Assembly: GCA_961205875.1 (NCBI GenBank)
Contig: OY540812.1
Location: 15,128,001 to 15,192,000 of the forward strand
Length of the DNA stretch: 64,000 nt
Direction: 5' to 3'
DNA from: Sialis fuliginosa
Taxonomy: Eukaryota; Arthropoda; Insecta; Megaloptera; Sialidae
The notes below the pieces were generated by a model. That model was not told the DNA's origin, ran no database searches, and was given only the letters and a program-made list of their open reading frames with translations. A program made the translations under genes and the position numbers. This document shows, in pieces, positions 1-64,000 of this stretch. The stretch's first letter is position 1. Each line of letters opens with the position of its first letter.

Positions 1-650
1 TATTAGTTACATCCACATTACATCATTGTTTCAAAATGTATTTATTTTTATTCTTCAAGTCCGAACTTAAAATTATATAATAACTGACACTAGTCAAAAT
101 TTAATATTACCTGCTATTAGTAACGTTTTTAATGAATACCACCCTCGCATCTCATGTTGCTATGCCTGTACATGTACATATTATTATGTATGTAGGTACA
201 CTGAGCATATCATACTTCAAAAATCATTATACGCCACTGATGTATAAATAAGTGTATACAATATGTGCACATATATATATGTATAGATGTATAGCTTTGA
301 ATTCTATCCTATTAAATGTATATCAAATTACACGACTGAATTATTAAATCATAATATTTAATTAATCAATTTATTTAACGGCTTTCGTATATTAAAGAGT
401 TATGTAATTATGCAGAAATGTTCATGTGATGCTTCAACGGAATTAACTTCAATTAGGTGATAAAATCAATAAAAGTGTGCCTAATTGATAAATTAAATTA
501 TAATTAATTCCATTAGTGAAAATCATTCAGAATAGACAGTAAATTCAATGTCTTTTTACATATAATTAAAATAATTTAAATCGAACAATAAGTTTTCTCA
601 ATAAGGATATATAAGTACTTTGGTATACTACTGTACTTATTTAATAATTA

Positions 651-695
651 AATTTATAATTCCTCAGATAATAATTATCTGAGAAATTATAAATT
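651..695. repeat. 45-bp near-perfect palindrome
   Basis: The two 22-bp arms are reverse complements around a centre at about 673, with one mismatched pair (662 against 684). The core reads CTCAGATAAT, one base, then ATTATCTGAG. Nothing coding is nearby. It could be a hairpin, a cruciform-prone site or the relic of a tiny foldback element. The rest of 1-1,260 is AT-rich sequence in which I see nothing else. Confidence 0.75.
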
Positions 696-1264
696 GTTAC
701 AATAATAAATTAATAATTATAGAGTTTAGCTAAATGAAACGAAAATCATAATACCTAAAATTAACTGGTTTCTTTAAAATCACATTAAACAAGATAAAAA
801 AAACTTTATTGTCAAAATTAATAAAGATCTATATAGATCTACATTCTTTGATTTAAGTTTTATGAGTATTTACTTTGCAATTAAGTTTAATTATACTTGT
901 ATATTTTTTAAAATGCTTTCACTTTCCAAGCAGTCTATTGCTTGGGGTGGATAATTCTAAACTTCGATTTAACAAACAAAGAAAACCTTTGAACATTTGA
1001 CTGAACTTTCTTTTATAAGTATCTTCAAAAGGAGCATTAAGTCTTTTGTTTTTAGTCAACAAATGGGGATTTAATCCCAGATTTTCATTTAACATTGAAC
1101 TTTTATTTGTAAGAATACATGTTTATATTTTTGCCAATTATTCACGATCATGTTTTTCTTTTATATAATGAAAATAATAAATGTAATGCGATTTTCCCCA
1201 TTAGTAAAATATAATCGGATTGTTTGCGGTTTATCGATGATATTGAAAATGACCAGGGGAAATC

Positions 1265-1995
1265 TGTGTTTAAGGCACTTTTAAACCTAAAAAAAATTCG
1301 GTCAAGACATACACGGGTGTATGCCATAAGTGTTCCGAAGTACGTACTACGTGAATTTTTTAGAACCAATTACAGGTGCATTTTTTAGTTATAAAATAAT
1401 ATAAAATAGGGTCATATTCTACTAATTGAGTCTACATTTTGACACCCCACATTCCTAGATATGAAAATAAAAATGACGCCCCTCTCCATTTCTCCAAAAT
1501 TTGAAATGATATTGTTGAGCTTAATATTTGTCGTTGGTAATCCCACCAAAGCCTCGTTACCAATTTTTTTTCATATTTATTAAGCCAATAGTTACCGAAT
1601 AAGAAGGGGGGTGGACAAAATAAATTACTGCTTGGAGTCCCCTACAGGCGCCATTTTTGAGTTAGAAAACAAAATAAAAAAATATGGTCATATTTTACTA
1701 ATTGAGATCTACATTATGTTACCCCACACGTCTTGGTATACAATTTTTTTATTTGCTTCAAAGCCCCCCTGCAAATACCATTTTTGAAATAAGAAAAAGG
1801 GTCAAATTCCACCCCTCTGAAATTTTTTTTTCACAAACTGGTATATATTTTACTAGAGGGCATTATTTTACATGTTCAGTAAAAATTTCAAGTTTCTAGC
1901 TTATACTACAGTTTACGAGATATTTTGCTTTAACTCAAAAGGACGAACGGACCGACGATAAAGTGCGATTAATAGGGTTTCTTCGGAACTCTAAG
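1265..1995 (+). repeat. Interspersed repeat R3 with degenerate internal duplication
   Basis: The first part (about 1,275-1,520) has a diverged inverted counterpart at about 55,130-55,340; both contain a 'gttccgaagtacgtactacg'-like stretch and an 'acaccccacat'-like stretch. About 1,376-1,470 is repeated in diverged form at about 1,643-1,735, both with the motif TACTAATTGAG. The end (about 1,935-1,995) has the 'ggacgaacggaccgacga' and 'cttcggaactctaag' pattern seen at the tails of insect SINE/RTE-type repeats, which is a recollection and not a search result. The class is unresolved and no ORF survives. Confidence 0.6.
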
Positions 1996-2052
1996 AATCA
2001 TTTTTTTTTAAATATCTACACAGAAACAACCCCCTACCCCCTCCTCCCGCAG

Positions 2053-2370
2053 AAATGAAAAGTCGGTAACTCTACGTAGCACCCACTTTCCACTGATAAC
2101 GTTTAAGGATAGCGTTACATCTCTCCACGTAACAACGTACGTAATAAAACGAAGACCAGAGGGAGTAAATCTCATTGCCGCAACCACCAAAACACAACAA
2201 CAAATCAAAGTGACAACTAAACCAGTTTACGTAAATTTATTCATTCTGTAATTCGGCGAGAGCTGCACGACATGGAAAATGGAAGCACGCAACGGTTCCC
2301 AATCATGTGCCCGAGGGATATTCGTGCTGCCGTCGCAGCTTGCCACCAGTTACCGCATCGTAGAGGATTC
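2053..2370 (+). other. Candidate 5' exon with start codon (unassigned gene)
   Basis: A GC-richer island starts after a strong acceptor-like pyrimidine tract ending CAG at 2,052. It contains an ATG in good context at 2,272 and ends at a GTATGT donor-like site at 2,371. The 33 codons from 2,272 to 2,370 encode a mixed, protein-like sequence beginning MENGSTQRFPIMCPRD, quite unlike the low-complexity translations around it. If unspliced, the frame closes after 48 codons. I do not recognise the peptide and see no downstream exon in the window, so this may be the first coding exon of a gene with long introns, or chance. Confidence 0.33.
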
Positions 2371-4553
2371 GTATGTAAGATTTATAAAAAAATTGTATCG
2401 CTTGTTATGAAATGCAGACGTGACTAAAAGATGCTTTTGGAACTCGAAAATCAGGTGGATACTGCAGTGGATTCGTTCAACTGTGGTTATGTAAAAAGCT
2501 TTGACAATAAATGGTAAAAGTCGCAAGTGCTGGCTGTAGAAAATAAGGTAAATCATTTTTATGATTATAATTCTTTTTTTCCATTTTTGATAGTAAAGAA
2601 AAGTAATTAAAATTCTACTTTTAGCGAAAAAAAATTGTTAATCCAGATTACTGTCTATAGTGTTATCTGGGAAATGTTGCTTCTCAATCCATACATCTAC
2701 AGTATTTGGTATAAAGAAAACAAGGAATGATATAGCATAGATCGCCATGTGAGAGAATATGTCGCGTGATTATTGCTATCTCTTCTATTTCTCTTTCTTA
2801 TCGGTTATCTTGCCAATAATATTCAAACCTCTTTGTAAATAACCACGTTGCACACTACAATAGTAATGCCTTGTTGTGACGGGTTATGTAATATAAAAGC
2901 TAGTATAACATTTTATTTTTCTTGTTATAAAACATATATCAAAATAAGTAAAAAAAATTTTTGGGCATGAATTGGTGAAGTCATGTAAATTAAACACACA
3001 TTTTTAGAGGACGTCAAATGATTGATTTACTTAATGTGCAAAAATACCTCACGGCGGCACTGATTATTATCAAAATCATATTATTAAGTTTTGAACTCGA
3101 TTCAAATAAAACTAAACACTAAAAATTTAATTTAATTAAAACCAACAAAAATCACTTGAAACATCACAGTATGCAAAAACATTTTTTTTCATACATTTTT
3201 ACCCGCGTTTTTTTTTAATACATCGCTATACAAAACAAGCACTTAGAAATGATAATGTATGAAACCATTAGTGTAATAAAAAATAAAAAGAATTTACACA
3301 CGTTTAAACATAACATGTAAAAATGTAGTCAACCAGAAACATATCACACACGCACACATATGCTTAGATACACACACACACAGACACAATATTTACCTTA
3401 TGTAGCGTATGAGAACAGTGGCGACACGTTTAAAAATCAGAATAAAATGAGTGAATTAAATAATAAGGAGGTCTCATTTATAAGTAGATTTTGAGCTCAT
3501 ATAAAGAGGTTTAGTTACTAAAAATTTTGATACCATTGTACTTGGTGACAAGTACTTTTCAAAAAAATAAGTACATTATTTTTAATGATTCGCACCGAAA
3601 TTCGAAAAAAAAACCTCTGGATTTTGTACATGTACGTCTCTATTATACACCGAACCGCTTGACCTAGAAAACTGAAATTTTCAACAAATATAATACGATT
3701 TTTTTCCAAAATATCTAATGTATTGAATAAAATTTTGGTAGGAAAATTTTTTAACAAAAATAAAACATCTCACCCCAACAAACGGGTAACTAAATGAAAG
3801 CTAGTGACTTAAAGAATTTAAATATAGGTATGGACTATAGTTTCATATCATAAACAACTTGAATACCAGTTGTCCAAAAATATATCCGAAAATATCGATG
3901 AAAAAAAAAACTTGAAAATAATTACGAACGATTCTTTTGACAGTTTATGTATTTTTTGACAAATAAATAAATAATAACTTCAAATCATCAAAAAATATTA
4001 CCGAACCTCAAAATAGAAACTCGATTTTAAAATCCCATTTCCCCCATCACAGTCCACCACTGCCAGAACACACATGATGTAGCTGTACCTTGTGTATAGC
4101 ATTTGAATGGCATACGTGCCGTTGGGTATATATCCTCCAAGTACCAGAGTTATCACATTCATTACTCATATGAAAGAGTATATATACATATGTACATATA
4201 TATGCTTTGTTTCACCCAGTGATTATTGTATGTATCAACATATACAGTATAAGTATACATACATCTATTTAACAAACACAACATAGTTCATTACAGTGTC
4301 GTGGTTTATCGATGTATTTGCACTGACGGGAGGGGAAGGTGTATGTCGTTAAGATGTTAGGAGTAATCTAATTAGATTTGTATATGAAACCAATAAATCC
4401 TTCCAGATATATCAAAAATCTATTGATTCTTATAAATATTATCAATTTCTAAAATAAAAACACCTGTTGAATTAGATCGTTTCCTGAGAATATCGAAAGA
4501 TAATGTTATTGAAAATCGAATTCCTAGTATAATATGATTTTTGAAAAAGAAAT

Positions 4554-4591
<38 letters not shown>

Positions 4592-4615
4592 GACATCGCT
4601 ATGAACGCTTGGCCG

Positions 4616-4646
<31 letters not shown>

Positions 4647-6011
4647 GAAAACTCTTCAATGCCAAAAGGATCGATAGGCCGTTGATTTGATAAAATATAA
4701 ATTAATAATATATTTTGTATAATTCACAAAGATTCTGGTTTACTAAAAAACATTTTTTTAGTAAATAATACCAAAGATAATTTATAATAAAATTATAAGG
4801 TACTGGCTCCAGTCTTGGATATGACCTCAGTAATAGCTATTTTTAAATTAAATGTACTGATTAGAAATATTTGTTGATATTTGATAATTACCATTTCTGA
4901 ATATTAATATACATACATTTAATTATTAATTTAATTTTATGACAATCGGCCAATAGGTGTCAAAATGGTGGATATTTAAACTAATTATTAGTATATTTAT
5001 TAATTATTATATCATCATAGAAACTGCTTTACATTGTTTCAAATTTGACGATTCTTTCTTTTATATCTTTTGTGTCGTAGTACTTATCATTTTGTAATCA
5101 TTAGCAAAGGTCAACTATATTTGCAGACTTTGGTAGTTAAATTGATTAAATAAAGAGTTACTTGTTTTTTTAGTAATGTGAGTTCATAAAAATTACAAAA
5201 AAGAAGCCCGTCAATTACAAAAACAGTAACTTTGCTCTTATAGCGGCCGTAACTGGTACCAGTACTTTATTTACTATATAATAAAAAAAATATGGAAAAA
5301 TGTTTTTGTAGTTTAAAATTGACATAAGCATAAGTAGAATAATTATTTATAATTAGTCGGTCAAAAATAACACCAATTAAATTATAAAGTATTATTTGTG
5401 TTAATCACGATATCAATGTTTTTACTTCTACCGTAAAGGTATGTACTATACGTAATACACATATTAATTTCATTAACAACTATACTACGCATCGTTGAAT
5501 ACTAGATAATATCATAAAATTTCATTAATTAATAAAAAAAAAATGGAAATCATAATATTATTATTTATTTTATCAAGTAAAATATACTCGATAAGAATTA
5601 ATTGCATCAACGATTTATTTTAAGATATTTACAAACATTCGCGCGATATGAAATATATACTTACGTCATAATTCTATCCAATTTAGTTTTATGTTAAAAT
5701 AACATTTTTTTAAAGTTATTAGTGTAAATACATATTTTAAACTTAATCATTGTTCATTATGAAACAATAAAAATGAATCAATAAAAAGATAAAACTAATT
5801 ATACGGATAAAAGATAAAAGAGAGTAAATATTTAGAAGTATAATTTTTAGAACAATGAAATTATTATGCACAAACATATTTTTACGTTATTGTTTTCAAT
5901 TAAATAGTAAATTACATTTACATGTATTTTCAAACATGTACGAATACATATTTAATTATCATATACATACCTACTTGAATAAAACCATAGTGAAAAATAA
6001 ATTAAAATAAA
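2371..6011. other. Intergenic, no gene seen
   Basis: AT-rich sequence with homopolymer runs. A CA-rich patch lies at about 3,340-3,392. The short ORFs on both strands translate to biased K/N/F/I sequence without recognisable domains. I see no RNA gene. Confidence 0.6.
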
Positions 6012-6700
6012 AAAATTTGCCATGGGAGCCACTGGTTCTTTCTTATACGTTATCCTGACAGTTAACGTGATTCTTATTTTATTAAAACATATTTCTGTCA
6101 AACTAATAAAATATAGAATGAAATGAGTGGGGCATTAAGTATAAATAATATTATTCTCTACATAATGTATAAAATGATTTTTTTCTAACGTAATAACTTC
6201 ACTCTTGCCAATTTTTGAATTTTTGAAATAAGAAAAAAATGTTTTAGATAAAAAATTTCGAGTATGATATTATTTATAGTTTATTCCCTATACATTTTTT
6301 TCCAACATTTATGATTTAGTCAGAAATAATTTTTTTTAATTATTATTTAGAATCACCGACACTGATCACTCTCAGTATTACGTATAAGAAAGTTCCATAG
6401 TACCTATACAAATTCAAAAATCGACGTCAGTAAACATCCGTATCCGGTTGAAAGATCGTTTTCAAAAATAGGAGGTTTTCTTCCCAGACAAAAATTAACC
6501 TTAAATATAAAATTTCACCCTTCTAAGATTTGTCGTATTCTAGTTACAGTGCATACAGACCAACAGACAGACACACAGACATAATGGCGAAAATAGTCAG
6601 AATGGATTCAGGGAAGGTCAAAATGGATAATTCTATCAAAATCCGAATTTCGAAAAATATCGGCTTCACTATACTTACACTAGTATGAGGAGGCTAGTAT
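6012..6700 (+). repeat. F1/F2 interspersed repeat, copy 1
   Basis: The F2 part begins near 6,018 with a 'gccatgggagccactgg' stretch followed by CTTTCTTATACG, and closes near 6,380-6,410 with the inverse (TACGTATAAGAAAGTTCC). These look like terminal inverted repeats of about 30 bp. The F1 part follows at about 6,430-6,690 and includes the run of CAGACAGACACACAGACATA and the end 'cggcttcactatacttac'. The same module recurs inverted at 28,970-30,078, and partly at 17,296-17,420, 31,925-33,900 and 37,130-38,090. No ORF; a non-autonomous element of unknown class. Confidence 0.7.
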
Positions 6701-9629
6701 CAAAACGCAATATCTGCACAAAGTTTCATTTTTCACCTAAAGGTGGAATCAGATGCATCTTTGCAGCCTCTTTTTCGTTGATAAATAATTATGGGTTAAA
6801 ATGCAATGTGTTCCATAGTTAAGCTAGATTAAGTATTAATTTTGTTTCAAAACGCAATATCTGTGCAAAATAAATATAAATTACATATTTTACTAAATTC
6901 ATGTTTAAAAAATGTAATAATTTGTTTATATTGTAAATATGTTATATTTATCAAAATAATAATCTTGTATACAAATCATACTTTTTGATAATCAAAATTG
7001 GGTTCAAAAAGCAATATGTACCTTCTTTCGGTTCAAAAAGTAATAAGTAAAAAGCAAAAACTTTATAAAAAAATTTCCAATTATTTTTTTTCTTTTTCGT
7101 TTTAGTGATTAATTACCGACGTCCAATCTTCCAGTAGTGAAAATTTGAATACTTTCCTCCGCTTATCTTACCAGTTATCAGTTTTCACCATTTTCTCAAC
7201 ATTTTGTCTTATGTCAGATATTGCGTTTTGATACTAACCTCCACATATGTATATATTTCATATACATGGGTATAAGAAAGTAAAAAAAATAGTTCATACG
7301 TGTTCAAACAGTAAAATAAGTATTTTTACTCTCTAATTGAAAAAACAATAAACTATATATCATAAGTAGTATTACAACGATGCAAGAACAAAGTTAATAA
7401 TCAACAACCCAAGAATTAATACAACGATTCCCCATTAATAAGAATCCAATACCAATTATCTATATGGTATTACATGAGCAGTACTAATCAGCAGTTTATA
7501 AAACATTGTGTAATTACCACTCTTGATTAGAGTATGTAGAGCAGACACAATAGAGTACAAGTTCATATTTGTGAACCTTTTCCAGCCCCTAGGGTACGTC
7601 ACTGATGTGACAATAATGCAGAAGCAGTTTGCTAACGCAGGAAAACCAAATATCTCTCTAACCAACCAGTGGTGCAACCTTTTTGAATTTGTGAGTATGA
7701 AAATTGCTCTCAAAAATATTTGCGTTTTAATTGAGAAAGAAAATTTACCCTCTCAACCTATACTTATTGATCTTTGTTGAACTATCAAATAATTTTGAAA
7801 AAAATATTCAAAAAATGTTTATTCTAATTAAAAATAAATTCTGTATCTCAATATTCTCAATAAAGAAAATAAGTTAATATAAAAATTTTATTTTGAAGTA
7901 GTTATTATTCATTATCTAGTTGTAGGGTGACACGAGTCAAATAAATTATAAAACATTGATAAAATAACCGACATTCTTTCTGACATACAATCTTACTGGC
8001 ATCATTACCAATTAGTTACATTTCTTACATTAAAATTTTAGAACTCTATAACAAGAGTCAATGTTGTATTTTATAGATTTCAAATACACGTAAAAATCTA
8101 ATTTTAACTGAATATTTGAGAATTTTTTTAATAATAAAAATAATATTTTTTTATCGATACTACCAGGGAGCTTCCATTAATTACGAATACTTTACTTACG
8201 TAAGGTTATTTTTAAATTAATTATTTAAAAATACTTAATTAAAAAAGTTTAATACATGTACTCTATTACTACTAATATAAGTATACCTACATATATGTAC
8301 CCATAAAAAATACATAAAAAACTTACTTAAAGAAGGGGGAGGTGTAATCTAGTACTTACGAATCCTTGCAGGTGGAAGGAGGTGGTTGAAAATTTTGAAA
8401 ATCATTCTAACGTAATTAATTGACGCTCTCTTACTTTTTACAAAATAAAAGTTTATATCATTTTCAATCAAACCGGAAATGACAAAAATTTAACCAGTAG
8501 CAATTGTGGCCATCTCGAACTGAGTAACTGTATCTTTTTTATCTCTAAACAAAATTATCTAGAGTATTTATATAATTTTTAGTTGCGCCACTGTTTCCGA
8601 CACATGTATTGTTGACGCCTCATTGGCAGCGCTCCATTGTTTCCAAAGCCTACTGCTAAACACTTCAGATGTCGTATTGCGTCCCCATTTGTTGTGTATT
8701 TTGCAAAACATATCTCCCGTTTTTGTTAGAATTTGCATCTGGTTTCATAGCACAGTGTATAAACTACAAACTATGCATAGAATCAAAATGACGTTTTGAT
8801 ACTATTCAACAAGCTATATTATACATAGTTTGTGTACGTGTACTCATATGTATGTTATCATTTTGAGAAGAGTGCTTGTTCGAATATTATACATTCGATA
8901 TTCAAATAGATAATTTGTACAAAATTCACACACATGTCTTCATTGTTCACGTTCATATGTGAAAAATGTATAATATAAACAAATTTGGTTTATAAAATAA
9001 AGTCGTTTTTTATGAATAGGAGATATGTACTGTAATAATTCAACCCGTTCGCACATATAAAACAATTGTGATAAACTAAAATTTCAAACTGTAAACACTA
9101 ACAAACAACAGAAAGGAAATATTTGATATAATTTATTTAATAAAATTGTTTTATAGAAGCTTCGATTCCGTACGAAATCTTTTTAAACTTGCAATTTAAA
9201 CATTGTAAAACTCCTAATTCATTCAATATTGAAATTTCATTTTGTACAGTTTTTGACCATGATAACAAATATAAACATTTGTTATTTTCACCATCGTATG
9301 ATTGCAAACTCAATCCCACCCCTGTTATAAATTCTACATTTAAGTGAAAATGAGAATAAATATAAAACTTAGTTGACAACTAATTTGTTATTAATAAAGT
9401 CTTATGTCTTCAGCTTTCTTCGTTCACCAAAAATAATATATTCAAATTGCGATTTACGAATAATATTAACCTAGCATTTCATAAAATAAGTATATTTTAA
9501 CAAAAAAATCCACTTCATAAAAAAAAACTCTGTTTCATGTTCCGTATAATGTGTATATTCAAAATTTGTCTCCAGATTTGGTAGAAAAGACGCGAACACT
9601 TATATAAATAATGTTCTTTGTGTGTGCAG
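6701..9629. other. Intergenic, no gene seen
   Basis: AT-rich sequence. Two overlapping 85-codon ORFs on opposite strands near 7,456-7,780 have no recognisable motif and no splice or codon-bias support. I see no RNA gene or clear mobile element. Confidence 0.55.
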
Positions 9630-9788
9630 ATGGATTTTTCATCGCTGCTGGAAAAGGAGAGAAAGTCGTTAAGAAGAAAACTACACTCACGTTTCCGTAG
9701 AAACAAGCGAACTCGCATTACAAAAATAGAAGTTGCGAATTCCGCTGGTGTTTACACAAACGTGCATGCCCAATATGCAGAAGGGTGA
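9630..9788 (+). CDS. Candidate short ORF or exon, 52 codons, unassigned
   Basis: An ATG directly follows an acceptor-like 'tttgtgtgtgcag' at 9,617-9,629 and opens 52 codons ending in TGA at 9,786-9,788. The peptide begins MDFSSLLEKERKSLRRKLHS and is strongly basic in its first half. A donor-like GTGAAG overlaps the stop, so an exon of about 9,630-9,784 is also possible. Base composition is visibly richer in G and C than the flanks, and stays so to about 9,880. I do not recognise the peptide. It may be a small protein, an exon of a long-intron gene, or a chance ORF in a conserved non-coding block. Confidence 0.25.
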   Translation: MDFSSLLEKERKSLRRKLHSRFRRNKRTRITKIEVANSAGVYTNVHAQYAEG

Positions 9789-10580
9789 AGGAAGATCGCA
9801 GCTATCTGCAGGAAAGTTCACAAAGTTAGAACACCCGCGAGAATATGTGCGCGTCCGTTCGAAATTTTGTAATGTTTGTGTACATGTTTAATATTATTTA
9901 ACTTCTTGTTAATTGTTTTAAATTCAGACGACATAACTTCGAAGAAAGATTTTAATTTTACATTTTAATACCATAATTTAATACAACAGATGCATAAACA
10001 GTTAATCCTAAACTACCATGTTGCCTTCATTAAATAGATACGCCTATAATTATTATATAATTAAATCTAAGTGATTGAGACCACGTGTAATTTCTCTTTG
10101 AGAAATCTTAGACCAACATTTTTTAATTACAAATCAAGCATACTTAATATTTGACATATGTACATACATGCATTTTAAGCACGTTTCTACATAGAAGTCC
10201 CAATATTTTCTCTCAAAAATCGATACGTTTTCTTTTTGATAGACGAATTTATCGCCAGGATTAATTTTGAGAAAGTTTGAATTAAAACTGAATAGTACAA
10301 TAAAAAAATGCATACAAAAAACGCAAAAACTCTTTCATCAACGAAAATTGACTGTAAAGATGTAGTTTTATACCTATACTTTAAAAAACCGATGAGTTGA
10401 TCAAATGGTGCAAGGGTAGTTTAGCAGAGTGAAAAACTGTCTTCCAACCCCTGCCAATATTCCAAGTATTATTATTATTAAAAAAAATTAAATGTTCATA
10501 AACCAATTTTGTTACTTACATTTATTGTTTTATTCGATCTTCCCATTATCGTGGTAACGAAAATTGGCGAGAATAAGACC

Positions 10581-10821
10581 CCTTACACGCTAACGACTTT
10601 TAGCAGCGCGACTATCGCGTACATTCATTTTACATTGTTTTATATGAAAATCGCAAACCCATACACACTGGCGATTTACTCGCGCGATCGCGTGTGCTGC
10701 AGCTTGTCATTGCGACAAATCGCAGTTGTCATTACACATTATGCGATTCATTTTTTTGTTTTACAATAGCATGCCATGAGATTTAGTCGCGCTGCTGAAT
10801 CGCCAACACCAATGTATAAGG
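10581..10821. mobile_element. MITE-like element with GC-rich subterminal inverted repeats
   Basis: The left end (CCTTACAC, then TTAGCAGCGCGACTA at about 10,599-10,613) is mirrored at the right (TAGTCGCGCTGCTGAA at about 10,787-10,802, closing with GTATAAGG at 10,821). The interior repeats CGCGCGATCGCG- and GCGATTTA-like words. It is much richer in CpG than its surroundings and has no credible ORF. I could not find a convincing TSD, so the superfamily is open. Confidence 0.6.
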
Positions 10822-13800
10822 AGTTTAAGTGATTAAGGCATGAATTCATAAAAAAAGGAGAAGCCACAATCGCAAAACAAAATAATTTGTTCTGTACGCG
10901 CTGCTTGTAGACACAAAATTTGTAGAAAAATTCCCTCCGTAACTCGAAGATAACAAAACGTATACATTGTGATTATAATAAGTTCTAATAACGTAGAAGA
11001 TTTTCTTATCCACTAAAAAATAAATAGATGCATATTAAAATCTACTATGCATAGGGTACATTTTAGAAGAATTTATAGCATTTTTTTCTATATTTTCATT
11101 ACACTATAATAAATATTGAATAGTGAATTTAAAAAAATTTGAAGTGATTCATTTTTTCCAAAACTAAATCATACATTTTCATCAATACTTAAGAAATACT
11201 AACTGATAACACTTGTAAAATGTTACCAAACAACAGAATAATATTCTGGTCCTTCAGTAACTTTTATGGTAATTTTTCAAAAAAAAAAATATCTGTATAC
11301 AACTATATAAACGAATTAAACAACTAAAAGGATTTAACGGTGGCGTCTACATGGCTAGTGTTTTCAGTCTTACTGAAAACAACTTGCACTGAGATACCAA
11401 AACCAATCACATTCAACAACAAATATTACAAAGTTTTCATTCCAATATCTGATACACAAACAGCGTGTCCATACATTATTTATTTCCAAACAATTTAACA
11501 TGTAAAAAATACTTCCATCTTATATATCGTGCATCGACTGTTCTCATTCGGCAAGCGCCCGCCTGAGATTCATATTACTTTGTAAATTAAACTTTATCAC
11601 TGGATGAGCAAGCATTATTCCAATCATTGCTGGAGAAGTCTATAAATGTTTTTGTTGTATAATAAACTTCATGCGGTTAACTCTCTATACGTCATATATG
11701 AAATTCCTGGCTCGGTTAAGGAATTCTAATTAATTATTCCAAGTATTTCTATTGTTTCAAATAGAGGCCTAGATAAGTATGGTAAACAAACAAAACAAAC
11801 ATAATGTTATGTTTTCTGAAAATATTAAATTCATTATTATTATACATATGTAGTTCATATATTGCTCTTCTCATAATATGAATTGAAATATATTATGTTT
11901 AAAAATTATGTTAACGTATACATTATATATATGTACTTCAAAATCAGCTATTGTTTCTTTATCTAAAAAAACAATGCATTCATTTTTTATTTATTATAGT
12001 TAACTTTCTTTGGTACTATTTTTTTATTAATTAAAATATTAATAGTAAGAATGTTATTTCCAAATAGGTACATAAAATGAAAGTTATAATAAAAATTAAT
12101 ATCACATTTAAGGTGTTTTTAAATTTTATAAAAAAACACACAGTTTGAATAAATCAAATGTATACGAAGTTAAAAAAACAATGTTTCTAACATATAGGAA
12201 AGTATATTATTAGAATAATAAATATCATATTGTTTTCAATGAAAAAACACACTTTCAAAAGAAAATTAATTAAAATATTTAATACAATAAATGATAATTT
12301 AAAACACAATACAACAATTATAAATTAATGTTTTGTTTGTTTTTAACATTTCCAATCAGCAATATTTTAATAATAACCTATAATTATTGAGTAGTAATTT
12401 TAAACATGTACATGTACCCGATTGTAATAGCCACAATTCAATTTTTATTTCAGTTGCAGTACTCAAAAACTAGGTCATAAACACACGCTAGCCTTATGTC
12501 TTATTAAGAAATAATGATATACTATTTTCAAATCTTTTTTTTACTTTTATTAATTAAAAAATATTTTTTTTTAATGTGAAGTGGGACACCCCCTGATTGT
12601 TTCAGATTTCATTTAACTTTAGTGATAGTACACTGTACAGTTACAAACAATTAAAAAAGTACTAAAATATAAAATAATGATATTGTCTAATGCGTTTGCC
12701 ATTATTATTTATTTATTTTATAATTTGTTCATTGAAATCTGTTTCTGCTGTTGAAATCGTACTTTTATATATTATATCAAATCATAAATTGTCTTGAACA
12801 GTGAGTAGGAAATAAAATAAAAAGTAACATAAGGAAGAAAGTGAAGCAGGTCTCCAAAATTTAAGAAGGGGGAGAGAGTCGAAAACTACACAATTATTGA
12901 ACGTTCTCTAAAGGGGAGCAGTGCTCATTATCAACACCATAACAAAAGGGCGCAAATAAAGCATGTCGATTAGTATGTTTTTTTATTTTTTTATTTTATT
13001 TTTTCAAAAAATACGTCTCGAATCGAAAATTTATTATTTGTTGGAATTTTTTACGAAAATCAACTTTATTATATTAGAAAAATTATATTTACAATATTGG
13101 CACCATAGTCCATTGTAGGATGAAAATTTTCATATGAAAAAATAATAAAGACGATTTAAAAAAAAAGATCAGAACTGATTAAGTAATATCGACAATATTT
13201 TCTTATCAATTCAAAAAAAAAAATATACCCTATTGTCAGACGTAAAATTATCATTAATAATTTTTTTAATAGAAAGATTGTCATTTCGTAATGAGGTTTA
13301 AAATTTTCACCTTGAGAAATTCTTTCGTAAACAAAACAAAAAATCATACTGCAGTGTAACTTTTCATCCGAGGCATTCTCTCAAATCTGGACGACTGAGG
13401 TAATTGTTACAGACACTAACAACACATGCACAAACAAAAGGTCCCTTTAATGTCATTACAGGAAACGAGTTTCAATTACACCAATACATCGTATAAAATT
13501 TCTTATTGCACACGCATAGGTGTGCTGATAGTTATTAATAAGGCCATTACATGCCTGTTTAGTTCATTGTGCTGTCAGCTGTGATAATTTAACAGCTGCC
13601 TAATGCTTCTTTGTAAGCGTATGACTCATTATTAGGTCAAATATAATACATATACAGATGCATAGATCAATTGACTTACAGTGTTGCAATTAATACGTGA
13701 AAATATACAACAATTTTAGTCCATACCAGTTGTTGTCAAAAATGTTAGTGTTCTTTTTATATGTCGTAAGTTTAAAAACATTGTTGAATGCGAAACCGGA

Positions 13801-15682
13801 ATGCAACTATTTTTAATTCATTTTAAAGCTTAGGTATCGATCCTGTTAAGTCATAATATGAAAACTGCAAAAATGTAATATCTCACGACAGCGATTTGAA
13901 ATTTTGAAACGTATGTATTCTATTAAGAAATCGTATTCCTCTTACCTCGTTATTATTTAATATATTGAGTATTCGTACTCTTTAGTTAAGCAATCAAAAT
14001 TTTTAACTATGAACGTTATTAATATAAATATTATTGACATTTTATATATAAAATTAATATAACAATAAATAAAAAATACTTTCACATTTCTGTATATTTA
14101 TAGGCTAATAAATTACATAATATTTACTATTATTTTTTAACGTCGACTACTTCAAAATATCCTCCCCTGCCACTTAAAAATCCATACCAATCAGTGCATA
14201 AATCTAAATACATATTTCTATAATTAGATATCAACTACGGTATTTTGATACAGCATTGTCGTGGCTGTACAGACACCAAACGTCCAATACATCACTATTT
14301 TAATTGACAACATTTTGAGTGTTTGATTATCTCAATCAAAATGCGTCATACATTCCAATCAATTAGATTCTGTAATTGGGGATTTATATATTTATAATAT
14401 CCCATTATTCATTTTTATGTGCACGAGTATATTTTTGTGATACGCACATATTGGTGTATATATGTATGTATGTATAATAAAAAATGTCAAACAATGATTG
14501 CTGATGTACAAAGGTTAAATAAAATGATATATTTCAGTAATCTTTAGGTGATCTATTTGTTCCAATTTCATTCTATAAGCAGTGTTTTGCGACAAATTGT
14601 AATGGCAAATATTAAATTAATAAATTATTCAGTAGTTCAAAAGTCAAAATTTTGATAAGTAATATAAGTTGCTAAATAAAGATAAACATGGAATACAAAA
14701 CATATTTATCACATACCCTTACCACAAAATTGTACGAGGTTAAATACATTTTTACACCTAAGCAAGAGTTTTATTTTTAAAAAAACAGAAACAAAACATC
14801 AATAAAAAAAATCTGTACAAATGAAATAAGTATTTTAAGAACTTTTAACTTGAAAATGATATAAAAATTACTCTTAGTTTTTTGATTCATCAATAAAAAA
14901 TGTAAAACAAGTTTGTGTTTCGATTTGGATTTTACACTAAACGGATTATGTTGTTTTTAAAATACCATTTGATTTTATCAACTCGAAACGATTCTTGAAC
15001 TTGTTGATAAAAACACCAAAAATAAATCAACAATTTTCAAAAAGTTTCTAATTTTATCAACATTAGTTGGAGTTTTGTATTTTTGACAGATTTTCTTTTT
15101 GTTGCTTAAAAGTGTAAGTGTTCAGACGTGTTTCAATGGCATACCATCGTCGGTACCTTAAAGAATTTAATTAACAGTAAAAACTAAAACAACTGCAACT
15201 ATAATTAATAACTTAAAAACTAACACAGATATATGTAAATCAATTAAACTTTGTTCTGGAAAAACAGCTTGTTCTTATCGATAATAACTATTAAAATAAT
15301 TAATTGTTTTTTATTATCTCTTTAAATAAATTTATGTTACGCTCGTGAAATATACACCTACACTTACATAATTCATGCACAATATGTACATATATATATA
15401 ACATTTCTTCTGTATGATATTCAACGTAACAAACAAGAATAAAAATAAAACTTCCAGGTCGTTTCACATGACAGATTCCATGAGTGAAATAATTAATACT
15501 AATGTTAGTTGCTCAGTTAAAAGTAATTGAACAGAAAATTTGTTGCTCGTAAATATATCTCAATAGATTACTTATTCGTTATAAATAAAACATTTCTTAC
15601 TTTTTTCAGAAAATATATTTTCACTTAGAATTTCAGAAATATACATATGTATTTAAAGTATGTAAATATTACTAGGAGAACA
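10822..15682. other. Intergenic, no gene seen
   Basis: AT-rich sequence with long A and T runs. No coding exon, RNA gene or bounded mobile element could be supported. Confidence 0.55.
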
Positions 15683-15860
15683 TGGGTGAACCGACATCAC
15701 AACTGTCAAAAACACGTATGTATATAGTTATTCAGAATAGAGGTGATGCTTTAATAATTTACACGTTAATTGTCTTTGTTTATAGCAATATTTTTGGACG
15801 AAAGGAGGTTGGTTTAGTTTAAAATCGGGAATTCAATCTCCGCCTTGGTTAGGGTAACCT
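15683..15860 (+). repeat. Partial copy of foldback family R4
   Basis: It begins near GGAGAACATGGGTG and includes TTATTCAGAATAGAGGTGAT, then a segment ending in 'ttcaatctccgcc'. The same blocks occur in the inverted-repeat element in Cdc37 intron 2 (53,075-53,475) and, for the second block, near 52,190-52,260. This looks like one arm of that family plus its centre. Confidence 0.5.
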
Positions 15861-16006
15861 ATTGGGGTAATTCTGTCAAATAAAAATGTGTACATGTTAC
15901 TAAAATTGATATATGTATTTACCTTATTTAGAATTAAATGCAGAACATATATTTATTGAAACGAGACATTAATTAATTCTAGTAGGTGATATATGTGATA
16001 TTAGGA

Positions 16007-16646
16007 TAGGGTTGCCAAAAATTCAAGATGAAAAAAGAGAACTAGTTCATTTAAAAAAAGAGGACAAATTGAAAAAATCAAATTTATGTTGTGGTTTACA
16101 GAAATCGATAAAATTGGTCAAATATGTAAACATATTATATTTTTATTAAATAAATCTTTCTTTTTCTGATTTTAAATACTTTACATATTGAATTGTTAAA
16201 CACATTTTGAAGTTATTTTTTTTATTATTATACAGTTATGTTATCTATAAAACCCTGTGTCCACGATACAAGAACTTGGTACTAAATTTCGGACTGAGTT
16301 ATTGGATCGTGGACACTTAAACTTAACTTACAGTTACTTATATTGTTTAAAATAATATTTAAATTAATAAAATTAAATTGTTTTAAAATATTCCACAATA
16401 AATGTAAATAAATGTAACGTATTTACTATTCACCAAAATCCAAAAATTATAGTACATAATAGTACATATGACATTCAAATTGGAATTCGTGTACAATTGA
16501 ATTTGAAGTACAAAAATTTAAATCAAAATATGCCCAATTAAAAAAAGAGAACAAAAGAAGACACTTCAATATAAAAAAAGAAAAAGAAAGATCCAAGCTA
16601 AAAAAGAGAACATGTTCTCTTTAAAAGCGACATTCTGGCAACCCTA
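16007..16646. mobile_element. Non-autonomous hAT-type element with 8-bp TSD
   Basis: The ends are TAGGGTTGCCA (left) and the inverse TGGCAACCCTA (right). The flanking octamer TATTAGGA is present on both sides (15,999-16,006 and 16,647-16,654). An 8-bp TSD with a TAGGG-type terminus is the established signature of the hAT superfamily. The subterminal regions carry repeated 'aaaaaagagaac' words, with an inverted GAGAACATGTTCTC near the right end. About 640 bp with no transposase ORF, so it depends on a transposase supplied elsewhere. Confidence 0.88.
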
Positions 16647-17295
16647 TATTAGGATTAATTAACTAATAGTACCTACAAAAATTATGTCATTCTCTTCCTT
16701 TTGTTAAGTTTAATTATATTTTTTACATTTACTTATATCAAACATGTTCTTTAAACACAATCACAATTACTAATTGTAATTTCATTTAAAGAAATATCAT
16801 TGAGAATTAGAGACATTATTTATTTATATTTAAAAAAGTACGTCAAACAAATGAAAATATTTTCAATTTCTCTTTATTTACATTTTAAAATACATATTTA
16901 GATATTCACTAAAGTGTTTCGACACACTAATTTTAATGTACATAATTTCATACGTGCGTAGGTATAAAAACAAAATTCAACTTCATTCGACATAAGAATA
17001 TTTGTGAAAATGGACTGTAGAACATAGTTTGACCAATTTACTTTAATGTTTTCAGAAAACGCATTAAACAGAGAACCACAGTATACAAACTGGGCAGAGA
17101 GGCAGTTGCGTTATTGAATTTGTCGATCCCATAGAATCAACAAAGTTACAAAAATAACTCGTTCAGTCACGACCTACATAAACATGGACACGATTTAAAA
17201 CTAAATCTACTGACGCTCATCTATACAGGATGGTTATACCCATAATACAGGTTATTTTTAATTTTTTAAATTACTACAACAAACTATTTTTATTT

Positions 17296-17740
17296 AAGAA
17301 AATATCTGCCTTGGGAACCACGGGACTTTCTTATACGTAATCCTAACAGTGAATAGTATACGTGATTCTTATTTTATTAAAACATTTCTGACAAACTAAC
17401 AAGATAGAATAAAATGAATAATATAGGTAATATTATATCAGTTTCGGCGTGTTTTTTTGGATGAGTATACTCCCGAGATGGTCCCATATACTTTCAAAGA
17501 GAAAGAGGTTTTCAATTCGGCTGTATAACTTTTAATATTTTCGGGGATAACTCCGACAAATATATAACTATTCGGTTGATTTTTATATTTCTGAGGAGGT
17601 CCCATTTAAATTTCATCAGAATCTGATAATGGATTTCTAAGATACGTCACTCAAAAGAGAAAAATAAAAAATAAAACCGACTTAAAAAACTCAAATAATA
17701 CCAAAAATTATACAATAATTAAATGTAACAATTTTTGAAG
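17296..17740 (+). repeat. F2 fragment followed by repeat F3
   Basis: About 17,296-17,420 matches the F2 left end (ATCTGCCTTGGGA, then CTTTCTTATACGTAATCC). From about 17,440 a second family, F3, runs to about 17,740: it contains 'gaggttttcaattcggc', 'cagaatctgat', 'aaaaccgacttaaaaaac' and 'tgccaagccatt'. F3 recurs at 36,650-37,060. The 'aaccgacttcaaaaa' signature is widespread in insect repeats as I remember it; the class is not determined here. Confidence 0.6.
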
Positions 17741-18299
17741 TCAGTGCCAAGCCATTAAAAAACATTATAATTATTAAAAATAATAATTTTGAAATCTTTT
17801 TTATTTTAAGTTTTTTATGTAGATTTTATATTATAATTATCAAAAATACAACAATTTTACCCATAAATATGATATCGTTCAAAAATACCTAAAACAAGCA
17901 GTAGAATTGTCGCAATTTTAAAGTTTTTATTACCTAAACTTAAACATACGTGTATTTAATAAAAAATTGTAGCTTTAGAAAATATTTAAGAGCAACAAAA
18001 GCAGATTTTCTAACATAGATTCCAAATTCATTTACGAGTACCAAAAAAATACAATATGTAAGCTATAAGCTACAAATTACTAACACAATTGGCACGTTTC
18101 TTATTGTTTATACATTATCTTATCAATATACACATCTGTATTTGTCTGGTTACCCCTCCTTTTCTTTAGTTTTAAACAATAATTGTGAGTCACTCTCACT
18201 TTCTAAAGATCTATTGATCACGATTCAGAAAGTTCATTCACTCAATATTATTACATCAAAAAAACTAATTACTCGTTATTATGATATCTAAAAATATAA

Positions 18300-18601
18300 T
18301 GTCCGGTATCAAGGAGCTAGCAAATTTGCTAGCAAGCAAACACTCTTAAATGAGGTATCAAACTTATATGACAGTTCTCTTTGAGTTTGTAACAGATATT
18401 TGCATGCGCAGTAAGTTGGTTTTTACCATTTCTACTCAAGGTTAGTACTCGTAAATACACTTTAGTAAATATACTTTACATAATACATAGCTTTATTTTT
18501 ACTTCCTATGCATGAAATTATCTGTCAAAAACTCCGAGAAAACTGTCATGTCAGTTTGATACATTTGAGAGTACTTGCTAGCTCCTTTATGATACCGGAC
18601 A
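18300..18601. mobile_element. Foldback MITE, TAA target duplication
   Basis: The left arm starts TGTCCGGTATCA and the right arm is its inverse ending CCGGACA. Alignable inverted arms extend about 115 bp each around a short AT-rich centre (both arms contain GGAGCTAGCAA and a TATCAAAC word). TAA flanks both sides, which fits a 3-bp duplication as in PIF/Harbinger-like MITEs. No coding capacity. A degenerate relative lies near 38,340-38,390, and the element at 39,576-39,905 has related ends. Confidence 0.75.
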
Positions 18602-21262
18602 TAAGTTAAGTATACTTATTGTTAGTCAGAAGTGCATAGAGTATAACATTTTTTATTATTTATTAATTAATTTATTAGTTTTGAAGTATTATCATTATAC
18701 ATTATAATTAGAAAATTAGTTATTACTAATAATTTAGAAAATCCAGCATCTGCACAGTGATTTTCTGCTCATTTTATGCTCATAAGCAATGATATTTCCA
18801 CGAAAAATATATTAAATAATTGATATAAAAAATATAGTGTGCTAACCTCAGCTCATCGGTAGAACCATCACTTTAAAACCTCAAAAAAATCAATCTATAC
18901 AAAACTAGTAGCTAATTTACTTATTTTATGATAGAATATACTTTCATAAAACAACCAAAATGATTATATATACTTTGCATTAAAAAAACCTAGGCAGTAT
19001 TATTGTACTGTACCTAATTGAATACAGCGGTAACGAATGGGTTAAACGTAATGTTGAAAATACTCCGTGATTATGTTTCCTAACAAACACTACCAAAAAT
19101 TAGCAGTTAAATTATTTTAATATTTCATGTATTTCTTATACAGGACTACATTGCAGAATATTTTCTCCAATGTCTTTATAAAAGACCATCCTATATGTGA
19201 CATTTTCTGTAAAGCGACACCAGAGCTCACAAGTGTCGCTAAGCCGTTTTAATTGATTTTCAAATGAAATAAATAAACACAGTCCGTACTTGTTTACTGT
19301 TTGCAATGCGGAAGGCTATAAACGAGTTACGTATGTGTACACAGAAATAAGCGTTATTTGTTATTCTTTTCTTAAAAATAAATCATTTCATGTTCAATTT
19401 TCCTTTCATCGCAAAAGCTTTAAAACGAATATTTTATGAATTTATGGAAATCATTACTTTTGATGTTTTTACAATATCGATAAAATTACTTTATTGGGCA
19501 TTTTTAACCAAGATATTAGTTATATTGGCACTATTATAGCACTTTGAAATAAAAGAATAAATAAACATGTCCAGTTTTTCATTTTTCTACTGATATTTTA
19601 ATTTTTAAAATAGGTACTTACCTACTCTATTAAATAAATAAAAATTATTGAATGATATAATTTTACTATACAATTATTTACAATAAAATACTACTTATCA
19701 AATTAAAATATATTACTTCTAAAACCAAATATACTTATATTTTAATAATATTATAAATTATACATAATGTAACAGATTTTCAATTTATATTCAGGTACAT
19801 ATTGTCATACTTATACTGTATGTTATTATACATATGCTAATACATATGTATATAAGTTCTACATAATATAATAATAAACAACTTTAAGTAGACGTCAACA
19901 AAAAAAATGATGTTCTTGACATATGTTGTGTCAGAAATATAGTATAGATACAAGTTCCATTCATTAAATTATAAAATAAACAGTAATGTGATCTGAAAAA
20001 TAGATTAACACAGTAATAAAGCAACGATATTAAGTTACATATACATATAAATAAACAATCTTTTATCATATCCGGAGTTATCATCAAAAATTAAAGATTT
20101 GTAAATAAGTAAATATCTATAAGGTTGTACGAGACCGAAATATTAAAATATGAATTTTAATGAGACAAGATTGTCTAAAATTTTGACGTGCCGAAATCGC
20201 TTGTATAAAATAATCTCGTCGAGTCTCGGTTTTAAAAGATTACCAAAATTTTACTATTTGATATTAAATATATATCAATAAGAGACAAGATAGCTTCAAT
20301 TTTCACATACAAAAACCGATACTTTAAACTCTCGTTTCGTGTGCAGCCTCTGATATGCAGAGGTTATTTTAGTGTGTAGTTGTAGCTTATTTCTGCAGTT
20401 CCAAAAATGAAAAGTACAGTTAAAAGCTTATTAGTGTAGTTGAAAAATTGTAAATTGAAAGAAAAATATGTAAGTGTAGAGCAAAAAAAAGGTCACTGTA
20501 ATTTTGTAAGAGAGAAATATAGAAGTGTAGAACAAAAAAAAAGGTAGTTGCAAAATTTGCAGTTGAAATTTTTTTTTAAATACCCCTGCTAATATGTAGG
20601 TACTTCTATATTTATTACATTATTACCAAACCAGAATCAAAGAAACTTAAATTTTTGGTTTTTATTTCATTTAAAACCTTACAAATACATATAATCGCAA
20701 TTTACCATATTCATATTACAATTATAAGAGTAAACAAAGTAACATAAAGATATGCTAGTATTAAAAATACCTATATCTATTCCAGTTAATTTCATTCTGT
20801 ATTAATAAAAAGAAATATTTATTCATTAAAACAAACAACATAAAAACTAAAAACACTCATTTACATGTAAAAACACCAAATGCTCGTTACATTTTTATGC
20901 ACATAGAATTCTATATTGCTAACAAAAAATGTTTAAAGAGGTACGTCCCAAAACATAATAGACATTTCTCAGCAGATAAGATAAAAATTTCTCCAGTACT
21001 TCCTACTTCTTCTTCCAGAAATATAGGGGAAACTGATGTTATTCCATCGTATTATTTCTTAGAAATATTTTATCGAAAAATAATATTCCTTAGGATTTTA
21101 ACCTAGTACATTTTTCACGTAAAAATTATAGAAGTTGTTATTATAAAGATATTCAGTGACGCATTATCCTATGGGTAAAAAGGGCCCAGAGTTAAAGGGG
21201 GGACATGTGTTGACGATTTTTGTGTATGAATGAAGAACAAAAAATAGTTATTTGTGTATCTA
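18602..21262. other. Intergenic, no gene seen
   Basis: AT-rich sequence. A possible hAT-like left end (CAGTGACGCATTATCC) is at about 21,154, but I found no matching right end. No supported gene. Confidence 0.5.
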
Positions 21263-21955
21263 GGGTGTAAAATGATAGTTTTTCGCACGAGTGGGAATGT
21301 TTGTTAGTCGAGGCGTTAGCCGAGACTAACAATCACACGAGTGCGTAAAACGCATTTTACACCCGAGGTGCACACAATATTTTTTCTACAACCCTATTGC
21401 TTACATAATATTAACAATAATATAATATAATAATTAATTTATATACTTTGTATTTTGCTATATAAATATTAAAATTCAACTCTAGTAAGCTTTGGATAAA
21501 AATTTTGACAGTTCTATTTTCATTCAAATGAGTTTCATAATTTGTTAATCTGCTATTAGAAGATGGATAAGTTGTAATACTGAGAAAGAACATAAATGCA
21601 CACCACCAGATATCAGAACCTGCAAATTCTGTAATTTTAAATTTACTATCTGCAAAATCTAAATTGATATATGAAAATTACACATAATACCATAATTTGT
21701 GCCAAGAAAAAACCTTAAGGTATTGTTTATATTTTATTTTATTTTATTAATAATTTTGTTATTATAATAAGTAATATAGTACTTAAATTTTATTAATCGT
21801 AGAAAAATGTAAAAATGTATGTGTTACTATGGGAACACTTTTGCGCACGCCGTGCGTGAAAAAACTTTTTACGCACGGCGAGCGCAAAAGTACTACTTTA
21901 CACACTGAAATGTCATTGAAAAAGCCTACTTTTTTACACGGTTGTAGAAAAAAGG
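21263..21955. repeat. Element bounded by two strong GC-rich hairpins
   Basis: The left hairpin spans about 21,263-21,362, with outer arms GGTGTAAAATG and CATTTTACACC and inner arms TTTGTTAGTCG and CGAGACTAACA. The right hairpin spans about 21,837-21,889, with arms CTTTTGCGC.CGCCGTGCGT around a short A/T loop. TTTTCTACAACC follows the left hairpin (about 21,380) and its inverse GGTTGTAGAAAA follows the right one (about 21,940), which suggests a single inverted-repeat element. The class is unknown to me; there is no ORF of note. Confidence 0.55.
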
Positions 21956-22379
21956 TATTTAAGTATTATGGTAACAAATTTAATTTTTAATTTTTCTTAT
22001 TCAATAAAAAAACATCTTTAAATTGGCGCCTCGAATATTTATTCTGCTTATCCCCCCCTCACTTATGATAACTTCGTTCAAGACTCGACCAAGGTTTATT
22101 AATCAAGTTTGTCGTACCAAGGCTTGCCCAGAGTTGGCCCAATCTTGGGTAAATAATAGGTGACTGAAGCTCAGTATTGACCTAAGCTGAGATCAATCTC
22201 GAAAAAGCAACACTGGCAACACAATATTCTGCCAAGCATTAATATAATAAATATTCAAATTGTTCGTAAAATACATACATGCAGTTATAAGTCACTTTAT
22301 ACTTTACAATAATATAGAAATTAATTATTATATCAAAGAACTGTTTTGACCCATTTCAGAATGAACCATATTTACCCTA

Positions 22380-22560
22380 CGTACAGCTTCCTCCTTGAGA
22401 AATAAACTTGCCTGTGTTTCTTTTCGCATTCCCAAGGTGTCGGTTACAAATATCGGTGTGCGCACCATTTCAGTAACGCGCCCTCAGTTCGACTCCCTGT
22501 GAGAACAATATCGCATCTCGGCTCATTCTTTATGTTACCGTAGTTATACACTCTTGGCTG
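22380..22560. other. GC-richer unassigned island
   Basis: A short block with higher GC than its flanks, containing a TTCGACTCC word. It has no tRNA fold, ORF or repeat relationship that I can see. It could be a conserved non-coding or regulatory block. Confidence 0.25.
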
Positions 22561-22784
22561 TTTTTTCTCAATGTTATGTAATTAGCTATGTAAGTATATT
22601 AATATTAAAACAAATATAAAGTAGCTTTAAATTATAATTTCATATACTAGTACAACACCCAAACTTACAACGTATATAACATAATGTATATAATATACAT
22701 GTTGATAAATATGTATTGTACATATTGCATGCCCGAAACAGGCTCGATTGTAAGTTGTATTTATGCTTTTTCTCATCGTTTTTG

Positions 22785-23130
22785 TGATAATACTAGCTGT
22801 GTACGCGACGTCGCTCGCTTAATTAATTATAAAAGTTAGATAAATGGTATCGCGTAGTTTATTTTACATCTTTTTATTCTACACAATTCTATACTACATT
22901 ATATTGTTCAATATTTAACAGTTTAGACAGCGTATTGCAAAAGCGCTCGCTGACGGCAGACTTTTTTCCTAATATAACAAAATATATACTAAAACCTGGG
23001 CAAAGAACATATCTATGAATAAAAAAAAAAATGTAAATCGGATAAGTAGTTCTCGAGTAAGAAGCGCACCAACGGACAGATAGACAGACAGAGAGACGTT
23101 GTGTTTTATAATACGTAAGGATTTTAATAT
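22785..23130 (+). repeat. RTE/SINE-like 3' tail remnant
   Basis: It contains 'actagctgtgtacgcgacg', then 'gcggataagtagttctcgag'-type text near 23,035, 'cagacagacagagagacg' and 'ttttataatacgtaagg', followed by an (ATA)-rich tail. This order of motifs is familiar from degenerate insect non-LTR/SINE tails (recollection). No coding remnant is readable. Confidence 0.5.
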
Positions 23131-23219
23131 TATATCAATAATTAATTATATAATATTATAATAATAATACTATAATGTGTGTATATAAATTATAAAACGA
23201 ATAATATATTTATGAATAA

Positions 23220-23242
23220 ATTTTCTATCTATCTATCTATAA
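23220..23242. repeat. (TCTA)n microsatellite
   Basis: A short run of TCTA units at about 23,223-23,240, within an AT-rich stretch next to the RTE-like tail. Confidence 0.7.
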
Positions 23243-23522
23243 AAATACCATCAAAATATTAAAATATTTAATGATAACAAGGAATACAAAATAAAAATGT
23301 AAATATAATCAGTATACATTCAAAGAAATAAAAAAAACTAATTACAAATTGTTTACACAAAAATAGCATTTTTATTTCTAAATTATACTACTATATTAGA
23401 AATACGCATATTAAATCAATGAAAGAATATATCAGACAATGATAACATTAACGCTATAGTATTGCTGTCTATGTACGCTGCACACCCAGCTTGTTAATTT
23501 ACAGTCAGTTAAAAGCATAATT

Positions 23523-24690
23523 GATTTTGAAAGTGGCCTAACTCCATTTTTCAAATTTTTTTTGTTGACTGTAGTAACGTGTATAATTAGAAGTAAACTA
23601 TCATAAAAACCAATTTTTGGTTAAATATATTCAAAGAAAAAAAAATTTTTGAACACATTAATTTTCACAATTAATTTCAAGTTAAAAAGTTTATTTTGAA
23701 AGTGGCCTAGCTCCACTTCATTATTAATAATGTTGTTTTATTTATCACAATAGTTGGAAAACGAAAGCTTTCTATGGAAAATGTTTGGTACAAAAGTTTT
23801 AGGATTTGGCGGGGCAAACCCAATGAAGATAACAATTTTGACCTTGAGTGGAGGTTTTAAGGTCATTTTGGGGTCAGCAATTTTTTTTTAAATAGAAACT
23901 TAGTTATTTTTTTGCAGATTTGTATTTTGCAAAAAAATCGAAATAACTTTTGTTTGAAAAGTTTTTTTTTAAATTTCAATTTTAACGTAATTTAAAAAAA
24001 AATTTACATCAAAAAAATTTTTTTATAATTTCATAAATTTTTAAAGCAAAAACATTTTTTTTTAATATGTTAAAATTGAAATTTTTTATAAAACTTTTCA
24101 GACAAAAGTTATTTATTTTTTTCTGCAAAATACGAATCTTCAAAAAAATAAATAGATTTCCTTTGAAAAAATTGTTGACCCCAAAATGACCTTCAAACCT
24201 CCACTCAAGGTCGAAATTGTTAACTCCATTGATTTTGCCCCTCTAAATCCTGAAACTTTTGTACCAAATATTTTCCCTAAAAATCTATAGTTTTCCAAAA
24301 ATCTCAAGATTTAAAAATCACCTGTGTACATACTTAGATTTCCTGAATTGTATAATTTTTTTAAGAGTTATAAAGAAATAATATAAATTAAAATGAGTGT
24401 TTTTTTTTTCAATTTGAAGCATTTTAACTAACTACAAATGGAGTTGAGTTCTTTTAAATTAATAACAAACGTAATTGTTGAAAGTGGCCTAACTCCATTT
24501 GTGGTAAAAAACACATATTATTGATTTAATAATTGGGGTTATTTTAATAGTAATTATAAATTTAACTCCCTTAGAAACACTTAATCAATGTAGCACAGTG
24601 ATATCTAACACGTATATTTTTAATTTTATTGAAACGCAAACTCTTTAATATCTCAGTTTAAACATTAATGGTTAGGCCACTTTCAAAATC
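23523..24690. mobile_element. Large foldback element
   Basis: The outer ends GATTTTGAAAGTGGCC and GGCCACTTTCAAAATC are exact inverses. Inner arms at about 23,810-23,895 and 24,165-24,265 are also inverted (both contain the GAGTGGAGGTTT word or its inverse and a GACCCCAAAATGACC-type stretch). The word GAAAGTGGCCTA occurs three times in direct orientation (about 23,529, 23,698 and 24,479) and once inverted. A diverged piece of the inner arm occurs at about 54,795-54,870. No ORF and no convincing TSD. Confidence 0.7.
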
Positions 24691-27600
24691 ACCGGCTCAA
24701 TATATTGTATCATATTTAATTAAATATAATATTATCTTTATACGTACAATACATTAATTAAAAAATTATCTTTATTTGATGAAGATGCAATTTTTGTCGG
24801 CTAGTTTACTCTTTTTCCAACAGCTCAGTGCAGTGGTGTAAATCTTTATTTAATTTAAAATATGTTGACGGCAATTATTACATGCTATTTCACGATTCAG
24901 TGATTTTTCTACATAATATTATTTAAATATATATTTGGGTGCCATTTTTAACTTCACTGTATCTATGTTGAATATAAAATCGTATACATATTTATGTAAG
25001 TACGTATAAAATACTAAATCCATAACGTATACTCAGGACCGAATCATTCCCGAAATTCTTGTTAGTGAAATTATAACGTGAGCAAAAACAGTCTAGGCCT
25101 GGAAAATAAATGCCCCTTTCCCCGAAAACTATTTCTGGTTTAGGCACCGCATTTAACTATAAAATATTTGGTACTTTCATATTAAAAAAGCCAATATTTT
25201 CACTAAAGATAAATTTTTAAGAAATTACAGTGAAACTTCTCTAATTCGTACAGCTATGGTTACTAAAAAAAAGATCACTTATGAAATAATAGTTCCATTA
25301 AATACGGATCATTGAAAGGAGGTTCATGGCGAAAAGCGGAGGGTGTCAGTTCGATAAGTTATACTGGAATACGATAATGCTATTTTAGCATAAAAATTGA
25401 CATATAGTACACATAATGTGGTATATCTCAAAATTCAGAAAAATGAATGTTATTTATAAATGAATATATTTTTTAAAACAATAATATTGTTAAATCAAAT
25501 GGTATAAAATAATGTTTTAAAGCAGTTATAGGGATTTAGCAGAGATAGGGACAAAATAAAATTAACATTTTTCTCTGGTTAATGACAAATTTTTTTGGAA
25601 GTAAATCGGATCACAAAATATCAATAAGCAATTAGCATTCTATGGCGATATGAAATTCAAATCGCTTTATTCACACGTCATTTTCATTAAAATGCTATCA
25701 GACTTTGGAAACGTTGTCAGCTTTTGTATATAACAGAACATACAGTAGCGCATTTATTATCATCCAGGTTATAGTACAAATGACAGGGGAGAATTTTAAA
25801 GAGCTACTGATTACTTATACGCTTGTTATAATTTCTATAACTACAATATTTATTATACTATTTCATATCATTTGATGATTTTTAAATTAAATTACAATAT
25901 ATAACAAGCCAAAAATAAATTTTAACGATATTTATGTTATAAAATAAATAGCTCTGATCGGTTAGTATTTTTCTTCGCTCGATACTTTTAGGACGAATTA
26001 CTGCACTAGAAATGGATTAAATTGTCTCTTCTTTTGCTGGAAGGGCGATAAAACCCTTCCAATTAATTCTCAACTTCCCAATTAAGAAATGTAATCTAGA
26101 AAATAACCACTTGCATCGCTCTTGGTTTTATCTTTTTCTTTTATTCCCCCAATATTTTAACATCAGTTTACCTAATAAATAAAAAATGTTTTCATCTACA
26201 CCTCTGTTTTTGAATTAAACTAAAACTTCAAACTACGCCACTGCACACGATACGTGTATGTATGTAAAATCTCTCAAATTATTCCACATATTTGGTATGT
26301 GTGTCGAAGTTTTGTGTTTATTAATAAAAGCAATACATTGTCATATTGATGAATTATATAAACAATACTACCTATCATACATGTACATTATTGTTCATAT
26401 GTGAAACAAACCTCATTTTTGACTATATATTTCAAAATTAGAGTTGAAGTAAGAATGTATCTATCATAAATATGTATTTTTAGCTGATATATAGGTAAAA
26501 ATGGTCATATTAACATGTTTTACCATTATCAAACTATGTAAGGTAAAAAAATCAAAAATAAATAATTGATCATATGACTTTTTAAAAGCACTTTATACAT
26601 ACATTTAAATACTTTACTATTTAGTAAGACTCAATATGTATTTTAAAATAAGCAGTTATGTATACATATAAACTTATTTATCTCGAAGATATGATCTGGT
26701 AGGTCAACGTTCGAATGCAGTAAAATACAGTTTAGTCTGTATGAATATTCAAACAAACATTCTGAATAATTGTACAGCTGATAGTACACACATTCATACG
26801 TTATCAAGGATGATTATTGCTTTAACTATTTTTTACAAATACTATCCATACATCCACAAGATATAAATGAATTTCAAAATAAACAATCATATCTTTACAC
26901 AGTGATTAATTGTAAATAGAAAAATGTATACATTATACTTACCCGTAAACTTTGTATTTTCTTAAAATATACACGTATATTTTGTAGTGAAAAATTAATA
27001 AATAAAAATACTATCATAAATAACAAAAAATTGAGTAATTAAAAAAAAATATGAATAATACCTAGTACACCCAAATTAATAAATGTCGAAATAAACTTAA
27101 GAACTAATTAATTAATGAATCTGAAATAATATTGATTATTCTATGTACCGTAGTTAAATTCCACACCATGTATATTTTGTATACCTAAATGTATTTTTTA
27201 TGGCTTTTGCTTTGCAAAATAAAGAGGGACTTAGATTTTGTTTTTATCAAACCCAAAATACAATAATAAAAATGAAACAAGGTAAATTCGAATAAAATTA
27301 ATATATATAACCTGTGTGTTGTTTTAGTTGTTTATATTCTTATTACCAATAAATGTTGTAAGATTACCTATATCGTAACCCTCGTATTTGTGGTGACAAC
27401 AATATTCAACGCTTACTAAACAGAACTAACTCGTTCTGAATTTAGTTACCCTAGCAGTAAATTAGACAAAGCGACCATTCTTGAATTTCCAGTTAGCAAC
27501 TAGACGGCCAATAAGTCCATTCCATTACCGAATGCATTGGTTCACTACAGATTCATGCTGCAGTACATTTGATCTTGCACACGGTATCGTTTTTCAAAGA

Positions 27601-28969
27601 CAATAAAAAGTGGATATTTTTTGCTTTATTCGTGTGAATGTTCAGATTACAGAAGTCGATATGAAATGTTAATTTTTCTGTAAAGCTTTCTTGGTGACAA
27701 AGAAGTGTTAAATAAAGTTTTTAATTCAAAAAACGTGCCACGTCTCATTAAACTATAAAATAATAATTTAGACTCTAGAAAACCGCAACAGTCCCTGTAA
27801 TGTATATGTAGAACTTGGTATACCATCAAAGTGCTTACAATTAGTAACAGATTTATCGATATGAAGAAGTACCTCGAATAATTAAAAGAATGTTGTTTCG
27901 AGTACATTACAATTACAAGTACTATTCAAATGAATTAATAAAAATATATACGTATTTGAAATTTCATTACGCTAAAATATATAAATTCATAATTTAAAAC
28001 ATTTCAGAAATTGTAATAAAATATTTTAGCTGAATGAATTTTAATAACAATTTTAATAAAATACCTCTATGGTTTACATACAATATGATAATGAAATCTA
28101 AAGTAAGAAAAAATACGTAAGCATTTTTACAATTTTTTCTCCTTTAATTATTTTTTCTTTATTTTATGATTACATCGAAACTGATATTCCTTTTAGTATA
28201 TTTTATAAATGTCATCGCAGCACATTTTTATCGACTATATCTTGAGTTTTTGACGTGTTATTGAAAAGTATCAAGTATGCTTGTTATATTATTAAACTTG
28301 AAGATCGTCCTTAAAATATTTTCATTATGAAAAGATATTAATACAAATGATAGTATCTCGAGAATTAGACTATACTATACGTGCTCCTTTTAGAAAGATA
28401 AGTGAATTGAAATAAAATTAAAAATTCATCTAACTTTTAAAATTACTGTATTATAAAAAAAGCCTTCACAAATTTAACAGCTGTTTTCTTTTGTGTATGA
28501 TCTGTATTTTGAGTCTTTCACCAAAAAGTATAAGTACATATATTTCCGTTTATATTTTATACATTTAAAACAGTACACATTACATATATGGAAGTATTGT
28601 CGAGCTGGTCATCTTTCGTGTTACAAACTATACATGTGTATGAATGCATTTTTGTATTTAAAGTTTTGCATTTCAATAAGTATGGTAATTCCATTTAACA
28701 GCAAAATTACTATCAACTTATTCTTACAATTAGAGGGAAATTAAAATACATATGTTAATTTTAATATTTTAATAATAAGACTGTAACTGAAACTACATCA
28801 CTTTTAAAAACAACTAATATAACAAGTAGTTAGATAACCAAAGTAATAATTTATGTATAAAATAAATTCTAAATGAGCCAAGATTTAAAAATTAGATGAA
28901 CTAAAAATAAATAATCATATTTACTCATGTTTTAACTTTCTTTTACCATGTGTATATGAAATATACAAA
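24691..28969. other. Intergenic, no gene seen
   Basis: AT-rich sequence. A slightly GC-richer, non-repetitive patch at about 27,410-27,600 has no ORF. Possible hAT-like ends near 24,830 and 26,236 were not accepted. No supported gene. Confidence 0.5.
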
Positions 28970-29065
28970 AGTATAAGTAAGTATAGTGAAGCCGATTTTT
29001 TTCGAAATCCGGATTTTGTTGGAATTATCCTTTTTGACCTTCCGTGAATCCGTCTGACTATTTTC

Positions 29066-29191
29066 GCCATGATATCTGTCTGTCTGTCGGTCTGTAAGCG
29101 CTGTAATTGAAATACGACAAATCGTAGTCGCCATGATATCTGTCTGTCTGTCGGTCTGTAAGCGCTGTAATTGAAATACGACAAATCGTAG
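29066..29191. repeat. Tandem duplication of a ~63-bp unit
   Basis: Two adjacent copies run from 'cgccatgatatctgtctg' to 'cgacaaatcgtag'. They look identical by eye, so the duplication is recent relative to the host repeat. Short TCTG repeats inside the unit may have promoted slippage. Confidence 0.85.
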
Positions 29192-29690
29192 AAGGATGAA
29201 ATTTTATATTTAAGATTAATTTTTATCTGGGAAGAAAACGTCCTATTTTTGAAAACGATCTTTCAACCGGATACGGATGTTTACCTACGTTGATTTTTTA
29301 ATTTTTCGAATTACTTTGAAACAGTGCGAAATAGAGAAAAATGGTCAAGTTAAAAATTGTAGGTAATATTAATTCTATAATTTATGTTCTATTCAAATGG
29401 TTCATAACAGAGAAGAAATATCTGCCATGAGTGTCATGGGACTTTCTTATACGTATTACAGAAATTGAACAGTGCGTGTTTACCATAGGTACCATGGGAC
29501 TTTCTTATACGTAATACTGAGAGTGGACAGTGCAAGTGAGTCTAAATAATTTTTAAAAATATATTTCTGGCTAAATCATGAATGTTGGAAAAAAATGTAT
29601 GGGAAATAAATTATAGATAATAACATACTCGATATTTTTTATCTAAAACATTTTTTTCTTATTTCAAAAATAATTCAAAAATTGACAAGA

Positions 29691-30072
29691 GTAAACATCC
29701 ATTTTCTGTTCAAAAATATTCATGTGATACATAATGTAGAGAATAATATTATCTATAGTTTATGCCCCATTCATATTATTTTATATTTTATTAGTTTTTC
29801 AGAAATGTGCTTTAATAACTTAAGAATCACGTACACGGTTTACTGTCAAGATTAAGTATAAGAAAGTTCCGTGGGTCCCAAGTAAACATCCATTTTCTGT
29901 TCAAAAATATTCATGTGATACATAATGTAGAGAATAATATTATCTATAGTTTATGCCCCATTCATATTATTTTATATTTTATTAGTTTTTCAGAAATGTG
30001 CTTTAATAACTTAAGAATCACGTACACGGTTTACTGTCAAGATTAAGTATAAGAAAGTTCCGTGGGTCCCAA
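29691..30072. repeat. 191-bp tandem duplication
   Basis: Copy 1 (29,691-29,881) and copy 2 (29,882-30,072) both run from GTAAACATCC to GTGGGTCCCAA and appear identical. The repeat was therefore duplicated in place recently, or the assembly contains an artefactual duplication. Confidence 0.88.
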
Positions 30073-30113
30073 GGCAGATATTTTGTATATATGACATAAA
30101 ATATGTACAGACA

Positions 30114-30285
30114 TTACAGGTGAGTACTTACTTTACCTACACAAGATTCTCGGTTAAGGTTTGTGCGGCCCTGCAGCGATGAGGCTGTCGTACCCTTGAC
30201 CTGGGCGAATCCCACGCACCTAAGGAGAGCGTTGGTGAAAGTCAACGGTGCGTGGGTCAACCATAGCCAACTACATATTATATAC
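30114..30285. other. Structured GC-rich island, possible ncRNA or SINE head
   Basis: Two strong stems are visible. GGTTAAGG (about 30,153) pairs with CCTTGACC (about 30,194) around a smaller inner stem. CCCACGCACC (about 30,211) pairs perfectly with GGTGCGTGGG (about 30,250), with an inner GTTG/CAAC stem. The block is far richer in GC than its flanks. It does not match tRNA, 5S, U1, U2, U4-U6, U11, U12 or SRP RNA as I know them. No poly-T terminator or promoter is evident. Confidence 0.35.
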
Positions 30286-30599
30286 ATTATACACAACAAC
30301 CACTCACAGCACAGTAGCATGAATGATTCCTGAGATTATGCAATGCTTGATTAATGCATTACTCTGTGGAGCATCCTTGCCAAGTACACCCGTCTAGTCT
30401 AAAACTTAAGACCAATGTTATTGTTCTATATTTCTTATAGCTGAATATTATGGTTATACTGTTATACATATATTTACACTTGAAAGTTTATTAACTAATT
30501 TAATCAAGCTGCAATTATATTGCTTTCTCGCCATATCGAAGATACAAGAAGCTTTGTGATCGCTTTAAAATAAAATAAAAATGTTCTTCGATTTCAAAA

Positions 30600-30880
30600 C
30601 TTTAACTTGATCTTTCCGTTTCAGGTCAAGATAAACACTTTTCGTTGCGTGTCTGTCTGTGTATGTTTGTGTGTCTATCTGTCTAGTGAATCCTTGTCAC
30701 ACGAATAACTCATGAACCACTGAACCGATATTAATGAAACTTGGTTGGTTAGTTGGGTCTGACTTGAGGACGATCCCATTTTAAAATCATCAAAATCGTG
30801 CGTAAGGGAGAGGGGGTAACATCCCAAAATATTTATTTTTCAAAATATCTTAAGAACGACACATGTTACATGAAAATTTT
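30600..30880 (+). repeat. Interspersed repeat tail
   Basis: Contains 'cgtgtctgtctgtgtatg', 'gaaccactgaaccgatat' and 'gaaacttggttgg', a combination common in degenerate insect SINE/non-LTR tails in my recollection. No coding remnant. The following 30,880-31,920 is AT-rich with nothing supported. Confidence 0.45.
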
Positions 30881-31924
30881 ATAGAATTTTTTTGTAGAGC
30901 ATTCAATCCTATAATATAAATCTACAACGTTGGTTATAAAATATTCCCTTACAAAAATTTATCTCAATTTGTTTGTTTTTTTTAAAATTGATATTTACTT
31001 TGACATATTAAATGTCATTTATAGTTTGCATAACAGAAAAAATTTAGATTTATTGAAATTGTCAAAAAATGAAAAATATACGAAAAAATAATCAGGTGCG
31101 TATTATGAAAAATTTCGAACTAATATTTTTTAGTAAAACTACATTATAAAAATAAATGGTTAACCAACCAATGCCAGGCAATTTATCTGAATAATTAATT
31201 GGGTTTTATTTAAATTGTTCAATAATTAACTACCTTTGGTGAATTTAGCACGAGGAAGCACGGTGCATTTACTTGACAGATGTTTTTTTTTATAATGGCG
31301 AAATTGTATTTCTATAATTGTCTAGAATATGGACGTTTATTTATAATTATTAATATGAGCAATTTATCTGTTGACAACTAGGACGCTTAAAGGTCGACTA
31401 CAATATTCATTGATCACATTATTAAAACGATCGTATATAATAAATATATAATATTGCTGGCATTTAAATTGATTCAATCAGCTGACTTTATTCTTTAAAT
31501 ACATGTATATACATATGTATAAAAAATATCTGCAAACTAAAATCTAAACTATCTGATCAATTTAAATGAATTTTCATTTGTCGTATATTTCTATCACTAT
31601 GCATATATGACAGTAATATTACTTCAGATACAAAATATACAAATGTAAATTTTCGATAACGAAAATCGGAAAAGTACAGTTTTTTCAAACAACTTTTTTG
31701 TGAAACATATTAAACTTTTGCTACAATATATTGTTACTCGATCTCTATTTTTGAAGTTTTAGCTGCTGATGTATAGTTCTTTGAAACTTTTTATACCTTT
31801 AAAACTGCGTATCTATGTGGAAAATCGAATTTTATTGTAACGACCTAATCATTTCTGAAATTCAATATAAACAAAAATGAAATAATTAAATAGGATTTTT
31901 ATACTAAACAATTATATACTTTTA

Positions 31925-33900
31925 CTTTCTTATACGGTCATATTATGTAAGCCGAGTTTTTTCGAATTCGAGATTTTGATATAAATGCCCATTTTGACTA
32001 TCCTTGATTCCATTCTGACTATTTTCGCCATGATGTCTGTGTGTCGGTTGGTCTGTATACGATGTAATTCAAAAATGAAAACACAACAAACTATAGACGA
32101 ATGTTTACTATTATCAATTTTTCAAATTATATTTTGGAATTTTGAAAAATGTTTTGAGTAAAAGTTTTAGAAAATATTATTGTTTATAATTTATATTGTA
32201 TTTATTTAATTTAAAAAAATATTTCTTAAGATATAATTTAAAATTATATTTCAAATGGTTACAACAAAAAAAAAATGTTTTGAAAAAAATTTATAGGTTA
32301 CGTTATTTTCTATAACTTATGCACCATTCATATTAGTCCAGTACATTTAGACGAAAAATAGCTGTGTCTGGGGAAAAATTCGCAATAAGCTGAATTTTTG
32401 TATACACCTTCATTTTGTCTTTATAAATAAGATACCAAAAGTCCCCAACAATCCCATGCGAGCATACTTTTTTACAGCCCACAAAAGGTGCTAACAATTA
32501 GTTTTAAGTAAATATCTCTGTATCTATTGGTTTTATGACTAAAATAGTTATTATCAAATATAAAGTTTAGAAAATTACCTACAATAAAGATCTTACAACT
32601 TTTGTCGCACAAGTAATCGTTTTCGCTTATTAAGAGGGTATTCTAGTCTAAAAATTTGAAAATAAATAATTATATATATAAATTTTTTTGCATTTTATCA
32701 ATAAACAGGATTTCAAAAATATGTGTTCAAAATCCTATACCTCAATTCCAAAAACTGACGGAGTTACAGCGATTTGAAGATGATGCGTAGCATTGAATAG
32801 CCAGCTATGTATAAACTTGGAACGCGTTTTTCTCGAAACTGAAAACTGAAAATGGCTGCCATAATATCACAAGATCTACTGAACCGATTGACTTCAAATT
32901 TGCTGTGTACCTTCAGTACACATGTTATTACCATCTTTAGCAGAATTAAGTCAAAAACATTTTTCTTTATTGTATAAATAGCGAAAGATTAAAAACATAA
33001 AAAAAATAAAATGAATTGTATGTAGGTAATTTTTATCGTAATTATATCAGTGGCCAACAAAACCAATAATTTTCTTAATATATATAAGTTGGGCTATAGC
33101 GGGTTGCAAAAAAAATAATTGTAATTAAAATAAAAAAATGGCGGCATTTTGAAAAGTGACTATACATTTTTATTTTTCTTATGTTTTTAATCTTTCGCTA
33201 TCTTTACAATAAAGAAAAATATTTTTGACTCAATTCTGTTAACGGTGGTAATAACATGTGTACTGAAGGTATATACACAGCAAATTTGAAGTCAATCGGT
33301 TCAGTAGATCTTGTGATATTATGGCAGCCATTTTCAGTTTTCAGTTTCGAGAAAAACGCGTTCAATGTTTATACATAGCTGGCTATTCAATGCTACGCAT
33401 CATCTTCAAATCGCTGTAGCTCCGTCAGTTTTTGGAATTGAGGTATAGGGTTTTTAACACATATTTTTGAAACCCTGTTTATTGATAAAATGCAAAAAAA
33501 ATTTTTTGATATTTTCAAATTTTTAGACTAGAATACCCTCTTAATAAGCAAAAACGATTACTTGTGCGAAAAAAGTTGTAAGATCTTTATTGTAGGTAAT
33601 TTTCTAAACTTTATATTTGATAATAACTATTTTAGTCATAAAACCAATAGATACAGAGATATTTACTTAAAACTAATTGTTAGCACCTTTTGTGGGCTGT
33701 AAAAAAGTATGCTCGCATGGGATTGTTGGGGACTTTTGGTAACTTATTTATAAAGACAAAATAAAGGTGTATACAAAAATTCAGCTTATTGCGAATTTTT
33801 CCCCAGTGAAAACCTAATGTTCCTGGACTATATTTTTTTATTTTTGATCAGTTTTTAAAGTATGGATTAAAAATTATAAAATATTTAATCTTTCGTATTG
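31925..33900 (-). repeat. F1/F2 repeat copy 3, split by a foldback element
   Basis: F1 sequence at about 31,930-32,110 (with the 'tctgactattttcgccatga' stretch) and F2 sequence to 32,335 ('cattcatatta') are interrupted at a TA by the 32,336-33,828 element. F2-like AT-rich sequence appears to resume after 33,829. This gives the relative age: F1/F2 first, foldback second. Confidence 0.6.
32336..33828. mobile_element. Long foldback element (about 650-bp arms)
   Basis: The ends are GTCCAGTACATTTAG at left and the inverse ...CCTGGAC at right, flanked by TA on both sides as in Tc1/mariner-type insertions. Arms of roughly 650-680 bp (about 32,336-33,015 and 33,162-33,828) are inverse copies with scattered differences, around a centre of about 150 bp. 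No transposase ORF. A shorter relative lies at 51,004-51,518. The arms would form a very long hairpin if transcribed. Confidence 0.85.
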
Positions 33901-34645
33901 TTATTTGATTATTTAAATCTTTACATACCTACTAATTGTAAGTACTGTACTTATTGATGTCCAAAAAACCTGTAAAAATAATGCCTACAAATACTTACCT
34001 ATATAATTAAAATGACCAGACTTTCATAAAACGGAATCAGTAGAGTACAGTTCTTTACGTTGTCTACATTAGTAGAAATATACAATGAAATTAATAAGTA
34101 TATAATTTTGTTTTCAAAAAAATTAGTATATCTGGTCATTTTATCTATATAATTAAAATATTGTGTTTACAGATTCTGTATATCTTACTTGTTTGTATGT
34201 ACCTAATAAATATTAAAAACAAATATTTGTATCATTTACGAAAGAAAAACACTATATGTTTAAAATTACAATACAAAATTAAAATTATTATCTTTATAGA
34301 TTGTATGTAATACAAATATACAGAATATGTAAAATGACACACTTTATTTGTATACACCTGTTATCATTCACTGCAAATAAAATAAAACTAAAGAAATAAA
34401 GATATAATTCATTTCTTTACATAAAATTTGTCCCATTGAATCGATTAACTAATTTTTAATTTAATTTTGTAATATAATAATATTTACTACACATAATACT
34501 TACATTAAATACTTATGAAGCATGTAATATGTACATAACTATCCTACTATAATCTATAATTAAGTATATTATATATTCTGTACTTAACACATAACAATTT
34601 TAATTCATCATAATTCATAGAGTTAAAATAAAATGCGCATTATAT

Positions 34646-35052
34646 AGAGCAGTGCATGTATTTAAGTACAGGATGTACTATACTTAAGTGCTTTTTGGAG
34701 TTCGTATTTGTACTTATACTTAATTACGTTTCAAATGAAAGTAGATTATTGTACTTGTACTTATAAGTACTTTACCAAACACAAGTACCTGCTTTTACTC
34801 GTACTTAAATATATTTTCCAAAAAAGTACTTTGCACTTAGGTATACTTAAATGCATCTATTAAAAACTAACTGTACTTAAAAATGTACTTATTGTTAGAT
34901 ACTTATTAATATACTTAATTACATGTTTAATATAAGTACTTTTTCAAGTACATTTATGTAAAAAGTACTTGTATTTTTTGGTAATGTATTTGTACTTAAG
35001 TAACATATTTTTCTAGAGTAAATACTTGTATTTTGTACTTGTACACAGCTCT
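34646..35052. mobile_element. hAT-like MITE packed with GTACTT/AAGTAC words
   Basis: The ends are AGAGCAGTGCATG-like (34,646) and the inverse ...CAGCTCT (35,052). The interior has over a dozen GTACTT or AAGTAC hexamers in both orientations. The CAGAGCTGTGTACAAGTAC-type end is one I associate with insect hAT elements. No clear 8-bp TSD is left and there is no ORF. Confidence 0.55.
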
Positions 35053-35340
35053 GTTATTAAAAAAGTACTTCAGGTACCTGCATATTTATAAATTATAAAA
35101 TATCATTTAAAAGAACAACGCACTTAATTTTTTTTTAAGTTTACGAGTCAGTGTAGTTAATGCATTACAACTAGTTATTTATAAATATATACAATAATAC
35201 AAAAAATGGATAGTAAAAAAATATTCAACATTCGCGCATTCACATTACAATCATCCCCTCCCCTTTCATCAAAAAGCTCACACGCATATAAATAAATAAA
35301 TAACATAATTTTTAAATGAGATAAGTTAATTTGTTCTTAC

Positions 35341-35880
35341 CTTTCAATTCAAATCCAAAATCCCTTTATCCACAATAAGTAACAAAAAAAAAATATAAAA
35401 CACTACACAAAAACTAAAAAATAAATTCACATTTCACTGTCCAGCAACAAAATAAAATCAAAACACCTAATAACAAAAATAATCTCAACAATATCAACAA
35501 AAAAAATGAAGTAGAAACAAAAACTCAACAATAAGAAAAATTAATAGATCAAAATAATGCACACACTAAAAAACACCGACCACGATATTATAATTATTAC
35601 GAACGTGTTTCACTACATCTATACTCAACGATAGATGGCAACACACTGGATTCTGAAACACGCCTTTTGCATTCACCCGCCAAAGTATTGATTCCCCACT
35701 CCAAGGTTACACGTAACAAGTTGTTCTCTGTTACTGTCTAATGTGCGCGTATGTCTAGCGTTCTCTTTATCTATAGACGTGCGTAACAAAAAAGTGAAGA
35801 ACACCGTTTATTATTACTTCTTCGACGCTGATCTCGGATTCGTAAAACGAGATGAAAAAATGTGATATTATTGACGAGAC
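35341..35880 (-). other. Candidate promoter and 5' non-coding exon on the minus strand
   Basis: Read on the minus strand, a GC-richer block (about 35,880-35,580) is followed by T-rich, leader-like sequence ending in a consensus donor, AAAG|GTAAGA, at 35,341/35,340. No ORF is present, so it would be untranslated. The gene it would serve must lie to the left with long introns; I found no partner exon. Alternatively it is a unique non-coding block. Confidence 0.3.
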
Positions 35881-36024
35881 ATGGTTATTATCGCAGGATT
35901 AGACAATTTAATTTGAAAAACAAATTATTTTATTGTTATTTATATTTGGTTCTAAAATATACATAGGTACCTATGTACAATTTTTAAATAAAAATTTGAC
36001 ATAATATAATATTCAGAAACCTTT

Positions 36025-36190
36025 ATATAAAACTAGCGGACATCGCACGGGAGTTAATATTTCACCCCCTGTCACGTATAGAGGGTTGTAATTGTTGTTT
36101 TAGCTGACCCGACAAACATTTTGCCCAAAAATAATTTGTTTTAAAATCAGACCATAAATACACATTTTCGTAAATATCTCGACATCAGCG
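36025..36190 (+). repeat. RTE/SINE-like remnant
   Basis: Has 'aaactagcggacatcgcac' and 'gctgacccgacaaacatttt' motifs, of the same general type as 22,785. Degenerate, with no ORF. Confidence 0.45.
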
Positions 36191-36649
36191 CCAACCTACC
36201 GGGTCCATTTTTTGTCAAAATATTTCTTTCCATTAAACATTAAATACATTACATAAGAATACATAGAACAGTATAGCATCTGTGCCGCAACTAATAACAG
36301 AACTTCCTATTGTCACTTTTTTGCTATTTATTCATTTTATAAAATCGTAAATATCTCGCTCCTATATATGCAAAACAGATTTTTCCCTAGAACCTCTATA
36401 CCTCCGTATAATTTTTCCTACGGTTATTTATTTTTCAATGTAAGTTCAGTATAATCTGTCTAATTGCAATTTTTTTCAGCCCTTTCCTAAAAAAATCAGG
36501 AGTAATACTTTATTTATTTTATTTTTTCAAACAACTTTTTTGTGAAACATATTAAACTTTTGCTACAATATATTCTTACTCGATCTCTAGATGTATTGTT
36601 AATTTTTTTATCAATTTCAAGTACGACTGAAAATCGCACATTTGTAATT

Positions 36650-37060
36650 AACCGACTTCAAAAAAGGAGGAGGTTTTCAATTCGGTGGATATTTTTATGC
36701 ACATATGTTCGGGCCTATCTCCGATAAATATGCATCAGTTTGGACTTTTTTTTGTATACTCCTTAAGTAGTCCCATACAATTTTTTTTTCAGAATCTGAC
36801 TGGACTTCAAAGATACTCCGCACAAAAGGGAAAAATAAAAAAATTAATAAAAAAGTAAAACCCACTTAAAAAAAACTTAAAAATGCTGAAAAATAATTTT
36901 TAACCGTTTTTGAATTCGGTGCCAAGCCAATAAAAACTTTTTAAGCAATAAAAAAAAGAAAACCGACTTCAAAAACTGTTGTATTTAATTATTATATACT
37001 TTTCAGTGCTTTTAGGGTTTTCTTTAAGTCGGTTTAATTTTTTTTCTTAAATTTTTTTAA
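36650..37060 (+). repeat. F3 interspersed repeat, copy 2
   Basis: Shares with 17,440-17,740 the order 'ggttttcaattcggtgg', 'agaatctgactgg', 'aaaagggaaaaataaa', 'cggtgccaagccaat'. It is bordered at both ends by an AACCGACTTCAAAAA word (about 36,649 and 36,961). Non-coding. Confidence 0.6.
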
Positions 37061-37129
37061 GTTTAATTTATTGGCAAAAATAAAACATGTTATTTTTTCT
37101 GTCAATTTCTAATTTCTTTTACGGCCATA

Positions 37130-38090
37130 TCGCATGTATGAAATACATATAATATTAAAAAATTGAAAACCCGATTTTATTAATTAGAGATTTTTGACTT
37201 TCTATGAATCCATTCTGACTATTTTCGACAATTGTTTCTGTGTTGGTCTCTCTGTTGGTCAATAAATACTGTAACTAAAAAAAACAACAATCATATTAGA
37301 GCTGGGCGCCGGAGTAATTTTTGCTCACGATCACGCACGCTCACGAGAAAAAATTTTTTAGTCACACCCGCTCACTCACGGTTAAAAAAAAATATTCACG
37401 ATCACGCACGGCGGGTCACGCTCGAGACCCGATTTAATCTAATTGTTGTAAATTAAATTTTTAAATGATGAAAATTAATGTTTTTACGTGCAATATATTG
37501 TGTAGTATACTTATTTTATATTCATATTATTTTCTTCAAAATTACATTCTAGTACAGTAATAGCAAACAAAACAATAAGAAAATAAACTTACAATGCATT
37601 TTTAAATCTTTTTTTGGTGTTCTGATATAGTTGGTAATAATGAACATGTGAAAGTGCTTCCAAAAATAACATTTATTTTTTATACTATATTTTTTAATGT
37701 CAAAATTCGTTTTAAAACATTATTATATTTGCATTATTAGTTCAGATATTAAAGAAAGATCATATAAAAATTATCTTCAAAATATACTCACGGAATCACG
37801 CACGGTCACGCACGGTTGTTTTAATTTGACTCACGATCACGCCCGCTCACGATTCAAGATTTGAAAATCGCTCACGCTCACGCGGGTCACGGCCGTGACC
37901 CGAAAAATTGACGGCCCGCGCCCAGCTCTAAATCATATAATAGAAGGGTGGTTCTTTATGTTTAGTATCAATTTTCTTCATGGAAGAAAACCTATTTTTG
38001 AAAACGATCTTACAACCGGAAGCGAATATTTACTCCTAGCAATTTTTAAAGTTTTTGAAATTATTTTTGAAACGACGGGATGCGACACTT
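37130..38090 (-). repeat. F1 repeat copy 4, split by a hAT element
   Basis: F1 sequence at about 37,130-37,296 resumes at 37,931 in the same order as the intact copy near 29,000-29,290 (the 'gaagaaaacctatttttga' and 'ttacaaccggaag' segment follows). Removing 37,297-37,930 and one octamer restores F1 collinearity. Confidence 0.75.
37297..37930. mobile_element. Non-autonomous hAT-type element, copy A
   Basis: The ends are TAGAGCTGGGCG and the inverse CGCCCAGCTCTA, flanked by the perfect 8-bp duplication AATCATAT (37,289-37,296 and 37,931-37,938). The subterminal regions are arrays of CTCACG/GATCACGC words in both halves, likely transposase-binding repeats. No transposase ORF. Same family as 49,937-50,366. 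It sits inside an older F1 repeat. Confidence 0.92.
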
Positions 38091-38329
38091 ATTCATACAA
38101 TTTCACCGAATATTAAAAATATTAATAGTGACTCAATAAATTAAAATTTGGAAAAGTTTCGACTATAAATTGAATAACACTGGTTATGAATGTCTTGCCT
38201 CCTGGGTAAAATGAAAAATCGGCGCCTATAGTTGCAATTTAATTAAATTATTTTACATTTTAATTTCTTCTTTAAAATTTGAATCTATAAATAATTTTAT
38301 TTTTTTATTTGGTATTATAAAGAAAACAT

Positions 38330-38400
38330 CACAATTTGTTATGTAGCTAACAAGCACTTTGAAACGAGGTATCAAAGTTATAGGACAGTTCTTTTGGAGG
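38330..38400 (+). repeat. Degenerate relative of the 18,300 MITE
   Basis: 'tagctaacaagcac' through 'gaggtatcaaagtta' and 'gacagttcttttgga' align with the left arm of the 18,300-18,601 element with substitutions. No second arm is recognised. The rest of 38,090-39,107 shows nothing else. Confidence 0.45.
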
Positions 38401-39575
38401 TCCATGAGGTTTATTGATAGTTTTTCGCAATAAAAATAATGGTATTAAAATAGTAGTGATATCAAATATTTAAAAAAATTGTACTTACGGTAAATTCTGA
38501 ATGAAGTAAATTCATATTAAAATTAAAATTAAGAATAAAATAAGTAAGTATAACAGCAAACTTTAATAATATATAAATAACGAGAAAAGTTATATTCAGT
38601 TATCATCAAACCATTGACCTTATGAGTCTGTGGATACTGGCTTGTGTGTGTACTTGGGGTCCACAATAATTTACTCAAATTGAAATTGAATATCAGAAAT
38701 ACTCATAAATAGAAAGAATTCAATTTTGATTCTTCATTTCTTTGGATACATAACAACCAATGCTAGTCCGTATATGAAACTGTTACCAAAATTTGTCGGC
38801 GGCCATCTTTTTTTAATTGTCAAAATCGCATATTATCCCATAGGCGTCAGTTGAAAATTTATAATATGCAAATATGCTTTAAATTACAATAGAATTTAGT
38901 ATGTATGAGAGATGATAGTTCCAAATAGACATTTCTCTGTTAATCAATTATATCACTAAAATACTTTTAAACTCAATATAAAACATTTATTATTAATTAA
39001 TTTTATAATTCAAAACAATTGATATTTATTTTAAAATCTGAATGATACGTCAATGATCCGTGGAGTGATTTTTCGTGGTGCGATATGGTAACAACTAACA
39101 ACCCTAGGTAATGTGCAGGGGCGCCGACTTGTTAAAAATATTGGGGGGGGGCTATTTTTTTTGACTCCCTTCTCCATTATATAAGACAAAATAATAATAT
39201 CGTGTAATCCCCCCCCCCTCCAATAAAGTTGTCGTAAGATGCTTTTTTTCATAAACGAATTTTGTTTTCGTTTAGGTAAGTAATTAATAATTTTATTTAT
39301 TCCTAACAAACAGCCAAGTTGTTTTAATTATAAAATAACTCTTTACCGCCGCGTTCATATCTCAAATAATTTATAAAAATGTATCTGTGAGATAAAATTA
39401 TAATAAATTCGTATTATAAAAATTATTTTTAATATAATATAAATGAATCTAAATATGTATAAATAAAAATTCATGACTGGCCGAATGCATTCAGGATGAT
39501 TCAGGACTGGCGTCCCAAACTTTAACAATAAATTGAGAAAAAAAATTTAAGCAAAAAAAAACTTTATATGAACGT

Positions 39576-39905
39576 GTGTCCGGAAATTTTCCGTGTGCTA
39601 CAGTCTTCTAAATATTTTGCCTCAAATTAGTTTTTATTTAATATTTTGAGAATGCATTGTGATACAGTTATAAACAGCTATGATACAGGGTTTAGTATTT
39701 TATCGACGGGCCGACTAACCCCATACAGTCTCAGTCTAAATTATTATTGGTTGATACTGAAAATCGATTACACTTATTAATACTAAACCGATTATCAAAT
39801 TTCATAACTGCATCACAATAGGTTCTCAAGATATTAAATAAAAACTAATTTTCGAAAAATCTTCGGAATGCTATGTAGCTCCTTTATGAAAAAATTTCGG
39901 GCACA
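39576..39905. mobile_element. Foldback element inside the outer hAT element
   Basis: The left TGTCCGGAAATTTT is mirrored by AAATTTCGGGCACA on the right. Long arms share 'aaattagtttttatttaata' and its inverse. The right end carries CATAAAGGAGCTA-type text that also ends the 18,300-18,601 MITE, so the two are probably related families. It could be part of the original outer element rather than a later insertion, since the TSD is not clear. Confidence 0.6.
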
Positions 39906-40097
39906 TGTTAATATAGAGTTTTTTGCTTAAAATATTTTTAAGTTTGGTACGACAGTACTGAATCAACTGTATTGTAGGTTCTAGTTGTCGGTGCCGAATG
40001 CTTTTCATATACTTTTATTATAATCAACTACACAGGCAGAAGGCATACTTATTGGCGGGGCTCAGCCCCCCGACGGTAATATTGGGGGGGCTTGAGC

Positions 40098-40959
40098 CAG
40101 AGCCGTAACTAGAAGCTTGGGGGCCCCGGGGAAGCAGGTGATCGAGGGGCCCCCCCTTATAAAATTTTATTTGAACAATTTTGAAGTTTGTGACTATTTT
40201 CGAAAAAATACATTTTCAATAAAAATGTAAATACTTTCAAATTTCAATTATTAATATTTTTTGTAAACAATGAAAACTACACCTGTAAATACATTACAAA
40301 AAAAAAAAAAAAACAATAATTTCTCATATCGAGCTGCATAAAATTCCATTTATAGTGCAGTCATATTAGCGAAAATTTTTGTACCTTGTTGAAAAAACGA
40401 ACATTTTTACAGTTTTTCGTGTGCAATTTTTTTTAAATATCTCCAATTCTATTGGCCGGATTGTAAAAATAAAAAAATAATTTTAAAATTCATGTTATGA
40501 ATTTCCCTATAAAACTAAAAAAATGTAAATCTTATAATTTTATTACACAATCTAAATAACGACCAATAAAATCGATTTTGATAAAATTTTTGGAAAATAT
40601 ATTCTTTATGATTATAAATATGTAAGTGTGACAAGTTCCAAATCAAAAGTGCTAAAAAAGACATTTAAAAATAAAAATTGACTCGTTGATATCTAGTGAG
40701 CAACAAAGGGACATTCTTTTTTTTGTAATTTTTTTATGTTCTATACGATGGCGCTAAAGATAATTCTATAAATGTATTAAACAATTTTTTTTTGAGTTTT
40801 TGTTTTTGAAAAATTTTGTCAGTGTTGAATCAAAATTAGTTAAACTCAAAACTTTTTAAATCCGATTTCGTAAAAAAATACCTTCCTTTTTCGGGGCCCC
40901 TCTACGCTCGGGGGCCCCGGGGCACAGCCCCGGCTGCCCCGGTGGTAGTTACGGCCCTG
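40098..40959. mobile_element. Inner hAT-type element with perfect 8-bp TSD
   Basis: The ends are CAGAGCCGTAACTA and the inverse TAGTTACGGCCCTG, flanked on both sides by GCTTGAGC (40,090-40,097 and 40,960-40,967), which is part of the outer element's right terminal region. The ends are rich in GGGGCCCC words. About 862 bp, non-coding. The nesting shows that it inserted after the outer element. Confidence 0.92.
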
Positions 40960-41483
40960 GCTTGAGCCCCTCCAGCCCCATGTAGTCGGTGCCCCTGGTA
41001 ATGTGTTATTTGTCCTTTATCTTTCCTTGTCTAACAATAAGCTTCATTCAATGAAAAGTGCTATTTGTCGTCCACTGTGATCCACTGTAATTTAATTGTT
41101 GTTGGAATTTATAATACCACCATCTATCTGCTCATGCTAGAACTAAACGGTAATATGGTATGGATGGTTGGTAATATGAAATGTTAGAAAACATTTTAAT
41201 CGGCAGTAGCAGGTTGAAGGTACATATTACAATAAAAATATTTTGTTGTAAATAATAAATAAAGAAATAGTTTTAACGTGACAAAAGGCAGTCTTCAGTC
41301 GATATCAATAAAATGTTTATAATACATCGTGTACTATAACTAAATCACATAAAATTATTGGTTATGTTAGATTGAAAACTGTGACATTGACAATCAAATG
41401 TCAAGTTATAGTTAAAAAATTCTAAAACAGCAAGAATGTTAATATTTTGATAAAAAATCCTTTTTACATTTTGAATATCAAAT

Positions 41484-44400
41484 ATGATGAAGATAGGGTC
41501 AAAAAAGTTAAACATGCTTGATGCTTGCACAAGGAGAGAACAAGGGCTAAGTGATAGAGAAAAGGTTTCAAAGGTTTTATTATTAGCTGCTGAAGATCAT
41601 TTAGTAACAAAAACTTATCATGAATTGGTAAATATTCACGAAACTAAAGTACAGTTTTAATTAGTAATAATTGATTTTTTATTTCGATAGATTTGTGACA
41701 TGCCAGAAGTACCTAAATCTACATTTCTTATGGTATTCAGTCCAGATGGGTAAGATTTATGTTTCCTTTTCAATCTTAATTAGTAGTTTACTTATTTATA
41801 TGTTTAAATTATATGATAATGTTCTAATTATTCTTCTTACCAGTTCCAAAATTGCATCAACACACGGAAATCACAATATCTATGTTACGGATCTTCGCAC
41901 TGGGAAAAACATCAACAAGTTAGTGGGCCATCCCAGAACACCATGGTGTATAGCATTTCATCCCTCGTCCAATCAAATATTAGCTACTGGTTGTCTTGGC
42001 GGACAAGTGAGAATTTGGGATTTAAGTGTAAGGGTTTAATACTTACTTTTTATTTAGGTTAACATTAAAGTGAACCAATTTTAAAATTATAATAAAAATC
42101 AAAATATAGTTTTTAGGATTTATCGATATTTAATTTGCTATAAATTTATTATAATAACGAGATATATTTTAATGTAATTTTTTGCTTTCAAAACAAGTTA
42201 TGAAAAGTAAAGTTATTAAAATAGTGAATATTAATATTTAAGTAAATACAATATTTGGTTTTCATTATTTTAATTTATTGAAAACTTCAAACATTAATTT
42301 GAAATATTTAATAAAATATTATAATTATATAGAATAACTTCTGTAAAAAAAATGTTTGATGTTCGAAAATTATTATTTTCATAAGTATTTTTATTTATAC
42401 TTGTTCTCTTAGATAAGATTGTAACATTTAACAATGATGTATTGGAAATTGTAAGATATTTATTCAACTTATTATGTCAGGGAGGAAGCGAAGTATGGTC
42501 TACGGAGTGTCATTCTGTCATCGCATCATTAGCATTTCATCCGTCTGACAGACTTCTCGTAATCGCTACATATAATGAATTATATTTTTGGGATTGGAGT
42601 CAGCCGAAGCCCTTCATGCAGACATGTACAAATAATGTAAGAGAGAAAATTAGGTACGTATATGACATTATCAAGTTATCTAAGAAAAAAGAGACTAATA
42701 GATGGTTAATCAAGATTGTCTCATTTTACATCATTATTAGCAAATTCTTTTCATTGTTTGGGGTGGTAAGCTAGTAATTCTATTGTTAATTATTTATTAA
42801 ATATCTGATTTAATTGTTATGTACATCATTTTATATATTGAATGTAGGTACGTAGCATTTGATCGATTGGGACATAAACTAATAACTGGAATAGCCAATC
42901 AACTTCAGAATCGATCCAACAGAGTGCCATTAATAACGCAGCCATCTCCTCCAAGAGTTACGCATCCAGTTCCTAACTTTTGCCACAACAGACGTAGTAA
43001 CCGTTATCAGTTCACAACTCCAGCAATACAGGTTTTTATCCATTTATTTTGTGAAAATCAGGCTGTAAAGGCATTTTATATAACAATTTACAAGTAACCA
43101 AACGTCCTGCTTTTAGACACTGTTCTGCTGTCTATTTGATTCCCAAAATGTCTTGCTTATTTTAATTATATTTTTTATATTATATAATTCTGTGTTTGAC
43201 TGCCAAAACCTACACCGATACTAATAGAATACAAGTTTTTCTAATGTTATACTAGTCACCATGTTAGATAGAGACCTTTCAATTAAGATTTTGGTTTACT
43301 AACAGTAATTTTAGATTCATCTGGGTAAAATACTGTTTATAAATTGTTACATGAAATGCTTCTTGCAATCAAGATTCCTGAAATTTAGTCTAGATTATTT
43401 TTTATGATAAATTTCGTCTCTTTATTTTAATATTGCTATTACAATGTATTGTTAAGCTGGGTATTAATTTGAGTATTAACAGTGCTAAGGTAGAATTTCC
43501 TTTGATGTACCAATACGAAATAATCCAATTATCCATAAAAAATAAAGTTAAAGATTTAATCGCGATTTTTTTATGTGTGTTTAGTCAGTCAGTATTGAAT
43601 TTATATTCACCATCAGAATTAACAAATGTCAGAATTTAAGACAAGTCTATTCAATAAGATAAACCCGTACGTCACACTCAAGCGCCATGATTAATACAGG
43701 GGGTGGGATAAATCTGCACTTTGCATGGTGATTCAAATTTATCCGCACATGGAATCTAAAGGGTTATTATGCATTATTATCATCAAACTAGAGTCAGTTA
43801 ATTTTTTATTTTAGTTAATCTATAATAAATCATAACCGCCTAATAATATTTGTTTCATGTAATCCATCATTAATATTTATACATTTTAGATATTTTCAAG
43901 TTCATTAAATCAAACTTTTTCAAATTCTTTGGATGAAAGGCACATTGCTGTGTGTTATCATAATCTTAGACAGCAATATCAATCATTGTTGAAGAAAGTT
44001 GCAGAATTACACCGAAGAAGATGTGCTAATACTGTAGGTTGAATTATTATTTTTTGTCTTGTTAGTATTATGATTTCATAATTGTGAATTTTATTTTTTT
44101 TATTAATGGGAATTTTCTTATTAATTAAATAAATAATATTGACAATAGAAAGCTGAAACCAAATAACCAACATTTGTATTTTCAACATAGCTCTATGGTG
44201 AAAAATATGTCACTTGTATTACAGTAAAACACTGTCCGTTTGACTAAACGATATTACATATCACAATGTAAATTATTTCATTAAATGAAGCTTAAAAAAA
44301 TATTGAAAGTGACAAATTTTAATCAATAAAAGAAGCAAAATGAAAAAAAAATGAGAAACATGTATTCCACTGTAAAATTTGGTAAAAAATATGTTGTTTA

Positions 44401-47400
44401 TTTAGTTCCAGCTTTCCACTGTCGCATGTTGGTATAATTATCCTAGTTTCCCAAATAAATTATAAAATATATTTAATAATTTTAAAATAATATAGACCGA
44501 TCGAGGTACAGATCCTATGGAACCATCGCAGGCATCTACTACGAGCACACCGAAAACAGAAACAAAACCAACTGCTAGTATTGTTCAACCAATTTCTAGT
44601 GCAACTCAAGATTCTAATGTTTGTAGTATTCCACCGCAAAAACCTGTACCTTCGGTGTCCTCTTGGGGATCTCCACAACCAGGACCTAGTGGCTTAGCTA
44701 CAAAAAGGACAAAGAGACCCAGGTTTGTTATATATTAAAATTAATATTGTATCTGTTTATAATGAAGTATTTAAAAAATATAATAATAATTTCAACGGTC
44801 AAAATAATTTAACAGGTCAAAAAAAGAAGTTATCCGTATTCGCTCTAGTGATTCTTGTTCATCATCTGATAGTTCAGATGACATTCCTGCATCTGTAAAA
44901 AGAAGAATTGGTGTTGGATCTCTATATACTAACTTAGCATCAAGTGATGAAACTAGAAATATTGATTTATCTACTCCACAGAAATCCTCTAAAGAAGATA
45001 ATGCAGTTAATTCTGAAGCAGCAGGTAAATCAAGTGCTTTTTCTATATCGGATAAATCTGCTTTTCATCCGACATCTACACAAAGCTTAAAACAGAAACC
45101 ATCAGACTCTACAAATGCAGAGATTGAGAATGTTAATGAAGATACTCAACTTGAAAATTCTGCTCCTATCGAATCTGTAAACAATTCAAGTTCATCATCA
45201 ACCTCAAGTGAATCACCAAATATTATCCAATCATTGTTTTCAGCAGTTGAGGCAGAAAGAATTAACAGTCAAGTTAATGATTCATCAATTGAAACCGTAT
45301 TGATCAGCCCAAATTTATCACCTGCATCAAGTAATTCCTCAGATCTAACAATAATCCCGGAAACTCCACCAGCTAACGAAAACCCTCCAACAAATAGCAA
45401 TGATCTAACACCTTCAGATGTACAGTTCCGGTTACATGTAAATAGACTTCCTGATCCTATCACTAGAAATTCAACAACATATATACCTGAAATGATTTCA
45501 TCTACTGCTAACAATAATGAATCACAACAATCTGGAATAAATAGAAATCCATCAGCTCGAAGATTACATGAACCATTTATGGAACGATGGCCTAGAATTT
45601 CTTATGCGACTCGTAATTCTTATGAAATTCTACCACGGTTAGAGTTTTTATTAGAAGATCTCCAAGTTATCCGCCAACTTTCAAGTGATACACGAAGTGG
45701 CAGTAATATAGAAAGAAGTAGATCTCCATTTTTTGTTCGTCACAATGTTGATGGTCCACAATCGTTTGAAAATAACAATGAAAACTCTCCAATGGATTTA
45801 TCATCTGGGCATGTTCACAGACTTTTCGAAAGGGAATCAGTAGATCCCACAGTAGATCATAATTACATGGCAACCAATAATTCTCGTACCATCAATAGTA
45901 ATACAACACTGCCTCAACGTCCTCTACCTCCTTCTGATATTCGTTACTTGCGTTATGGATGGATGCATCAAACAGATACTAGACAGTTTATTGATCGTTC
46001 AAGATCAGAAGTAAGACAAATACAATTTATTAGATGCTTGTGTGAAGAACTTCTTTCTCTTGTCATAAACAGTAGTAATGATACTAATAATAATCCAACA
46101 ACATCTGAATCTGTAAACCAATCTACTCAACCAGTTTCTGTTTCAAATAATACTAATTCTGGTATTACTGAAAATCCATCAATATCGGATTCTGCTCATA
46201 ATGCAACAAATACTTTGGATGAGAACTTATCTTCAGTGAGCAATAATTTCACTAACTTAACTAATACAACTCAACAGTTTCAACAAGAATCTACTGCAAA
46301 TAACGAAGAATCAGAAATTCAGAATATTTTACAAAATAATCCAGAAAATGTTACACAAGAACTTAACGAACCTTCTAATAGTTTCATTTCACAGATGACT
46401 CAGACATCAACTAATACAAATGTATTTGAACAAGATTCAAGTGACTCAAATACTAGCTCAATTGAACCAATTAACTTACAAACAACCCAAACTGAAATAA
46501 TTTCCGAAACACCGGAAACAAGAATTGAAGCTTCTGCAAATCCAAATATTAATGAAAATGCTGAATCTGATAATTTGCCATCTATTAGTACAAATTTTAC
46601 AGATAATATACAGCCTGAAAGTTCTAGTTCTAATAGTTTACCAGGATCTTCTCAACACACAAGAGGTTTGTATATTTATTTATCATTTGTTCCAAGCTGG
46701 ATTGATAAAATTATTTATTTCATTACAGGTGTATGTGGACCAAAACTTATTTATGGTGCTAAACATCGCCGACCACTTATTCCATCTCAGCGACCATTTT
46801 CAAGAGTTTCTTATTTGTTTTCAAACAGACGCTTGCGACAACATCCTGTTCATTCAGTACGTCGAGCTTGTTTACCTCACCACAGATTGCTGTGTATGAA
46901 TTCAAATCCTAGATCTGATTCTACTACTTCTACATCTACATCTACATCTAGACCTGATTCAATTCTTGAAGATACACCTGTTACAAATGAGTCAGTAATG
47001 AATTTAATTGACCGTGTTGAAGATTTAATACGACAGCAATATAATCACCCCCAAGTTCGTTTTCATAGGTAAATAATTAGTTTCTTGATAAAGTTTTATT
47101 AATTTTATATTTTTTAATAAATATTTCAGGGATTATCTTGACCTAAATTCAAATTATGTTTCGGAAAGTGATATCGACACTCGATTACAATTATGTAGAT
47201 CGAGACTTGTAAGCTTAGGTTGTCGTCCAGAAAGTGGACCTGGTTATACTATTTGTATCACCATTAATGGTATGAGCATATTTGTGGTGATATTATTTGA
47301 AACATTTAAAAATACATTTATATATTTTAGGCTGGAATGGAGATAATGTTTTCTCACGTTTTCGGGCAAGACAAGCACTTAGCATTATGTTAATTATGTT

Positions 47401-49344
47401 AACAAATAACTTCCATGAACAAGATATGACACCGGCATTATGTGATCGGATTGTTTTATTGCTGGAGCTAGCTTTAGTTTTAGTTGATAGTTTGTTGATA
47501 AATGTTTTGGAAAGTGTTAGAGTTACAGATACAAGAGATGCTCATGGTTATTATGCACACAGGTTAAGACAAATTAATGAAAGGTAATTATGAAAAATAA
47601 AGTATTTTATAGTAAAAGGAAAACATTAATGATTAAATTTTAACAGGATTGATAGGGAAAGGTTATATTTTCGAGATCAGTTGTTACGTAGTATACGCAA
47701 CTTAGGCGAGAGAACTCGCGGTGGAACATATTACATAGAAGATTTATCTAGAATGTCTGTAACTGATAGTGAAACAGGACAAAGAGAGTCAAGAAATGAA
47801 TCTGTTGCTACAGATAGAGCTTTCTTAGATCGTTTATATGGCTTACGGCTGTTTACAAATAGACTAACAAGAAATATATCGAGAAATACTAGAGAGGCAA
47901 CAGGACCAACAGGACCAACTAGTTCTGAGCAAGTTATGAGAAGGCCTAGAATTACACGTAGACGTTTTGGATTACGACAACATAATGATGAACCTTGGTT
48001 TTCTGTACCACAGGTATAACTTTTCTATGTCAGCTTTGAGTTTATTGAAACTTGTTCTTTACATTTTTATTGTGATTTTAGGTGCAGGTGAATGATGTTC
48101 CTGTTACTGATCCAACATCTGCACATCGCACTAGTCGTCCTATGCCACAACTGTCGAGTACTAGTGGAATCTTCCGACCTAGATTTTTTTCATCAGTAAA
48201 TTTATTTGATTTGGATGTTGATGAATACCACAGGGAGCAGACATTTGAGACAGATTCAAATGCAGCAAATCATAGAATACAAGTTTGGAATATGGCAGAT
48301 GGAAAAATACCAAATATTGCTAACTGTTAGTAAAAATGATAATCTTTTACTTGCTATTTAATTAATAACAATTTCAAATAATGTGTGTATATTTTTTTTT
48401 AGCTGAGAAAAATATAGTTGTTGCTGAATGTAAAATTCAAAATGATGCCAGTGTAGACATATCTCAAGATGGAAATTTATTAGTAACTCTGTTAACTTCA
48501 GGTGGTTCTTCAAATTCTATTAATAAACTTGGTAAGTATTCTATAGAGGCTGGTTACCCTGGTTACTGTCTTTGAGAGGCAGGTGTTAAGAGAGGATTGC
48601 CTGTATTAAAGTACATGTCAGTGATCATTACCAACTTTTCAGTTATTTTTTCCATCATAAATAATACTTGATAAAATCATCTTATCATGGGTTTCAAAAC
48701 ATTTTTTGCAATATATTTAGCTAGTACTGAAATTGTAAGAACAGTGCAAACGGCTTGGTTAGTTTTATTTATGAGTTTTACTTATATGTCAAAACCATAA
48801 ACTTCTTAATTTGTGCACTGCTACACTTCTAAAACCGTTGATTGATCTAGTTTTAAATCATTTTTAATTACTTAAAAATGGGACAGAAAAATTTAAAAAA
48901 AATTACATTTGCGATTGATTTAACTTTTTATTTTGGTAATCAACCTCCTTAATAGTTATATTAATGACGTATTTATTTGAACAGTATAAGTAAGCTTTTG
49001 AATTACTTTTAGGTGTATTTAGTATTCAATGGGAAACATTAGGACAATGTTTATACACGGCTAGTTTTGAACAGAGTGCTGTATCAGTTTCATTGTCAGC
49101 TACAGCCCGTTATCTGGCTGTGGGGTTGGCAACAAAACGTGTTTCTTTGGTTCAAGGAAGCGAACGGTTTGTTATGGCACAATTATATAAATTGGAAAGT
49201 GACAGAAGAACAGTTTTAGTCAGGGATATTGAAAGAACACCTGATTTCGGTCATACTAGCTTAAACTGCATTAGATGGAGTCCTGTTCCAGGCCAAGGAT
49301 TAGTTTACGCAACTAATACTGGGCAATTAAAAGTACTGACGTAA
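41484..49344 (+). CDS. AMBRA1: Activating molecule in BECN1-regulated autophagy 1 (AMBRA1 homologue)
   Basis: Fourteen exons by my splicing: 41,484-41,627; 41,691-41,749; 41,844-42,027; 42,481-42,653; 42,848-43,031; 43,890-44,033; 44,496-44,722; 44,816-47,068; 47,130-47,269; 47,331-47,583; 47,647-48,013; 48,082-48,325; 48,403-48,531; 49,013-49,344. All are GT-AG and in frame, giving about 1,610 aa (human about 1,300). An in-frame TGA at 41,472 fixes the start. Residues about 50-205 are WD40 repeats (HRTPWC-like [29 protein letters not shown]). About 300-1,440 is S/N/T-rich and disordered. About 1,445-1,610 carries NDAS.DIS and VSLS..RY, the second half of the split propeller. In the known family, AMBRA1 is the DDB1-CUL4 substrate receptor and a Beclin-1/VPS34 regulator. 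TQT words near residues 900 and 928 could bind dynein light chain. The vertebrate C-terminal tail is absent. Confidence 0.95.
46666..46728 (+). other. Probable 63-nt in-frame intron within AMBRA1 exon 8
   Basis: The segment starts GTTTGT, ends in TTTATTTCATTACAG, is 63 nt (divisible by three) and has no stop, so the ORF reads through it. Translated, it gives a hydrophobic stretch ([20 protein letters not shown]) inside a polar, disordered region, which is out of character. Removal yields 1,589 aa. It may be a constitutive minimal intron or an alternatively retained one. Confidence 0.6.
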
Positions 49345-49936
49345 ATAATATTTGTAGTCAGTTACTGTTAATGTAAGGCATATAAATTATAAGTATCTAT
49401 AAAATGAAATTAAAAATGTTTTATTAAAAGTTTTTATCATAATGAATAATTATAAATAGTCCATTTTATTTTATTAATGATTCTTGATCAATATTATTTC
49501 AAAAGCTGATTTAATAGCTTCCATTTATGTTACACTTTTTCAATTATTTTTTTACTACATTTATGTTAATTTTATTTATTAGTGTTTTTTTAACATTATC
49601 GAAATAAAATATATAATTTCAGTATGCTATGTAGATAACAATATTTTTGCAGATTCTTTTTATGTTTATATTGTCACGTAATTTAACAATTTAGCACTAA
49701 ATGTAATTGTTTAGTACTGACAATTGGTTTATTAAAAATAAATGATATTAAAAACTATTATGTATAAATAATTGAAATATTACTATTTCTTTTTCTTAAG
49801 CTTTTTTTAAATTCTATTTACACTACTTTGATTTTAACCACTAAACAAAATTATTAAAAAATATTATTTAAATTTTAAATCTTTCAGCTGTATATCTATC
49901 TACATAGATTCTTAAAATTTCTTGTACAGTCCATAG

Positions 49937-50366
49937 TAGAGCTGGGCGTGGGCCAAGAATTGATGTGAGCGTGAGCGATTTTGAAATCTTGGATCATAAG
50001 TATATGTGATCGTGAGTCCAAATAATAAAACAGTTCTACGTGGCTGTCTGTGATTACATTTTTGTTGGACGTGAGTCCGTGAGTATATTTTATAGGTAAA
50101 AAAAACTTAAAAATGATAAGTGTTGCTGTTTCATTACTTGCATTAAAAATGCAGTATAAAAAAAATAATGCAAATATTCAAATACCTTGAAAAAAAACGT
50201 AATTTTCATGATTTCATAATTTAATTTATAACATGCGTAAGTAAAAAATACAATTCGTGAGCGTACATGGTGATTTTATTTTATGTAACAGTGATTGAGC
50301 AGGTATGATTAAAAATATGTTGTTTGTGATAACGAGCAAATATTACTCACGTCACCAGCTCTGCTA
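49937..50366. mobile_element. Non-autonomous hAT-type element, copy B
   Basis: The left end TAGAGCTGGGCG is identical to copy A at 37,297; the right end CCAGCTCTGCTA is a slightly altered inverse. The flanking octamers GTCCATAG and CTCCATAG agree at 7 of 8. Subterminal GTGAGCG- and GTGATCGTGAG-like words correspond to the CTCACG arrays of copy A. It is more diverged and shorter (430 bp), hence probably older. Confidence 0.82.
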
Positions 50367-51003
50367 CTCCATAGTACGATTTAGGCCCTAAGCACTAGGT
50401 GGTTAGATATTAAATGCAATAGGTGGCCAATGTTATAATTATTTTTTAAATGGGTATTGAAGAAATTATAACATTTTTTTATAACTTACTTAAAGAGTTG
50501 GAAAAAGATAAAAGTATATTTTTAAAAGTTGGACACATTCCCATAATGATTTACTTCTTGTTTTATTAATTAAGAAAGTATATAATAATCGGACATGTTC
50601 AGCTCTCTAATTCTAAATAAAAATTTTCTGGTCGCTGCGATCTCTGAAAGCTCTCGTATTACTCGTATTTCACTGGTTATCTCCTCATTTGACAATTGTT
50701 GCAAAGTATAAATGCATTCATGTAATAAATAGAAATTATATGCCATGATGAACTGGCCCCCTAGTGTGTTTAGAGTCTTATAATTTAATAATAAAATAAC
50801 TAAATATATATGCTTAGTATGTAATATTAAGCGTATATATTTTTGACTGATAGGGTGTATTTTAAGTGATTAATATTCATTATTTTATTATATTTGGTGC
50901 TGTGAATGATGAAAAAAAATGGCAATTTAATTTACTATTAGTATCTATTTTCTTTTAAAAATAGTTTTGTTGATCTTCAATATATTTGATATCGATGAAT
51001 ATA

Positions 51004-51518
51004 GTCCAGTGCATTTAGACAAAAAATCAATGTATCTACGGAATAATTCCAAGGGAGCTGTATTTTGTACACACTTTTATTTAGTCTATAAATAAGGTAT
51101 CAAAAATCCCCACCAAATACATAACTTTTACAGCCCCCAAAAAGTAGTTTTAAGTAAATTTTTCACAAAGAATTTCCGAACATGTTCATATAACTATAAA
51201 TAAGGTATCAAAAATCCCCACCAAATACATAACTTTTACAGCCCCCAAAAAGTAGTTTTAAGTAAATTTTTCTAGTAAGCATAAAAACAATTACTTGTTT
51301 GTTGTAGATCATTTTCTAATCTTAATATTTGATAATAATTATTTGTCATAGAATCGATATATACAGATATATTTAATTAAAACTAATTGTTAGTTCCATT
51401 TATGGGTAGTAGTTATGCAACTTTTGATACCTTATTGATAAAAACTAAATAAATGTATACAAAAATTCAACACTCTTTGAATTTTTCCATTGTGAAACCC
51501 TGCCTAAAACTGCTGGAC
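51004..51518. mobile_element. Foldback element, short relative of 32,336-33,828
   Basis: The ends GTCCAGTGCATTTAGAC and ...GCTGGAC sit next to TA (left) and TT (right). It shares the 'ataaataaggtatcaaaaat' and 'ttacagccc' blocks of the larger element's arms. A 79-bp unit is directly repeated inside (51,086-51,164 and 51,194-51,272) with a 29-bp spacer. Confidence 0.8.
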
Positions 51519-52382
51519 TTAATAAACATTATTGTTGATTTGAAATATGAATGAATGGTTGGCTATTTAAAGATATTAAAATAAGAAACATTCTTGTAAT
51601 TTGATCTTTGACTTGCCAAAAATATTGTATATTAATGTTTTTATTTGTGATTATAATGAAATATAGTACATTTTACAAGTATGTATACTTATATTTTTAT
51701 TGAAACACTTCAACTAACAATAAGTTTTTTAATAACCATAGGCAGTAGTGACAATAGGACAAGAGATGGAGTAAATTTGCCTTTTAGACCACATTTAATT
51801 TAAAAAACTATGAAACAATTTGAATTATCAAGTTCAAAAATACATGATTTTCAGAATCATACATTCCTTAACCCAGTCGAACAGCAGAAAAATGGCTGTT
51901 TAATACTTTTATACATATTTTTAGGTAAAAATATTTATTCAATGTTCGAAATAAGATACATATCACAACTTATTTGAACTGCTACATAGAGATACAGCAG
52001 TTCATGATTAAATTATTTTATATTTTTTATAAATATATACAATTGTGATTTTTGTAATCATTATTATAGTTAAGATACACTGAAAAAACTATAAATTTTA
52101 AAAAAGGATACATGTTAATTATCCTCCTGCAAATATGAACATAGACTATAAGTATATATATATGAACTGATTTAATACAACAGTCCTTGGTTTGGTCAAT
52201 CTCTGCAGTCCCAGGGAGTAATTTTAGTTTAAAACAGACTCAATCTCCGCCGCAATAAAATGTTTTTAAATACTATTGACTGTACTCACATTAATATTGG
52301 TGCGTACACTTACAGTCTACAATTATTTACGGGAAGATAATAACAAGTACCAAAAAAGTGCTAAAAAATATATATTAAATTT

Positions 52383-54286
52383 TTAATCTACATCCTCTAC
52401 TGACTGATGACTTTCTTCTGTTTTATTTTTATTCGCTTCTGGAACCCACAAACCAGAATCTACACATCTTTTCATGTGATAGCGTGCTTCTTCTTCACTC
52501 ATTTTAGCTATTGCTTCTTGAAGCATTGAAACATCTTGTGTTTCAAAACATTTTTTCAATTCATCTGGAAGTGTTTCAAATACTTCGACTGGATCTAGTC
52601 CTCCAGGGCCTAATCTTTCAGTACGTTCCTCTTCTTCTACTTCAGCTAAAGCTTCTTGAACTTTTTCTGCGGCACGTTTTCGGATTCTCGCTTTGAATTG
52701 TTTCAATTCATCATCAAATGACATTTTGTATTCTGGTTCCGCTACTTTTATTCTACTGAAGAATGAAGGAACACAAGCACGTGGATGTACTTTCAACTGT
52801 TTTGATAATTCCAAAATGTATTGCATACAGATAGTCTGATGAGCAACATGTTCCATCAAGTCATGTTTCTGAAACAAATATATTTGATATTAATAAAACT
52901 TAAGTGGGGACCAAATATTAGATTATGTTATTAGTTATTTTATTTTATTGAATTTCGAAAATGTCCCGGAACTGTAAATATCGACAAGTCACTGTATCTG
53001 TGAAATCTGATGAACCAAGTTGGTTTTGTAGCAATTCTACGGCATTTTTGACTACTCAAAACGCACATCAACAAAAAAGTTAAACAAAAGTGTTTTAAAA
53101 ATAACACCTATAAATAGTTTTGGTTAATACGGAGAACATGTGTATCCGCTGTCAGATTTGTGAAAAATCACGTATATAATTATTCAGAATAGAGTTGATG
53201 CGCATGAGTCAACATTTTTTACGTTTATTTTATTTGATAGAATTATTTAAAACAGTTTGTTGCGGCGGACATTGAATTTCCGTTTTTAACATAACAAAAA
53301 CTAACCAACCCAAAACTAATCAACTTAATTTTGCCGCAACTAAGGACAGTTAACATGTATTATATAAGAGCATTAACTCTATTCTGAATAACTATACACG
53401 TGATTTTTGACAAATTTTACAGCGGACACTCATGTTCTCTGTATTAACCAGTTTTTAATACACTGTTTTTGTTTTGCTATTTTGGTATTAAACAAGCATA
53501 AAAATATATGCTCCATATTATTAAGTTTCATTAATTATATAGACAAACAAATACCTCTTCCATTTCTAAATTGATACACCAAATTACAAGATAATTTGCT
53601 GTGTTTTCACACACTAATTGCCCATGATCTTGTAAAAATTTCTGCGAATCTTCAAATTTGCGTAATACTCCAAACTGCTTTAATAATTTTTCATTTTCTT
53701 TAATGAATTGTTTCATTCTCTTTTCTCGTTCCTCTTCAGAAAGTTGTTCATCATCTGGTAATGGATCTTTTGTATTTACAATTGTTTTAGTAAATCCTTC
53801 TTTACTGATAGTATCAATATTCCAAGGAGTTGTTTTTTCCTTTATTTTCAATTCTTGTTCTTTCTTTTTAATTTCTTCAGATTTTAATTCTAGTTCTTTC
53901 ATTGTTTTTTGAAGTTCAGCTATTTTGTCGGTATCATTTAAAGCTTCGATTTTAGATTTTAATTCTGACACTTGTTTGTCATGTTGTAATTTCAATTTTT
54001 CAATTTCTTCTGTTTCCTTTTTCTGTTGTTCCATACGCTCTACTCGTGCTTGATGGCGCCATCGAAACAATGATGGTGTGTCAATATTTGGATGAGTTTC
54101 ATCTTCATCATCAGATATCTATTACCATAAATGAAATTATAGTTAACTAAAATCTTATAAGTATCGAACATTTGCTTACTTTTGTATTTAATTACTTAAT
54201 TATATATAGTTATTTTGCAAAATAAGTTTTAATTTTAACCTAAAAATAATTACCTCTATATCTTTCCATTTACTGTAATCAACCAT
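52383..54286 (-). CDS. Cdc37: Hsp90 co-chaperone Cdc37
   Basis: Three exons read on the minus strand: 54,286-54,254; 54,118-53,555; 52,868-52,383. All junctions are phase 0, giving 360 aa (human 378). The product delivers protein kinase clients to Hsp90 in the cytosol. Diagnostic features: N-terminus MVDYSKW; SDDEDETHPN with Ser13 in an acidic CK2-type context and the HPN motif at 20-22; FRWRHQARVERMEQ; a long coiled coil at about 40-120; PWN.DT.SK.GF; the Hsp90-binding middle domain with NYLVIWCI and VAHQTI; and LGPGGLDPVEV and SGLWVP in the C-terminal domain. The gene is tail-to-tail with AMBRA1 and head-to-head with the gustatory receptor. Intron 2 carries a foldback repeat. No sign of damage; the start is fixed by family conservation. 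Confidence 0.97.
53075..53475. mobile_element. Foldback element R4 in Cdc37 intron 2
   Basis: The left arm (GGTTAATACGGAGAACATGT, then TTATTCAGAATAGAGTTGATGC) is mirrored by the right arm (GCATTAACTCTATTCTGAATA, then CATGTTCTCTGTATTAACC), with about 130-bp arms and a GC-richer centre (GTTGCGGCGGAC). A partial copy is at 15,683. Non-coding; it lies wholly within the intron, away from the splice sites. Confidence 0.75.
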
Positions 54287-55878
54287 TTTATAGGATTAAA
54301 CTCTTTTTTAATATCTAGTGAAATTTAGTGAACACTTATTAAGACGTTAATTAACGATAAATTTACAAACTGACAACAATTTCAGGGTATGTAATTTATA
54401 TTAAAACCGTCAGAAATTATTCTGTGCGTCAGAACAGAGCATAGATAATAAACAATCAATTGCGAAGAAGTAATCTAGATTCTAGAATTTTTCATAGAGT
54501 GCTACAGGCCCACTAGAGGGCCAGAGAACTGTAGAGCTGTGCAGGACCCCTATTCTCGAGCTCATTCGAGAATAGGGGCCCTGAGTAGAGAATAAATACA
54601 GAGAATAGATAATATTCTGAGACTTATTAATTTAATAATTTCAGTTATGTATGTGAGAACATATAAAAATTCCTGGGGCCAATGGCGCTTTATACAGTAG
54701 CAGTAGCTAGATATCTGCCTAGTACAGTGATTTTTAAACCTTGTCGACTCACGGATCCCTTAAAACTATAAGGTTTTTTCGGCGAACCTCTTCAAAACCA
54801 ATGGAAGTAACAATTTTGACCTTAAGTGGAGGTTTCAGTCATTTTGGGAGCAGTACATTTTTTTGAAATGAAAATATATTTTTTTTCAAATTCTGAAATT
54901 ATTTAAAAAAATATATTTTTTAATCTGTATTTTTTTCTCAAACTTCTAAGAGAATAATTTGAAAATTTTGAACACCAAAAAAACATTTTTTTATATAAAT
55001 TAAAGTTTCTTTAAAATCTTTTCAGGACACGCGGACTGTCCTTTTCAGTCAAAGCAAAATATTTCGTAAAACATAAAGATATTAAAAAATTAAAATAATT
55101 TCGGGGGGGGGGGAGGCTAAAGAGCTAAAGCTGGGACTACCACGACAAATACTAAAGTCTACAATATCATTTCAAATTTTGGATAAATAGGGAGGGGCGT
55201 TATATTCATATCTAGGCATGTGGGGTATTAAAATATAACAAAACATGCACCTGTAAGTGATTCCAAACAGTTCACGTAGTACGTGCTTCGGAACCCTAAT
55301 GGCATACACTCGTGTGTCTTCACCGATTTTTTATTATTTAGGTACCTTTTCCCTACCTCAATTTTTTTGAAAATTATTACAAAATTTTTAGGTAAATATT
55401 AAAAAATAATTTATACATCAGTTTTAAAAAAAGTTATAGCTACGCAAAATTGTATTTGCTATAATATTTTGATAATAGCAATACAATTTTGTAATACAGT
55501 TTTAATAATATTATTTATACATTTATACATAATGTCGAATTACATTTTATGAAAATTAAATATACCAGCTTTTGCTGATTTTAACCCAGTCTAATTCTTT
55601 GTCGAATGAGACCTTAAAGTCCTGCTAATGGTGTAAGTAGGTTGAAAATCCTAATCGTTGTTAATTATTACGTGCGTTGTATATGTATAATAGCATTCTA
55701 TTAACTATAGTATTGATTAATTGTCAATAGCTAATAACACGTTTAGAGTACAGTATATCAAGTTGATTAATGTTGACTCTTAGATGTAAATACAAAATTC
55801 ATTAAATATCAATAAAACCGACTATAAGCTTAATAGAGTTAGCAGTAACACGAAGAAACACCATCCAAGTACTACATT
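54287..55878. promoter_or_regulatory. Divergent intergenic region, Cdc37 / gustatory receptor
   Basis: About 1.6 kb holding both promoters. It contains a perfect 13-bp hairpin (CCCCTATTCTCGA at 54,547 and its inverse ending at 54,578), a hAT-like left end (CAGTGATTTTTAAACC at about 54,727), a fragment of the 23.5-kb foldback family (about 54,795-54,870), a poly-G run near 55,105 and an R3 copy at about 55,130-55,340. I cannot assign a TATA box or start site for either gene. Confidence 0.5.
55130..55340 (-). repeat. R3 interspersed repeat, inverted copy
   Basis: Inverse of about 1,275-1,520, with GCATACACTCGTGTGTC at its right end matching the inverse of GACATACACGGGTGTATGC, and 'cacgtagtacgtgcttcgg' in between. 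Diverged but collinear. Confidence 0.65.
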
Positions 55879-58800
55879 GTGCGATTCAGAATGTTTCAAA
55901 ATCAAATCAAAGTGTCTCCAGATATAATTGACAGTAATCCTTTTAAAACGAAATCGATATTTCTCGATGTCAAAGGAGCAAGTGCTGTTCCAAATAAAAA
56001 CACCATTCCTGAATCAATCAACTTCGAAGACGAAAAAGAGAAAAAGGAATACGATGACAATGATAATAACGGGATTGTTTACAAGAACACCCTACCAATT
56101 TTAACCACTTTGAAGATAATGGGATGTTTGCCAATCAGTCGTGCCAAGGATGGCAGTATCAAGTTTAAGGTTTTTTCATTAATGATGTTCTATTCTATCA
56201 TTGTCTACGGTTTGGTTCTCACTCACATTGTTTATATTTTAATTAATGGTATTAAAACTAAACAGACATCTGAAGGGAGATTTGAGGAGACAGTCATTGC
56301 TTATTTGTTTGTTGTATATTTAATACCGATTTGTCTAGTACCGATAATGTGGTACGAATCAAGAAAAATCGCTCAATGTTTTAACGATTGGGCTAAATTT
56401 GAGGTAAGATAACTTATTTTTTTTATACAAGATATGTATATTTTTAAAGTTTATAAAGAATTTAAGATGATTATATAATTTTGTAGATTATATTATTCAT
56501 AGCCAAAGGTTCGCGCATCTCCACCATGGTTGCAGTGTAATAGTTTGATTTTAATTTTTTGTTACAAAATATCAATTACAAATTTTTGTCAATACATGCC
56601 TGATACAATTTTTCAATATGAATTGTTGGTTTAGTTACAAAAATATCACAATTAAAAACATTTAATTTTTATTATTTTATTTTTACATACACATTAATAC
56701 ACATGTAGATAATTTTATTGAAAAATATAAATTGTAAATACTTATTATGGGGCTGCTGTAAATCAATTACCCGATAGCCTCAACATATTCCAAGGTATTA
56801 AACTTTATAATAGTGAAAGTCCCATAAATATCAGTTCAGTAGTTTTTGTGTCAAATCTGAAAAATAAAGTCTGACACATTTTTTTAAAACTTCATATCAA
56901 AATGGAGTCTGTTGCCTGAAAACAATGTACCTATATACACAGTGGCGTATTTACCATGGGGCCATAGGGGCCATGGCCTAGGGCGGCAGGTTGAGAGGGG
57001 CGGTAGATTCTTTAGTTTTTTTTAGTTTAATACAGAATATTCAAAAAAAAAAGAAGACAAAAAATTAGTAGTGCGACTAAAAAAAAGGTCCTCAGTTTTT
57101 AATTTATATTATATTTTGTTCTACATCACTTGTAAATCACTTTTCAGTTCATATAGTAATTCTGACTTCTATCAAAAATAAATTATATTTTCCATTGGTA
57201 GAGGGGCGGCAATTTTTTTTTACCCAGGGCGGCACTTAACGTAAATCCGCCACTGTATATACATAGATTCAAAAATTTATATTTATTATTTATATGTAGT
57301 ATTTTTACTATATAGAGAGTAATAGAGCCTACAGATTTTTTTATATTAGTATTGATATTTATTTATGTAGATAACGTTAACGTTGAAAATTATATTTTTT
57401 CGCTGAAAGTGAAATTAGTCCAATTAATCTTCAGTTTGAATTCAGTTTGAACATTGATGAAAATTAATCTAGTCAATATTTTGCAATTAAATCCTATTGT
57501 AAATGGGTTTAGATATTATTGTGGTTTTAAGTTTAACGTCAATTGATACACACAAAACCACGGATGTTCCTCTTTACCTTTCCAACATAATCATACATAA
57601 TGCAGTTGACTAAATTTATGAAATATACTATATATGTATAATAATATTAAATGTTATTTGATTTCTATTTAAGTTATTAATTTCAGGATAATTACAAGAT
57701 AATAACAGGAAGACCATTACCAATTAATTTAAGAAGTAAATCTCTTTGGCTATCAGTTATGCTACCTTTTATATCAACAGCAGCTGCAATGACAAATCAC
57801 GTCACCATGGTGAACTTCAACGTGGTCCAGTCTATTCCATATTGTTTCTTAGCTATATTCATTTACGTTGTTGGTGGTATTTGGTATTTAATTTGCGAAA
57901 TAATCGGGACATCGGCAATATACTTATCTGAAGATTTTCAGAAAGCTTTAAAATTTGTCGGCCCAGCATCAATTATATCTGAATACAGAGCTTTATGGTT
58001 AAGACTAAGCAAACTTACTGGTGATACTGCTGTTTCATTGGCATACTCTTTAATATTTTTGTGCTTGTATTTATTTTTTGTCATAACTCTATCTATATAC
58101 GGTCTGATGTCACAGATACAATCTGGTTTCGGCACTAAAGATATTGGCTTGACTGTAACGGCTCTATCAAGCATTGCTCTGCTGTTCTTTCTTTGCGATG
58201 AGGCTCATTATGCCGCACAATGCGTAAGATAATATTTTAGTTTATGTATAATAAAAATAACAAGAAATTTACATCCATATTATACAATTTATGCAAGTTG
58301 TTTTTTCGGTTTATAAAAGTATTATGTTTACAAAATATAATCAAGAGTAGACTCTTATTAACTATTATAAATTATATTTTAATAACTTTTAGTAAATAGT
58401 ACCAATAGGCAAGTTAAATGAATACATTTTTATTTATATTTTAGGTACGAGTTAAATTTCAAAAAAAATTATTGACTGTTGAAATTGCATGGATGAATTT
58501 AGATGCACAAACTGAGGTATGTATTTTCCCTCAATTTTTTTCTAGGAAAAAAGGAGTAATAATAGTTATATACTAATTACCGCACCCGACTTCACGAACA
58601 ATATGTATCTTATATTATTAGCATAGCGGAACTAGAGAAATAGGTTACGCTATTATCATGAAGGAGAAAGAATAAAAAGACAGATATTTGTCAGATAACT
58701 GTCGTTCGTGAAACTGGGTATTAGTGTTAAATATTAATATGAAATAATTATATTATGAAATATTAAATAATTTAAAAAATATTTGTAGATTAATATGTTT

Positions 58801-59098
58801 TTAAAAGCGACAGATCTCAATCCAACTGATATTAGTCTTGATGGATTTTATGACGTTAACAGAGGTCTCTTTAAATCTGTGAGTAAATATTTATGCATTA
58901 CTGAAGTACACTTTTATAATTGCAATTATTAAGTAGTGGAAATATTTGTGCAATAAATACATGTGTTTAATGACGGAATTTTCTGCACTATTTTAGCTCC
59001 TTGCAACAATGGTCACATATTTAGTTGTGCTGCTACAGTTTCAGATTAGTTTACCAGAGGGCGGAAGTTTGAGTAGCTCTAATATCACAACGACATAA
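55879..59098 (+). CDS. Gustatory receptor, carbon-dioxide-receptor-like
   Basis: Five exons: 55,879-56,403; 57,687-58,223; 58,445-58,516; 58,789-58,878; 58,997-59,098. All introns are phase 0, giving 441 aa. Seven hydrophobic segments lie at about 98-122, 138-158, 196-212, 225-250, 289-315, 328-350 and 410-428, preceded by a polar, acidic N-terminus of about 70 aa. The last segment has TYLVVLLQF, the TYhhhhhQF signature of insect gustatory receptors. In this family the N-terminus is cytosolic and the protein forms a ligand-gated cation channel in sensory neuron membranes. The LKIMGCLPISR stretch after the N-terminus and NPTDISLDGFYDVNRGLF before TM7 recall Gr21a/Gr63a-type CO2 receptors; a sugar receptor or divergent Gr is the alternative. 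A second ATG at 55,891 is possible. Intron 1 holds a hAT MITE, and a retroelement lies about 50 bp past the stop. Confidence 0.88.
56940..57255. mobile_element. hAT MITE in gustatory receptor intron 1
   Basis: The ends CAGTGGCGTATTTAC and the inverse GTAAATCCGCCACTG are flanked by the perfect octamer TATATACA (56,932-56,939 and 57,256-57,263). The subterminal regions are GGGGC-rich ('aggggcggtag', 'gaggggcggcaat'). 316 bp, non-coding, well away from the splice sites. Confidence 0.93.
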
Positions 59099-59117
59099 AA
59101 GTAATTGCATTTTCTTG

Positions 59118-59120
<3 letters not shown>

Positions 59121-59152
<32 letters not shown>
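59121..59152. repeat. (TA)16 microsatellite at the retroelement boundary
   Basis: A pure TA run directly abuts the 3' end of the Penelope-like element (the first bases of the element also read TATATTAG). It may be the insertion target or a simple-repeat tail made during insertion. Confidence 0.9.
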
Positions 59153-59156
<4 letters not shown>

Positions 59157-60180
59157 TATTCATATATATGACCATCTTGATATTATTTAAATATACCTAT
59201 TTTGTAGGGGTTTTTTTTCAGGTCAAAATATTAATTAAAGAACTAAACCAATGTTCAAATCATTTTAATTAATAGCGCTTATTTAATTTTCAACATTTTT
59301 GTCTTCATCAGAAATTAACAAATTATCACTATAAGAAATCATAAACATAAGTAAGTAACATAAGCAGATGAACAAGATATTTCTAGATGTAAACATATTT
59401 TTTTTTTTTACTTACAATTTAAACAGTAATTGGTGTGTACATTTGTATGTAGTAAAAGATGCATAATTACATCAAAAAAATTTTTTTTTTTATTTTTTAA
59501 TATTAAAAAGTACCCATTCTTGTACAAAAGACTAAAAATATGTAAATGTGATATCAAACAGATAAAACAATATATAAAAACAATTTTTTTTAAAAATTAA
59601 AACTTAAAATTTAGTTTAAAAACGTTAAAAATTAATAAAATTCGTATCACATTATATCACATGTTGAAAAGTATTTATAATAAGATAAAGCTTAATTAAA
59701 CAAGAAACATCAATTGTTTTTACTTAAAAATAGTTACAAATTTATTATACAAACATGAAAAAAAAAAAAGAAATAAAATTACTAGTGTTTCAATGAACGA
59801 AAAGCACTAGTATTACAAACTTAATTATATTTATTTACATCTATGGAAAACAAAAATCTTATCTATGTTAAATGTCAATTTTAAGTACAAGGTAACCTAG
59901 AAAAATTTTTTTTTAAAAATTAATAAAAGAGAGAAAAAAAGGAACATAAAACCATCAAAATCAAACTAAAACATATACCTAATCAAACAAAAATGAAAAA
60001 AGATAAAATTAATAGAAAAACCAAAAAATGGCATACAATACAAGCAAAAAGAAACGTAGAAAAAAGAAGAAAGAGGAAAAAAGAAAATTTATTTAATTAA
60101 ATTTAGATATGATTCTTTTAGGTGATTAAGATTTTCTCTAGAGTTAAGACATTTAGGTTCTTTTAAGATATGTAACGATT
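59149..60180 (-). repeat. Downstream pseudo-LTR of the PLE
   Basis: Direct repeat of 62,732-63,762 at an offset of 3,583 bp at its start and 3,582 at its end, owing to one extra A in the run at about 59,758-59,769. It includes the last ~30 codons of the ORF (to the stop at 60,089), an A/T-rich 3' region and a hammerhead-like motif near its end. Confidence 0.93.
59256..59325 (-). ncRNA. Hammerhead-ribozyme-like motif, downstream copy
   Basis: Read on the minus strand: core CTGATGA (59,311-59,305), a short irregular stem II, GAA (59,291-59,289), stem III AATTAA pairing with TTAATT (59,290-59,285 with 59,272-59,267), then A at 59,266 as the cleavage residue (UUA triplet). Stem I is weak (ATTT with AAAT plus wobble pairs). 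Hammerheads in the terminal repeats of PLEs are an established finding. The core residues are intact; the poor stem I and stem II leave doubt about activity. Confidence 0.45.
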
Positions 60181-62758
60181 CACTAAGTAATCTTTTTTTT
60201 AAAATAGGCTGAAAATCTAAAATTTCAACATCACCATATTCAACTTCGTGACCAGTCTGTTGTATATGGGTACGAAGTGCAGTAACTTCATTTTTAGCAT
60301 ATTTATGACTGTTGATTCTCTTTTGCAAGTATTGTTTAGATTGCCCTAAGTAAGAATAATCACAAGAACATTTAAGTTTATAAATAACGTTAGAACATTT
60401 CATCTTATCAGTTTTATTTTTCAATTTAGAATAAAAAATTTTTGTAGTATACTTATTTTTGTTTATCATTTTTATATTATGTCCTGAAACAACTCTTTTC
60501 ATTTTTTCAGATAAAATAGGTATATACGGGAATGAAAAATATATTTGATCATCATAAGAGTAATTGGAATTATCTGCAACAGCCAAATTTTTACTATTTT
60601 TATTATGTCCATAAAGTATACTTTTGAGTCTATTATTTATAGTGTTTTTAAGAAAATTAATGGGATAACCATTTAATAAGAAAATATTGTAAACTTTGTT
60701 GAGTATTTGACTTCTATATTTAAAATTAGTGAATTTAATTGCCCGGTCTAAAATAGCAGTAATAACATTACGTTTATGTTCAATAGAGGAATTAGAATTG
60801 TAGTTCAAATATCTAGCGGACCAGGTAGGTTTGGTATACCATATGGTTTCAACTTTATTATGTTTATTAATCAAAATTTTAATATCTAGAAAACTAATTT
60901 CTCTATTTTGATTTTCAAGTTCATAAGTAAATTGTAATCTATTATGAAAAGAATTAAAGCTATTGCATAAAGTTTCAATTTTATCCGAAGGTATTGCTGT
61001 AATGATGTCATCAACATATCTTTTAAAAAAAGGAATCTCATAATCTACATTTTTCAAAACAGAATCTTGTAGTTCGTTCATAATAATATCAGCCAAAACA
61101 ACAGATAGAGATGAACCCATAGGTGCTCCATAAATTTGTGAATAAAATTGATTTTTAAACTGGAAATATGACGTATTGCAACAAAATTTCAAACCATCAA
61201 TAAAATCGTCCTTCTCAATATTAGTGTATTTTTTTATTTCTTCCCATTTATTAGTGATAATCTCAATAGTAGTATCAATAGGTATGTTAGTAAACAATGA
61301 TTTAACATCAAGTGAAATTAATTTATATTTATTAGGTATATGAAAATCTTTAATAAATTCATGGAATTCCCACGAGTCTTTCACGGTATTATTATTAGCA
61401 GTAATATTTTTTAAAATATCAGAGAAAAATTTTGACAATTTTTGTTGTGGGCTATTATATGAAGCAACTATAGGTCTGACAGGATTATTTACTTTATGTA
61501 ATTTTATCAACCCGTAAATTTGTGGAGGAGTACTATTATGCACTTTAAGTTGGTTACTCAAATTTTGATCAATATAACCCATTTCATAAAATTTTTGAAT
61601 AATGTTATTGTTTTTGTTCTGGAAAATATTAGTGGGGTCTTTATGTATTTTAAGATATGTTTCACCATCATTTAACAGCTCATACATTTTATTATCATAA
61701 TCTACTTTATCGATCAATACGGTTTTATTAGTTTTATCAGCACGAATCACTTTGATATTTTCATTCTCCTTAAAAAACTTCCTTGCATCAGAAACATCCT
61801 TAATTAGAGAACAATTATATTTATTATTCAAAAAATTGTTTTTTTTCATGTTATCCTTGTACTGATTAACATTATATATAAATTTATTTCTAATTAAGTT
61901 TTTTTCATTTTCATCTAGGTTGTCAATACCATATTCAAATGAAATAATCATATCATTGATAGGTAGATTATTATTATTATAGGGTAAATTGAAATTTGAT
62001 CCAAGTTTTAATAAATTGTTAATATTATCTGGTATCTTGTTAGAGGTTAAATTAACAACAAAATTCTCCTCATTGTGTTTAAGAGGGTTAAATTCAATAT
62101 CTATTGGTAGCTTACAATTATATTTGTTATTATATTTAGAAACATGGTTATTACTTATTATTAAATTTCTATTTTTATTATTATTATAGTTATCTACTAT
62201 CTGTTTAGAACTATTGATACAATTATTAATATATTGGTTTTCATTAACCATGGCTTCAGACTTCAATTTATTAAATTTATTAATGACAACATTAATTGAT
62301 TTATAATAAGTAAATTGATAAATAGAACTTTCAATGAAAAAAACTTGTTGTAAATCAGATATAGTGAGATATTGTTTTAGCAAACTATGACATTCATTAA
62401 TACAATTTTTGTTATTTTTTAAATTACTAAAGGTTTCTGAAATTAACAGATTTAATAGCTTGTACTTAAAATTATTTAAAATATTGTTATATCTATGTTT
62501 ATTGCTATTATTACTTAAAGAAATAAAGTTTTTTTTATTATCAAATTTACTATTCATAAATTTAGGAAAAAGATTATTCTTTTTACAACTTATAAGGAAA
62601 AATTTTTTTATATCTAGTCTTGCCTTTGCACTATATAATTTTCTTACTTGTTTCATTCTATCTTGGATGTCTTCATTTTTATATTTGTTGAGTAGAGAGT
62701 TCATATTACACTTATCATCCCCAGTGTTTTTTATATTAGTATTCATATATATGACCAT
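60089..62758 (-). CDS. Penelope-like reverse transcriptase with C-terminal GIY-YIG endonuclease
   Basis: 889 aa, uninterrupted. The N-terminal ~330 residues are N/K-rich without a named domain. The reverse transcriptase spans about 330-660: SLDVKSLFTNIPI at 482 (motif A), GAPMGSS at 544 (motif B), catalytic YVDD at 581-584, EISFLDIKI at about 620. The endonuclease spans about 785-865: VIYKL at 791, SYLGQS at 802, Arg814, Glu860 in LSESLHI, with Cys788/797/799 and His818/831/837 as possible metal ligands. In this family the nuclease nicks the target DNA and the reverse transcriptase copies element RNA onto the nick. The chosen ATG lies in the upstream direct repeat, 27 bp inside its edge; Met5 and Met19 are alternatives. 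High Asn/Lys content follows the element's AT richness. Confidence 0.95.
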   Translation of the reverse strand: MVIYMNTNIKNTGDDKCNMNSLLNKYKNEDIQDRMKQVRKLYSAKARLDIKKFFLISCKKNNLFPKFMNSKFDNKKNFISLSNNSNKHRYNNILNNFKYKLLNLLISETFSNLKNNKNCINECHSLLKQYLTISDLQQVFFIESSIYQFTYYKSINVVINKFNKLKSEAMVNENQYINNCINSSKQIVDNYNNNKNRNLIISNNHVSKYNNKYNCKLPIDIEFNPLKHNEENFVVNLTSNKIPDNINNLLKLGSNFNLPYNNNNLPINDMIISFEYGIDNLDENEKNLIRNKFIYNVNQYKDNMKKNNFLNNKYNCSLIKDVSDARKFFKENENIKVIRADKTNKTVLIDKVDYDNKMYELLNDGETYLKIHKDPTNIFQNKNNNIIQKFYEMGYIDQNLSNQLKVHNSTPPQIYGLIKLHKVNNPVRPIVASYNSPQQKLSKFFSDILKNITANNNTVKDSWEFHEFIKDFHIPNKYKLISLDVKSLFTNIPIDTTIEIITNKWEEIKKYTNIEKDDFIDGLKFCCNTSYFQFKNQFYSQIYGAPMGSSLSVVLADIIMNELQDSVLKNVDYEIPFFKRYVDDIITAIPSDKIETLCNSFNSFHNRLQFTYELENQNREISFLDIKILINKHNKVETIWYTKPTWSARYLNYNSNSSIEHKRNVITAILDRAIKFTNFKYRSQILNKVYNIFLLNGYPINFLKNTINNRLKSILYGHNKNSKNLAVADNSNYSYDDQIYFSFPYIPILSEKMKRVVSGHNIKMINKNKYTTKIFYSKLKNKTDKMKCSNVIYKLKCSCDYSYLGQSKQYLQKRINSHKYAKNEVTALRTHIQQTGHEVEYGDVEILDFQPILKKRLLSESLHILKEPKCLNSRENLNHLKESYLNLIK

Positions 62759-62838
62759 CTTGATATTATTTAAATATACCTATTTTGTAGGGGTTTTTTT
62801 TCAGGTCAAAATATTAATTAAAGAACTAAACCAATGTT

Positions 62839-62908
62839 CAAATCATTTTAATTAATAGCGCTTATTTAATTTTCAACATTTTTGTCTTCATCAGAAATTA
62901 ACAAATTA
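62839..62908 (-). ncRNA. Hammerhead-ribozyme-like motif, upstream copy
   Basis: Identical to the motif at 59,256-59,325, with CTGATGA at 62,894-62,888. It lies about 80-150 nt upstream of the ORF start codon, so cleavage would define the 5' end of an mRNA-like product. Confidence 0.45.
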
Positions 62909-63670
62909 TCACTATAAGAAATCATAAACATAAGTAAGTAACATAAGCAGATGAACAAGATATTTCTAGATGTAAACATATTTTTTTTTTTTACTTACAA
63001 TTTAAACAGTAATTGGTGTGTACATTTGTATGTAGTAAAAGATGCATAATTACATCAAAAAAATTTTTTTTTTTATTTTTTAATATTAAAAAGTACCCAT
63101 TCTTGTACAAAAGACTAAAAATATGTAAATGTGATATCAAACAGATAAAACAATATATAAAAACAATTTTTTTTAAAAATTAAAACTTAAAATTTAGTTT
63201 AAAAACGTTAAAAATTAATAAAATTCGTATCACATTATATCACATGTTGAAAAGTATTTATAATAAGATAAAGCTTAATTAAACAAGAAACATCAATTGT
63301 TTTTACTTAAAAATAGTTACAAATTTATTATACAAACATGAAAAAAAAAAAGAAATAAAATTACTAGTGTTTCAATGAACGAAAAGCACTAGTATTACAA
63401 ACTTAATTATATTTATTTACATCTATGGAAAACAAAAATCTTATCTATGTTAAATGTCAATTTTAAGTACAAGGTAACCTAGAAAAATTTTTTTTTAAAA
63501 ATTAATAAAAGAGAGAAAAAAAGGAACATAAAACCATCAAAATCAAACTAAAACATATACCTAATCAAACAAAAATGAAAAAAGATAAAATTAATAGAAA
63601 AACCAAAAAATGGCATACAATACAAGCAAAAAGAAACGTAGAAAAAAGAAGAAAGAGGAAAAAAGAAAAT

Positions 63671-63762
63671 TTATTTAATTAAATTTAGATATGATTCTTT
63701 TAGGTGATTAAGATTTTCTCTAGAGTTAAGACATTTAGGTTCTTTTAAGATATGTAACGATT
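63671..63762 (-). pseudogene. Truncated PLE ORF remnant in the upstream repeat
   Basis: About 30 final codons of the PLE ORF (ending ...ESYLNLIK, stop at 63,671-63,673) survive at the 5' edge of the upstream repeat. It is in the same orientation as the full ORF, separated from it by about 900 bp of 3' region. It shows that the upstream repeat derives from a 5'-truncated tandem copy. Confidence 0.9.
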
Positions 63763-64000
63763 AAGAACCTAAATGTCTTAACTCTAGAGAAAATCTTAAT
63801 CACCTAAAAGAATCATATCTAAATTTAATTAAATAAATTTTCTTTTTTCCTCTTTCTTCTTTTTTCTACGTTTCTTTTTGCTTGTATTGTATGCCATTTT
63901 TTGGTTTTTCTATTAATTTTATCTTTTTTCATTTTTGTTTGATTAGGTATATGTTTTAGTTTGATTTTGATGGTTTTATGTTCCTTTTTTTCTCTCTTTT
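63763..64000 (+). mobile_element. Inverted partial PLE copy, runs off the window
   Basis: The + strand here equals the minus-strand sequence of about 63,744 downwards: it encodes the last ~23 codons of the PLE ORF (stop at about 63,834) and then the same 3' region. Arms GACATTTAGGTTCTT (ending at about 63,744) and AAGAACCTAAATGTC (from 63,763) flank an 18-nt spacer. This is a head-to-head junction of two 5'-truncated copies. Confidence 0.92.

Follow-up and report, generated by a model that had tools for sequence, protein, structure and literature searches.

Paired tailed and tail-less ends in head-to-head insertions of a probably active Penelope-like element of Sialis fuliginosa

The insertion at the locus and its coding capacity

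The window, by which the whole stretch of 64,000 nucleotides that was analysed is meant (G000:C4:15128001-15192000, from a 392-Mb genome in 20 contigs), contains a Cdc37-like exon (52383-52877, minus strand) and the exons of a 7tm chemosensory receptor gene (PF08395; 55879-58232, plus strand), the latter adjoining an insertion that starts in a (TA)n microsatellite, read directly as target and left flank at 59120..59152. The core of the insertion is a full-length unit of 3583 nt on the minus strand (59149..62731) that recurs genome-wide; unit coordinates run from q1 at window position 62731 to q3583 at 59149, where the outer 3' end with its tail lies. Tail here designates the segment (59149..59183, minus strand) that separates the 3' end observed at about q3549-3552 from the one observed at q3583. 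The unit is preceded in the same orientation by a 5'-truncated upstream copy, the pseudo-LTR, which begins at q2552 (62732..63762, minus strand). Sequence comparison places the head-to-head junction of the two arms at 63744..63763, and from there an inverted arm with q2570 as its first position (63763..64000, plus strand) extends for roughly 750 nt outside the window, where it finishes with a 3' end without tail and (TA)n. The whole insertion amounts to about 5.6 kb; both outer borders are element 3' ends flanked by (TA)n, which gives the layout 3'<<<5'|5'>>>3' within a (TA)n microsatellite.

A preliminary description of this DNA had proposed direct repeats of 1.03 kb that differ by a single homopolymer base and head-to-head arms cut at about codon 865, and both proposals hold. 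Internally, 59149-60180 and 62732-63762 differ only by a single base of a T run, the remaining mismatch being the last base of the compared stretch, and the truncated copies begin at q2552 and q2570, corresponding to codons 860 and 866 and lying 18 nt apart. The segment 63763-64000 is 100% complementary to 63507-63744 with a spacer of 18 nt. Among the 80 matches listed, the exact junction at 63744-63763 occurs at the window locus only. Rfam microRNA matches at the junction were rejected, as they reflect only the palindrome and score below gathering.

The open reading frame, described earlier as intact for 889 codons, indeed encodes 889 amino acids without a stop (60089..62758, minus strand); its start codon corresponds to q3557 of the preceding unit, so that the first 27 nt precede the unit boundary. 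The protein encoded by this single frame is a reverse transcriptase, as a 400-residue piece matches the RVT_1 profile PF00078 (60962..61486, minus strand) with an E value of 2.3e-9 and 37.7 bits against a cut-off of 29.6. The profile scan of the whole protein reported no RVT_1 match, which we infer to be due to its asparagine-rich composition. Further downstream, the C-terminal region (60110..60420, minus strand) contains residues, recognised by eye, which we take to be GIY-YIG-like and which would make this region a putative GIY-YIG-type endonuclease. No GIY-YIG profile of Pfam, PHROG or NCBIfam matched this region, and a single-sequence fold of the C-terminal piece reached a pLDDT of 35, too poor to use. 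A scan of viral contigs found no relative.

A consensus scan also pointed to a hammerhead-like motif at 59257..59326 (minus strand), with the core CTGATGA at 59305-59311, and to a second copy at about 62840-62909 on the same strand, giving one motif per unit composed of CUGAUGA, a 4-bp helix II, GAAA, a short helix III and helix I. Such a motif is present in 3 of 3000 dinucleotide shuffles, and no Rfam hammerhead matched at E<=5. The pseudo-LTR carries what appears to be a minimal type I hammerhead motif, whose cleavage is a prediction and would fall at q3447-3467, about 90-110 nt upstream of the ATG. Pseudo-LTRs made of 5'-truncated tandem copies are present, as are the inverted arm and the optional tail of 30-40 nt. 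Judged by reverse transcriptase, hammerhead-like motif, pseudo-LTR, tail and inverted arm, the element classifies as an animal Penelope-like element (PLE). As far as the available portions of these papers go, pseudo-LTR, inverted arm and optional tail have already been described for animal Penelope elements (PMC3846280), and the features given in a second paper match as well (PMC8969392).

Copies across the genome and their architecture

How young is the element? The best 51 of 1038 protein-search candidates are all full length, share 99-100% protein identity and are free of stops, in a search whose scoring favours full-length stop-free copies. The pattern of the tailed outer end occurs exactly at 95 places, and in 31 of the 34 full units examined the reading frame stays open over 870 codons or more, whereas it is broken in three. 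Units within the same insertion differ by 17 substitutions in 158.5 kb compared, nine of which fall in two insertions, C2:20.9 and C6. Assuming an insect mutation rate of about 3e-9 per generation, the insertions are at most tens of thousands of generations old. More diverged variants account for several small insertions, whose longer matches are 88-98% identical to the window unit. The copies in the genome are not all degenerate, and the proposal of a very young element and candidate for an active lineage is supported: the Penelope-like element is young and probably active, and its partial copies occur both in tandem and inverted.

Among 22 insertions read at the 5' side, 21 consist of two arms that meet head-to-head and point outward with their 3' ends; as eight of the 21 had been picked from already paired ends, the unselected figure is 13 of 14. 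For two of the 21 (C10:0.02 and C3:36.75) the reading did not reach both outer 3' ends, and C10:0.06, C10:7.2 and C5:32.9, whose centres were not read through, stand outside the count. The remaining insertion, C10:15037921-15044596, is one-armed, with a tailed 3' end in (TA)n and no opposite arm within 0.9 kb beyond its 5' end. It resembles an ordinary LINE insertion. The arms range in size from less than 60 nt to more than 22 kb, and the largest insertion, C10:0.02, comprises six full units on the minus and five on the plus strand. Tandem units are joined seamlessly at q3583|q1 in all 40 internal joins, which are identical to each other, a further row of the join listing being an expanded A run rather than a join and therefore left out. 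In the largest array the plus arm stops at C10:42685 with q288 instead of a 3' end and adjoins a G+C-richer repeat, probably as a result of later rearrangement.

It could be imagined that the head-to-head structure is an assembly artefact or was made by later inversion or recombination between separate insertions. Two contigs end within element units (C10:1-118 on the left and C3:36777800-36779039 on the right), and the subtelomeric arrays C3:36.75 and C10:0.06 have flanking sequence in common, are probably duplicates and may not be independent, so that some copies may be segmental duplicates. Nevertheless, an origin of this kind is extremely improbable, because 21 loci with different junctions have a common design, many of them with private variants, and because the rule on tailed and tail-less ends described below holds across loci.

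Some further observations concern single copies. A run of seven A within the open reading frame (at about q826) is expanded by about 65 bases in a single unit at C1:22116676-22120325 and by about 24 bases in another at C2:35823786-35827391, both in a slippage-like manner. The minus arms of C2:19522833-19523251 and C3:9629098-9629530 have an 87-nt deletion in common (q3318-3404) and both break at the 5' side at q3053; they are perhaps a mobilised deletion derivative. A role at telomeres was considered and rejected, since on C7, which opens with (CCTAA)n telomere repeats, the first copies lie about 48 kb further in, a subtelomeric rather than telomeric position, and since C3 (right) and C10 (left) merely end inside units.

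Outer ends, private variants and breakpoints of the two arms

The tail, about 31 nt long, is missing from one outer end. All 11 insertions read at both outer ends have one tailed and one tail-less end (for the adjacent pair at C2:35.8 the inner ends were taken from pattern listings); the tail-less end lies at about q3549-3552 in nine of them and stops a few bases earlier in C6 and C3:21.29. A list of ends for C1-C3 and for C4 up to 26.07 Mb holds 74 entries, 37 tailed (32 exact and at least five with one mismatch, the latter listed up to C2:9.8 Mb) and 37 tail-less (complete for the contigs counted). Counts of tailed ends with two mismatches include internal joins and were left unused. When outward ends closer than 60 kb are paired, 60 of the 74 fall into 30 pairs, and 29 of these are mixed, a number reached by none of 200,000 label shuffles. 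As eight of the 11 insertions read at both ends are among the 30 pairs, the rule is kept in 32 of 33 distinct insertions. The exception, C3:33659629-33679211, is tail-less on both sides; this pair and the 14 listed ends without a partner count against the explanation that we prefer below. The tailed arm is the longer one in 7 of 11 insertions, which is not significant, and a length difference was dropped. Runs of (TA)/(AT) of 8-65 nt lie beside all 22 ends of the 11 complete insertions and reach at least 12 nt at 20 of them, as compared to 0 of 5000 random 65-nt stretches of the window; the end-pattern searches require TA beside the end and are uninformative on target choice.

Do both arms derive from one template? 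When homopolymer indels, fragment ends and everything beyond q3535 are left out, 17 insertions yield 23 variant columns that are fixed in one insertion and private to it, and all 19 private variants testable in both arms are found in both. A further 25 columns vary in one unit only, and 18 of these belong to C6, C5:20.8 and C2:20.9. No column in these 17 insertions was classed as common to at least two but not all units, a class that insertions of two or three units can hardly show. Closest to an exception is q3350 in C2:20.9, where two of three copies carry the variant, both of them inner partial copies and not the outer unit, a pattern that speaks against the preferred explanation. Opposite arms, compared as one pair per insertion, differ by no substitution in 16 of 20 insertions, two more overlapping too little for this comparison. 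Measured against every other insertion, the sister arm is closer in 12 cases, tied in six and farther in two (C3:22.4 by one base and C6 by three), the last two being again at odds with the preferred explanation. A plain BLAST version of this comparison, in which 15 of 21 sister arms scored lower than the best other insertion, is confounded by the tail and by homopolymers and was replaced by the substitution test.

LINE-type reverse transcriptases jump templates. Each tandem unit could in principle have been copied from a separate linear one-unit RNA, the enzyme leaving each RNA at its 5' end and resuming at the start site of another, and the statement that tandem copies are common in PLEs (PMC8969392, in the portion available) would agree with such a process. 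It is nonetheless very improbable, as the internal joins all fall at one position and none is tail-less, though the outer ends use both sites, and as the units of an insertion contain the same private variants.

On the unit circle, 0-1449 nt separate the 5' breakpoints of the two arms (n=21). With a mean of 343 and a median of 216 nt they are closer together than under shuffled pairing (p 0.0003 for the mean and 0.0013 for the median), and seven of the 21 pairs lie within 25 nt, which none of 200,000 pairing shuffles reached; five distances above 600 nt argue against the preferred explanation. Short insertions contribute to this closeness; where the arms are unequal by over half a unit, as in five insertions, the breakpoints are 18, 126, 162, 219 and 385 nt apart (p 0.008). 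Closeness of the breakpoints, compared here for the truncated copies of 21 insertions, is therefore general and correlated within insertions, but it is set insertion by insertion and not at one codon. The earlier suggestion that the shared breakpoint reflects a specific mechanism, be it template switching or a processed RNA end, stands in so far as chance does not account for it. A fixed processed 5' end is rejected, since the breakpoints vary between insertions and are spread over the unit and since none of 42 arm 5' ends lies at the predicted hammerhead cut, the nearest being at q3485, 18 nt off.

An older proposal for PLE palindromes, made for Adineta on an antisense template (PMC3846280, in the available part of the text), is self-priming, whereby a single cDNA primed at one target strand snaps back at its 3' end and copies itself into the inverted arm. 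The seven junctions with breakpoints 0-25 nt apart, which are near-perfect palindromes, are what such folding would leave behind. Yet the phases of the arms differ by 98-1449 nt in the other 14, the tail-less arm is longer in 4 of 11 insertions, and the second outer end stops near a fixed site that matches the published start-site position and does not run back through the tail into a mirrored flank, so that we regard self-priming as improbable.

We consider it likely that instead both cut strands of the target prime reverse transcription of one RNA, each from one start site. A dimeric RNP, presumably holding a single RNA, would cut both target strands, and from each new 3' end this same RNA would be reverse transcribed, on one side from the tail site within the start of the open reading frame and on the other from about 31-34 nt upstream. 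The two cDNAs would then run to the same template end or stop and be joined head-to-head by end joining. Tandem units would stem from a template with repeated units, either a multi-unit transcript or a circularised one-unit RNA. Consistent with this mechanism, the purified PLE protein of Anolis cuts and extends both strands of AT-rich DNA in vitro and begins reverse transcription within the RNA, at two neighbouring sites between which the tail lies (PMC11167929, in the available excerpts). According to the same excerpts strands do not differ in start-site use in vitro, which counts against our explanation, as do the one-armed insertion at C10:15.04 and the lack of profile confirmation for GIY-YIG. 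With good though not full confidence the element itself can be described as a recently active, putatively endonuclease-type animal PLE in (TA)n microsatellites.

In a more specific and rather unlikely version the hammerhead would make one-unit circles, and a dimeric RNP would copy one circle from both strands for several rounds. Equally doubtful is the further detail that each reverse transcriptase starts at its own site, about 31 nt from the other, which would amount to a two-headed rolling-circle target-primed reverse transcription. If true, this would account for arrays that are two-armed and internally uniform and also for the start of reverse transcription inside the RNA. As the start sites would lie only about 80-135 nt from the 5' end of a linear monomer cut by the hammerhead, a full-length copy would need a circle or a multimer. 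Uniform units favour a bottleneck of one unit without being proof, because the source arrays are themselves uniform, and the homogeneity of the units is only consistent with a circular monomer RNA as template. In the available excerpts on Anolis the hammerhead is dispensable in vitro (PMC11167929).

Comparison with known Penelope-like elements

The literature, as far as its available portions tell, still asks how PLEs insert, why tandem and inverted copies arise and what the hammerhead ribozyme does. Since this genome contains many little-mutated insertions, these questions become approachable by counting ends, breakpoints and common variants. That insertions almost strictly pair a tailed with a tail-less end, both arms stemming from a single template, is evidence from in vivo events that two start sites on one RNA are used in coordination, and what the genome adds is the use of one site on each side and of the same template by both. 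No comparable count of tailed and tail-less ends was found in the literature searched, which comprised the available text of open-licence papers.

The following likenesses and differences refer to the accessible parts of the respective papers. Like PLEs of the Penelope/Poseidon type (Penelope of D. virilis, PAc of Anolis) the element has one open reading frame with a reverse transcriptase, a pseudo-LTR made of tandem copies, an optional tail of 30-40 nt near the start of the reading frame and an AT-rich target. In contrast to D. virilis Penelope and Anolis PAc the target is a (TA)n microsatellite, and unlike in Penelope and PAc an array can have six or more full units in one arm together with five in the opposite arm. 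The end positions flank the A of the start codon, about 5-8 nt before and 27 nt after it, whereas reverse transcription of PAc starts 111-118 nt inside the reading frame, and the predicted hammerhead cut precedes the ATG by about 90-110 nt but is 26 bp downstream of it in PAc. Priming on both strands was observed in vitro for PAc (PMC11167929) and is here suggested by the genome sequence alone. Pen1-Pen6 of Adineta vaga have tandem and inverted pseudo-LTRs, head-to-head palindromes and, as here, a tail on one inverted pseudo-LTR, of 31 bp in their case (PMC3846280); they are low in copy number with several broken, whereas the many little-mutated insertions described here have ends and arms that can be counted. 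Retrozymes and circular RNAs with hammerheads similarly consist of tandem units with one hammerhead motif each (PMC7761336); unlike retrozymes, the present element encodes its own reverse transcriptase, and a circular RNA is only hypothetical here. The structure as such is already known from these systems, and what is useful is the counted end rule and the evidence for a shared template, which in this genome are unusually clean.
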